The notes under the pieces: model-generated
Database searches by the model: none
What the model was told of the DNA's origin: nothing
Seen by the model: only the letters and a program-made list of their open reading frames with translations
Position numbers and translations under genes: made by a program
Assembly: GCA_021107855.1 (NCBI GenBank)
Contig: JAIORZ010000002.1
Span: 181,425 to 245,424 of the forward strand
Length of the DNA: 64,000 nucleotides
Direction: 5' to 3'
From: an archaeon
GTDB lineage: Archaea > Nanobdellota > Nanobdellia > Pacearchaeales > GW2011-AR1
Part shown: positions 1 to 64,000 of the stretch, in pieces
Numbering within the stretch: position 1 is the stretch's first letter
Layout: every line of letters begins with the position of its first letter

Positions 1-432
1 GAAAGTGAAGCCAGAGAAAACCTTGGTTTTCTAGGCAAACAAATCCCAAACAAAACCATGGAGAATGTATCAACAATCCAATTCGAAGACTTCACAAAAT
101 TAGACCTCCGAGTCGCCCAAATCGAAAATGCAGAAAACATCGAAGGCGCCGACAAACTCTACAAACTCTCCCTAGACGTAGGCGAACTAGGAAAACGAAC
201 AATCTGCGCAGGAATAAAAGAGTTCTACAAAGCCGACGACCTCAAAGGAAAAAAAATCATAATCATCGCAAACCTAGCCCCACGAAAACTCCGAGGAATA
301 GAATCCCAAGGAATGCTCCTAGCCGCTTCCAGCAAAGAAGGCTCACCAGAGTCATGCCCGTCGAGGGCCAAAAAAACACTTTCCCTAATTTCCCCAGACC
401 AAGACATCGCGTCGGGAAGCACAGTAGGCTAA
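1..432 (+). CDS. metG: C-terminal tRNA-binding (OB-fold) domain of methionyl-tRNA synthetase; 5' end truncated by window edge (frame open from base 1)
   Basis: IQFEDFTKLDLRVAQIENAENIEGADKLYKLSLDVGE...RKLRGIESQGMLLAA is the MetRS-beta/tRNA-binding domain; codons 1-57 have no stop in frame, so ATG at 58 may be internal. Confidence 0.8.
   Translation, partial: ESEARENLGFLGKQIPNKTMENVSTIQFEDFTKLDLRVAQIENAENIEGADKLYKLSLDVGELGKRTICAGIKEFYKADDLKGKKIIIIANLAPRKLRGIESQGMLLAASSKEGSPESCPSRAKKTLSLISPDQDIASGSTVG
340..376 (-). repeat. dispersed hairpin element, copy 1 (antisense inside metG C-terminal domain)
   Basis: minus strand: TTTTTTGGCCCTCGACGGGCATGACTCTGGTGAGCC. Confidence 0.85.
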
Positions 433-848
433 AAAGAACAAACAGAATATTTTTTCACACTATCCGCAGGAATATAAAAAGAACCTTTCCCAATCCAATT
501 CGCGTTATCAGGAAATTCGACAAATAATTCAAGATTATCCCCCTTCTTCAAAGCAGTAGTTAAATCTCTCCCAAAAAGAAATCTGTCAATTTTCCAAACT
601 CCCCCTTCAGCCCATCTATCCAATCTTCCCTTTATTTCATCAGAATTAACAGAACAGCCAATTTCTTTTGTGGCAAAATCATAAACCCTAAATGGAACAA
701 CCGAATACTCTCCATTAAAACTAATCCCAAAATCAGATTCAGCGTCAGGTATCTCTCCTCTTAAGTATAAATCAACAACGACATTATTAGCTCCCCAAAA
801 AATTTTCTCACTAAGCTTACTCATATCTCCCATAAACAACAATAACAT
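429..848 (-). CDS. hypothetical protein
   Basis: ORF track; no recognised motif. Confidence 0.5.
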   Translation of the reverse strand: MLLLFMGDMSKLSEKIFWGANNVVVDLYLRGEIPDAESDFGISFNGEYSVVPFRVYDFATKEIGCSVNSDEIKGRLDRWAEGGVWKIDRFLFGRDLTTALKKGDNLELFVEFPDNANWIGKGSFYIPADSVKKYSVCSF

Positions 849-888
849 ATCTTATTTATAAAAATAGTTATATCCCGATATACGCAAT

Positions 889-1539
889 TCATCCACTATT
901 ATTCAATTTCCCAACAATCTTCCCCAACCCATAAAAATCCCTAACAATAAAATCCGGCTCCTCCTCCTTAATCCTATCCAACGTAGAAAACGAACACTTA
1001 TTATGAATAGCAACCGCAACGCACCCAGCCTCCCGCGCGAACTCAATATCCGAAAACCTATCCCCAACATAAATAACCTCACACGGCTTCAACTTCATTT
1101 TCTTAAACAAAGCACTCATCATATCATCCTTATGCTTAAACCTCTCCGCACCATAAACCTCCGTAAACAAACCCTCAATCCTCAATTTCTTTATAGAAGC
1201 TTTCAAAAAATCATCCCTAGAATTAGAAATGACATACATCGGCATCCCTTCCCCCTTCATCTTCCAAAGCGGCTTCAAAGAAACACACGGACGAATCCCA
1301 CCAGCGACAGCCATCTCAGTAAAATACGTATAAAATTTATCACGAATCGCCTCAACATCCTTAACCTTCAAACCCAACATCTTAAGCATCCCCTTCATCT
1401 TAACCCCAAGCAAACTCATCAACCTCTTCTCATCAAAATCATAACCAAATTCCTCAAGCGTCCTCACCAGCGAATTAAAAGCAATCATCCTAGCGTCGCT
1501 AATCGTCCCATCAAAATCAAAAAAAATCGTTTTAATCAT
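889..1539 (-). CDS. HAD-superfamily phosphatase (phosphoglycolate phosphatase-like)
   Basis: FFDFDGTISDA motif I, VISNSRDD motif II, YVGDRFSDIEFAREAG motif III/IV. Confidence 0.85.
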   Translation of the reverse strand: MIKTIFFDFDGTISDARMIAFNSLVRTLEEFGYDFDEKRLMSLLGVKMKGMLKMLGLKVKDVEAIRDKFYTYFTEMAVAGGIRPCVSLKPLWKMKGEGMPMYVISNSRDDFLKASIKKLRIEGLFTEVYGAERFKHKDDMMSALFKKMKLKPCEVIYVGDRFSDIEFAREAGCVAVAIHNKCSFSTLDRIKEEEPDFIVRDFYGLGKIVGKLNNSG

Positions 1540-1598
1540 CCCAATAATACCATACTACACTAAATAAAACTTTTTATAAGAATTCCCCAAGTAACTAC

Positions 1599-2564
1599 AT
1601 GAACGGCAACCCAAGAATCAACTTCAACACCCTACTTAAAACATATAATGTAACAGTCTGGGACACCTGCGCGATTCTCCAATATCTCGATAAAACAAAA
1701 GACCCCGTAAAAGACCCCTCATTTATGGGAAAACTGGCAGAAAAAATAAAAGAAGGACACATATGTGTTATACCCCAAGCAATTATAAAAGAACTAGAAA
1801 CACACAAGCCAATATATTTTACAGGACGGAAGAACAAAGAAAAACTAATAGAAACATACAACAACTTCTACCAAAAAAACCAACTCTATTTAGACGAGCA
1901 AAAAGTAGAAAAAGAGATTGCCAAGGAATCCATAAAATATGCCTGGCACAAAATATCCTACCCAGATTTAGCAGTCTTCGAACACGCAAAAATTTTCAGC
2001 GAGAAAAGAATCCCAACAGCAATAATTTCAAACGACATGGGATTAAGTAAAGTCTGGAATGAATATGTAAAAGAAACCAGAACCCCAAACTCAATTCTAG
2101 GATTTCTCCCAAGACTAGAAGGACTCCTTTTTGAATTATTCCAAAATAGGATGAAGAGAGGTAAGAATCACATATTAATAAACGACCGCGTAACAATATT
2201 AGACGACATAGAAAAATGGAGAAAAGTTACCACAAATAACCTATCCCATTATGGATGTAATAAAATAACCTACTTCAAAAACAAAAACAACATCATAGAA
2301 ACATACCAATCAAATAATATCCAAACACCAAATATTGCCTTTTTGGATATAAATCTAAATCCAAAAGACCCTCAAAACAAAGAAGGACTAAGGGTCTGTC
2401 AATTCTTCAAAGAAACTATCCCAAACACAACAATAGTAGCAATGAGTTCCCTAGAAAACATAGCACAAGAAGCCAAAAAAAGCGGAGCAAATTTCATCAT
2501 ACAAAAAAAGAACTTCGTCCAAGATTTCGACACATTTGTTCAACAATACACGGAAAGATTATGA
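1599..2564 (+). CDS. PIN-domain nuclease fused to a C-terminal response-regulator receiver-like domain
   Basis: PIN acidic residues in VWDTCAIL, IKELE, YPDLAVFEHAKIF, ISNDMGLSK; C-term IAFLDINLNP...GLRVCQFF..IPNTTIVAMSS..IAQEAKKSGANFIIQKK matches REC beta3/beta4/beta5. Confidence 0.7.
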   Translation: MNGNPRINFNTLLKTYNVTVWDTCAILQYLDKTKDPVKDPSFMGKLAEKIKEGHICVIPQAIIKELETHKPIYFTGRKNKEKLIETYNNFYQKNQLYLDEQKVEKEIAKESIKYAWHKISYPDLAVFEHAKIFSEKRIPTAIISNDMGLSKVWNEYVKETRTPNSILGFLPRLEGLLFELFQNRMKRGKNHILINDRVTILDDIEKWRKVTTNNLSHYGCNKITYFKNKNNIIETYQSNNIQTPNIAFLDINLNPKDPQNKEGLRVCQFFKETIPNTTIVAMSSLENIAQEAKKSGANFIIQKKNFVQDFDTFVQQYTERL

Positions 2565-3031
2565 TAAACCTAATGAAGTATACCTACCTAATGCAAACAG
2601 ACAAAATAGACAAAGAACTCACCCGCCTCTGGGAAAGATACCAAAAAATTCTAGACAACCCAAATTCAACATGGGAAGACACCAACGAAGCAAGAGCAAT
2701 CCTCTTCATGACGGGAAATCTATACCTCGAACAAATCTCAACAGAAGCAATCGAAAAAAGACTAAAACATCTTGAAAAAGATTTCAGAATTATAGAATTT
2801 CTCCACATAATAGATTCTGAATCTCCACGATTAAAAGAACTAAGAACATGTCCCAAATTCAAAGAACTAGAAACATTCTACCGCATAATAAAAAAACACA
2901 AAAACAAACACACCAAAGGTAAATTTTATCTAGACGAAGAAAGATTTATACAAAGATATAGAAAATTAAGTCCCGATAAAAAATCCAAAGTAGGATATAA
3001 AGGATATTTTGACAAACACTTTCTCGACTAA
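2561..3031 (+). CDS. hypothetical alpha-helical protein, translationally coupled to the PIN-REC gene
   Basis: ATGA 4-nt overlap with the preceding gene. Confidence 0.65.
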   Translation: MINLMKYTYLMQTDKIDKELTRLWERYQKILDNPNSTWEDTNEARAILFMTGNLYLEQISTEAIEKRLKHLEKDFRIIEFLHIIDSESPRLKELRTCPKFKELETFYRIIKKHKNKHTKGKFYLDEERFIQRYRKLSPDKKSKVGYKGYFDKHFLD

Positions 3032-5176
3032 CTAAGAATGCTTACTCCTCTTCAACAACTCCTTCAACCTCGCCGCATCCCCGCTCCTATCCTTAATCTC
3101 GCCAACAACATAAGTCGCATTCTCCCCAATCTCCTTCCCCTTCTTCACCTTCAAGTCCCGCAACAATTTCTTCCTCACAACATCCGACACAATAACCTTA
3201 GCAGAATCAATATCACTCATCCTCTTCGCAAAAGAAATCGTATTCCCAATACTCGTATATTTCAACTTATCCTTCTCTTTCGAAGCCACCAAATCCCCAG
3301 CATGAACTCCAACTCCAAAATCAACCTTATCCTCAAACTTTTTATTATACACTTCCAATTTCTTGACAATTTTCATTCCACACCGAGTCGCCAAAATCTC
3401 ATTCCCATAAGTCCGCGTAATAAGTGGGTTAAACACAACAAAAATATAATCCCCCCTCCAATCAATCACTCCCTTCCCTTTCGCATCATCAACAATTTTT
3501 CTCAAAGCCTCTCTCCCCGCATCGCCCAAATCCCCATGATTCTTAATCCCAACAGAAACAACACCAGACACTTGCTTCTCACCCTTCAAAACCAAAGCAG
3601 ATTCCGCTTCCATCTTTTCCTTCCGAGTAAAATCAACCATCGTCTTATCCTCATGACTATAATTCTTCACATCAAGACCCTGAACCGCAGGCGATTTATG
3701 TGTAAAATTCAAACTATCATCCATATGCGACTTAACCCCATTAGGAACCCCCTTCTTAACCTTCTTCCCAATATGCGCCCTAGCCCGATGCAATTTCGCC
3801 ACCTTCCTCCTCCAGGGGAACTTATTCGCAACCTTCATAATCTTAGCCTTCCACCCCTTAGCAAATTTAATAGTCCTCGTCTTCCTATATTTCATCAACA
3901 AAACCACCCCAACTCCCCCTAAAATCAAAATCAAAAAAATATAAACAACAGGATATCTAAAAACCCCACCATTCCCAAAATCCTTAAGCGAAATCGCATT
4001 CCCTGTCAACAAAACCTGCCGACTAATAGAAGTCTCCCCGTCATCAATCAGAACATCATACTCACCATTCGGCGCACCAACCTTGAACTTCCGAATTTCA
4101 CCAGCCCCAATATTCAACTCCAACGTTATTATCTCATCCCCAATAGTAACATCAATCGTCCTATCGTACAAAACATTCCCAACATTTCTCACACTCAAAA
4201 TCGAATCCTCAAAATCGAACACAACTTTCTGCAGACCTGCCATCTCAAATTCCCGAACCTCTTCCAAATCATCAAACGAGCCAACTATCCTCCAAACACC
4301 AACACTTGAATTCAAAGCAAAATCAATAGCACTAAATTCCCCAGCCTGAACAATCGCATCAACCACATCACCATCCGGAGAAATAATTTTCAAAGAAACA
4401 AGTCCGCCCATTTCAACACCTGACTGGTCAAAAGCCTCAATCCCAATCGTAAAATTTTCTCCAGGAGTAGCCACCACGTCGGACAAACTCATAATCAAAG
4501 AAGTCGCAATCTGATTCACCTCGTACGAAACGACACCCTCCCCAGAATTCAAAACACCATCCTTTCCAGAATCATAAGCACGAACCGTCAAAATATAGGT
4601 CCCAGCCTCTGCCGTTTCCGGAATAACAAAACTCTCACTCACCTTTCCCTCTTCAATAGCCTTAGTAAAAGAACTAGCATTCAACCCCTCGACAAACCCA
4701 TCCAACTCTACCCCATTCTTCTTAACAGCCTCAATATCAACACTAACACTCTCACCAGGATTATACGAAGTCCTATCCAAAGAAACACGAACAATCACAT
4801 CATCACTTATATCAAAAATTTTAGTAGACGCGACATCCGACCCTAAAGACGAAACAACCTGACAACTCCCAATAATTCCCTTCAAATCCAGAATCTCCAA
4901 ATCCTCTCTATCTAAAATCTTATACGGAATAGAATAACTCTGATCCTCATCAGCCGAAAAAGCCCGAGCCGAAATCCTCACCAAATTAATCGAACTATTC
5001 CCACAAACCAAATCAATATTCAAGTTCCCATTACTCGTCCCACGCAATCCCTCAACCTCAATATACAACCGGTCTCCCAAATTATAAACATCCATCGGCT
5101 CACTAATCGAAATATCCGCCAAGACCCCATACCCCATCAGAACAACCAACAGCAACACTAACCTTCTCATACCCAA
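3032..5176 (-). CDS. membrane-anchored protein: signal peptide, Ig/CARDB-like repeats, TM helix, C-terminal class III nucleotidyl cyclase-like domain
   Basis: N-term hydrophobic signal; TM FRYPVVYIFLILILGGVGVVLLMKY; C-term VDFGVGVHAGDLVASKEKDKLKYTSIGNTISFAKRM resembles cyclase FGIGI..GE...YT.IGD.VN.A.R. Confidence 0.65.
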   Translation of the reverse strand: MGMRRLVLLLVVLMGYGVLADISISEPMDVYNLGDRLYIEVEGLRGTSNGNLNIDLVCGNSSINLVRISARAFSADEDQSYSIPYKILDREDLEILDLKGIIGSCQVVSSLGSDVASTKIFDISDDVIVRVSLDRTSYNPGESVSVDIEAVKKNGVELDGFVEGLNASSFTKAIEEGKVSESFVIPETAEAGTYILTVRAYDSGKDGVLNSGEGVVSYEVNQIATSLIMSLSDVVATPGENFTIGIEAFDQSGVEMGGLVSLKIISPDGDVVDAIVQAGEFSAIDFALNSSVGVWRIVGSFDDLEEVREFEMAGLQKVVFDFEDSILSVRNVGNVLYDRTIDVTIGDEIITLELNIGAGEIRKFKVGAPNGEYDVLIDDGETSISRQVLLTGNAISLKDFGNGGVFRYPVVYIFLILILGGVGVVLLMKYRKTRTIKFAKGWKAKIMKVANKFPWRRKVAKLHRARAHIGKKVKKGVPNGVKSHMDDSLNFTHKSPAVQGLDVKNYSHEDKTMVDFTRKEKMEAESALVLKGEKQVSGVVSVGIKNHGDLGDAGREALRKIVDDAKGKGVIDWRGDYIFVVFNPLITRTYGNEILATRCGMKIVKKLEVYNKKFEDKVDFGVGVHAGDLVASKEKDKLKYTSIGNTISFAKRMSDIDSAKVIVSDVVRKKLLRDLKVKKGKEIGENATYVVGEIKDRSGDAARLKELLKRSKHS

Positions 5177-5241
5177 AATACGCTCTCCTACTATATAAAT
5201 ATTATGAACAAATTTATAAATCTCCCGTTACTGTCTTTACC

Positions 5242-6360
5242 ATGACAAAAACAAAAGTCAATCCCTACGAAGTCCAAGGCGAAATCAACTACGACCGATT
5301 AATCAAAGAATTCGGCATAAAAAAAATCGACAAAGAACTTTTAACCCGAATCAAAAAAATCACAGGCGAAATCCACCCTTACCTAAGACGAGAAATCTTC
5401 TTCGCACACCGAGACCTCGAAAAACTCCTAGACGCATACGAATCAGGACAAAAATTCTTCCTCTACACGGGGTGCGGACCATCAGGACCAATCCACCTAG
5501 GACACTACTCCGTCTGGAGCTTCGTAAAATGGCTACAAGACAAATTCGACGTCGAACTCTGGTTCCAATTCACAGACGATGAAAAATTCCTCTACCTAAA
5601 AAACAAAACATACGAAGAAATCCAAGATTGGACAAAACAAAACATGTTAGATGTAGCAGCACTAGGATTCAACCCAGAAAAAACCCACTTCCTAATCGAC
5701 ACAAAACACGCAGACATAATGTATCCCGAAGCAATCAGGGTCGCAAAAAAAATAACATTCTCAACAATTAAAGCTTCATTCGGATTCACAGATTCAAACA
5801 ACATTGGCTCAATCTTCTACACAGCAATGCAAACCGTCCCAATCTTTCTACCAAATGTCCTCAACAAAAAATCGGAATACTGCCTAATCCCACTAGCGAT
5901 AGACCAAGACCCACACTTCCGAATCTCCAGAGACGTAGTTCAAAAACTCGGTCACAAAAAACCCACAATCCTACACGCAAAATTCATGTCACCCCTAACA
6001 GGAGCCACCGGAAAATCAAGCAGCTCAAATTCCTCAAAAACAATCCTCATGACAGACTCCCCTTCCACAATCAAAACCAAAATCAACAAATACGCATTTT
6101 CAGGCGGACAAGAGACAACCGAAGAGCATCGGAAAAAAGGCGGAAACACAGAAACAGACGTCGCATGCCAATGGCTAAAATATTTTGAATGGGATGACGA
6201 AAAATTAGAAAAAATATACAAAGAATACTCCTCGGGCAAACTCCTCTCAGGGGAAGTTAAAGCAATTCTAATCGAGAAAATAAATGGAATATTGTCAGAA
6301 CATCAAGAACGTAGAAAAGATGCAGAGAACCAATTAGATAAATTTATTTTTAAAAGTTAG
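5242..6360 (+). CDS. trpS: tryptophanyl-tRNA synthetase
   Basis: GCGPSGPIHLGHY (HIGH region), GATGKSSSSNSSKTI (KMSKS-equivalent), archaeal/eukaryal TrpRS architecture. Confidence 0.92.
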   Translation: MTKTKVNPYEVQGEINYDRLIKEFGIKKIDKELLTRIKKITGEIHPYLRREIFFAHRDLEKLLDAYESGQKFFLYTGCGPSGPIHLGHYSVWSFVKWLQDKFDVELWFQFTDDEKFLYLKNKTYEEIQDWTKQNMLDVAALGFNPEKTHFLIDTKHADIMYPEAIRVAKKITFSTIKASFGFTDSNNIGSIFYTAMQTVPIFLPNVLNKKSEYCLIPLAIDQDPHFRISRDVVQKLGHKKPTILHAKFMSPLTGATGKSSSSNSSKTILMTDSPSTIKTKINKYAFSGGQETTEEHRKKGGNTETDVACQWLKYFEWDDEKLEKIYKEYSSGKLLSGEVKAILIEKINGILSEHQERRKDAENQLDKFIFKS

Positions 6361-6365
6361 AATAA

Positions 6366-6746
6366 TTAATTACTAGGCGAAATATCTTTAAGCTTATTCG
6401 GCAAAACATACTGACCCTCATACTTGATATTGTATTTTCTTCCTTTTGTTAATCCCTTAGGATTCCCCTCAATTGAAAAACAAGAATTCAAATCGTCCTG
6501 ATTTTCTTTAAACATTAATATTTTATCAGGTCTATCCAAAGTAGCTCCCGCATAAAACAGATTCTGCTTCGTCCTTGTAGGTCCTTCTATAAAATAATCT
6601 AAAGCAGTAGCCACAGATATAATTGCACCAAGGGCAAGAACACATTTAAACAACCCTCCCGTCTTCGGAGTTTCCTGAGTTCTACCAGATTGATATTCTA
6701 CAGATTTTGGAATATCACTATAATCTTTCATACCAATCCCAACCAT
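6366..6746 (-). CDS. hypothetical protein with one TM segment
   Basis: ORF track; hydrophobic CVLALGAIISVATALDYF. Confidence 0.45.
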   Translation of the reverse strand: MVGIGMKDYSDIPKSVEYQSGRTQETPKTGGLFKCVLALGAIISVATALDYFIEGPTRTKQNLFYAGATLDRPDKILMFKENQDDLNSCFSIEGNPKGLTKGRKYNIKYEGQYVLPNKLKDISPSN

Positions 6747-6775
6747 CCAAGATATATAAACCTTTCGTTTTGTAA

Positions 6776-7510
6776 CTATTCTGCCGTAACAACACTAGCC
6801 GGCCCCACCTGACTCTCCAAAACCTCAATCCCCCCATCCCCAATCTTCATCCCAACAGCCTTCCTCTCATGAGCCGTCCTCCTCATCTTCGCAATCCGAA
6901 CCGCCCTATCCCCAATCCCAGCAACCCCAGACTCATAAAAAACACTAACCGAATCACTAAGAAATCTCAAAATATCCGTCTTCGTCCACTCACCATCCTG
7001 AGTCATACCCATCTCCCCTTCCAAACTCTCATCAACAAAAACCGTCGTCACCTTAAACCGCTTCATCAAACTCGACAACTCAAAAATCGTCTCACGAATC
7101 TTCCCCCCATCACTCAAATTCAAAGCCAAAACCGAAATCGGGTCAAAACAAATCCTCCTAACATGATTCTGCGCAATAATACTCGTCAACTCCTTCGTCA
7201 ACTCATCAATCCCAGTCTGCGGCGAAAACCTCATAAATTTAATCTTCCCCTCCTCGCTCAACTTCGAAAAATCCCAACCATGCGCCATCCCATCATTCAA
7301 AGTCTCAACAATATCCGGCTCAAAACTACAATACAAACCATTCTCACTAAATTGCGTCACGCCATTCCAAAGAAACTGCAACAAAAAAGTACTCTTCCCT
7401 GAACCCGGACCGCCGACAATCAAATTATCACTATTCCTCACAAACCCCCCGTTACAAAGCTTATCAAAACCAACAACTCCAGTCGGACACCGGTCAATTA
7501 CATCACCCAT
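6776..7510 (-). CDS. KaiC/RecA-superfamily ATPase
   Basis: TGVVGFDKLCNGGF...LIVGGPGSGKSTFLLQFL Walker A. Confidence 0.85.
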   Translation of the reverse strand: MGDVIDRCPTGVVGFDKLCNGGFVRNSDNLIVGGPGSGKSTFLLQFLWNGVTQFSENGLYCSFEPDIVETLNDGMAHGWDFSKLSEEGKIKFMRFSPQTGIDELTKELTSIIAQNHVRRICFDPISVLALNLSDGGKIRETIFELSSLMKRFKVTTVFVDESLEGEMGMTQDGEWTKTDILRFLSDSVSVFYESGVAGIGDRAVRIAKMRRTAHERKAVGMKIGDGGIEVLESQVGPASVVTAE

Positions 7511-7559
7511 AACAAGACATAGTATAAATCTTTATAAATTATCCTTTTCTTCCTCTTCT

Positions 7560-9263
7560 ATGAAAACTTTAAACCTGCACTGCGACTATATCAAATTCAA
7601 AGCCCTAAAAAAAGCCCTAAAATCAATCGACGAAATCGCACCAAACCAAAATCTGGAAGGGCAAGCAAAAGAATGTCTAGTCGTCCTAGCAGCCATAGAA
7701 AAATCCGACACAAAAGAATCAATACCACAACTAGTAGAATCAATCAAAAAAATAGCAACCGACGTAAAATCCGAAACAATCGTTCTCTACCCATACGCAC
7801 ATCTATCAAGCAACCTGGGCTCCCCAGAAACAGCAATAAAAATTTTAGACGAAACAGCAAAACAATTAGCGCCATTAAAAGTAATCAAAGCCCCATTCGG
7901 CTACTACAAAACCTTCGAACTAAAAGTCAAAGGACATCCACTCTCCGAACTTTCCAGAGAAATTATTATTAAAAGCGATGAAGAAACGGAAGAAGAACTA
8001 ACAGATAAAGAGAGAAAAAGATTGTTACATCAAATTCAAAAATCAAAGCTAGACACTTCAAAAATTGAAAAAAACGACCATAGAATTATAGGAAGAAAAA
8101 TGGATTTGTGGAGTTTCAACAATTCAGCTCCAGGAATGGTTTTCTGGCACGCTAAAGGTCTTTACCTTAAAGACAAACTAATTGAATACTGGAGAGAACT
8201 CCATCGAGCAAATGGATATTCAGAAATTTCAACCCCACAAATTTTAGACAAAAAATTATGGGAAATATCAGGACACTGGTCAAAGTTCAAAGAAAATATG
8301 TTCACCACAAATTATGAAAGACGAGACTTCGCAGTCAAACCAATGAACTGCCCAGGAGGAATGTTAGTCTATAAAACATCTCCAAAATCATATCGCGACT
8401 TACCATTAAGAGTCGGCGAATTAGGCTGGGTGCATCGAATAGAATTATCAGGAGTTTTAGGCGGACTAATGAGAGTGATTCAATTTGTCCAAGACGATGC
8501 TCATATTTATTGCACAGAAAAATCGTTCAAAGACGAAATCGGGAAAATCATCGACCTCACAAAAGAATTATTCTCCACATTCAACATAGAAATAGACCAC
8601 GTCGAACTCTCAACCCGCCCCGAAAAACGAATTGGCTCAGAAAAAGTTTGGGACATGTCAGAAAAGGCACTAGAGGAAGTTCTAAAAGACAAAAAAATGA
8701 AATACATAATCAATAAAGGCGACGGAGCATTCTACGGACCTAAAATAGACTTCCACATAAAAGACTCTCTAAAAAGAACATGGCAATGTTCAACAATCCA
8801 ACTAGACATGGCACTCCCAAAAAGATTCGAATTAAAATATACAACAGAAGACGGAAGCACAAAACAACCAATTATGATACATCGAACAATTTACGGAAGC
8901 CTAGAAAGATTCTTAGGAATTTACACCGAACATGTCAACGGAGAATTCCCCTTATGGATATCCCCCAATCAAATCAAAGTAATGACCATGAACGACGAAG
9001 TCAAAGATTATGCCAACAAAATCCACCAAGAATTATTTGACGCAGGTTTCGAATCCGAACTTAATGATAAGAATGAATCAATAGGCAAAAAGGCAAGAGA
9101 AGCACAAATCCAAAAATTCAACTACCTCGTCACAATCGGAGAAAAAGAAAAAACCAAAAACAAAATAGCAATTCGAACAAGAGACTCAAAAGAAATAACC
9201 ACAATGACACTGAAGGAATTCAAAGAAAAAATCAAAAACGAAATCTCTCAGAAAGGATTATAA
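7560..9263 (+). CDS. thrS: threonyl-tRNA synthetase (archaeal type)
   Basis: MNCPGGMLVYK, RVGELGWVHRIELSGVLGGLMRVIQFVQDDAHI, class II motifs, N-terminal archaeal editing-like domain. Confidence 0.95.
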   Translation: MKTLNLHCDYIKFKALKKALKSIDEIAPNQNLEGQAKECLVVLAAIEKSDTKESIPQLVESIKKIATDVKSETIVLYPYAHLSSNLGSPETAIKILDETAKQLAPLKVIKAPFGYYKTFELKVKGHPLSELSREIIIKSDEETEEELTDKERKRLLHQIQKSKLDTSKIEKNDHRIIGRKMDLWSFNNSAPGMVFWHAKGLYLKDKLIEYWRELHRANGYSEISTPQILDKKLWEISGHWSKFKENMFTTNYERRDFAVKPMNCPGGMLVYKTSPKSYRDLPLRVGELGWVHRIELSGVLGGLMRVIQFVQDDAHIYCTEKSFKDEIGKIIDLTKELFSTFNIEIDHVELSTRPEKRIGSEKVWDMSEKALEEVLKDKKMKYIINKGDGAFYGPKIDFHIKDSLKRTWQCSTIQLDMALPKRFELKYTTEDGSTKQPIMIHRTIYGSLERFLGIYTEHVNGEFPLWISPNQIKVMTMNDEVKDYANKIHQELFDAGFESELNDKNESIGKKAREAQIQKFNYLVTIGEKEKTKNKIAIRTRDSKEITTMTLKEFKEKIKNEISQKGL

Positions 9264-9285
9264 ACAATATTCCCATCCATTTCCC

Positions 9286-9543
9286 ATGAGGTGGGGAAAA
9301 CTTATATTGCTCTTTCAAGCAGTGATAACGCTAATAATTGGAATCGCTTTTTTCACCCAACTCACAATCATAGGCGCCTCCGACGTATCAGAAATAGTAG
9401 AAGAACTAACCACCGAAGAGGACTTCTCAGAAGGCGTTCCCGACACAATAAACAACATCAAAATCCGTTTCACAATAGCCTCATACATCCTTTTCATAGT
9501 CGGACTAGTAGAAATCATCATCATAATACGTCTCTTTAGTTAA
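9286..9543 (+). CDS. small membrane protein, hypothetical
   Basis: two hydrophobic segments. Confidence 0.5.
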   Translation: MRWGKLILLFQAVITLIIGIAFFTQLTIIGASDVSEIVEELTTEEDFSEGVPDTINNIKIRFTIASYILFIVGLVEIIIIIRLFS

Positions 9544-9573
9544 ACCTATAAACACAAACCACCCCAAATTTTT

Positions 9574-10092
9574 ATGAAAGTCCAAAACCTACTCCAAGAA
9601 CTCAAAGAAAAACCAGAATACAAAACTTTCCAAACCCAAAATCCAGACGCACTCTTTTCGGCTGCCTTTCTAATTTTAGATTTAGAGTATGGCACAAACC
9701 AAATCCAACTAGACTTCTATCTACCAAAACAAAACGAAATCGCCGCATTCGAGTTTCCGTTCAAAGCCCCAAAAATTCATGATAACATAATCTCAGTTTC
9801 TTCCACAGGAGAAACAACCCCAGCAAAACCAAAACCAATGTCAAAGCAAACCACAAAAATAAAAATCGACATCGACAAGCTAGAATCAAAATGCAAAGAA
9901 CTAATCAAAGAAAACGAATCCTCAATAATCCCAACAAAAATCATAGCAATTCTAAAAGACGACATCTGGAATCTAACTTGCATGGACAACGCGCTAGGAA
10001 TTGTAAGGATAAAGATTAATGCGGTTTCAGGGGAGACTCAAGATTTTAATAAAGGCTCTCTTATGGATTTTATGGGGATTAAGAAAAAATGA
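9574..10092 (+). CDS. hypothetical protein
   Basis: ORF track; 4-nt overlap with next gene. Confidence 0.55.
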   Translation: MKVQNLLQELKEKPEYKTFQTQNPDALFSAAFLILDLEYGTNQIQLDFYLPKQNEIAAFEFPFKAPKIHDNIISVSSTGETTPAKPKPMSKQTTKIKIDIDKLESKCKELIKENESSIIPTKIIAILKDDIWNLTCMDNALGIVRIKINAVSGETQDFNKGSLMDFMGIKKK

Positions 10093-10484
10093 AATTTAGT
10101 AAAAAAGGTCTTCCTATTAAAAAACTCGAAACACTTCTAAAAATTTGGCAAAAAAGGCTTTTGTTAGATAACTGGAATTTATCAATAGAGATTATTGAAT
10201 TTAAGCGAAAAGATTACAAGCAAAGTGGCGATATTAAAGTTTTCCCAAGAAAGAAAAAAGCCATTGTTTTATTAACTAAAGACCCATTTAGAAACGAAGA
10301 AAGCGTCCTTGTTCATGAACTAATGCACCTTATTTTATGGGATTACGATATATTTAATGAAAAATTAATATTGGGCAAATCAGAAACAAAACTCAAAGGT
10401 AGTCATGGAAAATATATGAAAAAGCTTGAGTCCACTGTAGACCACCTAACAAAAGCTTTTCTAAAAGAATACAAGACCAACTAG
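10089..10484 (+). CDS. zincin-like putative metallopeptidase
   Basis: VLVHELMHLILW (HExxH) with downstream ESTVDHLTKAF. Confidence 0.6.
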   Translation: MKFSKKGLPIKKLETLLKIWQKRLLLDNWNLSIEIIEFKRKDYKQSGDIKVFPRKKKAIVLLTKDPFRNEESVLVHELMHLILWDYDIFNEKLILGKSETKLKGSHGKYMKKLESTVDHLTKAFLKEYKTN

Positions 10485-11116
10485 TTCTTCCTCACAACAA
10501 ACCCCAAATTCTCATCCTCCCAACTCTTCAAAACCTCAAACCCGACACTCTTCAATTCCCCCCTCAACTCCTCAAGCTCATAAATATAAGTATACCTTTC
10601 ATATTTCTTCCCATCCAAAGTCCACGGCACAAACCCCTCCTTCGCCCTATTCTTCAACCTCTTCTGCCCCCTCCCCCAAACCGAAATCAACGCCTCACCC
10701 CCACTACTGGGGTCACCAGAGTCATCCTTTTTTGAGGACAAAACACGATAAACCTCCTCCAAACTCTTCCGCCTCTTCTCAGCAGAATCAACACAATGCA
10801 AAACCGCATTAAAAATAACTAAACCAAAAAACCCATCATCATAAGGAATACTATCAGCACTCCCTTTCTTAACTTCCTTAGCAATCCTTCTCCCCATAGA
10901 CAACTCAACCATCCTCTTAGAAAAATCAACACCATAAAGTTCCAACTCCTTACTATCTAAAAAATTCCTCCCGCTCCCGCATCCCAAGTCCAAAACTCGC
11001 CCCTTCTTGCCTTTCAAAAAATCCAAAATATACGAAACATCATAATGCCTAAACTCCTTCCACGGCCTAGCAATCGCATCCCAAACCTTTTCCTGCTCCA
11101 TAATCCCATCACACAT
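10481..11116 (-). CDS. class I SAM methyltransferase, Trm9/ALKBH8-like
   Basis: EKVWDAIARPWKEFRHYDVSYILDFLKGKKGRVLDLGCGSGRN; adjacency to elp3. Confidence 0.7.
   Translation of the reverse strand: MCDGIMEQEKVWDAIARPWKEFRHYDVSYILDFLKGKKGRVLDLGCGSGRNFLDSKELELYGVDFSKRMVELSMGRRIAKEVKKGSADSIPYDDGFFGLVIFNAVLHCVDSAEKRRKSLEEVYRVLSSKKDDSGDPSSGGEALISVWGRGQKRLKNRAKEGFVPWTLDGKKYERYTYIYELEELRGELKSVGFEVLKSWEDENLGFVVRKN
10709..10742 (-). repeat. dispersed hairpin element, copy 2 (sense inside Trm9-like gene)
   Basis: minus strand: TTTTGTCCTCAAAAAAGGATGACTCTGGTGACCCC. Confidence 0.85.
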
Positions 11117-11142
11117 TTAAACCATAAAAACCTTCCCGTCCC

Positions 11143-12528
11143 ATGAAAAAAAGAAAACCAACAAAAACAATATCCGGCGTCGCCCCACTAGCCGTCATGC
11201 TTCCCCCTAGAAAATGCGACCACGGAACCTGCCTCTACTGCCCCTCCTTCAACGCCCCGCAATCCTACACGCCAGAATCCCCAGCTGTCCTCCGAGCCAA
11301 AGAATGCAACTACGACCCAAAAAAACAAATCAACGCAAGACTAAAAGCCTTCAAATTCATGGGGCACCCAACCGAAAAAATCGAACTCATCATAATGGGC
11401 GGAACCTTCCTATCCTACCCAGAAAAATTCCAATTCGATTTCATCAAAAAATGCTACGACGCACTAAACAACAAGTCCTCAAAATCCCTAGAACAAGCCA
11501 AAAAAATCAACCAAACAACAAAACACCGATGTGTAGCACTCTGCATAGAAACACGTCCGGACGTCTGCACTAAAGAACAAATAGAAAACATCCTAAAATT
11601 CGGAGCAACACGAGTCGAACTCGGAGTCCAAGCAATCGACGACGAAATATACAAAAAAGTAAACCGAGGTCACTCTGTCCAAGATGTAATCGACGCAACA
11701 ACCCGCCTCAAATCCGCAGGCTTCAAAATCGGCTACCACCTCATGCCAGGCATCCCAGGCACAAACCCAAAAAAAGACATCAAAATGTTCAAAGAAATAT
11801 TCTCCTCGCCAAACTTCAAACCCGACCAAATAAAAATATACCCATGCCAAGTCCTAAGCGGAGCCGGAATCGAAAACCTATACTACGGCGGCGAATACAT
11901 TCCATACTCAAAAGAACAAGCCGCAAAACTAATAATCGAAATGCTAAAACTCACACCACGATACTGCCGAATCATGCGAATCATGCGGGAAATCCCACCA
12001 GCCTACCTAGTCGCCGGAATCAAAAACATAGACATAAGAAAAGACATAGAAGAGGAAATAAGAAAAGACCCGAAGACAAAAATAAACGAAATAAGATTTA
12101 GAGAAATAGGATTCGCAATAAGAGATAAGCGGAAAATAAACACAAAACTAAAACTAAAAACAACAAAATACAAAGCCTCCAAAGGAACAGAATACTTCAT
12201 CGAAATAATCAATCGCGACAACATCCTATTCGGACTTCTCCGACTCCGCCTAGACGACAAAGCAACAATACGAGAACTACACGTCTACGGTCAAGCCCTA
12301 AATCTGACCACCAACCACCAACCACCAACCACCAACCACCAATCCTCCCAGCACATAGGCATAGGGAAGCAACTAATGAGAGAAGCAGAGAAAATAGCAA
12401 AGAAAAACAAACACACAAAAATCCGAGTAATATCCGGAATAGGAGTCATAGAATATTATAAAAAATTAGAATATAGTTTAGATAACAAAAACACATACAT
12501 GGGAAAATCACTGAACACACCTTGTTAA
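11143..12528 (+). CDS. elp3: Elp3-like radical-SAM / GNAT tRNA uridine(34) acetyltransferase
   Basis: CDHGTCLYCPSFNAPQSYTPESPAVLRA; YKKLEYSLDNKNTYMGK C-term GNAT. Confidence 0.92.
   Translation: MKKRKPTKTISGVAPLAVMLPPRKCDHGTCLYCPSFNAPQSYTPESPAVLRAKECNYDPKKQINARLKAFKFMGHPTEKIELIIMGGTFLSYPEKFQFDFIKKCYDALNNKSSKSLEQAKKINQTTKHRCVALCIETRPDVCTKEQIENILKFGATRVELGVQAIDDEIYKKVNRGHSVQDVIDATTRLKSAGFKIGYHLMPGIPGTNPKKDIKMFKEIFSSPNFKPDQIKIYPCQVLSGAGIENLYYGGEYIPYSKEQAAKLIIEMLKLTPRYCRIMRIMREIPPAYLVAGIKNIDIRKDIEEEIRKDPKTKINEIRFREIGFAIRDKRKINTKLKLKTTKYKASKGTEYFIEIINRDNILFGLLRLRLDDKATIRELHVYGQALNLTTNHQPPTTNHQSSQHIGIGKQLMREAEKIAKKNKHTKIRVISGIGVIEYYKKLEYSLDNKNTYMGKSLNTPC
12307..12341 (+). repeat. perfect tandem repeat, 5 x 7 bp (ACCACCA) inside elp3
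   Basis: g-ACCACCA-ACCACCA-ACCACCA-ACCACCA-ACCACCA-atcc read directly. Confidence 0.97.
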
Positions 12529-12599
12529 ATCTTCAGAACCACACCATCGTTAAACAATATCTTTATAAGATTAAGAGTCGTGCAATGTTGGAGATGGTG

Positions 12600-13316
12600 A
12601 TGAAAAAATTTGTTATTGTTATCGGGAGTTTATTGATTCTGTCTTTAGCAATTTTCGGCGGATATTATTTTTCTGACGATGGCTTTGCAGGCAAAATATC
12701 CGGAAACACAATCAAAGAAAAACTCGTCGGAATTTATGAATCTTCATCCGTCAGCAACAAAATCCTAATCTTAATCCAATTCGTCGTCGGAATTATCGCC
12801 GCAGTCATGATTTTTGTCATTATCAATAAAAGACTCAAGAAGAAGAAAACCTTTTCCAGAAATGATTTTGTAGAAAATAAGACAAAAAAATCACGAACCG
12901 ACCTTGATATGCTGTATGAGATTCTAAAAAAGAGAAAAAAAATCGATATAGTTGATATTGAAAGCGTATTCAAAGTCAGCCCAGAAGTTGCCTTCGGTTG
13001 GGCAAAAATTTTAGAAAACGGGGATTTAGCTGTAATTGAATATCCTAGATTTGGAAAACCAATTTTGATATTGATGGAAAAAGAAAATACAGAAAATGAG
13101 GTCAAAGAAACGCAAGAAAAAACATTAAAAACAGAAACTAAAAAACAGAAAGAAAAAAAAGGAAAGACAAAAATTACAAACAAGCTAATCACCGGCAAAC
13201 CTTCCCAAAGTATGAAAGAACAAATAGCAACTGTAAAAAAAGAAGTGGGAGAAAAGGAAATCACTAAGAAAAATAAAAAAATTAACAAAAAAGCTAAGAA
13301 AACCAAAAAGAGGTAA
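12600..13316 (+). CDS. membrane protein with HTH-like segment and Lys-rich tail, first gene of pilus operon (ORF opens at 12522; likely start near 12600)
   Basis: two TM segments, DLDMLYEILKKRKKIDIVDIESVFKVSPEVAFGWAKILE, KK-rich C terminus. Confidence 0.55.
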   Translation: MKKFVIVIGSLLILSLAIFGGYYFSDDGFAGKISGNTIKEKLVGIYESSSVSNKILILIQFVVGIIAAVMIFVIINKRLKKKKTFSRNDFVENKTKKSRTDLDMLYEILKKRKKIDIVDIESVFKVSPEVAFGWAKILENGDLAVIEYPRFGKPILILMEKENTENEVKETQEKTLKTETKKQKEKKGKTKITNKLITGKPSQSMKEQIATVKKEVGEKEITKKNKKINKKAKKTKKR

Positions 13317-13319
13317 TAA

Positions 13320-14921
13320 ATGAAAAAGAAAGTAAAAAAAATACCGAAGAAAAATATAGAGGAAAAACCCCTAGAAAAGAAAAAGCCAGAAAAACCAAAA
13401 GAAAACAAAAGTTCTATCCTAGAAAATTATATAATTAAATCTGATAAATCTACGGACATTCGAATCACTATAGAAAAAAAAGGAATGGTCGCTATTTATA
13501 ATCTAGAAGTTCCAGAAATTGATTCTGCGACCGATTTATTACTTGAAGAAGTCAGAGAAGAATTAATTAGTGTGACCAATATAGGCGCAGGAGATGTTGT
13601 CGAACCAGATGCCGTCGAAAAGATTAAAAAAAGATTTATGGAACAGGCTGGGGAACTCCTTGAAAAAAAAATTCCAACATTAGAAGAAGGAACAAAGAAT
13701 ATTCTTATTAATAAATTAATACAAGATATGTTGGGTCTGGGCGAAATTGAATTCTTGGTGAATGATTCAAATCTAGAAGAGATTGTGATTCCTTCCTCAA
13801 CCGAACCAATCAGAGTTTTCCACAAAAAACACGGATGGCTTCCTACAAATTTTCAGATAAAAAGAGAAGACGAAATTATTAATTACTCAAACATCGTAGC
13901 AAGAAGAGTCGGACGACAGATTACAGTCTTGAGCCCTTTATTAGACGCACATTTAGTTTCCGGAGACAGGGTGAATGCAGTACTTTATCCTATTTCTACA
14001 AAAGGAAACACAATCACAATTCGACGTTTTGCACGAGACCCTTACACAATTATAGATTTAATTGAAAATAAAACGTGCAGCATCGAGATTGCAGTCTTAT
14101 TATGGTTGGCAGTTGAGTATGAAATGAATGTTATTTTTTCAGGAGGAACGGCATCCGGAAAAACAGTTATTCTAAATGCATGCATGCCCTTTATCCCGCC
14201 AAATCATCGGGTAATCAGCGTCGAAGATACAAGAGAATTAATGTTACCAGAATTTTTGTATTGGACACCACTTGTAACTCGAACTGCAAATCCAGAAGGA
14301 AAAGGTGCAATTACAATGCTCGATTTGTTAGTAAATTCTTTGAGAATGAGACCAGACAGGATTGTCTTAGGTGAGATGAGACGAAAAGAAGAAGCGATGG
14401 TTTTGTTTGAAGCAATGCATACCGGACATTCGGTTTATTCCACAATGCACGCGAATTCCGCATCGGAAACTGTCTCCAGATTAACCAATCCTCCATTAAG
14501 TGTCCCCTCAAATTTACTTAGTGCAGTGAATTTGAACGTTGTAATGTTCCGAGATAGAAGAAAAGGAACTAGAAGAATTTTACAAGTCGGGGAATTTGAT
14601 GTAAGAGGAGAAAAAGCAGACGCAAATATTCTTTATAGATGGATTCCAGAAGGAGATAAAATGATTAAACATTCCGAGAGCTCACGATTTTTTGAAGATA
14701 TTTCTCGAAATACAGGGATGACACAAACTGAAGTTAATAAAAATCTTGAAGAAAAAACAAAAATTTTAATGTGGTTAATGAAAAATAAAATCAGGAGCTT
14801 AAAAGAGTTTGGGAAAGTAATGAATCATTATTACTCAGACAGAGACATTTTATTTAAGGAGATTGGACGAAATAATGTGAAATTATTTAAGGAGAATAAG
14901 TCTTCTGATGGCGATAGGTGA
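13320..14921 (+). CDS. type II/IV secretion-system (archaeal pilus) ATPase, VirB11/GspE-like
   Basis: FSGGTASGKTVILNA Walker A, VISVEDTRELMLPE, LRMRPDRIVLGEMR, GHSVYSTMHAN. Confidence 0.92.
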   Translation: MKKKVKKIPKKNIEEKPLEKKKPEKPKENKSSILENYIIKSDKSTDIRITIEKKGMVAIYNLEVPEIDSATDLLLEEVREELISVTNIGAGDVVEPDAVEKIKKRFMEQAGELLEKKIPTLEEGTKNILINKLIQDMLGLGEIEFLVNDSNLEEIVIPSSTEPIRVFHKKHGWLPTNFQIKREDEIINYSNIVARRVGRQITVLSPLLDAHLVSGDRVNAVLYPISTKGNTITIRRFARDPYTIIDLIENKTCSIEIAVLLWLAVEYEMNVIFSGGTASGKTVILNACMPFIPPNHRVISVEDTRELMLPEFLYWTPLVTRTANPEGKGAITMLDLLVNSLRMRPDRIVLGEMRRKEEAMVLFEAMHTGHSVYSTMHANSASETVSRLTNPPLSVPSNLLSAVNLNVVMFRDRRKGTRRILQVGEFDVRGEKADANILYRWIPEGDKMIKHSESSRFFEDISRNTGMTQTEVNKNLEEKTKILMWLMKNKIRSLKEFGKVMNHYYSDRDILFKEIGRNNVKLFKENKSSDGDR

Positions 14922-14924
14922 TAA

Positions 14925-15806
14925 ATGAAATTTGTAATCCCCTTTACCTTTTCAAGCATTAAAAAACTAAAGTCTAGGTCTCGCCCCTTTTCCTCTCGAT
15001 TTCGACACAAAAAAGACTCATCCCTAGAGGGTTATTTAGAATGGATTGGCGTTGATTTAACTCGTGAAGAATACCTAGGAATTGTCTCTCGGTCATTTGT
15101 CAATTTATTCCTATCTCTGCTTATTATTTTTAGCGTGACCTTAATGATTTTTGGAATTAAATCTTTTTATTTGATTGGAGGTGGACTAGCACTACTTTTC
15201 GCGGGGTTCATTTCATTTAGCCAACTAGCATATCCCAGAGTGCGTATCTCAAGAAAAGAGAAAAACATTGAAAGGAATTTAATCTTTGCACTAGAAGATA
15301 TTTTGATTCAGCTAAATTCCGGAATCCCATTATTCGATATTCTGACAAATATTTCCAATTCAAAATACGGAGAACTAAGTGTGGAGTTCAAAAAGGCAGT
15401 AAAAAGAATTGGCTCTGGAGAGCCCGAGTCCAAAGTTTTAGCGGATTTAAGTGCAAGTAGCCATTCGGTTTTTTTCAAGAGAACACTCTGGCAAATTAGC
15501 AATGGACTAAATGCAGGAAGTGATATGAGCGCGATTATTCGGGATAATATCAAAACCTTAAATGAAGAACAGATGATTCAAATTCAAAATTATGGGAACA
15601 AATTAAACCCATTAGTTATGATGTATATGCTAATTTCGGTAATCGTCCCAGCGTTATCAGTTAGTTTTATGACAGTGGTAGCGTCAATGATTGGGCTAGA
15701 AGAAAATTTGACAAAAGGAATGTTCGTCGGACTTTTTGTCATGGTCGTACTTTTCCAGATAATGTTTCTAGGTTTAATTAAATCAAAAAGGCCAAGTTTG
15801 TTATGA
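14925..15806 (+). CDS. type II secretion F / TadB-like pilus platform membrane protein
   Basis: IERNLIFALEDILIQLNSGIPLFDIL..; TM segments; operon position. Confidence 0.85.
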   Translation: MKFVIPFTFSSIKKLKSRSRPFSSRFRHKKDSSLEGYLEWIGVDLTREEYLGIVSRSFVNLFLSLLIIFSVTLMIFGIKSFYLIGGGLALLFAGFISFSQLAYPRVRISRKEKNIERNLIFALEDILIQLNSGIPLFDILTNISNSKYGELSVEFKKAVKRIGSGEPESKVLADLSASSHSVFFKRTLWQISNGLNAGSDMSAIIRDNIKTLNEEQMIQIQNYGNKLNPLVMMYMLISVIVPALSVSFMTVVASMIGLEENLTKGMFVGLFVMVVLFQIMFLGLIKSKRPSLL

Positions 15807-16720
15807 GAAAAAAATTAGTCAAAGTAGATAGGGAAAAAGTTTTAATGGAGAGGCGTCGAGGAATGCTCTCCGGTATCATGGCACTTTTAATTGGGATAAT
15901 TGTATATTTTATTTACGAAAATTTTATTTCAACAGCAATTGGTTTTGTCATTGGTTTTTTTATCGTTTTTTCGACCTCAAAATTTATGGATTCCTTAAAA
16001 GAATCAGCCAGAGTAAAAAAAATCGAAGACGTTTTTCCCGATTTCCTACAATTAGTTTCAAGTAATTTAAGAGCTGGGATGACTGTAGACCGAGCGATGT
16101 TACTCAGTGCCCGTCCTGAATTTGCACCACTTGATAAAGAAATTTTACAAACAGGTCGAGATATTTCTATGGGAAAACCCATAGGATTGTCACTAAATGC
16201 AATGTCTAAAAGGATAGGTTCGGAGAAAATCGAAAAAACACTTTTAATCATTCTATCAGGGATTCGAGCTGGAGGCGATTTGGCGGTTTTATTAGAAGAG
16301 ACATCCGGAAGCATGAGACAAAGAGGATTCATCGAAAAGAAAGCAGCGTCGCAAGTTTTAATGTATGTTATTTTTATCTTTATGGCGGTCTCAATTTTTG
16401 CACCAGGATTATTTTCCTTATCTGGCGTTTTAGTCGAAACCATGACCAACCTAATGAGCGGGGTGGACCCAGCATCCTTACCCTCAAATATCCCAATTTC
16501 TTTTTCATCTGTCAATATCTCAGTTGAATTTATTCATTATTTTTCGATTCTCTTTATCATTGTGATGGATCTTATGGCAGCACTCGTTCTAGGATTAGTC
16601 AGCAAGGGAGACGAAAAAGAAGGACTAAGATACCTACCCATTATGTTAATCCTAAGCTTAGGAATCTTTTTTGCATTAGGAAAAATTCTAACAGGGACGG
16701 TCGGTGGACTAGTAGGATAA
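15803..16720 (+). CDS. type II secretion F / TadC-like pilus platform membrane protein
   Basis: VFPDFLQLVSSNLRAGMTVDRAMLLS; GIRAGGDLAVLLEETSGSMR; TM segments. Confidence 0.87.
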   Translation: MRKKLVKVDREKVLMERRRGMLSGIMALLIGIIVYFIYENFISTAIGFVIGFFIVFSTSKFMDSLKESARVKKIEDVFPDFLQLVSSNLRAGMTVDRAMLLSARPEFAPLDKEILQTGRDISMGKPIGLSLNAMSKRIGSEKIEKTLLIILSGIRAGGDLAVLLEETSGSMRQRGFIEKKAASQVLMYVIFIFMAVSIFAPGLFSLSGVLVETMTNLMSGVDPASLPSNIPISFSSVNISVEFIHYFSILFIIVMDLMAALVLGLVSKGDEKEGLRYLPIMLILSLGIFFALGKILTGTVGGLVG

Positions 16721-16787
16721 ACCCCCCTCTCAAAGAACCCAAAAAGGAGAGCATAACGTTTTTATATCCAATTAGCTAGGAAATATT

Positions 16788-17606
16788 ATGGCAGAGGAAA
16801 AAGAAGTTAGACAAACAACAGAGGAAGAGACAAAGAGAAAAGCTAACCCCACAGATACCGAAGATAAACCCTCAGGAAAAAAAAGTATCATTAAAAGAGT
16901 CCCCAGCGGAATTCAAAATTTGGATAAAATAATCGGAGGGGGATTCGAAAAAAATTCTACAAATCTACTTGTCGGAGGCAGTGGAAATGGAAAGTCTATT
17001 TTTGCAGTGCAATTTTTAATGGAAGGAGTAAAAAAAGGGGAAAATGTTTTGTATGTCTCGCTTGAGGAAAAGAAAAAAGAATTCTACGAAAATATGTTAG
17101 AACTGGGATGGGACTTGGAAAAGCTAGAGAAGTCAGGGAAATTTTCCTTTTTATCATATACCCCAGAAAAAATCAGAACAATGCTTGAAGAGGGAGGGGG
17201 AGATATCGAAACGATTGTTCTAAACAAAAAAATTCAAAGAATAGCAATGGATAGCATCACCGCCTTCGTCATGTTATTCGATAAAGAAGTAGATATGAGA
17301 AAAAAAGCATTAGATTTATTTTCATTATTAAAAAGTTGGACCTGCACGTCACTTTTAATATATGAAAGAGACCCATTAGTTGACAAAAGACAATCTTCGC
17401 GAATTTTAGAATTTGAAGCTGACTCATTAATCCTTCTTTATTTTACTCGGATTAAGAGAGAAAGAGAACGTTTTTTAGAAGTCTACAAAATGAGAGGGAC
17501 AGACCACTCTACAGATGTGTTCGCATATGATATTCACGAAAAGATTGGAATAGATATTTCATCCGAACCTTATTCTGGGGACTTAAGTAGTTTCAAAACG
17601 GTATAA
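16788..17606 (+). CDS. KaiC-like ATPase (pilus-associated, ArlH/FlaH-like position)
   Basis: GGGFEKNSTNLLVGGSGNGKSIFAVQFL; VLYVSLEE; IAMDSITAF. Confidence 0.82.
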   Translation: MAEEKEVRQTTEEETKRKANPTDTEDKPSGKKSIIKRVPSGIQNLDKIIGGGFEKNSTNLLVGGSGNGKSIFAVQFLMEGVKKGENVLYVSLEEKKKEFYENMLELGWDLEKLEKSGKFSFLSYTPEKIRTMLEEGGGDIETIVLNKKIQRIAMDSITAFVMLFDKEVDMRKKALDLFSLLKSWTCTSLLIYERDPLVDKRQSSRILEFEADSLILLYFTRIKRERERFLEVYKMRGTDHSTDVFAYDIHEKIGIDISSEPYSGDLSSFKTV

Positions 17607-17660
17607 CCCCAATCCGTTTATAAGAAAATTTTAATAAAAAAATAAAAATAATATTTGATT

Positions 17661-18095
17661 TTATGCTACAGATGTTGAAACTGATCCTGTAGATGTTAAT
17701 GGAAGCGCGCTACCTGGTCTCAAATATGTCATCACAATATCTCCCTTAAACTCAGATCCTGAAACCGCTCCAGTACATGCTAATGCTATAATCTGCGGAG
17801 TATTAAGTGTCCCATCAAAATTCGTTGTATCTGCGGTACATCCCTGCCCAGTTATATTAACCGTTACAGAACTTATGTCTTCTCCACCTTTATTTGTGAT
17901 TTCTAAACTTACAGTACCTGCTACTGCACTAGATGCTACACCATAGAATGGAGCGTTTACATAAATAGTATTACTTCCTCCCTGATTAAAGTAGAAATAT
18001 GAGCCCAAAGCACCAATGACTATAATCGCTGAAAGAATTGCCCAGCCGTATGTCATCAGAAATTCCAAAGCCGCTTGTCCTCTTTTTTTGTACAT
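17661..18095 (-). CDS. type IV pilin-like protein with class III signal peptide
   Basis: MYKKRGQAALEFLMTYGWAILSAIIVIGALGSYFYF. Confidence 0.88.
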   Translation of the reverse strand: MYKKRGQAALEFLMTYGWAILSAIIVIGALGSYFYFNQGGSNTIYVNAPFYGVASSAVAGTVSLEITNKGGEDISSVTVNITGQGCTADTTNFDGTLNTPQIIALACTGAVSGSEFKGDIVMTYLRPGSALPLTSTGSVSTSVA

Positions 18096-18316
18096 TTTAC
18101 CTCCTTCTCCCCATTATAGATGTTATACTGTCGGTAATTTGATATATAAATGTTTTTATTTAATATCCCACTCGAATGACTCGAAAAAAAATCAATAAAA
18201 TAATCTCTCAAAATCCCCAAAAAACAAATTCGAACAAAAACATTTATATAGTATTTCCCATTGATAACACTATAGCATCGACGATACATTGATGCCCAAT
18301 TAAATTAGGAGGTGAT

Positions 18317-18796
18317 ATGGCAAAATCAAAAAAAATGAACGAAGCGGCTCTCGCTAAATTAGTTAAAGAGCTAGATTCTGTTGGCGAACTTATTCTGACA
18401 CGACAAGATGAAAAACAAGTTGTAATGAACGATTTTGATGCCGAGCGAGCTAGATATGTTAAAGGTCGTATTTCTGAAGACACTCTACTGTCTTCTTCGA
18501 AGAAGACCAACGCAGAGCTCATAAAACTAGATAAGAACATTCGAGAGGCAATTATCAAAGTCGGTAAGATTTCTATGAATATAAGAGCTTTCGCAATACG
18601 ACAGGCGCCTAAAGTCTTTAGAGCTAGTGTTTCCGGAGTCAAACCAATTTCCAGAAAGAAAAAAGTCAAGAAAGCAAAGAAAGCAAAAAAGGCAAAGAAA
18701 AAAACAGTTAAAAAACCTAAATCAAAAGGCGTTAAAGCTTCAAAAGCTACTTTGAAAAAAGAGATGACTTTAGACAGAAAGTTTTCTAAAAAGTAA
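18317..18796 (+). CDS. basic protein with H1-like lysine/alanine-rich tail
   Basis: KKKVKKAKKAKKAKKKTVKKPKSKGVKASKATLKKE; RBS ggaggtgat upstream. Confidence 0.7.
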   Translation: MAKSKKMNEAALAKLVKELDSVGELILTRQDEKQVVMNDFDAERARYVKGRISEDTLLSSSKKTNAELIKLDKNIREAIIKVGKISMNIRAFAIRQAPKVFRASVSGVKPISRKKKVKKAKKAKKAKKKTVKKPKSKGVKASKATLKKEMTLDRKFSKK

Positions 18797-18830
18797 TTTT
18801 TATTTTTATTTTTATTTTTTTATTTGGCTC
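18797..18830 (+). terminator. poly-T transcription terminator
   Basis: tttttatttttatttttatttttttattt directly after stop codon. Confidence 0.5.
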
Positions 18831-18852
18831 TATTAAGGGAGTTAAAAAATAT

Positions 18853-21423
18853 TCACCACTTCCTTCTGATAAGCTTAAAGCTTTCAAAACCAAGCAACCC
18901 GCTCAAGCCCCAAAAAACACAAACCGACAACTGCCAGCCACTAAGAGCAACAAACTCAAACGCATTTCCTAATCCAGAATAAATCAATCCCAAATGTAAC
19001 CCAGCCGAAACCAAAACCGCCCAAATCAACCACAGATTATTCAGAATCCCAGTCACAAATAAACTTCTATTCGATTTACAAGAAAAGGCAAAAAACAATT
19101 CAAAAAAAATCGCAGTCGTTATAGCCATCGTTCGAGCCGCATCAAGTCCAAAATTAGCCATCCCATAATTAAAAACAAAGAAAGCAGAGCCCAGCATTAA
19201 AATACCGGCAGCAACAATTGAGCCCCAAATTCCACCCAACAGCGAATCATCCTTAGGTCCCCTTTTCATAACATTTCTTTCCGCGGGCTCAACCGCTAAA
19301 GCCAAAGCAGGTAGTGAATCTGTCACAAGATTCATCCACAAAATCGCAAGTGGCAAAAAAATCAAGGGCAACCCAAGCATCAGACCCAGCAGAACAATAA
19401 AAACTTCCCCAGCGTTAGCCGCCAACAAAAATTTAATAGACTTCTTCAAATTATCAAAAACCCGTCGCCCCTGTCTAACGGCTTTAATTATTGACGCAAA
19501 ATTATCATCCAACAAAACCATATCCGAAGAATCCCGCGCGACATCACTCCCCCGCTTCCCCATCGCCACGCCAATATCTGCCCGCTTCAAAGCCAAAATA
19601 TCATTCACCCCATCTCCAGTCACCGCAACGGTCTCATTCTGTTTCTTCAAAATATCAACCACTTTCAGCTTCTGCTGTGGCGTAATCCTAGCAAAAATTG
19701 TCTTCGTCCGAACAAGCTCATCCCAATCCTCACTCCCCAATTTTTCTAACTCCCCGCCCTCAATAATTTCACCTTTCAGCCCAACCTTCCCAGCAATCGC
19801 CTGCGTAGTAAAAGCCGAATCACCAGTAATAATCTTCACATTAATCCCAGCCGCCAATGCTTCTCGAATAGCCACCTTAACCTCTTTTCTAGGCGGGTCA
19901 ATCATTCCAACAAACCCAACAAAAATTAATTTATTCTCAGCCTGATTCTGTGATACTGCACTAAGCCGTCTGAATCCCAATCCCAAAACCCTCAGCCCCC
20001 GCCTCTCCATCTTTCTAGAAATCTTCTCAAGCTCTTCCCTCCGCTCCTCACTCATCGACACGACTCTTCCCCTCACAAACTCTTTCGCACACCTCTCCAA
20101 AACTTCCAGCGGCGCGCCCTTAACATAACTCGTCTTAACTTTCCCAGCCTCTCTGACAATTCCCATCATCTTCCGAACAGAATCAAAAGGAAATTCCTTC
20201 ACACGCAAATTCATTTCAGTTAAATCCTTCTTCCCAATCTCAAATTTCTTCCCAGCCTTAACTAACGCAACTTCCGTCGGGTCTCCCAAAACAAAATCTC
20301 TCTCATCCCGAGCATTATTACACAAAAGTCCAACCTCCAAAACTTTCCTCGCATTTTTACCCAATCGCTTGCCACTCATTTTAAACCGTTCCCCCGAAGC
20401 ATAAATTTCATCCACATTAAGTTCTTCCTCGGTAAGTGTCCCAGTTTTATCCGTACAAATCACCGTAGCTCGCCCCAAAGTCTCAGCCGCGGGAAGCCGT
20501 CGAATCAAAACATTAACCTTGTACATTTGTTTTACCGCAATAGCCAAAGTAATCGCAATAATAGCAGGAAGAGCCGACGGAATAGCAGCAACAGCCAGAC
20601 TCACCCCAATCAAAAACATCTCAACCCAACCCTCCCCAGCAAAAATTCCAACACCAAAAACAATCCCCACCAACACCAAGACCGCAATAGAAACATTTCT
20701 AGAAAAAACATTCACCCGTTTCTCAAGTGGCATAATCTCACTCTCCGTTTTCTGCACCAACTCAGCCAATTTCCCAAACTCAGTTCTAATTCCGCTCTCA
20801 ACAACCATAGCCGTCGCCTTTCCGCTAACGATAGCGGTCCCAGCATAAAGCATGTTTTTTCGCTCCGCCAAAACCACATCACGCCCCAAAACCTTCACCC
20901 CCTTATTGGCAGGAAAACTCTCGCCACTCAAAACTGCCTCGTTAACTTGCAACCCATTCTCATTCAAAATTCTACAGTCCGCCAAAACTTTATCCCCAGC
21001 ATTCAACAAAACAACATCCCCAGGCACCAACAACTTACTATCAATCTCCCTTTGCACGTCGTCCCGCAAAACCAAGACCCTATATCTCAAACTCTCCCTC
21101 AATTTCTCAATAATCTCCTCAGCCTTATATTCCTGAAAAAACCCAATCCCACCGTTTAAAAGAACAATCACTCCAATAACCACAGCATCCACAAAATGCC
21201 CAGTAAGCGCAGATACAATACCAGCAAAAATCAAAATCCAAACCAACAACGAATTAAATTGCCCCAACAAAACCCTCAGCCTACTACGACCCTTATATCT
21301 CCGAAGAACATTTTTCCCGAATTTCGCAAGCCTTTCATCAACCTCTTTCTTATTCAGCCCCTTTCGAGAACTCCCAAGACTCCGCATCACGCTCTTAACA
21401 CTCTTATCATGCCAACTCATCAA
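18853..21423 (-). CDS. P-type cation (Ca2+-type) ATPase
   Basis: VICTDKTGTLTEEEL, VTGDGVNDILALKRADIGVAMGKRGSDVARDSSDMVLLDDNFASI. Confidence 0.93.
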   Translation of the reverse strand: MMSWHDKSVKSVMRSLGSSRKGLNKKEVDERLAKFGKNVLRRYKGRSRLRVLLGQFNSLLVWILIFAGIVSALTGHFVDAVVIGVIVLLNGGIGFFQEYKAEEIIEKLRESLRYRVLVLRDDVQREIDSKLLVPGDVVLLNAGDKVLADCRILNENGLQVNEAVLSGESFPANKGVKVLGRDVVLAERKNMLYAGTAIVSGKATAMVVESGIRTEFGKLAELVQKTESEIMPLEKRVNVFSRNVSIAVLVLVGIVFGVGIFAGEGWVEMFLIGVSLAVAAIPSALPAIIAITLAIAVKQMYKVNVLIRRLPAAETLGRATVICTDKTGTLTEEELNVDEIYASGERFKMSGKRLGKNARKVLEVGLLCNNARDERDFVLGDPTEVALVKAGKKFEIGKKDLTEMNLRVKEFPFDSVRKMMGIVREAGKVKTSYVKGAPLEVLERCAKEFVRGRVVSMSEERREELEKISRKMERRGLRVLGLGFRRLSAVSQNQAENKLIFVGFVGMIDPPRKEVKVAIREALAAGINVKIITGDSAFTTQAIAGKVGLKGEIIEGGELEKLGSEDWDELVRTKTIFARITPQQKLKVVDILKKQNETVAVTGDGVNDILALKRADIGVAMGKRGSDVARDSSDMVLLDDNFASIIKAVRQGRRVFDNLKKSIKFLLAANAGEVFIVLLGLMLGLPLIFLPLAILWMNLVTDSLPALALAVEPAERNVMKRGPKDDSLLGGIWGSIVAAGILMLGSAFFVFNYGMANFGLDAARTMAITTAIFFELFFAFSCKSNRSLFVTGILNNLWLIWAVLVSAGLHLGLIYSGLGNAFEFVALSGWQLSVCVFWGLSGLLGFESFKLIRRKW

Positions 21424-21476
21424 ACACCAAACGCAATCTATATTATAAATCTATTCAAGCTCTACACCAACATCTC

Positions 21477-22655
21477 TCACAACTTCTCCGCCCTCTCAAC
21501 AAACTTCAACTTATACCTCTTCCTCTTTACAAGTTTCTTAATCCCCCAATCAAGACCAAATGCCAAAATAAACAATCCCAGAACAAACAAAATCGAAGCC
21601 ATCTCAACATCAGGAACACTTCCAGGTTTCAAATATCTAACAATCCCAGCAATCACACCGACGCTAACCAACAACTGAATCGACTTCAGCCCACTACTCG
21701 AAGACTTCTTCTCAACTCCCTCCATCACCCGAATCGCCGAATTCACATAATCCAACGTCATATTCCAAACCTCCTTAATATACTCAAGACTATTAAACAA
21801 ATCCTCAAACCGATATTGAAACAACTCATTCAAATGCCGGTCAATCCGAACCCTCTCCGAAATATCCTGCCGCGTCTTAGCATAATTGCTCATCTGATTA
21901 ATCCGATTCCGAATCAACTGCACCGTCTTCTGATAACTATTCAACATCCCCTTATACTTTCTAACATCACTCCCCCGAATAAATTCCCTATCCTTAACAT
22001 CACTAATCTCCTCCCAAATCTTCCGATGAATATCAAGATACTTATGCAACTGCAACTTAAAATCACTAAAAAAAATCTGCATCTCTGTCAACACTTCAAG
22101 CTCTTTCTTCCGACTCGCCGCAACATCAACAATAATATTATCCTTCGTCTTCGAAACCTTAAGCCGACTAGACCGCGTCTCCAAATAAACCTCGCCAAAC
22201 TCCTTCCCAACCTTCGACTTCAAAGGGTCCCTCACAATTCTCTCAATCACAAACGGATGAACCTCTTCCATATTCGACAAAATCTTTGGAGTCGGAGCAC
22301 CCAAAGAAAACAAGTAACCAATAGCTGGCTGAAACTTCTTATGAAAATAATCCTCAATCTCTTTCTTTATCTTAACAATCCCCGCACCCTTCTTCGACAA
22401 AACATAAAGACCATCTTCAAAATATTTCACTTTAATCCCATTCTTCGTTTCAAACTCAAGATACTCCAAATATCCAACAATTCTTTTAACAGATTTCAAC
22501 CCCAAGCCATTCCTCAAAGCCTTCAACTTCACCTTCGACAAATCCAAATCACTCGTTCCATTCAACAAAAACCGATGCACCTCACTCAAATGCAACGTAG
22601 TCCGCTGATACCAACCACCAAAAACAACATTCACATCTTTCGCCATCTTTATCAA
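21477..22655 (-). CDS. hypothetical membrane protein, two C-terminal TM helices
   Basis: long ORF; helical region then SIQLLVSVGVIAGIVRYL / MASILFVLGLFILAFGLDW. Confidence 0.6.
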   Translation of the reverse strand: MIKMAKDVNVVFGGWYQRTTLHLSEVHRFLLNGTSDLDLSKVKLKALRNGLGLKSVKRIVGYLEYLEFETKNGIKVKYFEDGLYVLSKKGAGIVKIKKEIEDYFHKKFQPAIGYLFSLGAPTPKILSNMEEVHPFVIERIVRDPLKSKVGKEFGEVYLETRSSRLKVSKTKDNIIVDVAASRKKELEVLTEMQIFFSDFKLQLHKYLDIHRKIWEEISDVKDREFIRGSDVRKYKGMLNSYQKTVQLIRNRINQMSNYAKTRQDISERVRIDRHLNELFQYRFEDLFNSLEYIKEVWNMTLDYVNSAIRVMEGVEKKSSSSGLKSIQLLVSVGVIAGIVRYLKPGSVPDVEMASILFVLGLFILAFGLDWGIKKLVKRKRYKLKFVERAEKL

Positions 22656-22699
22656 ACAAACAATACAAGCTTTTTATATCTTACTTCAAAATAAACAGA

Positions 22700-23686
22700 C
22701 TATTCTTCACTTTCAATACATTCATTCATAACCCTGTCAACAACTTCCGGCTTAGCCTTACTCCCAGTTATTTTTAAACTTCCCCCCATAGTAGGCGTCC
22801 CACCCCAATAATTATTATCGCTAACTAATTCCTTATCTATCTCATTCATCTTCCGACAAAACTCCCCAAAATCTATATTAACATTCCAATTAGTTTTCTT
22901 TCCATAAGCGTAAGTATAAAATCCCTTCCCCTTTGTCCCAACCAAACTCACAAAAGTATTAATCCCATCCAAATACATCATCATCCTGCTAGCAGGATTA
23001 TTTTCCCGAGTAAAAACCCAGCCATTCTCTTTATTCCGATCGTTATCCATCCCAATAACTTCATAACTACCATTCAACTTAATCTCACTACCTCCACCGC
23101 CAACATACTCACTAATCCTACCCTCTATTTTCCTAATCATTCTTTTCAATTTCTCAGCATCCATTTTCCCAAGTCGATTATTATATCGAGCGTCATGATA
23201 GGGTTTAAACATCCAGGCCATCCTTCTCCTCAAGGCAGTGTCCCCAGTCTCAAATGACCCAGCAGTCGTATCCAACTTATCACACAAATCGACCAAATCC
23301 CGAATTCTCTTATTTTCATTATTAATTATTTTATCAGCATTCTTAAGAGCCCAATAACAACCATTGACATCCTCATCCCCATGATCCGCATACATTTTAA
23401 CACTTAAATCCCCATTTCTAGAAAATCTCTCAACAAATCCCCTTTGTTTAATCTCAAGATACACTTGCATAAAACTACTTCTAACTCGAACATCTACACC
23501 ATTATCATAATGATGATCATAGTTAGCATAAGGACCCTCAGGTACTATAAAAGTCTGTTCTCCCTTCACGACCCCATCAACAGCAATCGAATAAGGATTA
23601 ACCCTATCCAAAAAATCCTGCCGGTTAGCAAACGAAAGCAATGGATCTGCTTTCAAAATAACAGCCATAAACAAAAAAATTCTCAA
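22700..23686 (-). CDS. hypothetical; possible DHH-like phosphoesterase relative
   Basis: YANYDHHYDNG and HGDEDVNGCYWALKNAD, LVDLCDKLDTTAGSF; not a firm family assignment. Confidence 0.4.
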   Translation of the reverse strand: MRIFLFMAVILKADPLLSFANRQDFLDRVNPYSIAVDGVVKGEQTFIVPEGPYANYDHHYDNGVDVRVRSSFMQVYLEIKQRGFVERFSRNGDLSVKMYADHGDEDVNGCYWALKNADKIINNENKRIRDLVDLCDKLDTTAGSFETGDTALRRRMAWMFKPYHDARYNNRLGKMDAEKLKRMIRKIEGRISEYVGGGGSEIKLNGSYEVIGMDNDRNKENGWVFTRENNPASRMMMYLDGINTFVSLVGTKGKGFYTYAYGKKTNWNVNIDFGEFCRKMNEIDKELVSDNNYWGGTPTMGGSLKITGSKAKPEVVDRVMNECIESEE

Positions 23687-23856
23687 CTCATTAAAAGCGT
23701 TACTCTATGCCAATCATCCACAACAATCTTTAAAAGACACCTTTTTCAAAATTCCCCACATCCACCCATTTTACCCTCTTTTTCCCAGGTTTCCTTATAA
23801 ACCTTTAGTATCGCCAAAAATTCTTTCAAAAATTTTCACTTTCCGTTCATTAATTC

Positions 23857-24510
23857 CTACCTACTCCGCAAAACTCCAGCTTTCCCACAAAACTCAACAA
23901 CAGGACATTCCGAACACTTCGGCGAAACAGGCAAGCAAATCTCCCTCCCAAATTGAACAAATGCCGAATTAAACTCCCTCCAAAACCTCTTAGGCAAAAT
24001 CTTCATCAACTCTCTCTCTGTTTCCTCAGGCGTCTTCGTCTTAATCCAACCCAACCTATTCGGAATCCTATGACAATGAACATCAATCGGCAAAACCAAC
24101 TTCCCAAACACAAACGCCAAAACAATATTCGCCGTCTTCGGCCCAACACCCTTAATCGAAATCAACTCCTCATAACTATCAGGAACCTCACCCCCAAACC
24201 TCTCAATCAAATCCCTCGAAACACTCTTCAAAACCTCAGCTTTCTTGTTAAAATGCCCCGTCTTAAAAATAATCTTTTTCAATTTCCCCGTCGGCAAACT
24301 AACAATTTTCTCTGGTGTATTAGCGACCGTAAACAAATCCCTAGACACAACATCGGTAACCTCATCTCTCGTCCTCAAAGACAACAAACAAGAAATTAAA
24401 ATTTCAAAAGGCGTAGAACTTCCCCTCATAGAATTCAACGTCGTCGTGGAACGAGGATATTTTTTTGCCAAAATCCACATGGTTTTAGAAATATTAACTT
24501 TACTTTCCAT
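23857..24510 (-). CDS. nth: endonuclease III
   Basis: HhH ELISIKGVGPKTANIVLAFVFG, VDVHCHRIPNRLG, CLPVSPKCSECPVVEFC 4Fe-4S cluster. Confidence 0.92.
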   Translation of the reverse strand: MESKVNISKTMWILAKKYPRSTTTLNSMRGSSTPFEILISCLLSLRTRDEVTDVVSRDLFTVANTPEKIVSLPTGKLKKIIFKTGHFNKKAEVLKSVSRDLIERFGGEVPDSYEELISIKGVGPKTANIVLAFVFGKLVLPIDVHCHRIPNRLGWIKTKTPEETERELMKILPKRFWREFNSAFVQFGREICLPVSPKCSECPVVEFCGKAGVLRSR

Positions 24511-24607
24511 ATTATAAATTACCCAAAGGGCTTTTTATATTTTTATTTGGACACTGATATTAATCTCAAAATCTCGAGAAAAAATCTAAATTATTATTAA
24601 GTTTGAG

Positions 24608-24651
24608 ATAGATTCAACAAGTATTTATACTTCAAATTCAATTGAATCTAT
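24608..24651. promoter_or_regulatory. inverted repeat ATAGATTCAA-N24-TTGAATCTAT upstream of the GH42-like gene
   Basis: perfect 10-bp arms enclosing palindromic gtatttatac. Confidence 0.5.
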
Positions 24652-24667
24652 AGGTGAATAAATTTAG

Positions 24668-27600
24668 ATGTCAATAAATTTCCTAAAAGATGCGAATATA
24701 ATGAAATTAAAAGTATATTTTTTAGTAACACTCCTTGTAGCTATACTTTTACTAATCGGTTACCAAATCAAAACAGAATATGTCTATAAATCAGGACAAT
24801 CATCAGAAGAAAGCGGTGGAGGGCTTTGTCATTATGTATATAAAACAAGTGTCCCAAATTTTGATTTTATGATGTGTATTAGTTTTACTGAAGATGGATC
24901 AATCATGGGTTTTGGCAGTGATAGTTGTTTTGGGAATACTCCTTTAAATAGTGACTATTGGGGCACAGGTCATTATGAATGCAGCGGAGAGGAAGTGAGA
25001 GGTGCCGCCTTCCTCAATTATTCCTCGGATTTTTATGATGAATACAAAAAGAAATATCCTAATTCAACTTACAGTCCTACAGGGTTAAATGTTATATCTG
25101 AAGATAATAAGAGCCCCGATAAAAGAACGGATGAGGTAGCAGAAATACTGCAAAACCACCCGGAAGAATTATTGCCTATGATAATAAAAAATCCATACGA
25201 TGAATTTTATATATGTATGAACAATGAATTAGATAAACTAAAGGAAAAAGATGAATCTTATGAAGAAGATCTAAAGCAAGACGGAACCCAAACACGTGCT
25301 CTTGAATCTTATGAAGATATTCTAAATAGGATTATTGATAATAATCAGTTAGACGATATTTGTGGAGAGAAAGAAAATAAAAATGATTACACTGAATGCA
25401 GAGGCGAAAATTATGAATGTACCCCTGAAGATATACCTTGTTGCAGTGGTTTAAAAGAAGTTGGATATTGTTTTGGGGATAACGATGGGCAATGTATATG
25501 TGCTTCTTGCGGCTCTATATGCAGACCCTGTGGCAATGGCATTTGTGATGAAAATGAAAACAGATGTAATTGTATAGAAGATTGTCAAAAACTGGCAAAG
25601 ACAGAAATAAAAAATTATCATGGTTCTCCAACATTATTTATTAATGAAAAAATATATTCACCCATTTTAACATCAACCAACCTTCTTGGATTTCCAGGAT
25701 ATTCAGATCCTCCAGAAAGTATAAATATAGCCATGGAACAAGTAAAAAAGGCTGCTAAGAATGGGGTTCATATCCATGGAGTTGGAAATTTTTTAGGGGG
25801 AGAACATTGGGAAAGAAACGGAACTGATTATAATAAAGACTGGAATGATTATTTAAATAAAAAAATATTAGAAGCTGATCCAGAGGGGTATTTAATTCCT
25901 GGATTTTGGGTGCCTCTTGGAGCTGCGGGTAGGACAGAGATAGATAGTGAATCGGGCAGAGAAGCAGGAAAAATAGCAATTGAAGAATATGTAGATAGTA
26001 TAATTAATTCTTCATACGCTAACAGAGTTATCGGATTTCAAATTATGCAGTGTACCGATGGCGAATGGAGACTATGTCAACCAAGAATTGAGGGGTTTAG
26101 GCAATGGCTGAAAGAAAAATACAATACAAACAAAGCATTACAGGAAGCATGGAATAATGATTCTGTAACATTTGATAATGCTGAAAAACCCAATATGGAT
26201 CCCCCTTATGGAACAAGCTTCTATAATCCCAGTATTGATGCCGCGATACTTGATTATAAATTCTATAAAAATGAAATAGTTGCAAATTCTATTGATTATT
26301 TTGGAAATATTATTAAGAAAAAAACAGACGAAAGGTCTATTGTCATGGCATTTTATGGATATAACAAATATATAGGCCACAAAGAAGACCACTTTGCATT
26401 AAACAAATTATTGAAATCAGATAATATTGATATAATTGCAGCACCTCTTGGATATACTCATAGGGACTTAGGTGAAAGCGCGCCATTCGATACTTTTCAA
26501 GATTCTATTGGGTTAAATAATAAAATTTGGATAAATGAGGATGATACCAGAACCTATCTATCAACCAATAAATGGTGTGTAGGTAAATTTGGTTATGTTG
26601 ACACTCTTCTAAAAACTCTTAACATAATGAAGAGAAATTTTGGAAAAAATCTTGTTAGGAACACTGGTTGTTGGTATAAGGATCTTTGTGGAACCGGATG
26701 GTGGAACTCCGATGAATTATGGGAAGAAATTGGAAATTATAAAAATATATATAGCAACAAATATGATGACTCGATGACGCCGAACTCAGAAGATGTAAGA
26801 TATAAATATAGGCCAGAAGTAGCTGTAATTTTTGATGAAAAAAGTTCCCAGTTTATATTTCCTTTAGCAAAATATATACACAATTCTGGTATGGCTGAGC
26901 ATTTTAATAGAGTTGGTGCTTCAACAGGGTATTACTTGCTTGATGATTTAGACAAAATTCCAGATTCAGCAAAAATCTTTTTCTTTTTAAACGTTTATTA
27001 TTTAGACGAGCAACAAATCTCTTCAATTGAAAATCTGAAAAATAATGGAAATACTCTTGTCTGGTTTTATGCTCCGGGATACATAAGTGATGATGGATTT
27101 GACATTAACAGAGTCAGTGAATTAACAGGAATAGATATAGGAGTGGATAATGAATCAAGCGTTGGAGACATAAAAATTACTGACAACACTCACGAAATAA
27201 CAAAAGGTCTACCATTAAATTATTCTTTTTATTCACCTTATAGCCCACTCATTTATATTAATGAGATTTATGGTAATATGGAAGAGAAAAATAGCGTAAA
27301 TATTCTGGGCAGATCCAAAGACCAAAAAGCCACTTTTGGAGTAAAAGAATTTGACAATTGGAAATCCATCTTTATTGGAGATACTGACTTATTTCGAATA
27401 TACGGAATTGATAATGAGATAATTAAATTGCTGAGAAATATTGTTCAATATGGTGGGGGGCATATTTATTCTGACAGCAATAATCCTATTGATGTAAATG
27501 ATAACTACATTATAATTCATGCATCAAGTGAAGGAAATAAAAATATCTCATTAAAATATCCCTCAGATGTATACGACGCATTATCTGGAGATTTGTTATA

Positions 27601-27739
27601 TAATGACATAACTCACTTTGAGGATTTTTTTGAAAACGGAGAAACAAACATTTATTTTTATGAAACAGTGCCAGAGTGTGGCAATGGTGTTTGTGAAGAA
27701 GGAGAAAATAAACAGAATTGTTCGAAAGATTGTGGTTGA
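24668..27739 (+). CDS. large secreted/anchored GH42 (beta-galactosidase-like) protein with two CGNGxC Cys-rich repeats
   Basis: N-term TM; AAKNGVHIHGVGNFLGG, RVIGFQIMQCTDGEW, trimerisation-like KYRPEVAVIFDEKSSQF...; CGNGICDENENRCNCIEDC and CGNGVCEEGENKQNCSKDCG. Confidence 0.65.
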   Translation: MSINFLKDANIMKLKVYFLVTLLVAILLLIGYQIKTEYVYKSGQSSEESGGGLCHYVYKTSVPNFDFMMCISFTEDGSIMGFGSDSCFGNTPLNSDYWGTGHYECSGEEVRGAAFLNYSSDFYDEYKKKYPNSTYSPTGLNVISEDNKSPDKRTDEVAEILQNHPEELLPMIIKNPYDEFYICMNNELDKLKEKDESYEEDLKQDGTQTRALESYEDILNRIIDNNQLDDICGEKENKNDYTECRGENYECTPEDIPCCSGLKEVGYCFGDNDGQCICASCGSICRPCGNGICDENENRCNCIEDCQKLAKTEIKNYHGSPTLFINEKIYSPILTSTNLLGFPGYSDPPESINIAMEQVKKAAKNGVHIHGVGNFLGGEHWERNGTDYNKDWNDYLNKKILEADPEGYLIPGFWVPLGAAGRTEIDSESGREAGKIAIEEYVDSIINSSYANRVIGFQIMQCTDGEWRLCQPRIEGFRQWLKEKYNTNKALQEAWNNDSVTFDNAEKPNMDPPYGTSFYNPSIDAAILDYKFYKNEIVANSIDYFGNIIKKKTDERSIVMAFYGYNKYIGHKEDHFALNKLLKSDNIDIIAAPLGYTHRDLGESAPFDTFQDSIGLNNKIWINEDDTRTYLSTNKWCVGKFGYVDTLLKTLNIMKRNFGKNLVRNTGCWYKDLCGTGWWNSDELWEEIGNYKNIYSNKYDDSMTPNSEDVRYKYRPEVAVIFDEKSSQFIFPLAKYIHNSGMAEHFNRVGASTGYYLLDDLDKIPDSAKIFFFLNVYYLDEQQISSIENLKNNGNTLVWFYAPGYISDDGFDINRVSELTGIDIGVDNESSVGDIKITDNTHEITKGLPLNYSFYSPYSPLIYINEIYGNMEEKNSVNILGRSKDQKATFGVKEFDNWKSIFIGDTDLFRIYGIDNEIIKLLRNIVQYGGGHIYSDSNNPIDVNDNYIIIHASSEGNKNISLKYPSDVYDALSGDLLYNDITHFEDFFENGETNIYFYETVPECGNGVCEEGENKQNCSKDCG

Positions 27740-27975
27740 TTATTCAGGTTCAAAAAATAAAAAAACAGACGGTTTTGATGAATCAAAAAATGACACAGGC
27801 ACAAATGATAAAAGTGTCAGCTTGTAGAATAAAATCATATCTTGATTTAGTGGGTGGTTTTAATTATTAGCATTGATAGATTAATTAACAATAATTAATA
27901 TTATAAATTGGAAAAAATTTCCCCAAATTAGGTTTTGTAGGTTGCTTCAAAATTGAACTTCTCTTAATCGCGATG

Positions 27976-29337
27976 TTATATCCTTTCTAACTCAAATCCA
28001 TCTTTCCCGTCCCTAACAACCCAACCTTTCACCTTAATCAAATCCCTCAACTCATCACTCCTCCCAAAATCCTTCTCTCCCCTCGCCTTCTCCCTCTCCT
28101 CAGCCAACTTCAAAACATCCCCAGGCGCCTCAACTTTCCCCTTCTCCAACAAATCCAACCCAAAAACCTCATCCATCTTCCTAATACCCTTCACCTTCCC
28201 CTCCGCATCCTCATCCCTCACAAGCTTCCACAAAACCGCCATCGCCCCAGGCATATCCAAATCATCATCAATCCTCTCCCGAAACTCCACCAAATATTTC
28301 TCGTTAATTTTCCCATCCGATTTCAAAGCAAGACAAACATTCCTCAACTTCTTATACGAATTAACCGCCCCCTGAATCGCCTCCTCACTCCAAGTCAACG
28401 GCTTCCTATAACTCGCACTAAAACAAAAATACCGATAAGCCAACGGATTAATTCCACGCTCTTCCAATTCCGAAACAGTCTCAATATTCCCCAAACTCTT
28501 CGACATCTTCCCGCCCTTAATATTCAAAAACGCCCCATGCATCCAATAATTAACAGGCTTCACCCCAAAACAACAAGTCGACTGCGCAATCTCATTCTCA
28601 TGATGCACCGGAATATGGTCCTCGCCCCCAGTGTGAATATCAAAAGTCTCCCCCAAATACTTCGCAGCCATAGCCGAACACTCAATGTGCCAACCAGGAA
28701 ACCCAACACCCCACGGACTCTCCCATTCCTGCTGTCGCTTCTCTCCCTCCTTCGAAAACTTCCAAAGCGCAAAATCCGTCTTGTTCTTCTTCTCCCCCAA
28801 ATCAATCCGCTTCCCACCCTCCAAATCCTCAATCCGCTTCCTCGACAACTTCCCATAATCCCCAAACTTACTCGTATCAAAATAAACCCCGTCGCTAGTA
28901 GTATAAACAAAACCTTTCTTCTCCAAACTCTTAATCATATCAACCTGCTCCTCAATATGCTCCGTCGCCCAAGTCCACTTAAACGGCTCAGTCAAATTCA
29001 ACTTTAAAAAATCCTTCCGAAAAGCATCAAAATAAAAATGCGAAATCTCCTTCGCCGTCTTCCCCTCCTCCTTCGCCGACTTCTCCATCTTATCCTCTCC
29101 CTCATCAGCATCCGACGTCAAATGCCCAACATCAGTCACGTTAATAATATGCTTCACCTCAAACCCATCATACGCCAAAACCCTTCTCAAAATATCCGCA
29201 AAAACATAAGCTCTCATATTCCCAACATGCGCAAACCAATAAACCGTAGGTCCACAGCTATAAAGCCCAACCTTCCCTTTCTCAATCGGCCTAAACTCTT
29301 CTTTCTCTCTGTCCAGCGTGTTATACAATTTCAACAT
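27976..29337 (-). CDS. cysS: cysteinyl-tRNA synthetase
   Basis: LYSCGPTVYWFAHVGNMRAYVFADILRR; GWHIECSAMAAKYLGETFDIHTGGEDHIPVHHENEIAQS; KMSKSLGN. Confidence 0.96.
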   Translation of the reverse strand: MLKLYNTLDREKEEFRPIEKGKVGLYSCGPTVYWFAHVGNMRAYVFADILRRVLAYDGFEVKHIINVTDVGHLTSDADEGEDKMEKSAKEEGKTAKEISHFYFDAFRKDFLKLNLTEPFKWTWATEHIEEQVDMIKSLEKKGFVYTTSDGVYFDTSKFGDYGKLSRKRIEDLEGGKRIDLGEKKNKTDFALWKFSKEGEKRQQEWESPWGVGFPGWHIECSAMAAKYLGETFDIHTGGEDHIPVHHENEIAQSTCCFGVKPVNYWMHGAFLNIKGGKMSKSLGNIETVSELEERGINPLAYRYFCFSASYRKPLTWSEEAIQGAVNSYKKLRNVCLALKSDGKINEKYLVEFRERIDDDLDMPGAMAVLWKLVRDEDAEGKVKGIRKMDEVFGLDLLEKGKVEAPGDVLKLAEEREKARGEKDFGRSDELRDLIKVKGWVVRDGKDGFELERI

Positions 29338-29368
29338 AAAAAATACAAAAGAAACTCATTAATAACCT

Positions 29369-29932
29369 TTACGCCACAACTTCAATATCAAAAAAATCCG
29401 TCGCATAAGCCGCCCCATCCTTCGTCACATCAATATGAAACCGAACGGTACAAAGCGGCGCAGTATCAGGAATAAAAAATCTCACAATACCAAAATAACT
29501 CTGCCCAGGAGCAATCGTCATATCATCAGCCCTCCCAGTCTTAACCCAACTCTCAACCGTCCTCTCATCAACTCCACACTTTGTTCTAACATCCGGATCA
29601 CTCACGGTAACATCATAATGAAACCGTCCAGCCTCAGCCGTTCCCCTCTCCAAATTCTTCACCCCAAACGCAACACCCCAATCCTCATTCTGGTCAATCG
29701 ACGCAATCTGATTCGGTAAATAAACAACCGTCCTCTTATCCTCGACAAACAACTTATTAATCTGGTCCTTCACTTTGTCATTCATCTGCAAAACATTCTC
29801 CGACGCCCCACTAAAAATATTCTTAACCAAAATCATCCCCAAAATCAACATCGACATCGCCAAAACAATCACAACAATCGTCCCAATCGACATCTCAATC
29901 GCACCACGCTTATCACCAATCATAATAAACAA
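29369..29932 (-). CDS. pilin-like secreted protein
   Basis: KRGAIEMSIGTIVVIVLAMSMLILGMILVKNIF N-terminal helix. Confidence 0.6.
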   Translation of the reverse strand: MFIMIGDKRGAIEMSIGTIVVIVLAMSMLILGMILVKNIFSGASENVLQMNDKVKDQINKLFVEDKRTVVYLPNQIASIDQNEDWGVAFGVKNLERGTAEAGRFHYDVTVSDPDVRTKCGVDERTVESWVKTGRADDMTIAPGQSYFGIVRFFIPDTAPLCTVRFHIDVTKDGAAYATDFFDIEVVA

Positions 29933-30000
29933 CAGTATCTTTTATTTATAAAAGTATTCATAGGTAATCTTAAAAAGTCAAATCAATTTTTTATTTCAAT

Positions 30001-30072
30001 GGGGCTGTAGCTCATTGGGAGAGCACACGGCTGAAGACCGTGGTGTAGGGAGTTCGATTCTCCCCAGCCCCA
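30001..30072 (+). tRNA. tRNA-Phe (GAA)
   Basis: GGGGCTG/CAGCCCC acceptor stem, ACGGC-TGAAGAC-CGT anticodon arm with GAA, TTCGATT T-loop, no encoded CCA. Confidence 0.95.
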
Positions 30073-30123
30073 TCGAACGACCGAAAGTAGGGAGCGAAAA
30101 TCTTTGCTAGAATTTCATAGAAA

Positions 30124-30396
30124 TTAATTACTAGATAATTTTTTAAGAAGCCCAACAATTTTTTCTTTATGTTTTTTGTTGGAATTAAGCCTACGATGTT
30201 CTACCAAATCCCTCTCGTCAACAAATAATTCACCTTTTTTTGTATGTTTAAAAGAAGTCCCAAGAGAAACATCATTCAGATTCCCATTTGGACCATAGAA
30301 AACTAACACATGTTCTGTCCCATCAGGAATCAACCCGCTCTCATCTATTCCTTCTACCATATAGCTTTCCGTTCTTAACTTTACTTTCATATCCAT
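30124..30396 (-). CDS. hypothetical protein
   Basis: ORF track. Confidence 0.45.
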   Translation of the reverse strand: MDMKVKLRTESYMVEGIDESGLIPDGTEHVLVFYGPNGNLNDVSLGTSFKHTKKGELFVDERDLVEHRRLNSNKKHKEKIVGLLKKLSSN

Positions 30397-30466
30397 CCAT
30401 CAACTTCTTCTTATATAAACTTTCCCATTTGTTACCTTTTTCAAGTGACTTCAATCTACTAAAACA

Positions 30467-30782
30467 AAAGAGTGGGACATAGGCCACGTTCTGTCAAACC
30501 CGGAATCTAATTCCGACGATTTGCGCTAACATCTGACTAAGCCTGTACAAACCGAATTAACGGCTTCCAGTTGCATCAGGCAGGGTGCTCGTTCCACTCT
30601 GAAATTAATCAGCTCGTCTCTATACCAGAGCCACGCCTCACGACGTCATACTTTAGTACATACCTTTGTTCCAAACAAAATAAATTGCAAGGAGATGCGC
30701 GGACCTTCCTCAACATCCCAGAAATCATTTTACATTTCCGCTGCCCTTTAGACAAGGATATCGACAGTTAGCTGTCCCACTC
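30467..30782 (-). ncRNA. rnpB: RNase P RNA
   Basis: minus-strand GAGGAAGGTCCGCGC (CR-I) and ACAGAACGTGGCCTATGTCCCACTC pairing with 5' GAGTGGGACAGC. Confidence 0.88.
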
Positions 30783-30899
30783 ATGATAGCAAGCTACCAC
30801 AAAAAACAAAGAGAATTTCGGGTTATAAAGTTAATTGTTTTATAAAAATATAATATAAATTTGAAAACAATTAAAAAGAACAAACCTTACCCATTAGTA

Positions 30900-31094
30900 A
30901 TGAATTTTAAATTAACAAAATGGAAAACAATAATCTCCACACTTTTAGGAATACTTTCATCATCACTTTTTACTAGAATATTTTGTATGGGTATGGAGGG
31001 CTGCGGATTTATTAGAATTTTTGATATGGCTACATATATAGTATTTTTTATAATATTCGTGTTAGTATACAGCATTTGGAGCTCAATTCAATAA
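30900..31094 (+). CDS. small two-TM membrane protein (paralogue of 34140..34325)
   Basis: MNFKLTKWKTIISTLLGI...IYSIWSSIQ-type ends shared with the second copy. Confidence 0.5.
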   Translation: MNFKLTKWKTIISTLLGILSSSLFTRIFCMGMEGCGFIRIFDMATYIVFFIIFVLVYSIWSSIQ

Positions 31095-31130
31095 AGTATA
31101 TTTTACCAAGTTACAATATTTAATAACCAC

Positions 31131-31167
31131 ATCCAAACCACCTTAACAACACATGCAAAAACAAACC
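31131..31167 (+). repeat. 37-bp direct repeat copy 1 (truncated duplicate of pcm 5' end)
   Basis: atccaaaccaccttaacaacacatgcaaaaacaaacc identical to 34415..34451. Confidence 0.97.
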
Positions 31168-31179
31168 ACAATTATCTAC

Positions 31180-31365
31180 CTATTTCTTTTTAACACTACA
31201 CCGCGAAGGACGAACCTTAGCCTTTTCAGTTTTTCTAGAATCTGCCTCTTCTAAATTTTTCATTTTTGAAAGAGTAGCTTTAATAGTTAAACAAGAAAGT
31301 TCGCATTGCTCTAAAAGTTCTTTTGTAGTTAAATATTTCTTAACTTTTTTCTTAGGATTTCCCAT
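31180..31365 (-). CDS. small basic hypothetical protein
   Basis: ORF track only. Confidence 0.35.
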   Translation of the reverse strand: MGNPKKKVKKYLTTKELLEQCELSCLTIKATLSKMKNLEEADSRKTEKAKVRPSRCSVKKK

Positions 31366-31430
31366 TTTGTGTCACGAACAAGTTAATAAACTTACTCACG
31401 ACATTGTTCGTCTAATAAAATAAATAAGCA

Positions 31431-31449
31431 TTATAGCGACATAGGTCGT
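31431..31449. promoter_or_regulatory. candidate operator copy 1 (CGAC-ATAG-GTCG)
   Basis: ttatagcgacataggtcgt; inverted copy at 32144..32162. Confidence 0.5.
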
Positions 31450-31490
31450 GTTTTAACAAGTTTTTTAAATGAATCTTCTTTTTTAGTTAC

Positions 31491-32141
31491 ATGTGGGTAG
31501 CAAAAATAAAAATAGAAGGAGCTCAAAGCCTCATCGGAAACGCAACAAAAAAATCAGGAGCTCACGGTTCCGGATACCCCATATCTTCTCGGCAAGTAGA
31601 AGACGGAATAAACATACACTTCATGGGATTACTAAAAGGAACAGAAGAACAAAAAGATAATTTTATAACTGAAATAAAAAAACATCCCCGAACCGTCCAC
31701 ATTGAAAGAGAAGGAGATTGCATAATATGTCAAATCATAGAACCAATAACAAAGGGACCCGGCTTTGATCCACATCTAATTCATGTAGAACCCATGACAA
31801 TAGAAAAAGACGGAACCGAATACTGGACCATCGGAAGCTGGAAGAAAAAATATCTGATAAACTTCATTGAATCTATTGAAGGAACACACGGTATAGAGCT
31901 TCTAAAAATAAGTAATAAGAAAATAACAAATTTTTCTTTTGTCAGCCCGAATCCTCCGATAAGTCCAAAACAAAAAATGGCAATAGAGCTCGCAATCGAA
32001 GAAGGGTATTATAAATATCCGAGAAAAATAGAATTAAGAAAGTTAGCCAAAATCGCAGGAATCGCTTACTCGACCTATCAAGCACATTTAAGAAAAGCCG
32101 AAATGAAACTCATACCTTTCTCACTTGAAAAGACAATTTAA
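31491..32141 (+). CDS. HTH_10 (bacterioopsin-activator-like) transcriptional regulator
   Basis: ISPKQKMAIELAIEEGYYKYPRKIELRKLAKIAGIAYSTYQAHLRKAEMKLI. Confidence 0.85.
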   Translation: MWVAKIKIEGAQSLIGNATKKSGAHGSGYPISSRQVEDGINIHFMGLLKGTEEQKDNFITEIKKHPRTVHIEREGDCIICQIIEPITKGPGFDPHLIHVEPMTIEKDGTEYWTIGSWKKKYLINFIESIEGTHGIELLKISNKKITNFSFVSPNPPISPKQKMAIELAIEEGYYKYPRKIELRKLAKIAGIAYSTYQAHLRKAEMKLIPFSLEKTI

Positions 32142-32143
32142 CG

Positions 32144-32162
32144 ACGACCTATATCGCTATAA
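32144..32162. promoter_or_regulatory. candidate operator copy 2 overlapping TATA-like box
   Basis: acgacctatatcgctataa, reverse complement matches 31431..31449 at 18/19. Confidence 0.5.
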
Positions 32163-32190
32163 AGTTCTTCTATAATTCTATTCAAAATAT

Positions 32191-32682
32191 ATGAAGATGG
32201 TGAGGCAAGAAATTCTAGACACAATGCTGCAACCATACTATCCCGAATGCAGATATCTAAAAGAATCAGAATTGAATTTCCCAACAATGCACTCAAAATT
32301 CTCAATCTCCAAAACTTTTTACGGAGCACAATCAGGGCATTTCAACGCGACCGAAATGATGATGTGCTATAATCAAATGGCATATACTTTTATTGCAGCA
32401 TCAGTTGAAGAAGGACTAATAGAATCGGCAGGGACAATCCCTCTAGAAAAATTCATAGAATATCAAATGGCAAACTGTTTAATGGCACGCATTGGAAACA
32501 TAAAATTTAAATCTCAAATAAACCCTAAAAATTTTTATGGGGAAATAACTTTAAAAAAATATCCCACAAGGGGAAAAAATCTTTTCGCCACAACCGACTT
32601 CTCTTTTTATGACGACAACGGAGGATTCGCAAATGGAGATGCCCTCCTAGTGTTAGCCCTTAAGAATTGCCACTCAAAATAA
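32191..32682 (+). CDS. hotdog-fold thioesterase, FcoT-like
   Basis: FSISKTFYGAQSGHFNATEMMMCYNQMAYTFIAASVEEGL ... INPKNFYGEI. Confidence 0.6.
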   Translation: MKMVRQEILDTMLQPYYPECRYLKESELNFPTMHSKFSISKTFYGAQSGHFNATEMMMCYNQMAYTFIAASVEEGLIESAGTIPLEKFIEYQMANCLMARIGNIKFKSQINPKNFYGEITLKKYPTRGKNLFATTDFSFYDDNGGFANGDALLVLALKNCHSK

Positions 32683-32720
32683 TCTAGTAGAATATTTAAA
32701 GCTAAAACACATATAACAGA

Positions 32721-33404
32721 ATGGCACCAGAAATAGTTTTTATCCACGGCGACCTACAAAACCACACAGTATTTAATAACCTTAAAGAATTATTTGAAAA
32801 AAAAGGACATAGATGTTTTTCTTTCGATTTACCAGGGCACGGGAGCGAAAAAATAATTAAAAAACTACCAGAATTTCTAGAAGAAAAAATAACATCCAAG
32901 AAACCAATTATCGTCGCACATTCGTCTGGAGCAATGATAGCATCAAAATATTTTGAAAGAACAAAAAACTCTTCAGGTCTAATTTTAATAAGCCCTCTTC
33001 TAATAAATCCTCTGCATTTTATAAAACAAGATCCAAAAACACTAAAAAATTTCTATAAAAATCTTTCAAGAACAAAATTTTTAGGACAAAAATTAGTGAA
33101 TTATTTAGAGATACCAGAAGAAAAAATAAAAGAAATCGGATTAAAAACAACCTCTCCCGAGGGATTTGAAAACAATTTTAATTTTTATACAAACACAGAA
33201 TTGGATTTTAATTTTGAAATACCAGTCTTATTTATAGCGCCAGAAAAAGACGAAAGTGTCCCCTTAAATTTATACAAAGAAATGGCAAACAAAATAAAAA
33301 ACTTAACATTCAAAATAATAAAATCGGGACATAATCCATTAATAACAAATCCCAAAGAAATAGAAGAAATAATAATAAAAAACTACAATCTATTCACAGA
33401 ATAA
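32721..33404 (+). CDS. alpha/beta-hydrolase
   Basis: IVFIHGDLQNHTVF, FDLPGHGSEK, IVAHSSGAMIAS nucleophile elbow, IAPEKDESVP, KSGHNPLITNP. Confidence 0.85.
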   Translation: MAPEIVFIHGDLQNHTVFNNLKELFEKKGHRCFSFDLPGHGSEKIIKKLPEFLEEKITSKKPIIVAHSSGAMIASKYFERTKNSSGLILISPLLINPLHFIKQDPKTLKNFYKNLSRTKFLGQKLVNYLEIPEEKIKEIGLKTTSPEGFENNFNFYTNTELDFNFEIPVLFIAPEKDESVPLNLYKEMANKIKNLTFKIIKSGHNPLITNPKEIEEIIIKNYNLFTE

Positions 33405-34024
33405 ACAACATGCGGAAATCTCTTATATAGCAAGCCAAATTTAAACCCTGCAGATTCAAAAATTCTACGATGTTCTTCAAGCTCCATAGGATTATCATTC
33501 TCCGAAATCTCCGTAGCCATCTTCTCCAAATCTTCTGGACCAAAACTACTTCTAGCAAAATCTAAAGAACTCTCCAACAAATCCCCCTTCGTCTTCCCCT
33601 CAAAAAGAGCCAAATCAAAATTGACCAATCCTCGACCAGCCCGAGCAATTTTTACCAACTTATCTTCCCTCTCGTCACTACCAAGATGATGAAACATTAA
33701 AGAACTAATAAAATATTCTACATCCGGAAGAGGCGAGGAAAAAGCATCTCTACATTCCAAAATCGCATCCGGAAGCTTCCTTTGCGCAATCTCCAAAAGT
33801 TCAGGCTGAAGGTCTCTCCCATAAATAACAACCCTAGGAATTCGCTCTCTAACAGCAAAACTAAAATTCCCAGTTCCAATACCCAAATCACAAACGGACT
33901 TAACATTCTTAGGAATCGCAGAAGCTCCAAGATTTAAAGCCAAATAATAATTCGGACAAACTTTTGGAATTATAATATCATAATTAGAATAAAACTCATC
34001 TTTATTTGTCATAACATAATTCAA
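33383..34024 (-). CDS. class I SAM-dependent methyltransferase
   Basis: VCDLGIGTGNFSFAVRERIP...GRDLQPELLEIAQRKLPDA...SLMFHHLG. Confidence 0.8.
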   Translation of the reverse strand: MNYVMTNKDEFYSNYDIIIPKVCPNYYLALNLGASAIPKNVKSVCDLGIGTGNFSFAVRERIPRVVIYGRDLQPELLEIAQRKLPDAILECRDAFSSPLPDVEYFISSLMFHHLGSDEREDKLVKIARAGRGLVNFDLALFEGKTKGDLLESSLDFARSSFGPEDLEKMATEISENDNPMELEEHRRIFESAGFKFGLLYKRFPHVVYSVNRL

Positions 34025-34139
34025 ATAAGAAAACTAATAAAATTTTACACGGCATAGGTCCGAAATATCAATAAAAAGAACAGCATAAAAAATTACTTCG
34101 TGTTTTCATATCAAGCATTAGCCTCTAAGGATTACAAGA

Positions 34140-34325
34140 TTAATTTTTCTTTTGTATTAAACTCCAAACAACATAAATTATTGTTGAAACAACAACCCAA
34201 AATATCAAATGAGCAAAGGTAAATCCAGCTCCTCCAAAAAGAGTTCTTAACACTAGTGCAATTGTGATAAAAAATCCAACTAAAATACTCAAAATCATTT
34301 TAAGCGAAGTTAACTTGAAATTCAT
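34140..34325 (-). CDS. small two-TM membrane protein (paralogue of 30900..31094); ORF opens further upstream at 34448
   Basis: MNFKLTSLKMILSILVGF...IYVVWSLIQKKN. Confidence 0.5.
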   Translation of the reverse strand: MNFKLTSLKMILSILVGFFITIALVLRTLFGGAGFTFAHLIFWVVVSTIIYVVWSLIQKKN

Positions 34326-34414
34326 AAATACTCTTGTGATATAAACTTTAAAAAACTTGTTATCAACTCTATTCTCTTTTGTTCTTTTGATAGAAACTAT
34401 CCCAAATAATATAT

Positions 34415-34451
34415 ATCCAAACCACCTTAACAACACATGCAAAAACAAACC
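34415..34451 (+). repeat. 37-bp direct repeat copy 2 (intact pcm 5' end)
   Basis: identical to 31131..31167. Confidence 0.97.
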
Positions 34452-35033
34452 CTAATCACCTACCTAAAAACCGAAGGCTTCCCAAAAAAAATAACCAACG
34501 CATTCTCCAAAGTCAAAAGAGAACTCTTCATCCCAAAAGAACACAAAGAACTCGCCTACGAAAATCGACCCCTCCCAATCGGAAACAACCAAACAATATC
34601 CCAACCATACACAATCGCATTCATGCTAAACCTCCTCGACTTAAAAGACAATCAAAAAATCCTAGAAGTCGGAAGCGGCTCCGGCTACGTCCTAGCCCTA
34701 ATAAACGCAATCTCAAAAAACAGCAACATCCACGGAATAGAAATAATAAAAGAACTAGCCACCTCCTCAAAAAAAATCCTAACCAAAAACAAAAACATCA
34801 AAATCACCCAAGCCGACGGGAACAAAGGCCTAAAACAAAACTCCCCCTTCGACAGAATCCTAGTCAGTGCAAGCGCAAGAGAAATTCCCCAAAAACTTCT
34901 GGAACAATTAAAAATCAAAGGGGTAATGGTGTGTGTCGTGGGGAATTCAATTGTAAAGATAAAAAAGGAAAAGAATCAGATTAGGAAGATAGAGTATCTT
35001 GGGTTTTCTTTTGTGCCGTTGGTGGAAAAGTAA
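34437..35033 (+). CDS. pcm: protein-L-isoaspartate O-methyltransferase
   Basis: YENRPLPIGNNQTISQPYTIAFMLNLLDL, ILEVGSGSGYVLAL. Confidence 0.93.
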   Translation: MQKQTLITYLKTEGFPKKITNAFSKVKRELFIPKEHKELAYENRPLPIGNNQTISQPYTIAFMLNLLDLKDNQKILEVGSGSGYVLALINAISKNSNIHGIEIIKELATSSKKILTKNKNIKITQADGNKGLKQNSPFDRILVSASAREIPQKLLEQLKIKGVMVCVVGNSIVKIKKEKNQIRKIEYLGFSFVPLVEK

Positions 35034-35073
35034 AATAAGAAGATTTTTAAATATGAAATGAGTATATAATAGT

Positions 35074-35475
35074 ATGCAAGAGAGAGACCTTTTCGGCATT
35101 CTATATATAATATCTAAGTTTGACAAAATTCATTTTAGAAAAAGATTACAAAAAATAGTTTGTATTAGTAAAATGGACCAAGAGATAGGGTATCCATTCA
35201 CATTTAATTTTAGAAGATATCTATACGGACCATATTCTTTTGATTTTAAGGAGAGCTTAGATGAATTGATTAAGTTAAATATAATAAAAGAAGAGCTAGG
35301 TGAAGAAGGGCAATATTCATATTTTTTGACAGCAACAGGCAAAGCAAGGTTGACAATATTAAAAAGAAGATATTTACTAGAAAAGGGGATACTAACTAAA
35401 TTTTTCAAAAAATATCCCAAAAGTACTTCAGTAAAAGACCTTGTAGTGTCTTCAAAAAAGGTTTTTGGGTGGTAG
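35074..35475 (+). CDS. YwgA/Panacea-like winged-helix domain protein
   Basis: GILYIISKFDKIHFRKRLQKIVCIS...YLYGPYSFDFKESLDELIKLNIIKEE. Confidence 0.55.
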   Translation: MQERDLFGILYIISKFDKIHFRKRLQKIVCISKMDQEIGYPFTFNFRRYLYGPYSFDFKESLDELIKLNIIKEELGEEGQYSYFLTATGKARLTILKRRYLLEKGILTKFFKKYPKSTSVKDLVVSSKKVFGW

Positions 35476-35484
35476 GTTTATTAT

Positions 35485-36399
35485 ATGTCAAAAGATTTTT
35501 GGATTGATAATAAAAAAATTTGGGGGAGACCTCATCCAGCGAAATCGAATGATTTTCTAAAAGTGGGAGAACTTATGTTTAAATCAGTGAAATCAGCAGA
35601 GATACTTCTAAGAGAGTACCATAGATGCTTCCCTCGTCCTCCACCTACTCCAAAAGAAGAAGAAAAAGAAGCAAGAGCAAATATAAAAAATGGAGATTTG
35701 CGCGGGATAGATCCTTTCGAGAGGCAAATTTTTATAGACCCACAAGATTATAACAAGATTACATTAAAATTATTGGGGGGTATGGGAAGCCCATTTACCA
35801 AATTACTTTCTTCGATAGGATATAATTCAATTGGATTTTTTGGGGAACCTTCATTATTTAATAAATTCAAAAATTATGAAGTTGTAAAAAAATTAAAACA
35901 AAAAATAATATTTTGTAAAGATTGTGGAGAGGCAGGAATATCAATAGTAAAAAATGACATTGACCTACCATGCGGGCACGAGTCTAAAAGAGACCTTAGT
36001 CTTTATAACATAAAAAATAAAGACGTCTTATATACATGGAAACACAATCCGGCTTGTTTTCTCGAGGATATTTGCTATTACATTCTAAAGGATTTAGGTT
36101 ATAATCCATACAGAAACGTTGATCTCTATAAAGCCCCAATAGGGAATACAAAAAAACGAATAACGGAATTTGATTTCATATTAAGTAAAGAAAAGATTGT
36201 TATATTATGTTCGGTAGATCCTACTCAAAGAAGAGAAAAAAGTCAAGTAAAAAAAGCAAAAGACTTAGGATATAAAATTATTTTTGTTAGTATAGGAAAA
36301 AAAGTTTCTTTCACATGTGATAAAAAAGTATGCGTAGAGATATCTGAAATAAAATCAATTAGAGAAAAAATAAAAGATGCAATATCTGAATTGAATTAA
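35485..36399 (+). CDS. hypothetical protein with CxxC...CxH zinc-binding motif and PD-(D/E)XK-like C-terminal domain
   Basis: FCKDCGE...LPCGHES; RITEFDFILSKEKIVILCSVDPTQRREKSQVKKAKDLGYKIIFVS. Confidence 0.5.
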   Translation: MSKDFWIDNKKIWGRPHPAKSNDFLKVGELMFKSVKSAEILLREYHRCFPRPPPTPKEEEKEARANIKNGDLRGIDPFERQIFIDPQDYNKITLKLLGGMGSPFTKLLSSIGYNSIGFFGEPSLFNKFKNYEVVKKLKQKIIFCKDCGEAGISIVKNDIDLPCGHESKRDLSLYNIKNKDVLYTWKHNPACFLEDICYYILKDLGYNPYRNVDLYKAPIGNTKKRITEFDFILSKEKIVILCSVDPTQRREKSQVKKAKDLGYKIIFVSIGKKVSFTCDKKVCVEISEIKSIREKIKDAISELN

Positions 36400-36457
36400 T
36401 TGTTTCATAAATTTTAAAACTCCCGTCCCAATAAAAACTTTTCAAAATCAATGAAAA

Positions 36458-36478
36458 GAACAGTATAAAAAATCACTA
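36458..36478 (-). repeat. 23S rRNA processing-stem 3' arm
   Basis: gaacagtataaaaaatcacta; perfect 21-nt inverted repeat of 39379..39399. Confidence 0.85.
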
Positions 36479-36544
36479 ACCTTTCTCTCTCAATCATTCT
36501 CTCTTAATCAAACAAAAGATAAAATTTGGCTTTTAGTAAATGCA

Positions 36545-39320
36545 TGCTGAACAAATCGCAAAAGCTCAATGCGTACACACCATTTCTATCAACGCAGTCT
36601 TTTACTGCGGCCTATATTGTCTCGTTTTGCGGACTGCTTCGTGCTTAGATGCTTTCAGCACTTATCAGTATACAGCGTAGCTGCCCAGCCTGCTCATAAC
36701 AACTGGTAGACCAGTGGCTGCGAACCCACGTTCCTCTCGTACTGGAGGGTCCTTCCACTCAGACAATAACACATCTAGTAGATATCATACAAACTGTCTC
36801 ACGACGTTCTTAACCCAGCTAACGATCCCTTTTAATGCGTGAACTCCGACACCCTTGGATGCTTGTGCACATCCAGGATAGGAAGAGCCGACAGCGATGT
36901 AGCAAACCGCCCCGTCAATGTGAACTATCGGGGGCGACAACCCTGTTATCCTTGAGGTACCTTTTCTGTCATCATCTTGATCCATTAAAAATCATAGATG
37001 GTTCGTTAAGCCCAACTTTCATTCCTGCGCTTCTTGCTGTTCAAAGCACAGTCAGACAAGCTTTTGCCTTTACACTCTACTCCAGATTTCCGACCTGGAT
37101 GAGCTTGTCTTTGGGCCCCACAGATATTCTTTCTGCGGGGTGCCGCCCCAGCCAAACTGCCCGCCAATTGCTGTCTCCAACTTCTCAGATTAGCGGATCC
37201 ATTAAAATTGGGTAGTGTTACACTTTTGCTCCACCTTGACCGAAATCAAGGCTTCAACGCTCCTACCTACTCTGGGCAATCATAATAAATTCGCAACAAC
37301 AGGTTGCAGTAAAGGTCTACAAGGTCTTCGCTTCCCACTAGACGACACCGGCCTTTTCACCGGTAAATGATTTCGGAGGGTGCAAGTTAGGGACAGTGAC
37401 AACATCGTTAAGCCGTTCATGCACGTCGCAATTCATACGACAAGGCATTACGCTACCTTAAGAGCCTCATAGTTAGGCCCGCCGTTTGATGGGCTTTCGA
37501 CCGGTTGAAACCGGCGTTTAGGCACCACCACTGGGCAGACTTCACCGAGCATACTCGTCCTTTCGGAATTGCGCTCAGCTACGTTTTTGGTAAACAGTCG
37601 TGCCATCCTTGTTACTGAGATCTACTCCCCCACACAATGAATCATGCAAAAGAATAGACATCCCTTCTACCGAAGATACGGGACTATTTATGCCGAATTC
37701 CCTTAACTTGATTAACCCTTCACGTCTTAGCCTTCTCAGCTAGGGTACCAGTGCCAGTTCTTGGTACTGCTCGACTCTTTCTATTCTCTAAACTTTTCGC
37801 TGGCTCTCGGACTCAGCGGATAAGGAAAGATTTGCAAACTTCTCTTCATTACAATCCACAAGCTTCTCTTTTCCGATACCTTTCGGCATTCCACCTATCC
37901 CAAAGCGATTTAGAGACTTAACAAAAAAGTCAAGTACAGGAATATTAACCTGTTCTCCGTCGTCGTACTCAGTTAAGATACGACTTAGGTGCAGACTAAC
38001 CCTTGGCTAATTGATAGTGCCAAGGAAACCGTACCCTTTCGACGTCTTTCGGTTCTCAGAAAGATCAGATCCTACTCACACCAGGATTCGCATTACTAGT
38101 CGCTCCAGCATCGCTTACGCGAAACCTTCTGCGCAACTAATACGCCTGCTTACCATGACATCCATTTCCGGATGTATCCGAAGTATCGGCAATCTACTTT
38201 AGCCCCGTCCATTTTAGGGGCCATAATTCTCAATAGGTGAGCTGTTACGCTTTCTTTAAAGGATGGCGGCTTCTAGACCTACCTCCCCACTGTCTCAGAA
38301 TTATGACTCCCTTCGTTACACTTAGTAGATATTTTGGGGCCTTAACTTCGGGCTCCCTTGTTCGGGTTTCGTGACAGCATCTTACATGCTGCCGCTGTTT
38401 CCGGTATTACGCAGTTTATAGGTTCTGAGTTAGAAAAATTTCCGTAGCAAAGTTGCCCTGCAAAATTTATCTGTACTTTACCCCATAAACAAACTATACC
38501 GAACTATACCTAGGCATATTTCAGCAGGAACCAGCTATCGCCAGATTAGAGTGGCTTTTCACCCCTATTCCCAAATCATCCGAGTACATGCACGTAACAA
38601 CGGTTCGGACCTCCATTTCTCTTTCAAAAAACTTCGTCCTGTTCAGGAATAGATCATCTGGCTTCAGGTCTTACCCTTGTGACTAACGCGCTTTCACACT
38701 CGCTTTCGCTTCGCCTTCCTTAATTAAGCTCGCCACAAAAATAAACTCCCTGGCTCGTTCTTCAAAACGCACGCTACAACCCCTTAAGGCCGTAGCTATT
38801 TTGTAACTATTAGATTTCAAGTCTTTTAACTCACTTGTGAGTGTACTTTTCAGCTTTCCCTCGCGGTACTCGTTCGCTATCGGACTTAAATTACTATTTA
38901 GGGTTAGGAGTTAATTCTCCCATATTCAGACGACTAATCCAAGTCGCCCTACTCTTTTAGCACCTGATATATTTTCTTCGTTTACGGGACTATCACCCTC
39001 TAAAGTGCTGCTTTCCAGCAGACTTCAACTCAAAAACTTAACCATTATGTGCCACCACATCTCTTACTCGCTTTCACGAGAGATTCAGCTTGCCCTGTTC
39101 CCTTTTCGCTCGCTGCTAATAGGGGAATCATTATTATTTTCTTTTCCTGCCGGTACTAAGATGTTTCAATTCCCGGCGTTGCTCTTCCTTTCGGAATAAA
39201 CACGTTTCGCATTCGGAAATCTCGGGGTCAAAGGTTGCATGCACCTCACCCGAGCATATCGCAGCTTGCCACGTCCTTCATCAAAATTTAAACCAAGCTA
39301 TCCATCTAATAGTTTCATAG
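36545..39320 (-). rRNA. 23S ribosomal RNA (ends approximate)
   Basis: conserved LSU blocks on minus strand incl. GTTCGTCGTGAGACAG-like peptidyl-transferase region, 5' GATGGATAGCTTGG. Confidence 0.95.
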
Positions 39321-39378
39321 AATCTATCTTTCATTTGATCAATCAAATCATTTATTTAGTTTTTACACTAAATGTCTA

Positions 39379-39399
39379 TAGTGATTTTTTATACTGTTC
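39379..39399 (-). repeat. 23S rRNA processing-stem 5' arm
   Basis: tagtgattttttatactgttc. Confidence 0.85.
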
Positions 39400-39541
39400 T
39401 CATCGAATATAAAACGGGGGTTAGCCGTCATTCTCAAACTCCATCCGCAAACGTCGTTTGCGAACTTCTTCGTTCTGTTTGTTCCCAAAAGGAAACAATG
39501 GATTTTCTTCGGAGTCGAATTTCAACTCGTTAGGAATCCCA

Positions 39542-39612
39542 TGGACCTGCCGTGAGTCGAACACGGGTCTACTCGGTGCAAGCGAGTTATTCTACCATTA
39601 GACTACAGGCCC
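39542..39612 (-). tRNA. tRNA-Ala (TGC) in the 16S-23S spacer
   Basis: GGGCCTG/CAGGTCC acceptor, ACTCG-CTTGCAC-CGAGT anticodon arm. Confidence 0.95.
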
Positions 39613-39723
39613 TTTACAAGACCTGAGATCCTCAAGTCCCATACAAAATGAAACTAGATGACCAATTCTGTTGCTTAATATTAATTTAAAAATTTACTAG
39701 AGAAATTATTCTCAAAAAATTTA

Positions 39724-41181
39724 TAGGAGGTGATCCATCTGCAGGTTCCCCTACAGATACCTTGTGACGACTTAACCTACCTTGTCGTAGAAAGGTTCTT
39801 CCCAAATAGGGCTTCACCCCTCCATAACTCGGTTGGTTTGACGGGCGGTGTGTGCAAGAGACAGGGACTTATTCACCGGACAGTGCTAATATCCGATTAC
39901 TACGAATTCCATCGTCATGAGGGTGGGTTGCAACCCTCAATCTGGACTGAGATATGCGTTAGGGGATTAGCTTCTCCTCTCGGAGTCGCATCCATTTGAA
40001 CATACCATTGCCGCGCGCGTGTAGCCCAGGGGATTAGGGATGTACTCACCTAACGTAGCCCGCACCTTCCTCCTTGTTACCAAGGCAGTCTCGATAAGGT
40101 ACCCATTTCTGTAGTAATTATCGACACGGGTCTCGCCTGTTACCTGATTTAACAGGTCACTTCACAGCACAGGCTGACGTCGGCCATGCATCTCCGCTCA
40201 GCGTGTCAGGTAAGCCCTTTAGACTGACCTTCATCCTGCTGTCGCTCCTGGTGAGGTTCACGGTGTAAAATCTAATTGAACCGCACGCGTCACTCGTTGT
40301 ATGTCTCCCCGCCAATTCCTTTAAGTTTCGATCTTGCGACTATACTTCCCAGGTAGCTCACTCTTCGCCTTCGCTTCAGCACCGAATCCTCCCGAAGAGG
40401 GCCCGATGTTTAGTGAGCAGTGTTTACTGCCAGGACTACACGGGTATCTAATCCGTTTTGCGCCCCTGGCCTTCATCCCTCACTGTCAGATTCGTCCTCG
40501 TAAGATGCCTTCGCTCATCGTTAGTCCACCGAGGATTAACACATTTGACCGTTACCCCCGGCGTACTTCTTACGTCTACCGATCTCTAGCCGCTCAGTAT
40601 CTCCTGCACTTCATCACGCTTGAGACGTGAGATTTCACAAGAGACTTAAACGGCAAGCTACGGATGTTTTAGACCCAATAAAAAGGGATGCAACTTGAAC
40701 TGCTGGTATTACCGCGGCGGCTGGCACCAGTCTTTCCCAGTCCTTATTCTCCCAGATTTTTACACTGAGAAAAAGCTTTTCTAAACGAAAAGCACTTTGG
40801 TTCGCTTTATCACACTTGCGTGCATTGTAAAAGTTCCGCGACTGCTGCACTCCGTAGAGCTAGGAATAGTGTCTCAGATTCCTTCTCCGGGCAACTCCGC
40901 TAAGAGCCCGTACTGATAATCGGCTTGGTAGGCAGTTACCCCACCAACAACCTAATCAGCCGCAGACTCATCCTTGAGCACGAGTTTCAGGGATATACCT
41001 TTCCAGGTCGAATCCCCTATCGAGTGTTAGACACAGTTTCCCGTGCTTATCCTCGACTCAAGGGTAGATTATCTACGTGTTACTGAGCAGTTCGCCTTCC
41101 TAATAGTAAACTAAAAGAAAAAACTTGCATGTCTAAACCCAAACCAAATAGCTGCATCCTCCAGCAGGATAAACTGGAATT
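39724..41181 (-). rRNA. 16S ribosomal RNA
   Basis: 3' GGATCACCTCC, GTGCCAGCCGCCGCGGTAATAC, 5' ATTCCAGTTTATCCTGCTGGAGG. Confidence 0.96.
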
Positions 41182-41582
41182 AAACAAAATTGTTCTTTAT
41201 GTATTCGAGAATACAAATCCTTTTTTGCTTTTCAAAGATAAAGGTTAACCTTTGAAAATTTGCTATCATAAAAATTATGAATGATATCTAAATTAATTCA
41301 TACATCGCACAGACGTATTTTATTTAGAAAGATCGCTCCATCACTTTAAGACATAACTAGAATTGATCATCATCACACCCGACTCAACGGTCCAGCGCTC
41401 ATTCTAGCCTCAAAATTATCAATTGAAGCCTTGGATATTATCTCCAAAGTTTTCATTTTGTAATATTAACCGCAAAAATCCTTTTATAAAGGTTTCCTTT
41501 ATAACATGAAATTTTCCGACGGAAAGTCACTTTTATGAACTTATCGCCATTCAAAAAAATTTTCACGACGAAAAAAATGGTT

Positions 41583-41620
41583 TTTATTTAAAATAAAAAA
41601 ATAAAAAAATAAAAAAAAGA
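41583..41620 (-). terminator. poly-T terminator downstream of 41621..42547 (minus strand)
   Basis: run of T interrupted by single A on minus strand. Confidence 0.45.
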
Positions 41621-42547
41621 TTAAACTGCTAAATTACTAAGTTCAGATTCAACAACATTTTGCAAATTTTCAGCTCCTTCCTCAGAAAGTTCAACACGGG
41701 TTGCGATTCTTTTCTTCGCTAAATCTCCAAATCTATCAAGCTTCATTTCAACATCCTCAAGACGCTCTCGAATTTTAGCCTTTTCCTCTTCACTCAAATC
41801 CGCATTATTAAGACGCTCTCTCGCCATTTCAAGTCTTTTCTCTCCAATCTGCTCCAATTTTTCAACTCGAATTTCAGCCAACTCCACTCGCTTTTCTCGA
41901 GCAGCTTTCAAGCCCTCGTCATCCTCAATCTTCACAAGCAACTCCTCAAGTTCTTCGTCGTCCATTTCAGTCAAAGTTTTATGTTTTTGAATAATATTTT
42001 CTCTCCTCTCAAGAATCCTCTCTTCCATTTTATAACTCCGATTCAAAGCTCTCTCATGGAACATCTCAAATCTTTCAAGTTTCTCGTCGCTGGCATTGTT
42101 TGCCTCGAACCTTTCCCTAGCACGAGTATAAATCTCATCAGCATGACTTCTATGTCTCTCAAACTTATTTTGAATTCGCGCAACACGTTCTATATTTTCA
42201 ACAGAGTCCTCCGCATCTTCAGCCTCAGATTCCATATCCTCAAGAATTTCCTCCGCACGAGCAACAAGTTCATCATATCGCTCTTGCGCTCTCTCATAAG
42301 CCTCGGGGTCTTCCTCCGCCAAAACTTCAGTCTCAGCCAAACGCTTCTCAGCCATAGTCAAAGCCCGCTCAATCTTTTTCTCCTTATTAAAAGTAAAAGC
42401 AAATTTTATCCGGTCCATCCTATCCTCAAAAAATCCAACCTTTTTCGCCTCAGGTATATCAGACTCTTCTTCCTCATCAGCGACGACAAAACCCAAAGTT
42501 CCAACCAACAAAAGCATTATCAAAAACAAATTATTTGTTTTCTTCAT
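41621..42547 (-). CDS. secreted acidic coiled-coil protein
   Basis: signal peptide MKKTNNLFLIMLLLVGTLGFVVADEEEE; long charged heptad-like helices. Confidence 0.7.
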   Translation of the reverse strand: MKKTNNLFLIMLLLVGTLGFVVADEEEESDIPEAKKVGFFEDRMDRIKFAFTFNKEKKIERALTMAEKRLAETEVLAEEDPEAYERAQERYDELVARAEEILEDMESEAEDAEDSVENIERVARIQNKFERHRSHADEIYTRARERFEANNASDEKLERFEMFHERALNRSYKMEERILERRENIIQKHKTLTEMDDEELEELLVKIEDDEGLKAAREKRVELAEIRVEKLEQIGEKRLEMARERLNNADLSEEEKAKIRERLEDVEMKLDRFGDLAKKRIATRVELSEEGAENLQNVVESELSNLAV

Positions 42548-42576
42548 TATTTATACCTCCTTTCAAGTTTTTCATA

Positions 42577-43242
42577 TCAAACATCATACTCATAAACCTT
42601 ATCATACGGAATCACCCACCGCACAACACTCTTCCGATGCGCCCCCTCCATAATTTTCCGAAACAACCTAATCGAATTCCCATGCGCCGAAATCGCAACA
42701 TTCACCTTATTCTTCTTCACAAACTTCCTCAAACTTTTTACAAACTTCCTCACCCTCTTCTCAACATCCGCAAAACTCTCACCACCAGGCGGCGCAATCT
42801 TATATCCACGATGGATAATGTTATAATCTTCCTCGCCAAAAAATTCCTCAATTTTCTTTCTATTCCCCTTATCCAAACTTACAACAGCGTCGCCATGCAC
42901 CCGTAAATCATATTCCTGCTTCCCAATTCTCTCAATAAAATGCTCATGCGTCTCCCCCTCCAAATCACCATAACTTCTCTCAATCATCCGGTCATCCTCC
43001 AAAATAATTTTACACTCAGGATGAGATTTCAAAACAGGAACTAAAGTATCCTTAGACCGCGACAACCTAGTATGAATCGCAACATCAATTTTCTTACCCT
43101 TCAGCTGTCGAACAATTTTCAAAGCATGCCTCTTTCCCTGCGCCGTCAATTTCGAATCCATCCACCCAGTAAACCGCCCATCCCGATTAAACGTCGTCTG
43201 TCCATGCCGAAACAAATAAATCCGAAACCCTTTCCTCTTCAT
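42577..43242 (-). CDS. histidine phosphatase family (phosphoglycerate mutase-like)
   Basis: YLFRHGQTTFNRDGRFTGWMDSKLTAQGKRHA. Confidence 0.9.
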   Translation of the reverse strand: MKRKGFRIYLFRHGQTTFNRDGRFTGWMDSKLTAQGKRHALKIVRQLKGKKIDVAIHTRLSRSKDTLVPVLKSHPECKIILEDDRMIERSYGDLEGETHEHFIERIGKQEYDLRVHGDAVVSLDKGNRKKIEEFFGEEDYNIIHRGYKIAPPGGESFADVEKRVRKFVKSLRKFVKKNKVNVAISAHGNSIRLFRKIMEGAHRKSVVRWVIPYDKVYEYDV

Positions 43243-43288
43243 AACAACCTAACAAAAAGCTTATATAAAAGTTTAACCATATAATTAA

Positions 43289-43603
43289 ATGATAACATGG
43301 ATAGCGATAGGAGTCCTCGTAATCGTCGGTCTCTTCTTCTTAAAAGTAGAACATCACACGAGAAAATACAAAGTCCTCGGAATGATTTTAATCGGTCTAA
43401 TAATATATCTTTCAATAATAGGAATATTTTCTTCCGGCCAAATCGACATGACCTCACCAAAGGGAATCGTTAACGGAGCCTATCTTTACATCGGCTGGAT
43501 TGGGCAAACCGCCTCATCACTCTGGGACATCGGAGTAGATACCACGCATATGGTGGGGAATGCGATTAAGGCTAACGTTAGTGAAGAGGAGAGGGTGAGG
43601 TAA
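43289..43603 (+). CDS. hypothetical membrane protein
   Basis: two TM segments. Confidence 0.5.
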   Translation: MITWIAIGVLVIVGLFFLKVEHHTRKYKVLGMILIGLIIYLSIIGIFSSGQIDMTSPKGIVNGAYLYIGWIGQTASSLWDIGVDTTHMVGNAIKANVSEEERVR

Positions 43604-43723
43604 GCCTGGCACGGGGATCAAACCCGCGACCTCTACATTTTTGGATTTTTTGAAATTCAAAACATGAAAGTTCTTTGAACTTACTTTACCAATGTAACGC
43701 TCTATCAACTGAGCTAACCAGGC
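43603..43723 (-). tRNA. tRNA-Thr (GGT) with ~48-nt intron at 37/38
   Basis: GCCTGGT/GCCAGGC acceptor; TTACA-TTGGTA|intron|A-TGTAG anticodon arm; 37 nt exon 1. Confidence 0.93.
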
Positions 43724-43782
43724 ACACTAAAAATTAACAATTTCATTTTATAATCCTACCGCCCAATCCAAAATTCTAGCCC

Positions 43783-44397
43783 CTAAAACTCATCCTCTTC
43801 CGTCGCCCGCTTCTTCGCCAATTCCTTAATCCTCTTCAATGCCGCCCTAACATTCTTATCCAACTGAATCATCGAATCTTCCAACTGTGCCTTATTCTTC
43901 GTCCCCGTACAAACCAATTTCCCATTACTAAACAACAAAAACGTCGCGGTCGGGTCTTCCAATTTATACACCAGCCCAGGAAACTGCTCCGGTTCATACT
44001 CGGTATTCTCAAGTTCCAGCGATAACGTATTCAAATTCAAGTCCAAATTAATCGCACCACTCGCTACAATATTTTGCACCGTAATCTTCGGCTTAATCTT
44101 AACATTCACCCCAATCCTCTTCAACTGCTTAATAACCTGCTGAACAACATCTCTAACCTGCGCTACCGATTTCGTCCCCGTACAAACCAAATTCCCAGAA
44201 CTAAAAACCAGAACTGCACTTTTCGGTTTCTTTACTCTCAAAACCAAACCAGGAAAAGTATCCGGGTTATACTCAGTATTCGGCTGTGTCCGAGCCAGCT
44301 TCGTCAAACTAACATCCTTCTCAAGCGAAGTGGTAGCAACAATATTCTGCACCTTCAATTGCGCCTTTTTCGAAGCAGTTTTCGCACTTGCCATCAA
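43783..44397 (-). CDS. tbp: TATA-box binding protein
   Basis: two repeats: TEYNPDTFPGLVLRVKKPKSAVLVFSSGNLVCTGTKS / TEYEPEQFPGLVYKLEDPTATFLLFSNGKLVCTGTKN. Confidence 0.96.
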   Translation of the reverse strand: MMASAKTASKKAQLKVQNIVATTSLEKDVSLTKLARTQPNTEYNPDTFPGLVLRVKKPKSAVLVFSSGNLVCTGTKSVAQVRDVVQQVIKQLKRIGVNVKIKPKITVQNIVASGAINLDLNLNTLSLELENTEYEPEQFPGLVYKLEDPTATFLLFSNGKLVCTGTKNKAQLEDSMIQLDKNVRAALKRIKELAKKRATEEDEF

Positions 44398-44524
44398 TAA
44401 AACTCTCCAGACTTTCTACCCGTAAAAATCCTATAATTCTTAAATACCTTAGATAACCCGTCTATCATAAAAGATTAGAAGGAATTTTCTTTATAAAGGC
44501 TTTGATTGCAATAAATTGCCGTAT

Positions 44525-45613
44525 TTAATTACTAACCAACTTTTTTATCTTATTCACCAAATCCGGTCTGACATAATAATGCAACGTCATCTCAAAATTC
44601 TCCTCCCAATTCCCACTCTTCTTCGAAAATTTCTTATGCCCCAACTTCCTAGCCAAACCCAAACAAAATTTCCGGGCGTCTCCCCTTCTCCTTTTCAAAA
44701 ATTTCTCCACCTCACACGTAGCAAAATACGACCTAACAATATGCGGATAAAATCTCTTCCCACAATATTTCTCAAACGTCTTCTCAAAATCAGTATCTTT
44801 CAAAACCCCACCATTCTTTCCAAGAAAAACAAAATTACCCATCTTCCTCTTCTTCAAAATCCTCCTCAACTCTCCAACAACCTTCCCCGAAAAATTCATA
44901 ACAATATTCTGTGGCACACCATCCTTCCCAACAAAATCAAATCTCACACTATTCCCAACAATCTTCAAATCTCTCTTCTTCAGCGTCGTCAATCCCTTAT
45001 GTTTATTCTTTTTATAATAAATCTCACTCCCCACCCTCATCCGCGTCTTTAACAAAACCAACATCGGCAAAACCATATTATCTTCACCCAATGCCCCCAT
45101 TAAATTCCGTTGCAATTTTCCCAAGCATTTCCCAAACTCATCAACCCGACGATACTTCCTCGCCGTAGAAATTCTCACCTTATCAACATCATAAATATAA
45201 CTCAAACTCCCACCTAAATTCTCAAAAATAACATCCCAATGGGAACACGACTTTTCATCATGAACCCTCAATCTACGCGCAAAAAGCGGAAACGCCTTCC
45301 CTAACTTAGTCCCATCCGGCAAAATATCAATCCTCCCTCCAACAACCTTCCCATCACAAAACCCACCTTTCAAAAACTTCCCATCACGAATCAACTTCAA
45401 CGTCCCATGTTTCTTAAAAAGCTTAGCAACACTAACAGCGTCGTCAAATTTAACATTAGACTTCTTACAAGAATCACCAGAAATCTCAACGACAGCCAAA
45501 TCCGAAGCTCGAATCCGATAGTACCTCATCCAAAGAACCCGCCGACAAACTATATAAAATTTTGCAACCGACCCACTCCTAAACTTTTTAAATATCCTAT
45601 TCCAACTAATCAC
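44525..45613 (-). CDS. type IB DNA topoisomerase (poxvirus/bacterial-like TopIB)
   Basis: RMRVGSEIYYKKNKHKGLTTLKKRDLKIVGNSVRFDFVGKDGV; HIVRSYFAT; LGHKKF; TLHYYVRPDLV. Confidence 0.75.
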   Translation of the reverse strand: MISWNRIFKKFRSGSVAKFYIVCRRVLWMRYYRIRASDLAVVEISGDSCKKSNVKFDDAVSVAKLFKKHGTLKLIRDGKFLKGGFCDGKVVGGRIDILPDGTKLGKAFPLFARRLRVHDEKSCSHWDVIFENLGGSLSYIYDVDKVRISTARKYRRVDEFGKCLGKLQRNLMGALGEDNMVLPMLVLLKTRMRVGSEIYYKKNKHKGLTTLKKRDLKIVGNSVRFDFVGKDGVPQNIVMNFSGKVVGELRRILKKRKMGNFVFLGKNGGVLKDTDFEKTFEKYCGKRFYPHIVRSYFATCEVEKFLKRRRGDARKFCLGLARKLGHKKFSKKSGNWEENFEMTLHYYVRPDLVNKIKKLVSN

Positions 45614-46249
45614 ATGAAAAGACTCGGTGTATTTTTAATTTTGTTCTGTTTGATATTCGTTTCCGCTGTAGAAGACCCCACATCCCAAGAACTTGGAGAG
45701 AAAGAAGTTGAAGATATAAATAAGATGGTCGAAAACATACCAATTAATCCCGAAGGAGAAGTTAATTTCGAAGGATATAAACCATTCAAAACAAAAGCCG
45801 ACGAGAGAATTGCGAAGATAAATAAATATGTCGGACCTTTCAGTAAAATTATCCTTGGAGTTGAACTAGAAATTAGCTGGATATTTATTTTTTCCGTTGT
45901 CCTCTGGATTTTATTAATTGGATTTATATTGGTGCCAGTTAGAGAAATCTTTAATTGGAATCCCCTAATGAATCTTGCAGGGAGCATAATCATCGCGACT
46001 CTTGCAATGCAAAGTTTCGGAAAAAACCTCGTCATTTGGGTCGAAAGTCTAGTAACCGCATGGTATATCTCATTGTTCGTCCTAGTTGCAAGCGCATTCT
46101 TCGGGGTTATCTATTCTATCATGATGAAATATTTCGCAAAGCAAATCAAAGCGGCCAAAGAAAAAGCAGCCAAAGAAAAAAGCAAAAAAGATAGAGCAAT
46201 CATCAGTGCCAGCAGTAAAGTCGAAGAAAAAAGACTAGAAAATCCTTAA
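45614..46249 (+). CDS. membrane protein with signal peptide, hypothetical
   Basis: MKRLGVFLILFCLIFVSAVEDP start; TM segments; ORF-track start at 45407 is antisense to the TopIB gene. Confidence 0.6.
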   Translation: MKRLGVFLILFCLIFVSAVEDPTSQELGEKEVEDINKMVENIPINPEGEVNFEGYKPFKTKADERIAKINKYVGPFSKIILGVELEISWIFIFSVVLWILLIGFILVPVREIFNWNPLMNLAGSIIIATLAMQSFGKNLVIWVESLVTAWYISLFVLVASAFFGVIYSIMMKYFAKQIKAAKEKAAKEKSKKDRAIISASSKVEEKRLENP

Positions 46250-46470
46250 TGTTTTAGAAATGTTGATTTTATCAAAATTAAAACTAAAAGAAGTGTAACA
46301 ACAAGAGAGGCGATTAAGCTAACTGTCGCGTAAGATATTGCTTGAGATGTTCCAATGACGGCACCAGTTGCAACATTTTCACGAAGAACCCCGACCGCAG
46401 ATGTCAGAATAATCAAAAAAGATGTTATAGATATTGCAAGTGCCACGCCAAGAAGAATACCAATTATCAT
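46246..46470 (-). CDS. small membrane protein
   Basis: two TM helices. Confidence 0.5.
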   Translation of the reverse strand: MIIGILLGVALAISITSFLIILTSAVGVLRENVATGAVIGTSQAISYATVSLIASLVVTLLLVLILIKSTFLKH

Positions 46471-46516
46471 TTCATTGCATGGTTAAACTTTTATATAAGT
46501 CTTGTGTTAATTTCAG

Positions 46517-47470
46517 ATGGTGATTACAGTCTTTTTCTTTCTACTCGGGATTTTTCTTCTCGTAAAAAGTGCAAGTTGGATAGTAGACGGAGCTTCATCT
46601 TTAGCAAGAAAACTCGGCGTTTCAAGTTTAATTATAGGATTAACAGTCGTAGCATTCGGGACAAGTTTGCCAGAGTTAATTGTAAATTTATTCGCAGCAA
46701 CAGAGGGCGCAGGAGAAGTAGCTTTTGGGAACATCATCGGGAGCAACATTACAAATATACTTTTAGTCCTAGGAATTATCGCGATGATTGGGGGGGTTTA
46801 CATAAAGAGAGAGATAATTTGGGAAGAAATCCCGTTTGCGTTATTGGCATCATTTGTTTTATTCGTCTTGAGCGGGAGCCTATTCGGCGGCAAGGATTTC
46901 TTAACCAGAAACGACGGGTTAATTTTACTATCATTATTCGGGATTTTTTTATTTTATATCTATAAGATAACTGAACTTAGGGGTAGAAATTTTAATATTA
47001 ACTCAGTCATCGAACACTCAGGTGTTTCAATTGCACTGAAATTAATCTTGGGAACTATCGGGATTTACTTCGGTGGGAGATTAGTCGTCGAAGGAGCAAT
47101 TATTATTGCTGGGCAACTTGGCATTAGCGAGTTTTTAATTTCTGTTACAGTGATTGCTTTGGGAACAAGTTTGCCAGAGCTAGTCGTAGGTGCCGTTGCA
47201 GTCTTGAGAAAAAATGCCGACTTAGCCGTAGGCGAAATCATCGGAAGCAACATTTTCAACATTTTCTGGGTTTTAGGAATTGTGCCTTTAATCGCTCCCT
47301 TGGCGATTCCTACATTCATTGCTTTCGATATTGGGGTAATGTTCCTAGCAACGCTCATTCTATTCATCTTAATGTTTGTTGGGCACAAACACGAACTAAG
47401 AAAAGTCGATGGAGCAGTGCTCGTCTTATTTTATATTCTATATATTTGGTTTGTAATCGCCAGAGGATAA
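46517..47470 (+). CDS. CaCA-family Na+/Ca2+ exchanger
   Basis: VVAFGTSLPELIVNLFAA and VIALGTSLPELVVGAVA repeats, GNIIGSNITN / GEIIGSNIFN. Confidence 0.92.
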   Translation: MVITVFFFLLGIFLLVKSASWIVDGASSLARKLGVSSLIIGLTVVAFGTSLPELIVNLFAATEGAGEVAFGNIIGSNITNILLVLGIIAMIGGVYIKREIIWEEIPFALLASFVLFVLSGSLFGGKDFLTRNDGLILLSLFGIFLFYIYKITELRGRNFNINSVIEHSGVSIALKLILGTIGIYFGGRLVVEGAIIIAGQLGISEFLISVTVIALGTSLPELVVGAVAVLRKNADLAVGEIIGSNIFNIFWVLGIVPLIAPLAIPTFIAFDIGVMFLATLILFILMFVGHKHELRKVDGAVLVLFYILYIWFVIARG

Positions 47471-47482
47471 CCCCAACAAACT

Positions 47483-48508
47483 CTAAAAAAAATCACTCAA
47501 CCCTTTTTGTTTCTTCAACTCCTCTATTTTCTGAAGCTTTTGCAAAGCAGAATTAATTCTAACTTCAGAGAAATCATATTTTGAAAGAATCTGTTTTATC
47601 TTATCTTTATCCGGTTTCTTAAACTCAATCTCTCCAGAATATCCCGACTCGTATTCATGAAATTGCTTGAATATCTCCTGCCAATCAAAAATAAAATTGA
47701 ATTTGCTCGAGACATATTTAAATATTTCAAACGGGTATTTGTGTTTTTGCACTATTTCTAAAGCGCGTTTTTGACCAAGACCCTTTACCCCACCAGGATT
47801 ATAATCCGTACCAACCAAAATCGCCAAACAAATAAGCTGGTCCTTATCTATCTCCAATTTGTTCACAACATCCTGAAATTCAATCAACTCCGGCTTAATA
47901 TCTATATAGAGACCAGAAGGCAGTTTTTTTCTCCGACCCGAAGTCAAATTTCTTATTAGATACGGAGTCGCATAAAGCAAAGCATCATAGTCCTGAGATG
48001 CGGCCGCATAAGCTTTACCCGTCTTCGCTAAAGTTGCCGCTTCCGCCTCCCCCTCGGAATGAGCCTGAATATACGGAATTCCCAACGAATCCAAAAGTTC
48101 CTTCGACTGCTCTATTATCTCGTCCGTTATTTTCACAAACCTCCCACCATATTTTTTCATAGAATCCTTATCATCCCTTTCCTTAGCCTCCTTATATCTC
48201 TCCTCGGCTATTTTTTTCGCCTCACTCCTCCTTTCGATTTCAGCCTGTTTTAGCTCTGGAGGTATCCCATCAAAAATGTAAACCGGCTTAATTCCTTCTT
48301 GAAGAAGATTTATGTTCCGATAAAATAAACCAGAGAGGTGAGAGGTCGTTTGTCCATTTTTATCCATCAGCGGAGTTCCATCAGGCTGTCGGATAGTCGT
48401 AAGAAATTGATAGAGCGTCACATAAGCATCAATCGCAACGATTTTATCCTTTAAGCTCGATATTTCAATTTCCTTTTTCGGTATGATTTCAGATATCTGA
48501 ACGCCCAT
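47483..48508 (-). CDS. fen: flap endonuclease 1
   Basis: KIVAIDAYVTLYQFLTTIRQPDGTPLMD; HSEGEAEAATLAKTGKAYAAASQDYDALLYATP; VGTDYNPGGVKGLGQKRAL. Confidence 0.95.
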   Translation of the reverse strand: MGVQISEIIPKKEIEISSLKDKIVAIDAYVTLYQFLTTIRQPDGTPLMDKNGQTTSHLSGLFYRNINLLQEGIKPVYIFDGIPPELKQAEIERRSEAKKIAEERYKEAKERDDKDSMKKYGGRFVKITDEIIEQSKELLDSLGIPYIQAHSEGEAEAATLAKTGKAYAAASQDYDALLYATPYLIRNLTSGRRKKLPSGLYIDIKPELIEFQDVVNKLEIDKDQLICLAILVGTDYNPGGVKGLGQKRALEIVQKHKYPFEIFKYVSSKFNFIFDWQEIFKQFHEYESGYSGEIEFKKPDKDKIKQILSKYDFSEVRINSALQKLQKIEELKKQKGLSDFF

Positions 48509-48538
48509 GTTTTTACCAATGAGTCCAAATATAAATAA

Positions 48539-49342
48539 CTATTGAAACGGACGGATAACCAAGATTTCTCTTTCCCTATCCAATGTTATTTCTGGAGCTT
48601 CATATTTCGCTCTTTTTGAAAACAAATATTTTGGGTTTTCTGGCGATTTTCGAATTTCATTCTCAAGACGAGTAAGACGACTGAGTACTTCTTCAGATTT
48701 ATTATATTTTCTATTTTTGTCTTGAAGAGATTCGCAGATTTCGGAAAATTGTTTATAGTCTTTCATATTCTTAATTCCGTCATATTTAATTCCTGAAGCT
48801 AATGTTGCTACAAATTCTGGAGGATGTCGAGTTTCATTAATTTCTCCTCTAACTTCAAGGATAGTTCCTTTTTTCCCTCTAGGACGTGTTGCGGATGAAT
48901 ATATAATCATCGCAAATTCTGTTATATCCTCCATTTTTTCTATCTCATCCAATCTCTCGACCTTCCTCTCGTCCTTAAACAATTCTTTCGTTTTCCGCGG
49001 CACATATAATATTTCAACATTCGCCTCATCTTTTCCTCTTTTTGTTACATTCATTTTAGGAACATCATCTTTAAAGCGATATTCTAATAATCCTATCCCT
49101 CTTTCAACCCAATCCTCTCCCCACTCTTCACCGCCATTCTCAGAATAAATAAAATCACGTGCCACTTCCCTTAAAAATCTATATTCAAAATTCCACGTCC
49201 TCCCCTTACTATCAGTTCTACTTCTTTCTTTCCCTTTATCTATTACAGTCCCAGTCACCCTACCTTTCTCCGGCAAAACTTTATTAATTTTCCCAACCAA
49301 ATCAACTAAACTTTTTCTTCTCATTCTATACATAAAGGTCAA
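48539..49342 (-). CDS. hypothetical protein
   Basis: ORF track. Confidence 0.55.
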   Translation of the reverse strand: MTFMYRMRRKSLVDLVGKINKVLPEKGRVTGTVIDKGKERSRTDSKGRTWNFEYRFLREVARDFIYSENGGEEWGEDWVERGIGLLEYRFKDDVPKMNVTKRGKDEANVEILYVPRKTKELFKDERKVERLDEIEKMEDITEFAMIIYSSATRPRGKKGTILEVRGEINETRHPPEFVATLASGIKYDGIKNMKDYKQFSEICESLQDKNRKYNKSEEVLSRLTRLENEIRKSPENPKYLFSKRAKYEAPEITLDREREILVIRPFQ

Positions 49343-49526
49343 TTTTTTTAATTAAAAACGGAATATAAAGAGTAGGACTTTTCTTCCATTCTCTCTTCCT
49401 TTGCTCGCCCTCATAGGGACAAAAATTCTCATTCTTTTTATCCTCCAAACCCAAAACAGGATTCACTTTAATAAGAGGAGACCTTTCGGTTATTACACTT
49501 AATTTCATAATTATCTTAAGACTCAA
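49326..49526 (-). CDS. small hypothetical protein
   Basis: ORF track only. Confidence 0.3.
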   Translation of the reverse strand: MSLKIIMKLSVITERSPLIKVNPVLGLEDKKNENFCPYEGEQRKREWKKSPTLYIPFLIKKIDLYV

Positions 49527-49614
49527 ACATTTATAAGTTTTTCGTATGTCGTCTCATTAGAGTGGTTACAGATATTCTCGGAGATTATATAAAGTTTGCT
49601 TGATTTCGACTAAC

Positions 49615-52062
49615 ATGGAAAAAACTTTAGAATTTGTGCCTGTAGATTATGATTATTTCGATTTTGAAGGACGCAATTATATGAGAATGATTGGAAGAGA
49701 CGAAAAAGGACGAAAGGTCTGTATTATAGATTCTTATGATGCGAATTTCTATTTGATTTTACGAGATGGATATGATGCAGATGCAGTTCTGAAGAAAGTT
49801 GGAAAACTTGAGGTCGAAAAAGGCGGAAGAGTTAGTAAAGTTTTGAAAATGGAAGTTTTGGAGAAGAACTTTTTAGGAGAAAAAAAGAAAGCAATCCGAG
49901 TTTGGATTACTAATCATAAAGACGCACACGAGATGACATCAATGATTGGAGACATGGAAGAAATTGACTTCAGAAGAGAATGGGATATCCCATTAGTGAC
50001 AAAATATATTAAAGAAAAGAAAGTCGAGCCATCAATTTGGTATAAGGTTGAAACAGAAAAATCCGAAGTCGAAAAGATGGTTGAAGGACTAGACGTCGAA
50101 GATTGTTTTTTTGCCAAGAACATCAAGCCACTAGGAGAAGAAAAGAAATTTACGCCAAAAATTTTAGCCTATGATATTGAAACTACAGGCCGAGAGATTG
50201 GCGAAGGAAAAATTTTGATGATTTCAGTTTTTGGAGAAGACATTAAAAAAGTTATTAGTTGGAAAAATATTAATGAAACGGAAGACTATGTTGAAATTGT
50301 TAAAGATGAAGCAGAAATGCTTGAAAGATTTTGTGAGATTATTCGAGAAGCAGATGCAGACATTTTAACTGGATATTTTAGTGATGGTTTTGACTTACCA
50401 TATCTAAAAGCACGAGCGGATTTTCATAAAGTAACTCTAAATTTAGGAGTAGATGGAAGGGGTCCTACTTTTGCGAGAGGACGAATTCCATCTGGAAAAA
50501 TTGCAGGGCTTGTCCATGTCGATTTATATCGTTTCATCGACGCTGTTTTTTCACAATACTTGCAAAGTGAAACCTTAAGTTTAAATGAAGTCGCAAGTGA
50601 ATTAGTTGGATCCAAGAAAGAAGATTTCGATTTTTCCAAATTAGGAAACATGAAGGATGAGGATTGGAAAAGTTTTTTCTCTTATAATTTGCAAGATTCA
50701 ATCGTAACCCATGAGTTAGCTTTAAAAATTTGGCCAGATGTCACAGAGTTTTGCAAAATCATTAAAGAGCCTATTTTTGATGTAACTCGAGACCGAATGG
50801 CGACACACGTCGAGAATCATATTCTACATAATTTGGATAGGTTTGATGAAATTGCAGAGAGAAGACCTGGATACCATGAGACCAACGAGCGAAAAATGAA
50901 TCGAAAGTTTGAAGGAGCAAATGTTTTTGAACCGACGCCCGGATTTTATGAAAATTTAGTGATGTTTGATTTTACGAGCATGCACGCTAGTCTAATTGTA
51001 TCGTTTAATATTTCAGGACAAAATTTGAGATTTAAAGATGAAGGAAATTGTCATATCGCACCCAAATTCGAACTTGATGGAAGAGCTATCCAGGTTTATT
51101 TTGACAAAAAACCAGGATTTTTTTCGACGCTATTAGCTGAAGTTGTTGAAAAAAGGAAAAAATTTAAGAAAGAATATATGGCAGACAAAAACGCCATGAA
51201 AAAAGCCCGAAGCAATGCATACAAACTTTTAGCAAATGCAACTTTTGGTTATCAGGGTTTTTTTGGGGCTCGTTATTATTCACGGGAGGCGGCGGCTGCG
51301 ACACTGGCTTTCGTCCGAAAATTTAACGAAGACACGATGAAAAAAATCAAAGAAGAAGGATATGAGATTATTTATGGCGACACGGATTCGATTGCTTTTT
51401 TAACCAACAAGAAAAAAAAGTGGGAGATTTTAAATTTTCTAAAGAGAATTAACGACAACTTGCCTGGGATTATGGAGCTTGATTTGGAAGATTTTTTTAC
51501 TCGTGGACTTTTCGTGGCAAAAAGAGGAGTTAAAACTGGAGCCAAGAAAAAATATGCATTGTTAAGTGAAAACGGAAAAATTAAAATTCGGGGATTTGAA
51601 ACAGTAAGACGAGATTGGTGCAAATTGTCACGAAATTTACAAGACCAGGTTCTAAGAAAAATTCTGAAAGATGGAAATGAAAAAGGAGCATTAGAATTAG
51701 TGAAGGATATCGTTGGAAAATTAAAAAGTCGAAATGTTGAACTGGAAGATTTAATGATTAAAACAAAATTAAAAAGACCATTAGATGAGTATGTTTCAGA
51801 AGGGCCACATGTCGTCGCTGCAAAAAAAATGATTGAAGCGGGAGCCAGCGTTTCAGTTGGCACATTTGTCGAATATTTTGTTGGCGAAGGGGGCGGTAAA
51901 AAAGTTGGGGACAGGGTTTATCTGGTAGGCGAGAGAGTGAAGTATGACATGGAATATTATTTAAAAAAGCAAATTTTGCCAGCGGTGGAAGGCATTTTTG
52001 ATGTATTTGGCGTTGATATTGGAGCGATTATCGAAGGAGAGAGACAGGAGAAACTTTTTTGA
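49615..52062 (+). CDS. polB: family B DNA polymerase
   Basis: YDIETTG (ExoI), DILTGYFSDGFDLPYL (ExoII), YNLQDSIVTHEL (ExoIII), DFTSMHASLI (motif A), KLLANATFGY (motif B), YGDTDSI (motif C). Confidence 0.95.
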   Translation: MEKTLEFVPVDYDYFDFEGRNYMRMIGRDEKGRKVCIIDSYDANFYLILRDGYDADAVLKKVGKLEVEKGGRVSKVLKMEVLEKNFLGEKKKAIRVWITNHKDAHEMTSMIGDMEEIDFRREWDIPLVTKYIKEKKVEPSIWYKVETEKSEVEKMVEGLDVEDCFFAKNIKPLGEEKKFTPKILAYDIETTGREIGEGKILMISVFGEDIKKVISWKNINETEDYVEIVKDEAEMLERFCEIIREADADILTGYFSDGFDLPYLKARADFHKVTLNLGVDGRGPTFARGRIPSGKIAGLVHVDLYRFIDAVFSQYLQSETLSLNEVASELVGSKKEDFDFSKLGNMKDEDWKSFFSYNLQDSIVTHELALKIWPDVTEFCKIIKEPIFDVTRDRMATHVENHILHNLDRFDEIAERRPGYHETNERKMNRKFEGANVFEPTPGFYENLVMFDFTSMHASLIVSFNISGQNLRFKDEGNCHIAPKFELDGRAIQVYFDKKPGFFSTLLAEVVEKRKKFKKEYMADKNAMKKARSNAYKLLANATFGYQGFFGARYYSREAAAATLAFVRKFNEDTMKKIKEEGYEIIYGDTDSIAFLTNKKKKWEILNFLKRINDNLPGIMELDLEDFFTRGLFVAKRGVKTGAKKKYALLSENGKIKIRGFETVRRDWCKLSRNLQDQVLRKILKDGNEKGALELVKDIVGKLKSRNVELEDLMIKTKLKRPLDEYVSEGPHVVAAKKMIEAGASVSVGTFVEYFVGEGGGKKVGDRVYLVGERVKYDMEYYLKKQILPAVEGIFDVFGVDIGAIIEGERQEKLF

Positions 52063-52067
52063 AAACA

Positions 52068-52925
52068 TTAACTTAATATTTCAATCCTCTCACCAAAAAT
52101 CTCACTAGCTTCCTTCACATATCTCTCTATATTCTCCTTAAACCACGGCTCATTCGCTCCCTGTACCTTCCCAATCAAATAATAACCCAAACAAAATAAT
52201 AACCCAAAATCCGCCCATTTTGGCAACTCATAATTCAACCTATTCCCCCCAAAAATCTCATTATCCACTCCCAAACTGATGAAGAGTTCCCTGTCCGACT
52301 TTACCACGGTTTTCGCATGCTTGGTCTGCTCAAACGTGAAAGCCTCCCCTTGTATCATCGGTCCGAACAACTCATCAAATTTAGTCTCAAAAAATTCCCG
52401 AATTAGGTCAAATTTCTCTGGAACTATAAAATAATACGAATTATACTTTCCAAGTTCTGGAACCTTGATTTTTTCTAAAAAGTTCAATATTTTTTTTGGA
52501 TTTTCACCGGTTTTAGCTAGAATCATTCCTAAATACGTCGAAGTATTGTAGGTATATGGCTCAATATTTTTTGGGAAGGCATATATTTTATCGACAAATT
52601 TCGTCGCCTTCCCATTCGGATTATTTGTCAGAAGTATTGTCCCAATTTTCCTCTTTTTCATCTCCCTAGCTATTATATGAGAGTGTTTCCCCGCAGATGC
52701 CGAAATTAAAATACAACCATCCACTTTTTCAGCCCTTAATTTCTCCAAATAATTGCTTTCATCCGCATAAATCCCATCAAATAGTATCTCTCCAAGGGCC
52801 GCAGCGTTCCCGCTCCCTACAACCAGCGGTTTCCTAAAACTGGTCTTAATTTTGGGAATTTTTACCTTTAAAAAAAGTTCGAGCGCATTTATCGTGCATT
52901 TATCTAAATTAATCAGATTGTCCAT
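52068..52925 (-). CDS. SIS-domain sugar isomerase-like protein
   Basis: PLVVGSGNAAALGEILF..., GCILISASAGKHSHIIAREMKKRKIGTILLTNNP. Confidence 0.75.
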   Translation of the reverse strand: MDNLINLDKCTINALELFLKVKIPKIKTSFRKPLVVGSGNAAALGEILFDGIYADESNYLEKLRAEKVDGCILISASAGKHSHIIAREMKKRKIGTILLTNNPNGKATKFVDKIYAFPKNIEPYTYNTSTYLGMILAKTGENPKKILNFLEKIKVPELGKYNSYYFIVPEKFDLIREFFETKFDELFGPMIQGEAFTFEQTKHAKTVVKSDRELFISLGVDNEIFGGNRLNYELPKWADFGLLFCLGYYLIGKVQGANEPWFKENIERYVKEASEIFGERIEILS

Positions 52926-53017
52926 CTTTATCTTAGATTTGGTAAATATTTAATTGTTTGGTTAGATATGGAAAGGTTTAATAGTTAGTTTGGGCGTATA
53001 TTTTTGGAGATGATAAT

Positions 53018-54268
53018 GTGAAAGTTTTAATGTTAGGATGGGAATTCCCCCCTTTCTTCGCTGGGGGAGCTGGAATTGTTTGCTATGAGTTAACAAAAGA
53101 AATGGTAAAAATAGACGATGTTGATTTAACCTATGTCATGCCATTCGGCCCAGATGAAGTCGCCAACCAGCATCTTAGAATTTTAATCGCCAATAAATTT
53201 AGAGGGAAGAAAATAAATTTCAAAAAAGTTCCTTCGCTACTCGGGGCGTATATGACAGAAGAGAGCTATAAAGAGAATAGGCAAAGATTAATCGACAGCG
53301 GAAAATTAACAATGGCAGATGATAATACGCTAAATTTGTATGGTATAAATTTAATCGAAGAAGTTTATAATTTTGCAGGAAGAGTAAGTACTATTGTCGA
53401 CGATGAAGAATTTGATGTCGTCCATGCCCACGACTGGACGACATTTCCAGCCGCAATCCAAGCAAGCGAACAAATGAAAAAACCATTAATCGTCCATATG
53501 CATATTACCGGATTTGATAAGTCGGGCGGGAATGGAGTGGACCCTCATATATATGCAATTGAAAAAGAAGGCATGGAAAAAGCAGACAAAATTATTGCGA
53601 TTAGTGAAAAAGTAAAAAGAGGACTCGTCAAAAATTATGGAATTAATCCTAGTAAAATAGAAATTGTTTATCATGCAAAAGTTGACGTTGGCCCAGACAC
53701 GAATTTTGATTTTCCAAAATTCAAAAGTAAAAATAAAGTTGTTTTATATGCCGGCCGGATGACCATGCAAAAGGGGCCTGAATATTTCATTGATGTCGCT
53801 AAAAAAGTTGTAAATTTTTATAAGAATGTTATTTTTATCATGATTGGGTCGGGCGACCAAATGAATCAAATGATTAGAAAAACCGCCGAAATGGGGCTCC
53901 AAGACAAATTTTTATTTCATGGATTTTATAGCAGAGACGATGCGAATAAGTTCTTTAGTATGGCTGATGTTTTTGTGATGCCCTCGGTTAGCGAGCCATT
54001 CGGGCTTGTCCCCTTTGAGGCTATAAGTAAGAATACTCCTTCAATTATTTCGAAGCAGTCTGGAGTAAGCGAAATTTTAAACAATGTTTTTAAAGTTGAT
54101 TTCTGGGATATTGATAAAATGGCGAACCAAATTGTATCGCTATTAAAATATAACGAATTACATAATACAATGAAAAAAGAAGGGCTCGACGAACTCAATA
54201 AATTAACATGGGACGAACCCGCGCGACGTTGTGTTGACATCTATAAGGAGCTTACTAGGAAGAGATAA
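53018..54268 (+). CDS. GT4/GT5-type glycosyltransferase (glycogen synthase-like), GTG start
   Basis: MLGWEFPPFFAGGAGIVCYELTKEM; VVLYAGRMTMQKGPEYFIDVA; PSVSEPFGLVPFEAIS. Confidence 0.9.
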   Translation: MKVLMLGWEFPPFFAGGAGIVCYELTKEMVKIDDVDLTYVMPFGPDEVANQHLRILIANKFRGKKINFKKVPSLLGAYMTEESYKENRQRLIDSGKLTMADDNTLNLYGINLIEEVYNFAGRVSTIVDDEEFDVVHAHDWTTFPAAIQASEQMKKPLIVHMHITGFDKSGGNGVDPHIYAIEKEGMEKADKIIAISEKVKRGLVKNYGINPSKIEIVYHAKVDVGPDTNFDFPKFKSKNKVVLYAGRMTMQKGPEYFIDVAKKVVNFYKNVIFIMIGSGDQMNQMIRKTAEMGLQDKFLFHGFYSRDDANKFFSMADVFVMPSVSEPFGLVPFEAISKNTPSIISKQSGVSEILNNVFKVDFWDIDKMANQIVSLLKYNELHNTMKKEGLDELNKLTWDEPARRCVDIYKELTRKR

Positions 54269-55509
54269 TGGTTTCGATGTGTTTCTATTTTCAGGTGCAC
54301 CAGCCCTACAGAATTCGAAAATATTCTATTTTTGATATCGGGAAAAAGAAAGATTACTTTGAAGATAGGTCTGAAACCGAATTAGATAATGAATGGATAA
54401 TTAATAAAATTAAAAAAAAATGCTATCTCCCAACAAATGCGATTTTACTAGAACTACTAAACAAACACCCCGAATTCAAAATCACGTTTTCTTTTTCTGG
54501 AGTATTTCTAGAACAACTCGAGGAATTCGCGCCAGAGGTCTTAGAAAGTTTCCAGGAATTGGTTGCGACTGGCAGAGTCGAAATTTTAAGTGAGACTTAT
54601 TATCATTCGTTGTCATTTTTATTTGATAAGGACGAGTTTCGTGAGCAGGTTAGATTACATGGAAAATTAGTCAAGCAATTATTTGGAGTTGAGCCGACAG
54701 TGTTTAGGAATACAGAATTAATTTATAATAACGAACTTGCAAACGAAGCCGAGGCTATGGGGTATAAAGGAATTATTGCCGAGGGCGCGGACCACTTACT
54801 TGGCTGGAGATCGCCGAATTTTTTATATAGACCGGTAGGTGCAAAAAAAATCAAGACGCTGTTAAAGAATTATAAATTAAGTGATGATGTTGCTTTTCGA
54901 TTTTCGAATCGCGGATGGAAGGAATGGCCACTTGATAGCAAAAAATATGTGCAGTGGATTAATTCGATTAATGGGAATGGTGAGGTCGTGAATTTATTTA
55001 TGGACTATGAAACTTTTGGCGAACACCAGTGGAAAGACAGCGGAATTTTTGAATTCCTTCGTTATATGCCAGGAGAATTTTTGAAGCATCCTGATAATGA
55101 TTTTAAGACTCCATCGGAGGTTATTGATTCCTATGAGGTTTGTGGCGAGTATGACGCATGCGAATTTGTTTCGTGGACCGATTTAGAAAGAGATTTAAGT
55201 GCATGGATGGGGAATGAACTTCAAGATGCCGCGACTAAAAGAGTTTATGTCTTGGGCAAAAAAGTGAAATTAACTGGGAGCGGATTACTGGTCCATCAAT
55301 GGCGGAAATTGCTTACGAGCAACCACTTTTATTATATGGGCACTAAACATTTCGGCAACGGAAATCTTAACCCTTATGAAAGTCCCTATGAAGCGTTTAT
55401 AGCTTACATGAATGTATTACAAGATTTGGAGATGGAAGTAAGCGACATCCTGAAAGAAAGGGGATTTTTAGTTAATGGCGAAATTGTTAACAATAAAATA
55501 AATTTATAA
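54268..55509 (+). CDS. GH57 alpha-amylase/glucanotransferase
   Basis: MCFYFQVHQPYRIRKYS; TVFRNTELIYNNELANEAEAMGYKGIIAEGADHLLG; NLFMDYETFGEHQW. Confidence 0.93.
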   Translation: MVSMCFYFQVHQPYRIRKYSIFDIGKKKDYFEDRSETELDNEWIINKIKKKCYLPTNAILLELLNKHPEFKITFSFSGVFLEQLEEFAPEVLESFQELVATGRVEILSETYYHSLSFLFDKDEFREQVRLHGKLVKQLFGVEPTVFRNTELIYNNELANEAEAMGYKGIIAEGADHLLGWRSPNFLYRPVGAKKIKTLLKNYKLSDDVAFRFSNRGWKEWPLDSKKYVQWINSINGNGEVVNLFMDYETFGEHQWKDSGIFEFLRYMPGEFLKHPDNDFKTPSEVIDSYEVCGEYDACEFVSWTDLERDLSAWMGNELQDAATKRVYVLGKKVKLTGSGLLVHQWRKLLTSNHFYYMGTKHFGNGNLNPYESPYEAFIAYMNVLQDLEMEVSDILKERGFLVNGEIVNNKINL

Positions 55510-55535
55510 AGAACAAAAAACATAATAAATAAAAG

Positions 55536-55838
55536 ATGGTGATAGATCGATTTTATCTCTCTAATGGAGATAGTGCTGGAGACCTGAGGGAACTCTTAAG
55601 TAGGTTGAGAGTTGTCGACGAAGAATGCTTCTCGCATCACGTAAACAAAAAGAAAAATGATTTTGCAAACTGGATTAAGAAATGTGTGAAGGACAAGGTT
55701 TTAGCTAAGAAGATTGAAAAATTGAAAAGCAAAGAAAAAATTATTCTTGCCATTGACAAAAGAATTAATACTCCCGCAAGAGTTAAGAAAAGGATTATTA
55801 GAAAAATAAAGGAGGCGATTTTGGATGGGGCGAGCTAA
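55536..55838 (+). CDS. small conserved-type protein A (paralogue of 56603..56911)
   Basis: ECFSHHVNKKKNDFANWIKKCVKD vs TFLHHARKGKNDFSNWIKECIGD. Confidence 0.6.
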   Translation: MVIDRFYLSNGDSAGDLRELLSRLRVVDEECFSHHVNKKKNDFANWIKKCVKDKVLAKKIEKLKSKEKIILAIDKRINTPARVKKRIIRKIKEAILDGAS

Positions 55839-56616
55839 AGTTTTTGGTGTGATTGCTTTGAAGGGCGGAGTGGGGAAGACAACCGTCGTTTCCAATCTGG
55901 GAGCATCCTTAGCACGAGATTATGGGAAGAAGGTTCTGATGATTGATGCGAATTTTTCTACTCCACATTTAGGCTTACACCTGGGACTTCTTAATCCAAA
56001 ATACACCCTCCACCACGTTCTAAACGACAACCTCTCTATCTTCGAGGCTATCTATCAACACGAGTTAGGGTTTCACATTATCCCAGGAAAACTCGCTCCT
56101 TTCCAAACTGCACCCCTTGACCTAAAAAATAAACTTGAAGAATTAAGAGACATTTACGACGTTATTTTAATTGATTCATCACCTTCTTTAAACGAAGAAA
56201 TGTATGCAACAATGGCCGCTTCAGATGAATTGCTAGTTGTAAGTTCCCCAGATTACCCCACGCTCTCTTCTACAATCCACGCAATTAGAGTTGCAGACAA
56301 AAGAGAAGCAAAGATTCACGGGATCGTTATAAATAAAGCCTACAAGAAAAAATTCGAATTATCAAAAAGAGATATAGAGGGAGCTTCTGGGTCAAAAGTT
56401 TTATCTGTTATCCCTGAAAATTTTAGAGTTTTATCCTCACTATCCAGGATGGTTCCCATGATTGTCAATTTCCCAAGACAAAATGTTTCGCTCGAATATA
56501 GACGATTAGCCGGGCTTTTAGTTGGGGAGAAAACGAAGAGATGGTTTAGTAAAACTAAAAAAGTAACCAAGAGTAAAACTAAAAAGAAGAAGACCAAGAA
56601 AAATGCGACTAAATGA
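55825..56616 (+). CDS. MinD/ParA-like ATPase with Lys-rich tail
   Basis: VIALKGGVGKTTVVSNLGASLARDYGKKVLMIDANFSTPHLGLHLGL; VILIDSSPSL. Confidence 0.92.
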   Translation: MGRAKVFGVIALKGGVGKTTVVSNLGASLARDYGKKVLMIDANFSTPHLGLHLGLLNPKYTLHHVLNDNLSIFEAIYQHELGFHIIPGKLAPFQTAPLDLKNKLEELRDIYDVILIDSSPSLNEEMYATMAASDELLVVSSPDYPTLSSTIHAIRVADKREAKIHGIVINKAYKKKFELSKRDIEGASGSKVLSVIPENFRVLSSLSRMVPMIVNFPRQNVSLEYRRLAGLLVGEKTKRWFSKTKKVTKSKTKKKKTKKNATK

Positions 56617-56911
56617 AAAACTTGCGAAAAAAATCCTAAAAAATGTTAACAAAAAGAACAAATTTTTTTGTTCCAATGGAGAAGTCTTTTCTAATTTAAA
56701 TGATTTAGAAAAAGGATTAGAAAAAATGGATAACAAAACTTTTTTACATCATGCCCGTAAGGGGAAAAATGACTTTTCAAATTGGATTAAAGAGTGCATT
56801 GGGGATGTTCGATTAGCAGATGGTCTAGTTGGGTTGAGCAAGAAAAGTTCTTCGAAGAAAATTGAATCTCGGATAACTTATATCGAAAGATATCTTGAGA
56901 AGAGAGCATGA
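56603..56911 (+). CDS. small conserved-type protein B (paralogue of 55536..55838)
   Basis: F(S)NL..L......FxHHxxxxKNDFxNWIKxCxxD shared motif. Confidence 0.6.
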   Translation: MRLNEKLAKKILKNVNKKNKFFCSNGEVFSNLNDLEKGLEKMDNKTFLHHARKGKNDFSNWIKECIGDVRLADGLVGLSKKSSSKKIESRITYIERYLEKRA

Positions 56912-58872
56912 CCCGGCACGTGATTCTCGGAAACGGGAATATGCTTGTTTGCACAGACAAGAACGCTTTAATCAGAGATTTCTATTATCCTTACGTCGGA
57001 CAAGAAAATCATGTTTCTGGGAATGTCCATCGTATAGGCGTTTGGGTTGATGGGGCGTTCAGTTGGCTAACTCAAGAGGACTGGGAAATTAATATAAAAT
57101 ATAAAAAAGATTCTTTAGTGAGCGACGTTAAGGCCATAAATCATAAGTTGGGCGTTGAACTGTCCATGGTGGAAGCTGTGCATTTTGAAAAAAATGTTTA
57201 TTTAAGAAATTTGAAAGTTAAAAATAATTTTGATTCAAAAAGAGAAATCCGAGTTTTTTTCTCGCAACATTTTCACATTTCAGAGGATACTATTGGAGCT
57301 AGTATTTTTTATGACCCGAAAACAAATTCTATTGTAAACTATAAAGGGAAACGATATTTTTTGATGGGGGGGCAAAGCGAAGGGAAAGATTTTGATGATT
57401 ATACAACTGGGATTGCTGGAGGAGTTGCCAACAAAGAGGGGTCCTATGTTGATTGTGAAGATGGAGTTTTAAGCAAGAACCCTGTTGAACACGGCTCGAC
57501 CGATTCTGCAATTGGATTTAGTTTAAAGGTTGAAGCTGGAAAAGAAAAGGGACTCAATTATTGGATTGCAATCGGGGAAAGGTATGATGACGTTTGCGAA
57601 ATCCGAAATTTTATTTTAAAGAAAGGGTTTGCAAAGTTGATGGAAGATACCACAAATCACTGGATAAAATGGGGGAAGAAGAGAAATATTAATTTTAATA
57701 AATTAGATGAAGGAATTGTCAATTTATTCAAACGGTCACTTTTAATTATTAGAGCGCAGACAGATAACCATGGAGCTACAATGGCCGCCAACGACACGCA
57801 CACTCTTCGTTTCAAAAGAGACACCTACAGTTACATGTGGCCACGGGACGGAGCCTTAATCTCTAGAAGCTTAGATCATACCGGACATAGCAATTTAACG
57901 AAGAATTTTTTTAAATTTTGTTCGGAAGTCATTGGAGAAGAAGGCTACTTAATGCATAAGTATAATCCTGACGGCTCACTTGGGAGTTCGTGGCATTCTT
58001 GGCTAAAAGGGGACAAGATTCAGTTGCCGATTCAGGAAGATGAGACGGCACTTGTTTTGGATGCGCTTTGGAAACATTATGAGAAGTATGGAGATAAAGA
58101 TGGCATGATTAAAAAGATGTATAAGGGATTTATCAAGAGTATGGGAGATTTTTTAGCTACATTTCGTGACCCAAAGACGGGGTTACCTAAAGAGAGTTAT
58201 GATTTATGGGAAGAGAAGCTAGGAATCCATACATTCACATGCTCCGCAGTTTATGCTGGACTGGTTGCTGCTGGTAAATTTGCGGAAGTTTTCGGGACAA
58301 AGAAAGATGCTAAAAAGTATTTGGAGATAGCCGAGAAGATGAAAGAAGCAACGTTAGAATATTTATATGATAAAGATAGGAAAATTTTTGTTAAAGGAGT
58401 TTATTATGATAAGGATGGGAAGTTGAAGATGGATGGGACTATTGATGCGAGTACTTTTTATGGGTTGTTTGAGTTTAGATTGCTTGATTTTGACGATGAG
58501 AGATTACTTAGGACGGTTGATGCCACACTGGAACAACTTTGGTTTGATGACGAATGTAGCGGACTTGCTAGATATGAAAACGACCGCTATCATCGAATCC
58601 CTGAGCAAAGAGAAAATTCTTGGATAATTTCTACGATGTGGTTGGCGGAGTATTATATTACAAGGGCGCGAACTGTGAAAGATTTGGCTTTGGCGAAGGA
58701 CCTTTTTGATTGGGTCGTCGAAAGGTCGCTTCCTTCTGGGGTTTTGTCGGAGCAACTTAACCCTAAAAATTGTCATCCGGTGAGTGTCGCTCCGCTCACT
58801 TGGAGTCATGCCGGGTTTATTGTCGCGGTTATTAAGTATCTTAGGAAATTGAAGGAACTAAGGAAAGCTTAA
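56908..58872 (+). CDS. GH15 glucoamylase-type glycosidase
   Basis: RFKRDTYSYMWPRDGALISRSLDHTGH; YDLWEEKLGIHTFTCSAVYAGL. Confidence 0.92.
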   Translation: MTRHVILGNGNMLVCTDKNALIRDFYYPYVGQENHVSGNVHRIGVWVDGAFSWLTQEDWEINIKYKKDSLVSDVKAINHKLGVELSMVEAVHFEKNVYLRNLKVKNNFDSKREIRVFFSQHFHISEDTIGASIFYDPKTNSIVNYKGKRYFLMGGQSEGKDFDDYTTGIAGGVANKEGSYVDCEDGVLSKNPVEHGSTDSAIGFSLKVEAGKEKGLNYWIAIGERYDDVCEIRNFILKKGFAKLMEDTTNHWIKWGKKRNINFNKLDEGIVNLFKRSLLIIRAQTDNHGATMAANDTHTLRFKRDTYSYMWPRDGALISRSLDHTGHSNLTKNFFKFCSEVIGEEGYLMHKYNPDGSLGSSWHSWLKGDKIQLPIQEDETALVLDALWKHYEKYGDKDGMIKKMYKGFIKSMGDFLATFRDPKTGLPKESYDLWEEKLGIHTFTCSAVYAGLVAAGKFAEVFGTKKDAKKYLEIAEKMKEATLEYLYDKDRKIFVKGVYYDKDGKLKMDGTIDASTFYGLFEFRLLDFDDERLLRTVDATLEQLWFDDECSGLARYENDRYHRIPEQRENSWIISTMWLAEYYITRARTVKDLALAKDLFDWVVERSLPSGVLSEQLNPKNCHPVSVAPLTWSHAGFIVAVIKYLRKLKELRKA

Positions 58873-58907
58873 TAAAGTTGTATCTGATTGTAGTGTTGAG
58901 GTGTCAA

Positions 58908-59888
58908 ATGAGAATTGCTATTAATGGATTTGGTAGAATTGGACGAGCGGTTTTCCGCATTGCACTTGAAAAAGGATACAACGTCGTCGCTATTAATGAT
59001 TTAACCGATATTGAGAATTTGGTTTATTTGTTGAAACACGATTCTGTTTATGGCAAATATGGAAAGAAAGTTTCTCATGGCGAGAATTTTATCAAAGTTG
59101 GAAATAAAAAAGTAGTCGTTTGCTCAGAAAAAGACCCCTTATTTTTACCGTGGAAAAAATTGAAGGTTGATGTTGCAATTGAAGCGACGGGATTTTTTAG
59201 AGATAGAGATGGTGCGGGGAAGCATTTGAAGGCAGGAGCAAAACGAGTTGTAATCTCAGCTCCCGGAAAAGATGTCGATAAAATGATTGTCTTAGGAATT
59301 AACGAAAAGAATCTAAAGAAAAATGATAAAATTATTTCCATGGCTTCTTGCACTACAAATTGTTTAGCCCCAGTTGCTAAAGTCCTAGATGATACCTTCG
59401 GAATTAAACAGGGTTTTATGACGACGATTCACGCTTATACAAACGACCAGAAGATTTTGGATGTCCCACATAAAGACTTCCGACGAGGTCGGGCTGCCGC
59501 TCAAAATTTCATTCCAACATCTAGCGGAGCAACAAAAGCTGTCTGTGAAGTTATCCCAAGTTTGAAGGGGAAAATGGACGGGCTTGCTATTCGCGGACCA
59601 ATCGCATGTGGAAGTATTGTAGATTTTGTTGTAACACTAAAAAAGTCCGCGACCAAGAAAAGCATAAATGCCGCAATGAAAAAAGCGGCTAACGGCAAAA
59701 TGAAGGGAATTTTGAAATATAGCGAGGATGATATGGTTTCCTCGGATGTAGTTGGAGATTCGCACTCCTCGATTTTTGATTCAAAACTAACGCAAGCAAA
59801 TGGGAAAGTTGTGAAGGTTTTGAGTTGGTATGATAACGAATTTGGATACAGTTCCAGGCTTGTAGATTTATTAGGGAAGTTGAGATAA
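58908..59888 (+). CDS. gap: glyceraldehyde-3-phosphate dehydrogenase, bacterial-type
   Basis: MRIAINGFGRIGRAVFRIAL; MASCTTNCLAPVAKVLDD; HAYTNDQ; SWYDNEFGYSSRLVDL. Confidence 0.96.
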   Translation: MRIAINGFGRIGRAVFRIALEKGYNVVAINDLTDIENLVYLLKHDSVYGKYGKKVSHGENFIKVGNKKVVVCSEKDPLFLPWKKLKVDVAIEATGFFRDRDGAGKHLKAGAKRVVISAPGKDVDKMIVLGINEKNLKKNDKIISMASCTTNCLAPVAKVLDDTFGIKQGFMTTIHAYTNDQKILDVPHKDFRRGRAAAQNFIPTSSGATKAVCEVIPSLKGKMDGLAIRGPIACGSIVDFVVTLKKSATKKSINAAMKKAANGKMKGILKYSEDDMVSSDVVGDSHSSIFDSKLTQANGKVVKVLSWYDNEFGYSSRLVDLLGKLR

Positions 59889-59890
59889 GA

Positions 59891-61921
59891 TTATTTTACC
59901 TCTTTTAAAACGACGGTTCCGTATGGGGCTAGAACTGGAAGAATGATTTCTTTATCTAGTAATTCGAAATTATTTGAAGGAGTAACCTCAAATATTTCTT
60001 TATAATTTGCCACTCCGAATCCGGCGTAAGATAATTTATCTGAATTTAAAACTACCTCATATTTTTTGCCCGACTCGATACCTATTTTGTAATTGTAATG
60101 TTTCCAGCTGGATGTGTTTATTACGGCGAGATATCTTGATTGTTCTCCTTCTAAGTTGCTTCTTTCGACAACTAGAACTTTGTTTTTATCGTCGACATTT
60201 AGGAATTTTCTGTTCTTAGTTCTGCTCGACCAGAATGCTGGGTCTTCCATTAGTGAGTTGACGTCCTTTTTGTAGTTGATTAGCGCGCTTGATATTTCGT
60301 TGAAAGATTGGAACCATTCTATTGAAGAATTGTGCTCGAAGGTTCCTGGTTGGAGCAAGAATGTTTGCAGTAAATCGAGGGTTCTTCCTTCTGCGAGAAA
60401 AGAGATGATTGCCTCCATGACCTTAATTTTTCCTATACTGTGAATGTGGTTTGCGGGGCTTCCTTCCATCATGCAGTTATATGCGAACGCTCCGGTGCAT
60501 CTCATTTCCATCAATCCCGCCGCCGCATCGTGATTATGAAAGTCCGCTACGGTTGAATTAGATTTCCCCCATTTTTTCTCTTCGCTGATACGCTCGTATT
60601 TCCAAACGGTTGTCTCTTCTGAGGATTTGAACATATATTTTGTATGGAAGTAGTAGGTCATTCGTGATGAGTTGTAGCATGTGGCGCCGAGTGCTCTTGG
60701 GTCGCTTTCTATCGGAGCCACGAGCAGCCTTGCGTTGTCACCATAGAAATAATGTGCTTCGTAGTGAATTAGTGCCGCTGGGTTGAAAGAGTAGATTGCG
60801 GAATTTAGTTCTCTTAAAAAAACTCTTCCGTTCGGTCTCTCATCTCCCTGCCCAGCGTCGCCATATCTTATTATCCCATCGATGTTATCTATTCTGAGCC
60901 CGTCTACTTTATAGTGTTTCATAAAATGGATGCAACTTGAGATGAAAAAATCCCTGACGTAACTGTTGTCGATATCTATTCTCATCGTGCCCCACGGGGT
61001 TTCTTCTTTCAGGTAAAGAAGTCTTTCGTGCCCGTTTTCAGAATTTGGTTTTTTCCATTGCTGTATCCCATTTTGGTTGAAGCTTTGCCCAAAGATTTCG
61101 TAGTCTTTGTGTGGGAGGTGTCCCATGACGAAGTCTCCGATAACCGCGATTCCCTCTTTGTGAAACATGTCTATCATATACGCGAAATCGTCCGGGTTGC
61201 CCCAGTTTTTTTGGATTGCGAATTGGAATGGGACCAAATATCTGAATTTCCAGTTGTCTCCGTCTATGTTTTGCGCGAAAGGCAAGAATTGCACCGTGTT
61301 GAATCCTAATCTTTTGATTTCTTTGATTACTCCTGACTCTGCTATGAATTTGTAGAATTTGTGCTGGTCGACATCTCTTCCACAGACCCCTTCCTTGTCC
61401 GCGAAATGGACTATTAAACCCGGAAGGTCTGTTTGTAGAATTTTTGTTGACCTGTCAAATGTATTTATGAAATCGAATTTTTGCTTGTAAGAAGATGGAT
61501 CTCCGTAGTCCCAGAATACGGTGTTTCCGAAATCCGTGAAGTATGCTCCGGCTGGGTCTTGAATGATAAAAGAGTTGCTTGTATTTTTGTCTAGAACTAG
61601 GAATTTGTATTCGTCTTTGTGTTTTATGTTTGTTAGTGCTATTGTTCCGATGACGGAGTGTTCGTCCTTTTTTAATTTGTAAGAAGTCAATTTTTCTGGG
61701 TCTTTCTGCCAGTCATTGAAAGACCCCACTATAAAAACTTCTAGGTTTTTGTTGTCGATTAAAACTCTGAATTCTATTTTTGAAGCTTCCCCTTTTTCGT
61801 TTCTTTCTATCACCTTTGGCCCGTAATTAGAATCCCACTTGCTCAGCTCTTTCTTCGGCGTTCTTTTCCCCGATAAAATTTCCCATTGATAGTCATTGGC
61901 TTCTGTCATCATCATAAACAT
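59891..61921 (-). CDS. GH13 alpha-amylase / branching-enzyme-like with N-terminal CBM48
   Basis: LEVFIVGSFNDWQ; GIAVIGDFVMGHLPHKD; VDGLRIDNIDG; ALIHYEAHYFYG; DFHNHDAA. Confidence 0.85.
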   Translation of the reverse strand: MFMMMTEANDYQWEILSGKRTPKKELSKWDSNYGPKVIERNEKGEASKIEFRVLIDNKNLEVFIVGSFNDWQKDPEKLTSYKLKKDEHSVIGTIALTNIKHKDEYKFLVLDKNTSNSFIIQDPAGAYFTDFGNTVFWDYGDPSSYKQKFDFINTFDRSTKILQTDLPGLIVHFADKEGVCGRDVDQHKFYKFIAESGVIKEIKRLGFNTVQFLPFAQNIDGDNWKFRYLVPFQFAIQKNWGNPDDFAYMIDMFHKEGIAVIGDFVMGHLPHKDYEIFGQSFNQNGIQQWKKPNSENGHERLLYLKEETPWGTMRIDIDNSYVRDFFISSCIHFMKHYKVDGLRIDNIDGIIRYGDAGQGDERPNGRVFLRELNSAIYSFNPAALIHYEAHYFYGDNARLLVAPIESDPRALGATCYNSSRMTYYFHTKYMFKSSEETTVWKYERISEEKKWGKSNSTVADFHNHDAAAGLMEMRCTGAFAYNCMMEGSPANHIHSIGKIKVMEAIISFLAEGRTLDLLQTFLLQPGTFEHNSSIEWFQSFNEISSALINYKKDVNSLMEDPAFWSSRTKNRKFLNVDDKNKVLVVERSNLEGEQSRYLAVINTSSWKHYNYKIGIESGKKYEVVLNSDKLSYAGFGVANYKEIFEVTPSNNFELLDKEIILPVLAPYGTVVLKEVK

Positions 61922-61950
61922 GTTAAGATGCTTTTATATTTATTGAAAGG

Positions 61951-61983
61951 TTTGGCCTCAAACGGCATGACTCTGGTGAGCCC
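61951..61983 (+). repeat. dispersed hairpin element, copy 3 (intergenic, upstream of pgk)
   Basis: plus strand: TTTGGCCTCAAACGGCATGACTCTGGTGAGCCC. Confidence 0.85.
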
Positions 61984-62026
61984 GAAAGTTTAAAATTGGT
62001 GTGTTCTTATTGTTTTAAGGTGACAT

Positions 62027-63181
62027 ATGAGGATTAAAACTTTAAAGGATTTTAATTTTAATGAGAAGACTGCTTTATTAAGGTCGGATTTGAATTCGGA
62101 TGTCGTCGACGGGAAAGTTCTGAAAGGAGAGCGGATTAAAGAAAGTATCAAAACAATTAATGCATTGAGGAAAGCAGGGGCAAAGGTTGTAATTCTAGCG
62201 CATCAAGGAAACGTTGGAAAGAAGAATTTTTTAGGATTAAAACAACATGCGAAATTACTAGGAAAATATGTCAAATTTGTAGATGATATTGCAGGAAAGA
62301 AGGCAGTTAGCGCGATTAAAGGCATGAAAAAAGGAGATGCTATCTTACTCGATAATGTGAGAAAGGTTAAAGATGAATTCTTCCCAAAAAAGAAAGGAAA
62401 TATTCTACTAAAGAAACTTTTACCACTAATTGATATCTATATCAATGATGCTTTCTCGGTTTCACACCGAAATCACACTTCTATCGTCGGGTTCGCAAAG
62501 AAACTACCGAGCGGCATTGGGCTATTGTTTGAGAAGGAGATTGGGGCATTGGAGAAGATTTCCATGAAAGGTTGTTTGTTTGTTTTGGGTGGGGCTAAGG
62601 GTGAGAGTGATGTTAAGTTATTAGGTAGGGGAAATCGGGTTTTGGCGTGTGGGCTTTTTGGGCAGACTTGTTTGGCGGCTAAGGGTTTTAAGTTTGGTTT
62701 TCAGGATGAGTTTTTGAAGAAGACGGTTTTGACCAAGTTAAGTTATGATGGGTTTTTGAAGAAACTGAAAAGAAAACTGAAGGGCGTTGGGATGCCTGTG
62801 GATTTTGCTGTTGCGGCTAGAGGAAAGAGGAAAGAGTTTGAGTTGGGGAAGTTTCCTATGGATTTGAGAATTGAGGATATTGGCAAGACTACAATGAAGA
62901 GGTATTGTAAAATAATTAGGAAGGCGAAAGCTGTTTATATGAAGGGTCCGGCGGGGTGGGCTGAGGACAAGAGGTTTGCTAAGGGGACTGTTGAGATTTT
63001 GAAGGCTGTTGCGGACTGTAAAGGGTTTAGTCTGGTCGGAGGCGGGCAGTTAAGTGGTGCGATTGAGAGGTCGAGAATTTCTAAGAAGAGGTTTGGGCAT
63101 GTGAGTTTGTCTGGTGGGGCGCTGTTGGCGTTTGTGGCGGGGGAGAAGTTGGCTGGGTTGAGGGCGTTGGGGTATTATTGA
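62027..63181 (+). CDS. pgk: phosphoglycerate kinase
   Basis: LLRSDLNSDVVDGKV; ILLDNVRK; NDAFSVSHRNHTSIVGFAKKLPSGIG; VGGGQLSGAIE. Confidence 0.94.
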   Translation: MRIKTLKDFNFNEKTALLRSDLNSDVVDGKVLKGERIKESIKTINALRKAGAKVVILAHQGNVGKKNFLGLKQHAKLLGKYVKFVDDIAGKKAVSAIKGMKKGDAILLDNVRKVKDEFFPKKKGNILLKKLLPLIDIYINDAFSVSHRNHTSIVGFAKKLPSGIGLLFEKEIGALEKISMKGCLFVLGGAKGESDVKLLGRGNRVLACGLFGQTCLAAKGFKFGFQDEFLKKTVLTKLSYDGFLKKLKRKLKGVGMPVDFAVAARGKRKEFELGKFPMDLRIEDIGKTTMKRYCKIIRKAKAVYMKGPAGWAEDKRFAKGTVEILKAVADCKGFSLVGGGQLSGAIERSRISKKRFGHVSLSGGALLAFVAGEKLAGLRALGYY

Positions 63182-63219
63182 ATAGAAAGGTTATTTAATG
63201 TGGGAGTCTTTGTTATATT

Positions 63220-64000
63220 ATGGGTTATGATTTAGCAAAGAGATATGCGAAAGAGCTTTCTTTTCTTGGAGAAGGTAATGGTAATTTTAATTTTCTGGTT
63301 CAAGAAGGAGAGAAGAAGTGTGTTTTGAGGTTTAAGAAAAGTAAAGAAAAGCAGTTTATGGATAGCCTTGAGAGAGAGCATGTTTTTTTGAAGTATTTTA
63401 AATCTAAGGGGATTGATTTTTGTCCCAAGGCTCTTTATTATGATAAGGCTAGGAATTTTTTGGTTCAGAGTTTTATTGAGGGGAAGAAGTTGGGGCAGCG
63501 GGATTTTTCTCATAAGGTTATTGACTTGTTTGCTAAGAAAATTTGGGAGATTTTCAGTTTAAGTGTTAGTGATTTTCATAAGTTTTGCAAGAAAAATGGG
63601 GTTAAGAAATATGAGAGGGACGACCCTATTGAGAGTTTGAAAAAGTTTGGGTTTAAGAGATTTGAGGGGCTTAGTGAGGAAGCCGTTGATAGTGAGACTC
63701 GGGCATGGATAAAGAAAAAATTGGATGAGAATTTGGAGTTTCTTAAGGGTGAGGAGCATGATGATAAAGAGGGAGGGTTTTCTGCTGGAGTGATTCAGAA
63801 TGATGTCTTTATTGAGGCGGATGGCAAGATGTCTTTTTATGATTTTGAGTTTGTTAATATTTATGATGGACCGCCTTTGGTTTGGATAAAGATTCATGGA
63901 GATTTTAGTGAAGAGCAATTTGATTATTTATTGGATCGATATTCTCATTATTCTGGAGTTAGTAAGGAGAAGTTACTTGAGGGAATTCGAGCTAGGGAGA
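63220..64000 (+). CDS. aminoglycoside-phosphotransferase/choline-kinase-like protein, truncated by window end (not in ORF track)
   Basis: translated by hand: MGYDLAKRYAKELSFLGEGNGNFNFLVQEGEKKCVLRFKKSK...FLVQSFIEGKKLGQ...GVIQNDVFIEADGKMSFYDFEFVNIYDGP; open to base 64000. Confidence 0.7.
   Translation, partial: MGYDLAKRYAKELSFLGEGNGNFNFLVQEGEKKCVLRFKKSKEKQFMDSLEREHVFLKYFKSKGIDFCPKALYYDKARNFLVQSFIEGKKLGQRDFSHKVIDLFAKKIWEIFSLSVSDFHKFCKKNGVKKYERDDPIESLKKFGFKRFEGLSEEAVDSETRAWIKKKLDENLEFLKGEEHDDKEGGFSAGVIQNDVFIEADGKMSFYDFEFVNIYDGPPLVWIKIHGDFSEEQFDYLLDRYSHYSGVSKEKLLEGIRARE

Follow-up and report, generated by a model that had tools for sequence, protein, structure and literature searches.

Receivers usually control DNA binding, second-messenger enzymes or protein contacts, and the locus studied here raises the question of whether a receiver could also control a nuclease. 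We addressed this question for a predicted PIN-REC protein and its overlapping partner gene, both of which are encoded near one end of the window, that is, the whole 64,000-nucleotide stretch of archaeal DNA that was analysed.

Organization of the locus

Two open reading frames were found on the forward strand, as given in the preliminary description of this DNA. The first is the PIN-REC gene (1599-2564, +; 321 aa), and the second (2561-3031, +) encodes the partner, a protein of 156 aa that is predicted to be all-helical and belongs to a family not described before. The partner gene starts within an ATGA sequence (2561..2564, +), in which the stop codon of the PIN-REC gene overlaps the partner start codon. 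A TATA-box-like element read from the sequence (ctttttataa, 1570..1579, +) lies 20-29 nt upstream of the PIN-REC start codon, a putative promoter position that would fit what is expected of a leaderless archaeal transcript. The convergent neighbouring gene (3032-5176, -) encodes a predicted membrane protein of 714 aa, which carries a C-terminal stretch like class III nucleotide cyclases (PF00211, E=0.0015, below the cut-off) and also an MG2-like stretch.

The PIN and REC halves of the fusion protein

The N-terminal half of the protein, residues 1-181 (1599..2141, +), was assigned as a PIN domain from its conserved acids and its match to Pfam PIN_4 (PF13638; residues 20-149, 7.8e-7, 29.9 bits against a cut-off of 21.9), and the same family was recovered at 2.4e-6 when this half was searched alone. 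The four PIN acidic positions previously noticed here were confirmed as D22 (1662-1664, +), E65 (1791-1793, +), D123 (1965-1967, +) and D146 (2034-2036, +), all of which are invariant in 12 of 12 members of the PIN family, namely the window protein and 11 stand-alone proteins. An active PIN nuclease would be expected to show such an invariant quartet. The structural model of this half falls partly below a pLDDT of 50, and the top Foldseek rows of the fusion model are receivers; the best PDB profile match of the PIN domain, the HARP protein-only RNase P (7e8k), is weak (E=0.09).

Stand-alone relatives of the PIN half were found within the window's family and class, forming a divergent archaeal family that mostly lies below Pfam detection. 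In nine genomes these relatives adjoin a RadB-like gene (G286, G361, G292, G276, G395, G355, G467, G232 and G429), and an Nre gene follows directly, or one gene on, in seven of the nine loci, RadB and Nre having been identified by Pfam in one locus and by similarity in the remaining loci. The order RadB-PIN-(one gene)-Nre is kept in this archaeal family (L089, L092, L093, L098, L100, L022 and L024). RadB and Nre work in DNA repair in Haloferax (PMC7776575), and the gene context of these loci may link the PIN family to the same process. At the RadB locus of the window's own genome (L085), neither PIN nor Nre adjoins RadB, which is consistent with, and no proof of, relocation of the PIN gene from that locus. 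Two PIN-like proteins of different type are encoded a short distance apart near GyrB in genome G249 (L094, 142-786 and 1483-2133, -).

The C-terminal part of the protein (2181..2552, +) was assigned as a REC domain from Pfam, Foldseek and residue conservation. The HMM search that had been proposed as a check returned Response_reg (PF00072; residues 198-305, 6.7e-8) above its gathering score, with 33.1 bits against 30.2. Structure prediction, the other proposed check, gave a REC half of high pLDDT with the (beta-alpha)5 fold of receivers, for which Foldseek retrieved many solved receivers at target-normalised TM values of up to about 0.8. Because both domains score above their Pfam cut-offs, the PIN and REC assignments are not chance resemblance. 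The C-terminal position proposed for the REC domain was upheld, whereas its length had been put at ~90 residues and proved to be about 125. This difference also bears on the acidic pair, which had been reported as not obvious: D202/D203 (2202-2207, +; motif ILDDIE) were found ~20 residues upstream of ITYFKNKN, and the pair had been missed because the domain start was placed too late, at that segment.

Together with this pair, the phospho-acceptor D250 (2346-2348, +), S283 (2445-2447, +) and K303 (2505-2507, +) make up the five active-site residues, all of which are present both in the window REC and in three other RECs encoded beside partner genes. Since none of the five is missing, the window REC is, as far as its sequence tells, a receiver and not a pseudo-receiver by the definition supplied in PMC12632262. 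It has a longer loop behind the phospho-Asp (DINLNPKDPQNKEGL) and has lost the Pro after the conserved Lys, and both the long loop and the missing Pro also occur in its REC relatives. Similar RECs with different neighbour genes are present in genomes G138 and G162.

A divergent type of REC, cRec, has been described with a proposed cyclic-phosphate role in conflict systems (PMC7824862). An enzyme of this type, processing cyclic phosphate ends and paired with a nuclease, would agree with the divergence of the window REC and with the fact that no kinase was detected, but the window REC scores as a normal Response_reg with a full Ser/Lys site, and no NAD/ADPr genes were noticed beside it. PIN enzymes, moreover, generally leave 5'-phosphate/3'-OH ends, and we regard a cRec-type activity as extremely improbable.

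Origin of the PIN-REC fusion

The fusion junction (2142..2180, +) was delimited by the ends of the stand-alone PINs, near residue 181, and the starts of the stand-alone RECs, near residue 185-190; the fusion thus corresponds to two complete stand-alone proteins placed nearly end to end. An internal ATG is located at 2151, and there are stops in both other frames (a TAG, and a TGA overlapping the ATG), so that a single-base indel separates the fusion from two adjacent genes for PIN and REC. Judging from this arrangement of frames, the fusion probably arose through a one-base indel, and an assembly error would leave the same picture.

A profile covering both halves was searched against 383 genomes of the class, and both halves were matched only in the window's genome, all remaining matches being to PIN alone or REC alone. 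Among all 207 genomes of the order, the fusion is likewise limited to the window's genome, and a PIN-REC scan of genome contigs gave no match. This restriction to one genome, and the stops lying exactly at the junction, with the TGA overlapping ATG 2151, could mean that there is no true fusion, the PIN-REC frame being an assembly error or a recent neutral indel and the true or ancestral layout consisting of overlapping PIN, REC and partner genes. Assembled MAGs rarely contain indels, however, and the indel would need to hit a stretch of about 12 bases; homology also reaches the junction from the PIN side and resumes there on the REC side without a change of frame. We consider an artefactual or neutral origin improbable, and it looks as if PIN had been fused to REC in one lineage only, onto an existing pair of REC and partner.

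The helical partner and its linkage to receivers

The earlier view of the second gene product as a helical protein translationally coupled to the first agrees with its AlphaFold2 model, which is all-helical (pLDDT 82.9), and with the ATGA overlap. Pfam gave no match for the protein, and neither PDB nor viral folds gave a significant one. Profile searches placed the partner in 12 genomes, including G575, in which it was recognized in the sequence that follows a REC match; three further weak matches were left out of this count. Within the order, it was found in eight of 207 genomes, all of them in the window's family (the copy in G457 is a fragment), and it also occurs in other families (G392, G102, G525 and G575). 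Most homologues in other DPANN genomes are 52-56% identical, and the distribution is patchy even between close relatives, a pattern pointing to gain and loss or to horizontal transfer.

A REC gene of one divergent type lies directly upstream of the partner gene in four genomes from two families (the window's genome, G458, G468 and G575). The junction between them is an ATGA overlap in the window and G575, a longer overlap in G468 and a gap of 13 bp in G458, and the stand-alone RECs of the last three genomes are 133-147 aa long. The four partner-linked RECs show 31-45% mutual identity and <30% identity to other RECs. No REC adjoins the partner in 7 of the 11 partner loci with readable neighbours, and one origin of the REC linkage could not be told from several in a tree of 11 partners. 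These comparisons of sequence and gene order identify REC plus partner as the conserved unit, with the partner also existing without a REC of that type, and REC plus partner looks like a real regulatory pair. The proposal of a two-component module consequently survives for REC and partner, in four genomes and two families, but not for the PIN fusion, which is confined to the window's genome. No relative among the searched genomes keeps the partner beside a fusion, but three of them keep it beside a REC.

At locus L080, a REC of the same extended-loop type as the window REC (4913-5314, +) is followed, with an ATGA overlap, by a gene for a different protein of 329 aa without a Pfam match (5311-6300, +), possibly a second pair of REC and partner. 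Another stand-alone REC (ITDGAMPEYDG; L043, 2410-2859, -) adjoins a 128-aa gene on the contig of G457 that ends in the partner fragment. In three genomes, a TrmB-like regulator gene lies close to a REC or partner gene (L019, 4485-5198, -; L080, 4130-4849, -; L079, 6377-7114, +); such genes may simply be common here.

The other partner genes have diverse neighbours, including a Pop5-like (RNase P) gene, PsmA and SBDS in G223, RNase J in G470, a PIN-domain gene in G102 (Pfam PIN below cut-off), an ABC transporter and a DUF192-like gene in G474, and HAD and GNAT genes in G525. A dedicated RNase P or RNase J component was considered and rejected, since the Pop5-like gene and RNase J were each found in one genome (G223 and G470) and unrelated neighbours elsewhere. 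Kinship with DUF89 damage-control phosphatases was also set aside, because the matches are weak, well below cut-off and restricted to a helical stretch (NCBIfam 3e-4 at best, in three of nine members; PDB 2g8l, E=0.03). A defence or phage origin was discarded as well, with no strong PADLOC or PHROG match; tblastn against phages and plasmids gave no match, nor did the viral fold search with the partner.

PIN domains are common as toxins (VapC), and the short overlapping operon and the patchy distribution of the partner would suit a toxin-antitoxin-like unit in which the PIN domain is an RNase toxin and the partner its antitoxin. Against such a unit, a PIN gene is missing beside most partner genes, as is a partner gene beside the nearest relatives of the PIN half; that half falls into the RadB-linked family, and no strong match to defence models was obtained. 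We judge this interpretation to be very improbable.

A proposed receiver-controlled nuclease

The domains, the catalytic residues, the gene order and the conservation of REC with partner were observed, and from them we infer the physical binding, gating, RNase activity, substrate and phosphodonor of the following model. We tentatively propose, as the most parsimonious explanation, that the locus is a response-regulator-like switch with a nuclease output, consisting of a receiver-gated PIN domain and a receiver-binding partner. Its base unit, which recurs in several DPANN archaea, would be a divergent, phosphorylation-competent receiver co-produced with a small helical protein, its probable binding partner. 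A PIN gene from an otherwise stand-alone family, found at the side of RadB (and Nre), would have been attached N-terminally to this receiver in the window's lineage. Phosphorylation of the Asp, or binding of the partner, would then let the receiver control or localise cleavage by the PIN domain, whose substrate may be RNA or a structured or single-stranded nucleic acid, and the partner would serve as adaptor or regulator. Phospho- or ligand-gating of the predicted nuclease is plausible.

The source of the phosphoryl group could be a kinase that escaped detection, or a small phosphodonor. In the window's genome (~85% complete), a scan for histidine kinases found none, GyrB being the only HATPase_c match; the scan was not exhaustive, and the parallel scan for REC domains overlooked the one in the window. 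A bacterial-looking histidine kinase occurs in G458 (L044) on contig C12, which is perhaps contaminating. The REC could alternatively be a docking platform, a constitutive module that tethers PIN to the partner, with the partner targeting RNA or a complex and phosphorylation being vestigial. The outcome of the kinase scan is in line with docking, as are the aromatic switch position, which is I300 in the window REC and F in its closest relatives, and the Pop5-like, RNase J and PIN-domain genes among the partner's neighbours elsewhere. Docking alone, however, would not demand the five phospho-chemistry residues that are kept in four divergent RECs, and we think it unlikely.

The receiver-gated switch can be extended to a phosphorylation-gated ribonuclease accompanied by an undescribed receiver-binding helical family whose members would work with interchangeable receivers in DPANN archaea, an extension that we regard as doubtful. 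If true, an RNase under direct receiver control would link a signal to the decay or processing of RNA by a short route. The REC and its helical partner, for their part, offer a defined complex, open to experiment, in a group of archaea whose genomes are very small and in which few signalling systems are known.

Comparison with known systems

The term 'PIN' is absent from the main text of a census of archaeal two-component systems (PMC5847659), and a PIN-REC fusion is not described in the available parts of the open-access literature naming a PIN domain together with a REC or receiver domain. The pair of REC and helical partner is undescribed in the searched libraries and the open-access literature, and is the better-supported novelty compared with the PIN output.

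A small helical protein encoded beside a REC recalls HPt proteins, but we rejected this identity for the partner, as its homologues have no invariant His and no HPt match in Pfam. The locus resembles VapBC in that a PIN protein is encoded in a short operon of overlapping genes; it differs in that the partner family is mostly without PIN, only one separate PIN neighbour (G102) having been found among the other partner loci, and in having a RadB-linked PIN half and an extra REC. The stand-alone RECs of G458, G468 and G575 are comparable with the CheY-type REC-only proteins of archaea, although they are paired with a helical partner gene and not with chemotaxis genes. With PIN-domain nucleases (PF13638), the window protein shares the four invariant acids and the PIN_4 match, whereas its PIN domain belongs to a divergent RadB-linked archaeal family and is fused to a receiver. 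With response regulators (PF00072), it shares the complete receiver active site and the receiver fold; unlike them, it carries a PIN output N-terminal of the REC, has no cognate kinase nearby, and shows an extended post-Asp loop and no Pro after the conserved Lys. On this comparison, we class the locus as a response regulator whose output, the PIN domain, is unusual.

Follow-up and report, generated by a model that had tools for sequence, protein, structure and literature searches.

The block of genes bracketed by two copies of the pcm 5' end is accessory cargo within an insertion hotspot, situated between the RNase P RNA and 23S rRNA genes, whose content varies among relatives. We consider it somewhat probable that the block is accessory DNA joined at this recombination hotspot, and that the pcm repeat is the scar of the joining. 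The window analysed here is a stretch of 64,000 nucleotides from a probable Pacearchaeota genome of 936 kb (14 contigs, 85% complete). The features discussed below are collected in Table 1.

Results

The two copies of the pcm repeat, r1 on the left and r2 on the right, are identical at 37 of 37 positions (31131-31167 and 34415-34451), and 100 shuffles gave an expectation of zero. The ungapped extension of the repeat covers 52 nt with 48 matches (92%; 31131-31182 and 34415-34466). All four mismatches fall within the last 15 nt (chance about 0.005, by counting). Further on the similarity ends abruptly, and gapped extension adds nothing. The start codon of pcm (34437) lies inside r2. The frame in r1, MQKQTTIIYLFLFNTTPRRTNLSLFSFSRICLF followed by a stop codon, has 33 codons and is pcm-like in the first ten codons only. 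A search of the whole genome allowing up to three mismatches found exactly two copies of the 37-mer. These observations agree with a sequence-only reading of the same DNA, which had described an identical 37-bp repeat with some 15 nt of imperfect similarity, the real pcm start in the right copy and a dead fragment in the left one, and had proposed the genome-wide search. The gene names given in that reading (HTH_10 regulator, FcoT-like thioesterase, alpha/beta hydrolase, methyltransferase and pcm) were recovered by profile matches as well.

Table 1. Features of the RNase P RNA-23S interval (window positions) and copies of a dispersed leader element (contig positions)
Feature	Position	Strand	Evidence or remark
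Archaeal RNase P RNA, left hotspot border	30472..30780	-	RF00373 E=8e-17, 65 bits
Small membrane ORF left of r1	30900..31094	+	paralogue of the 34140-34325 ORF
r1, left direct-repeat copy	31131..31182	+	22 nt of upstream region and dead pcm 5' fragment
61-aa ORF abutting r1	31180..31365	-	without family match
Inverted candidate operator copy TTATAGCGACATAGGTCGT upstream of HTH_10	31431..31449	+	18/19 to 32162-32144
HTH_10 regulator of the module	31491..32141	+	PF04967 3.7e-17; homologues adjacent to FcoT at 4 loci
Operator/TATA-like motif CGACCTATATCGCTATAAAGTT upstream of FcoT	32145..32166	+	conserved in 4 genera
FcoT-like hotdog thioesterase	32191..32682	+	PF10862 3.2e-33; profile vs Rv0098 structure 2pfc 1.2e-25
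Alpha/beta hydrolase of the module	32721..33404	+	PF00561 2.1e-18; homologues in L086, L088
SAM-dependent methyltransferase of the module	33383..34024	-	PF13649 1.7e-9; homologues in L086, L088
Operator-like site upstream of the methyltransferase, CGGCATAGGTCCG on the + strand	34050..34062	-	read from the sequence
T1, second copy of the 23S 3' processing-stem sequence	34064..34097	+	30/34 to T2
Intron-tail-like remnant between small membrane ORF and T1	34098..34139	-	similarity to G014 LSU intron past the ORF stop
Small membrane ORF (61 aa)	34140..34325	-	homologue within a 23S insert of congener G014
r2, right direct-repeat copy	34415..34466	+	upstream region plus initial codons of intact pcm
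pcm, protein-L-isoaspartate O-methyltransferase (PCMT)	34437..35033	+	PF01135 7.2e-51; accessory within the genus
Accessory ORF between pcm and 23S	35074..35475	+	phrog_14939 1.2e-6
Accessory ORF	35485..36399	+	no family; 0 matches in 15 congeners
T2, native 23S 3' flank, processing-stem arm	36444..36477	+	conserved after 23S in congeners
23S rRNA, right hotspot border	36513..39329	-	RF02540
Leader element copies, contig C2	39575-39689, 42271-42364, 43505-43619
Leader element copies, contig C1	19803-19889, 33357-33472, 49793-49876, 205119-205178, 220768-220827, 383772-383825

The congeners keep a stretch composed of the CysRS gene, a pilin-like gene, tRNA-Phe and RNase P RNA, which is followed by variable genes and then by 23S rRNA. 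The interval between RNase P RNA and 23S rRNA is nearly empty in G015 (about 330 bp with one small ORF and no pcm) and has 5.7 kb in the window, pcm included. Clear homologues of pcm were found in two of the 15 congeners (G006 and G007), in both cases at other loci, and none of the 15 carries pcm at the hotspot; the completeness of these genomes is 69-87%, so that absences are approximate, and the hotspot locus itself is assembled in several of them. Since pcm is patchy in the genus, it is no resident target. FcoT occurs in none of the 15 congeners and in nine of 180 genomes of the family, the genome studied here counted. In the nearest comparison, the CysRS proteins of the congeners are at most 73% identical to that of the window.

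Several other features of this region may be mentioned. The RNase P RNA match is below the Rfam gathering threshold of 84 bits, yet the region is conserved across the genus. Copies of the last 18 nt of tRNA-Phe are situated about 105 nt past the tRNA in G008 (L107, 5287-5304 and 5392-5409) and in G002 (L074, 3026-3043 and 3132-3149), which is the kind of trace that tRNA-targeted integration leaves. No such 3'-end copy was found near the block in the window, though it is present in these two congeners, and tRNA-Phe was rejected as the attachment site. A topoisomerase IB-like protein is encoded close to the rRNA operon (44525-45613, minus strand); it was considered as an integrase and ruled out, as its Pfam match is Topoisom_I (PF01028, 3e-13).

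A second direct repeat, overlooked by the sequence-only reading, interleaves with the pcm repeat. A 22-nt core of its right copy, T2, is perfectly complementary to a site before the 5' end of 23S rRNA, which is the layout of a 23S processing stem. In a scan of the 390-kb contig, only T1, T2 and the 5' stem partner reached at least 18 of 21 matches. Extra copies of the stem motif were observed in the hotspots of five congeners (G005, G008, G009, G011 and G014). The order of the repeats in the window is r1 (pcm 5' end), T1 (copy of the 23S 3' stem), r2 (pcm 5' end) and T2 (native stem). This order suggests a duplication or circle-type recombination, because either a tandem duplication or the insertion of a circle by single crossover yields it.

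Paralogous small membrane ORFs adjoin both copies of the pcm repeat, in opposite orientations. The closest relative of the right one is inside a 568-nt insert in the 23S rRNA gene of G014. This insert has a weak group I signature (RF00028, E=3e-4, below gathering). The similarity of the ORF region to the insert runs beyond the stop codon, with a weak match to the intron tail, so that what had been taken for the right end of a cassette is probably a leftover of 23S-associated DNA. The window itself gave no significant match to group I introns.

The G014 locus (L109, contig C5) has two 23S inserts of note: the one at 9919-10486 combines the group I-like signature with the small membrane ORF, and the one at 8503-9271 contains an ORF that reads, by eye, like a LAGLIDADG endonuclease. 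A divergent second match (72%) to the 23S 3' region is found on a 9-kb contig of the genome studied here (G000, contig C5, 5268-5603); it is possibly contamination or an rRNA remnant.

No recombinase or integrase match was found among the ORFs of the block (31180-34325), as the sequence-only reading had noted for the cassette. Three matches to tyrosine recombinases (PF00589) occur elsewhere in the genome, the nearest about 39 kb away. A search for transposons and IS elements gave no transposase match and no strong terminal inverted repeat at the block ends. The direct repeat of a gene end at both borders is what is expected of an integrative element; an attachment sequence shared with sibling repeat-bracketed blocks was not found. 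Both features of a variable segment at a hotspot are present, namely accessory cargo in a variable interval and border direct repeats without a common core. Other origins were considered and rejected. The 28-mer core and relatives of the regulator are absent from viral contigs, the phrog matches are weak and generic, and no structural phage family was found in the block. The block has no plasmid match. PADLOC gave only weak matches, and a defence island was dismissed as well.

Isolated repeats 0.3-10 kb apart were sought on all contigs of the genome longer than 100 kb (902 kb); 29 direct and three inverted ones were found. Isolated edge-type repeats over seven scanned contigs numbered 37 direct and three inverted. 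On contig C2, an exact 35-nt direct repeat (386891 and 388069) surrounds a 1.2-kb block with two unknown genes (386891-388103; L146, 1891-3103). The repeat is the 3' end, with the stop codon, of an 89-aa gene; in the congeners compared in search of an empty site, this host gene is not conserved. Elsewhere in the same genome, a 71-nt gene-start repeat with a dead left copy surrounds an ORF with an HNH-like motif (by eye). The closest parallel to the pcm case among the congeners is a 77-nt direct repeat (98.7% identity) over the start of a 746-aa gene in G008 (L229, contig C2, 172333-173292), which brackets one 225-aa ORF. The repeats of all these blocks are unrelated in sequence, and no common core was found among them. 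Their recurrence, in small numbers, is more readily explained by generic recombination than by a dedicated integrase.

A strict filter for repeats at gene ends retained three cases in the genome studied here, three in G008, one in G045 and none in G003 and G015; it missed the case of the 89-aa gene. The chance for a random 45-bp stretch to touch a gene end in a compact genome is 7.6%. Given this rate, the strict cases are too few, and a gene-end cassette mechanism was rejected as a general claim.

Two further repeat families were observed in the genome. A 39-nt intergenic direct repeat (95% identity) with TGCACAA arms has copies 6.4 kb apart on contig C1 (78614-78652 and 85067-85105) and could bound another inserted segment. 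A dispersed leader element of 54-116 nt is present in nine copies, several of which end at start codons (ftsZ, L11 and others). It folds slightly better than shuffled sequences (z -1.8), and no match was found in the searched contigs of G008, G003 and G015.

Adjacent homologues of the HTH_10 and FcoT genes were found in four genomes (G126, G108, G085 and G135) from three other genera of Pacearchaeota. All four module genes, hydrolase and methyltransferase included, are present in G085 and G135, which belong to one genus. The gene order in the other genera is different, and no comparable repeat was found around the module there. A motif of 22 bp lies ahead of FcoT in each of the four genera (score 109, compared with 79 for the best of 200 shuffles). 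The operator-like site of the methyltransferase stops where T1 starts and resembles the site before the L088 methyltransferase. The motif before FcoT, together with the inverted and related sites before HTH_10 and the methyltransferase, suggests that the HTH_10 regulator may control the module via these putative operators. The module retains a regulator and operator-like sites of its own, so that transfer probably left it in working order, as a small regulon with an acyl or carboxyl metabolite as its predicted target. Weak matches of the methyltransferase to BioC and of the hydrolase to BioH, far under the cut-offs of these families, lead us to guess that the two might perform a methyl-ester step on an acyl metabolite. 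The HTH_10 regulator has no significant relative in PDB.

By sequence, the cargo FcoT belongs to the same hotdog family as mycobacterial FcoT Rv0098 (2pfc) and the ScoD-type enzymes. However, it scores below the equivalog cut-off (101.4 bits with NF049938, ScoD (2E)-enoyl-ACP glycyltransferase, where 250 is required), has no isonitrile or NRPS genes nearby, and is accompanied by an HTH_10 partner.

Discussion

The favoured explanation assumes one duplication-type event that would have copied a segment beginning at the pcm start and reaching into the 23S region. This could have been an unequal crossover of sister chromosomes or the integration of a DNA circle by single crossover in short homology; the repeats are too short to separate the two. 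The HTH_10/FcoT/hydrolase/methyltransferase module would then have taken the place of the pcm body and its neighbours in one of the copies. Alternatively, the incoming DNA may have carried the module instead, in which case the pcm body would never have been present in that copy. In the other copy pcm would have been kept intact. At least one of the DNA molecules involved would have carried the module. A crossover between two pcm alleles with slight differences would account for the clustering of the four mismatches in the last 15 nt of the repeat. Some points weigh against this explanation. One copy would have to have lost the 23S exons and the body of pcm, unless the incoming molecule already had this structure. 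T1 has only 34 nt, and the match to the intron tail is weak. A repeat that touches a gene end is no great surprise in a compact genome, and most genomes have more local direct repeats than inverted ones. We infer the mechanism of block formation from genomes none of which is close enough to provide an empty site or to show the state before the event.

One possibility is that the native pcm region was spontaneously duplicated in tandem, without any incoming DNA, in a hotspot that already had the module, and that one copy then decayed. The interleaved order of the repeats is the outcome of a plain tandem duplication, and the large excess of direct over inverted repeats is what local duplication predicts. 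However, we regard this as unlikely: the perfect 37-bp core means that the duplication would probably be recent, yet nearly all of the intervening duplicated stretch would need to have been lost, and the differences between the copies are clustered rather than scattered.

It is rather improbable that the block is a non-autonomous integrative element with the pcm 5' end as its attachment site, mobilised by an integrase encoded elsewhere and restoring pcm with its own new 5' end. The anatomy does fit, as there is an identical 37-bp core with an imperfect extension, an intact gene on one side and a dead fragment on the other, and the genome has the three tyrosine-recombinase matches. This reading is disfavoured because the block has no integrase, pcm is missing from most congeners, the repeats of the sibling blocks are unrelated and T1/T2 is left unexplained. 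In addition, the module is found at other loci without the pcm repeat, the core is not in viral contigs and the block is not in plasmids. The sequence-only reading had proposed either site-specific integration or recombination-mediated insertion; the latter is supported, with accessory cargo at a hotspot, and the former is not supported. Finally, although the genome disperses 5' leaders and promoter repeats are common to several neighbouring gene pairs, it is very improbable that r1 is a functional dispersed leader or promoter, or the gene of a 33-aa peptide, rather than a scar, since it contains coding sequence, has two copies only and is followed directly by no gene start on the same strand, and HTH_10 is preceded by an upstream region of its own, which includes an operator-like site.

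A broader model may be formulated, although we consider it highly doubtful. Pacearchaeota would gain genes without an integrase: an incoming circle or fragment would recombine with the end of a gene over 35-100 nt and restore that gene, and each gain would thus leave a dead piece of the gene end on the opposite side. The flank of the rRNA genes would be a preferred entry, and the HTH_10/FcoT module one self-regulated cargo.

Little is understood of how very small archaea, which are probably host-dependent, gain genes in the absence of obvious mobile elements. At the locus described here the scar can be read, and the hotspot, mapped to the interval from RNase P RNA to 23S rRNA, is common to the whole genus, so that gene gain can be followed there once closer genomes are available. 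The cargo resembles a small regulon, and the operator-like motif across four genera provides a concrete prediction for an archaeal HTH_10 regulator.

Some integrative elements, such as SXT at prfC, attach at the 5' end of a protein gene. The block is similar to these in having the gene 5' end at both borders and the intact gene on one side. It differs in the lack of an integrase, the accessory target, the unrelated repeats at sibling blocks and the second repeat pair. In Streptococcus pneumoniae, transformation is known to drive tandem duplication: a short stretch common to donor and host mispairs, and a direct duplication results (PMC3784515). In that case IS copies serve as the repeats and the duplication studied spans about 107 kb, whereas the archaeal locus retains short remnants only. 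In bacterial species, 10-18% of small variable segments have flanking direct repeats, ascribed to illegitimate recombination (PMC2884548). By analogy, these bacterial processes may act in this archaeon as well. Like such segments, the block is small and accessory, has repeats at its ends and no mobility genes, and its content differs from genome to genome. However, its repeat has 37-52 nt, compared with mostly less than 30 bp in the bacterial segments, one copy is a dead piece of the gene next to it, and a second repeat pair, of rRNA origin, interleaves with the first.
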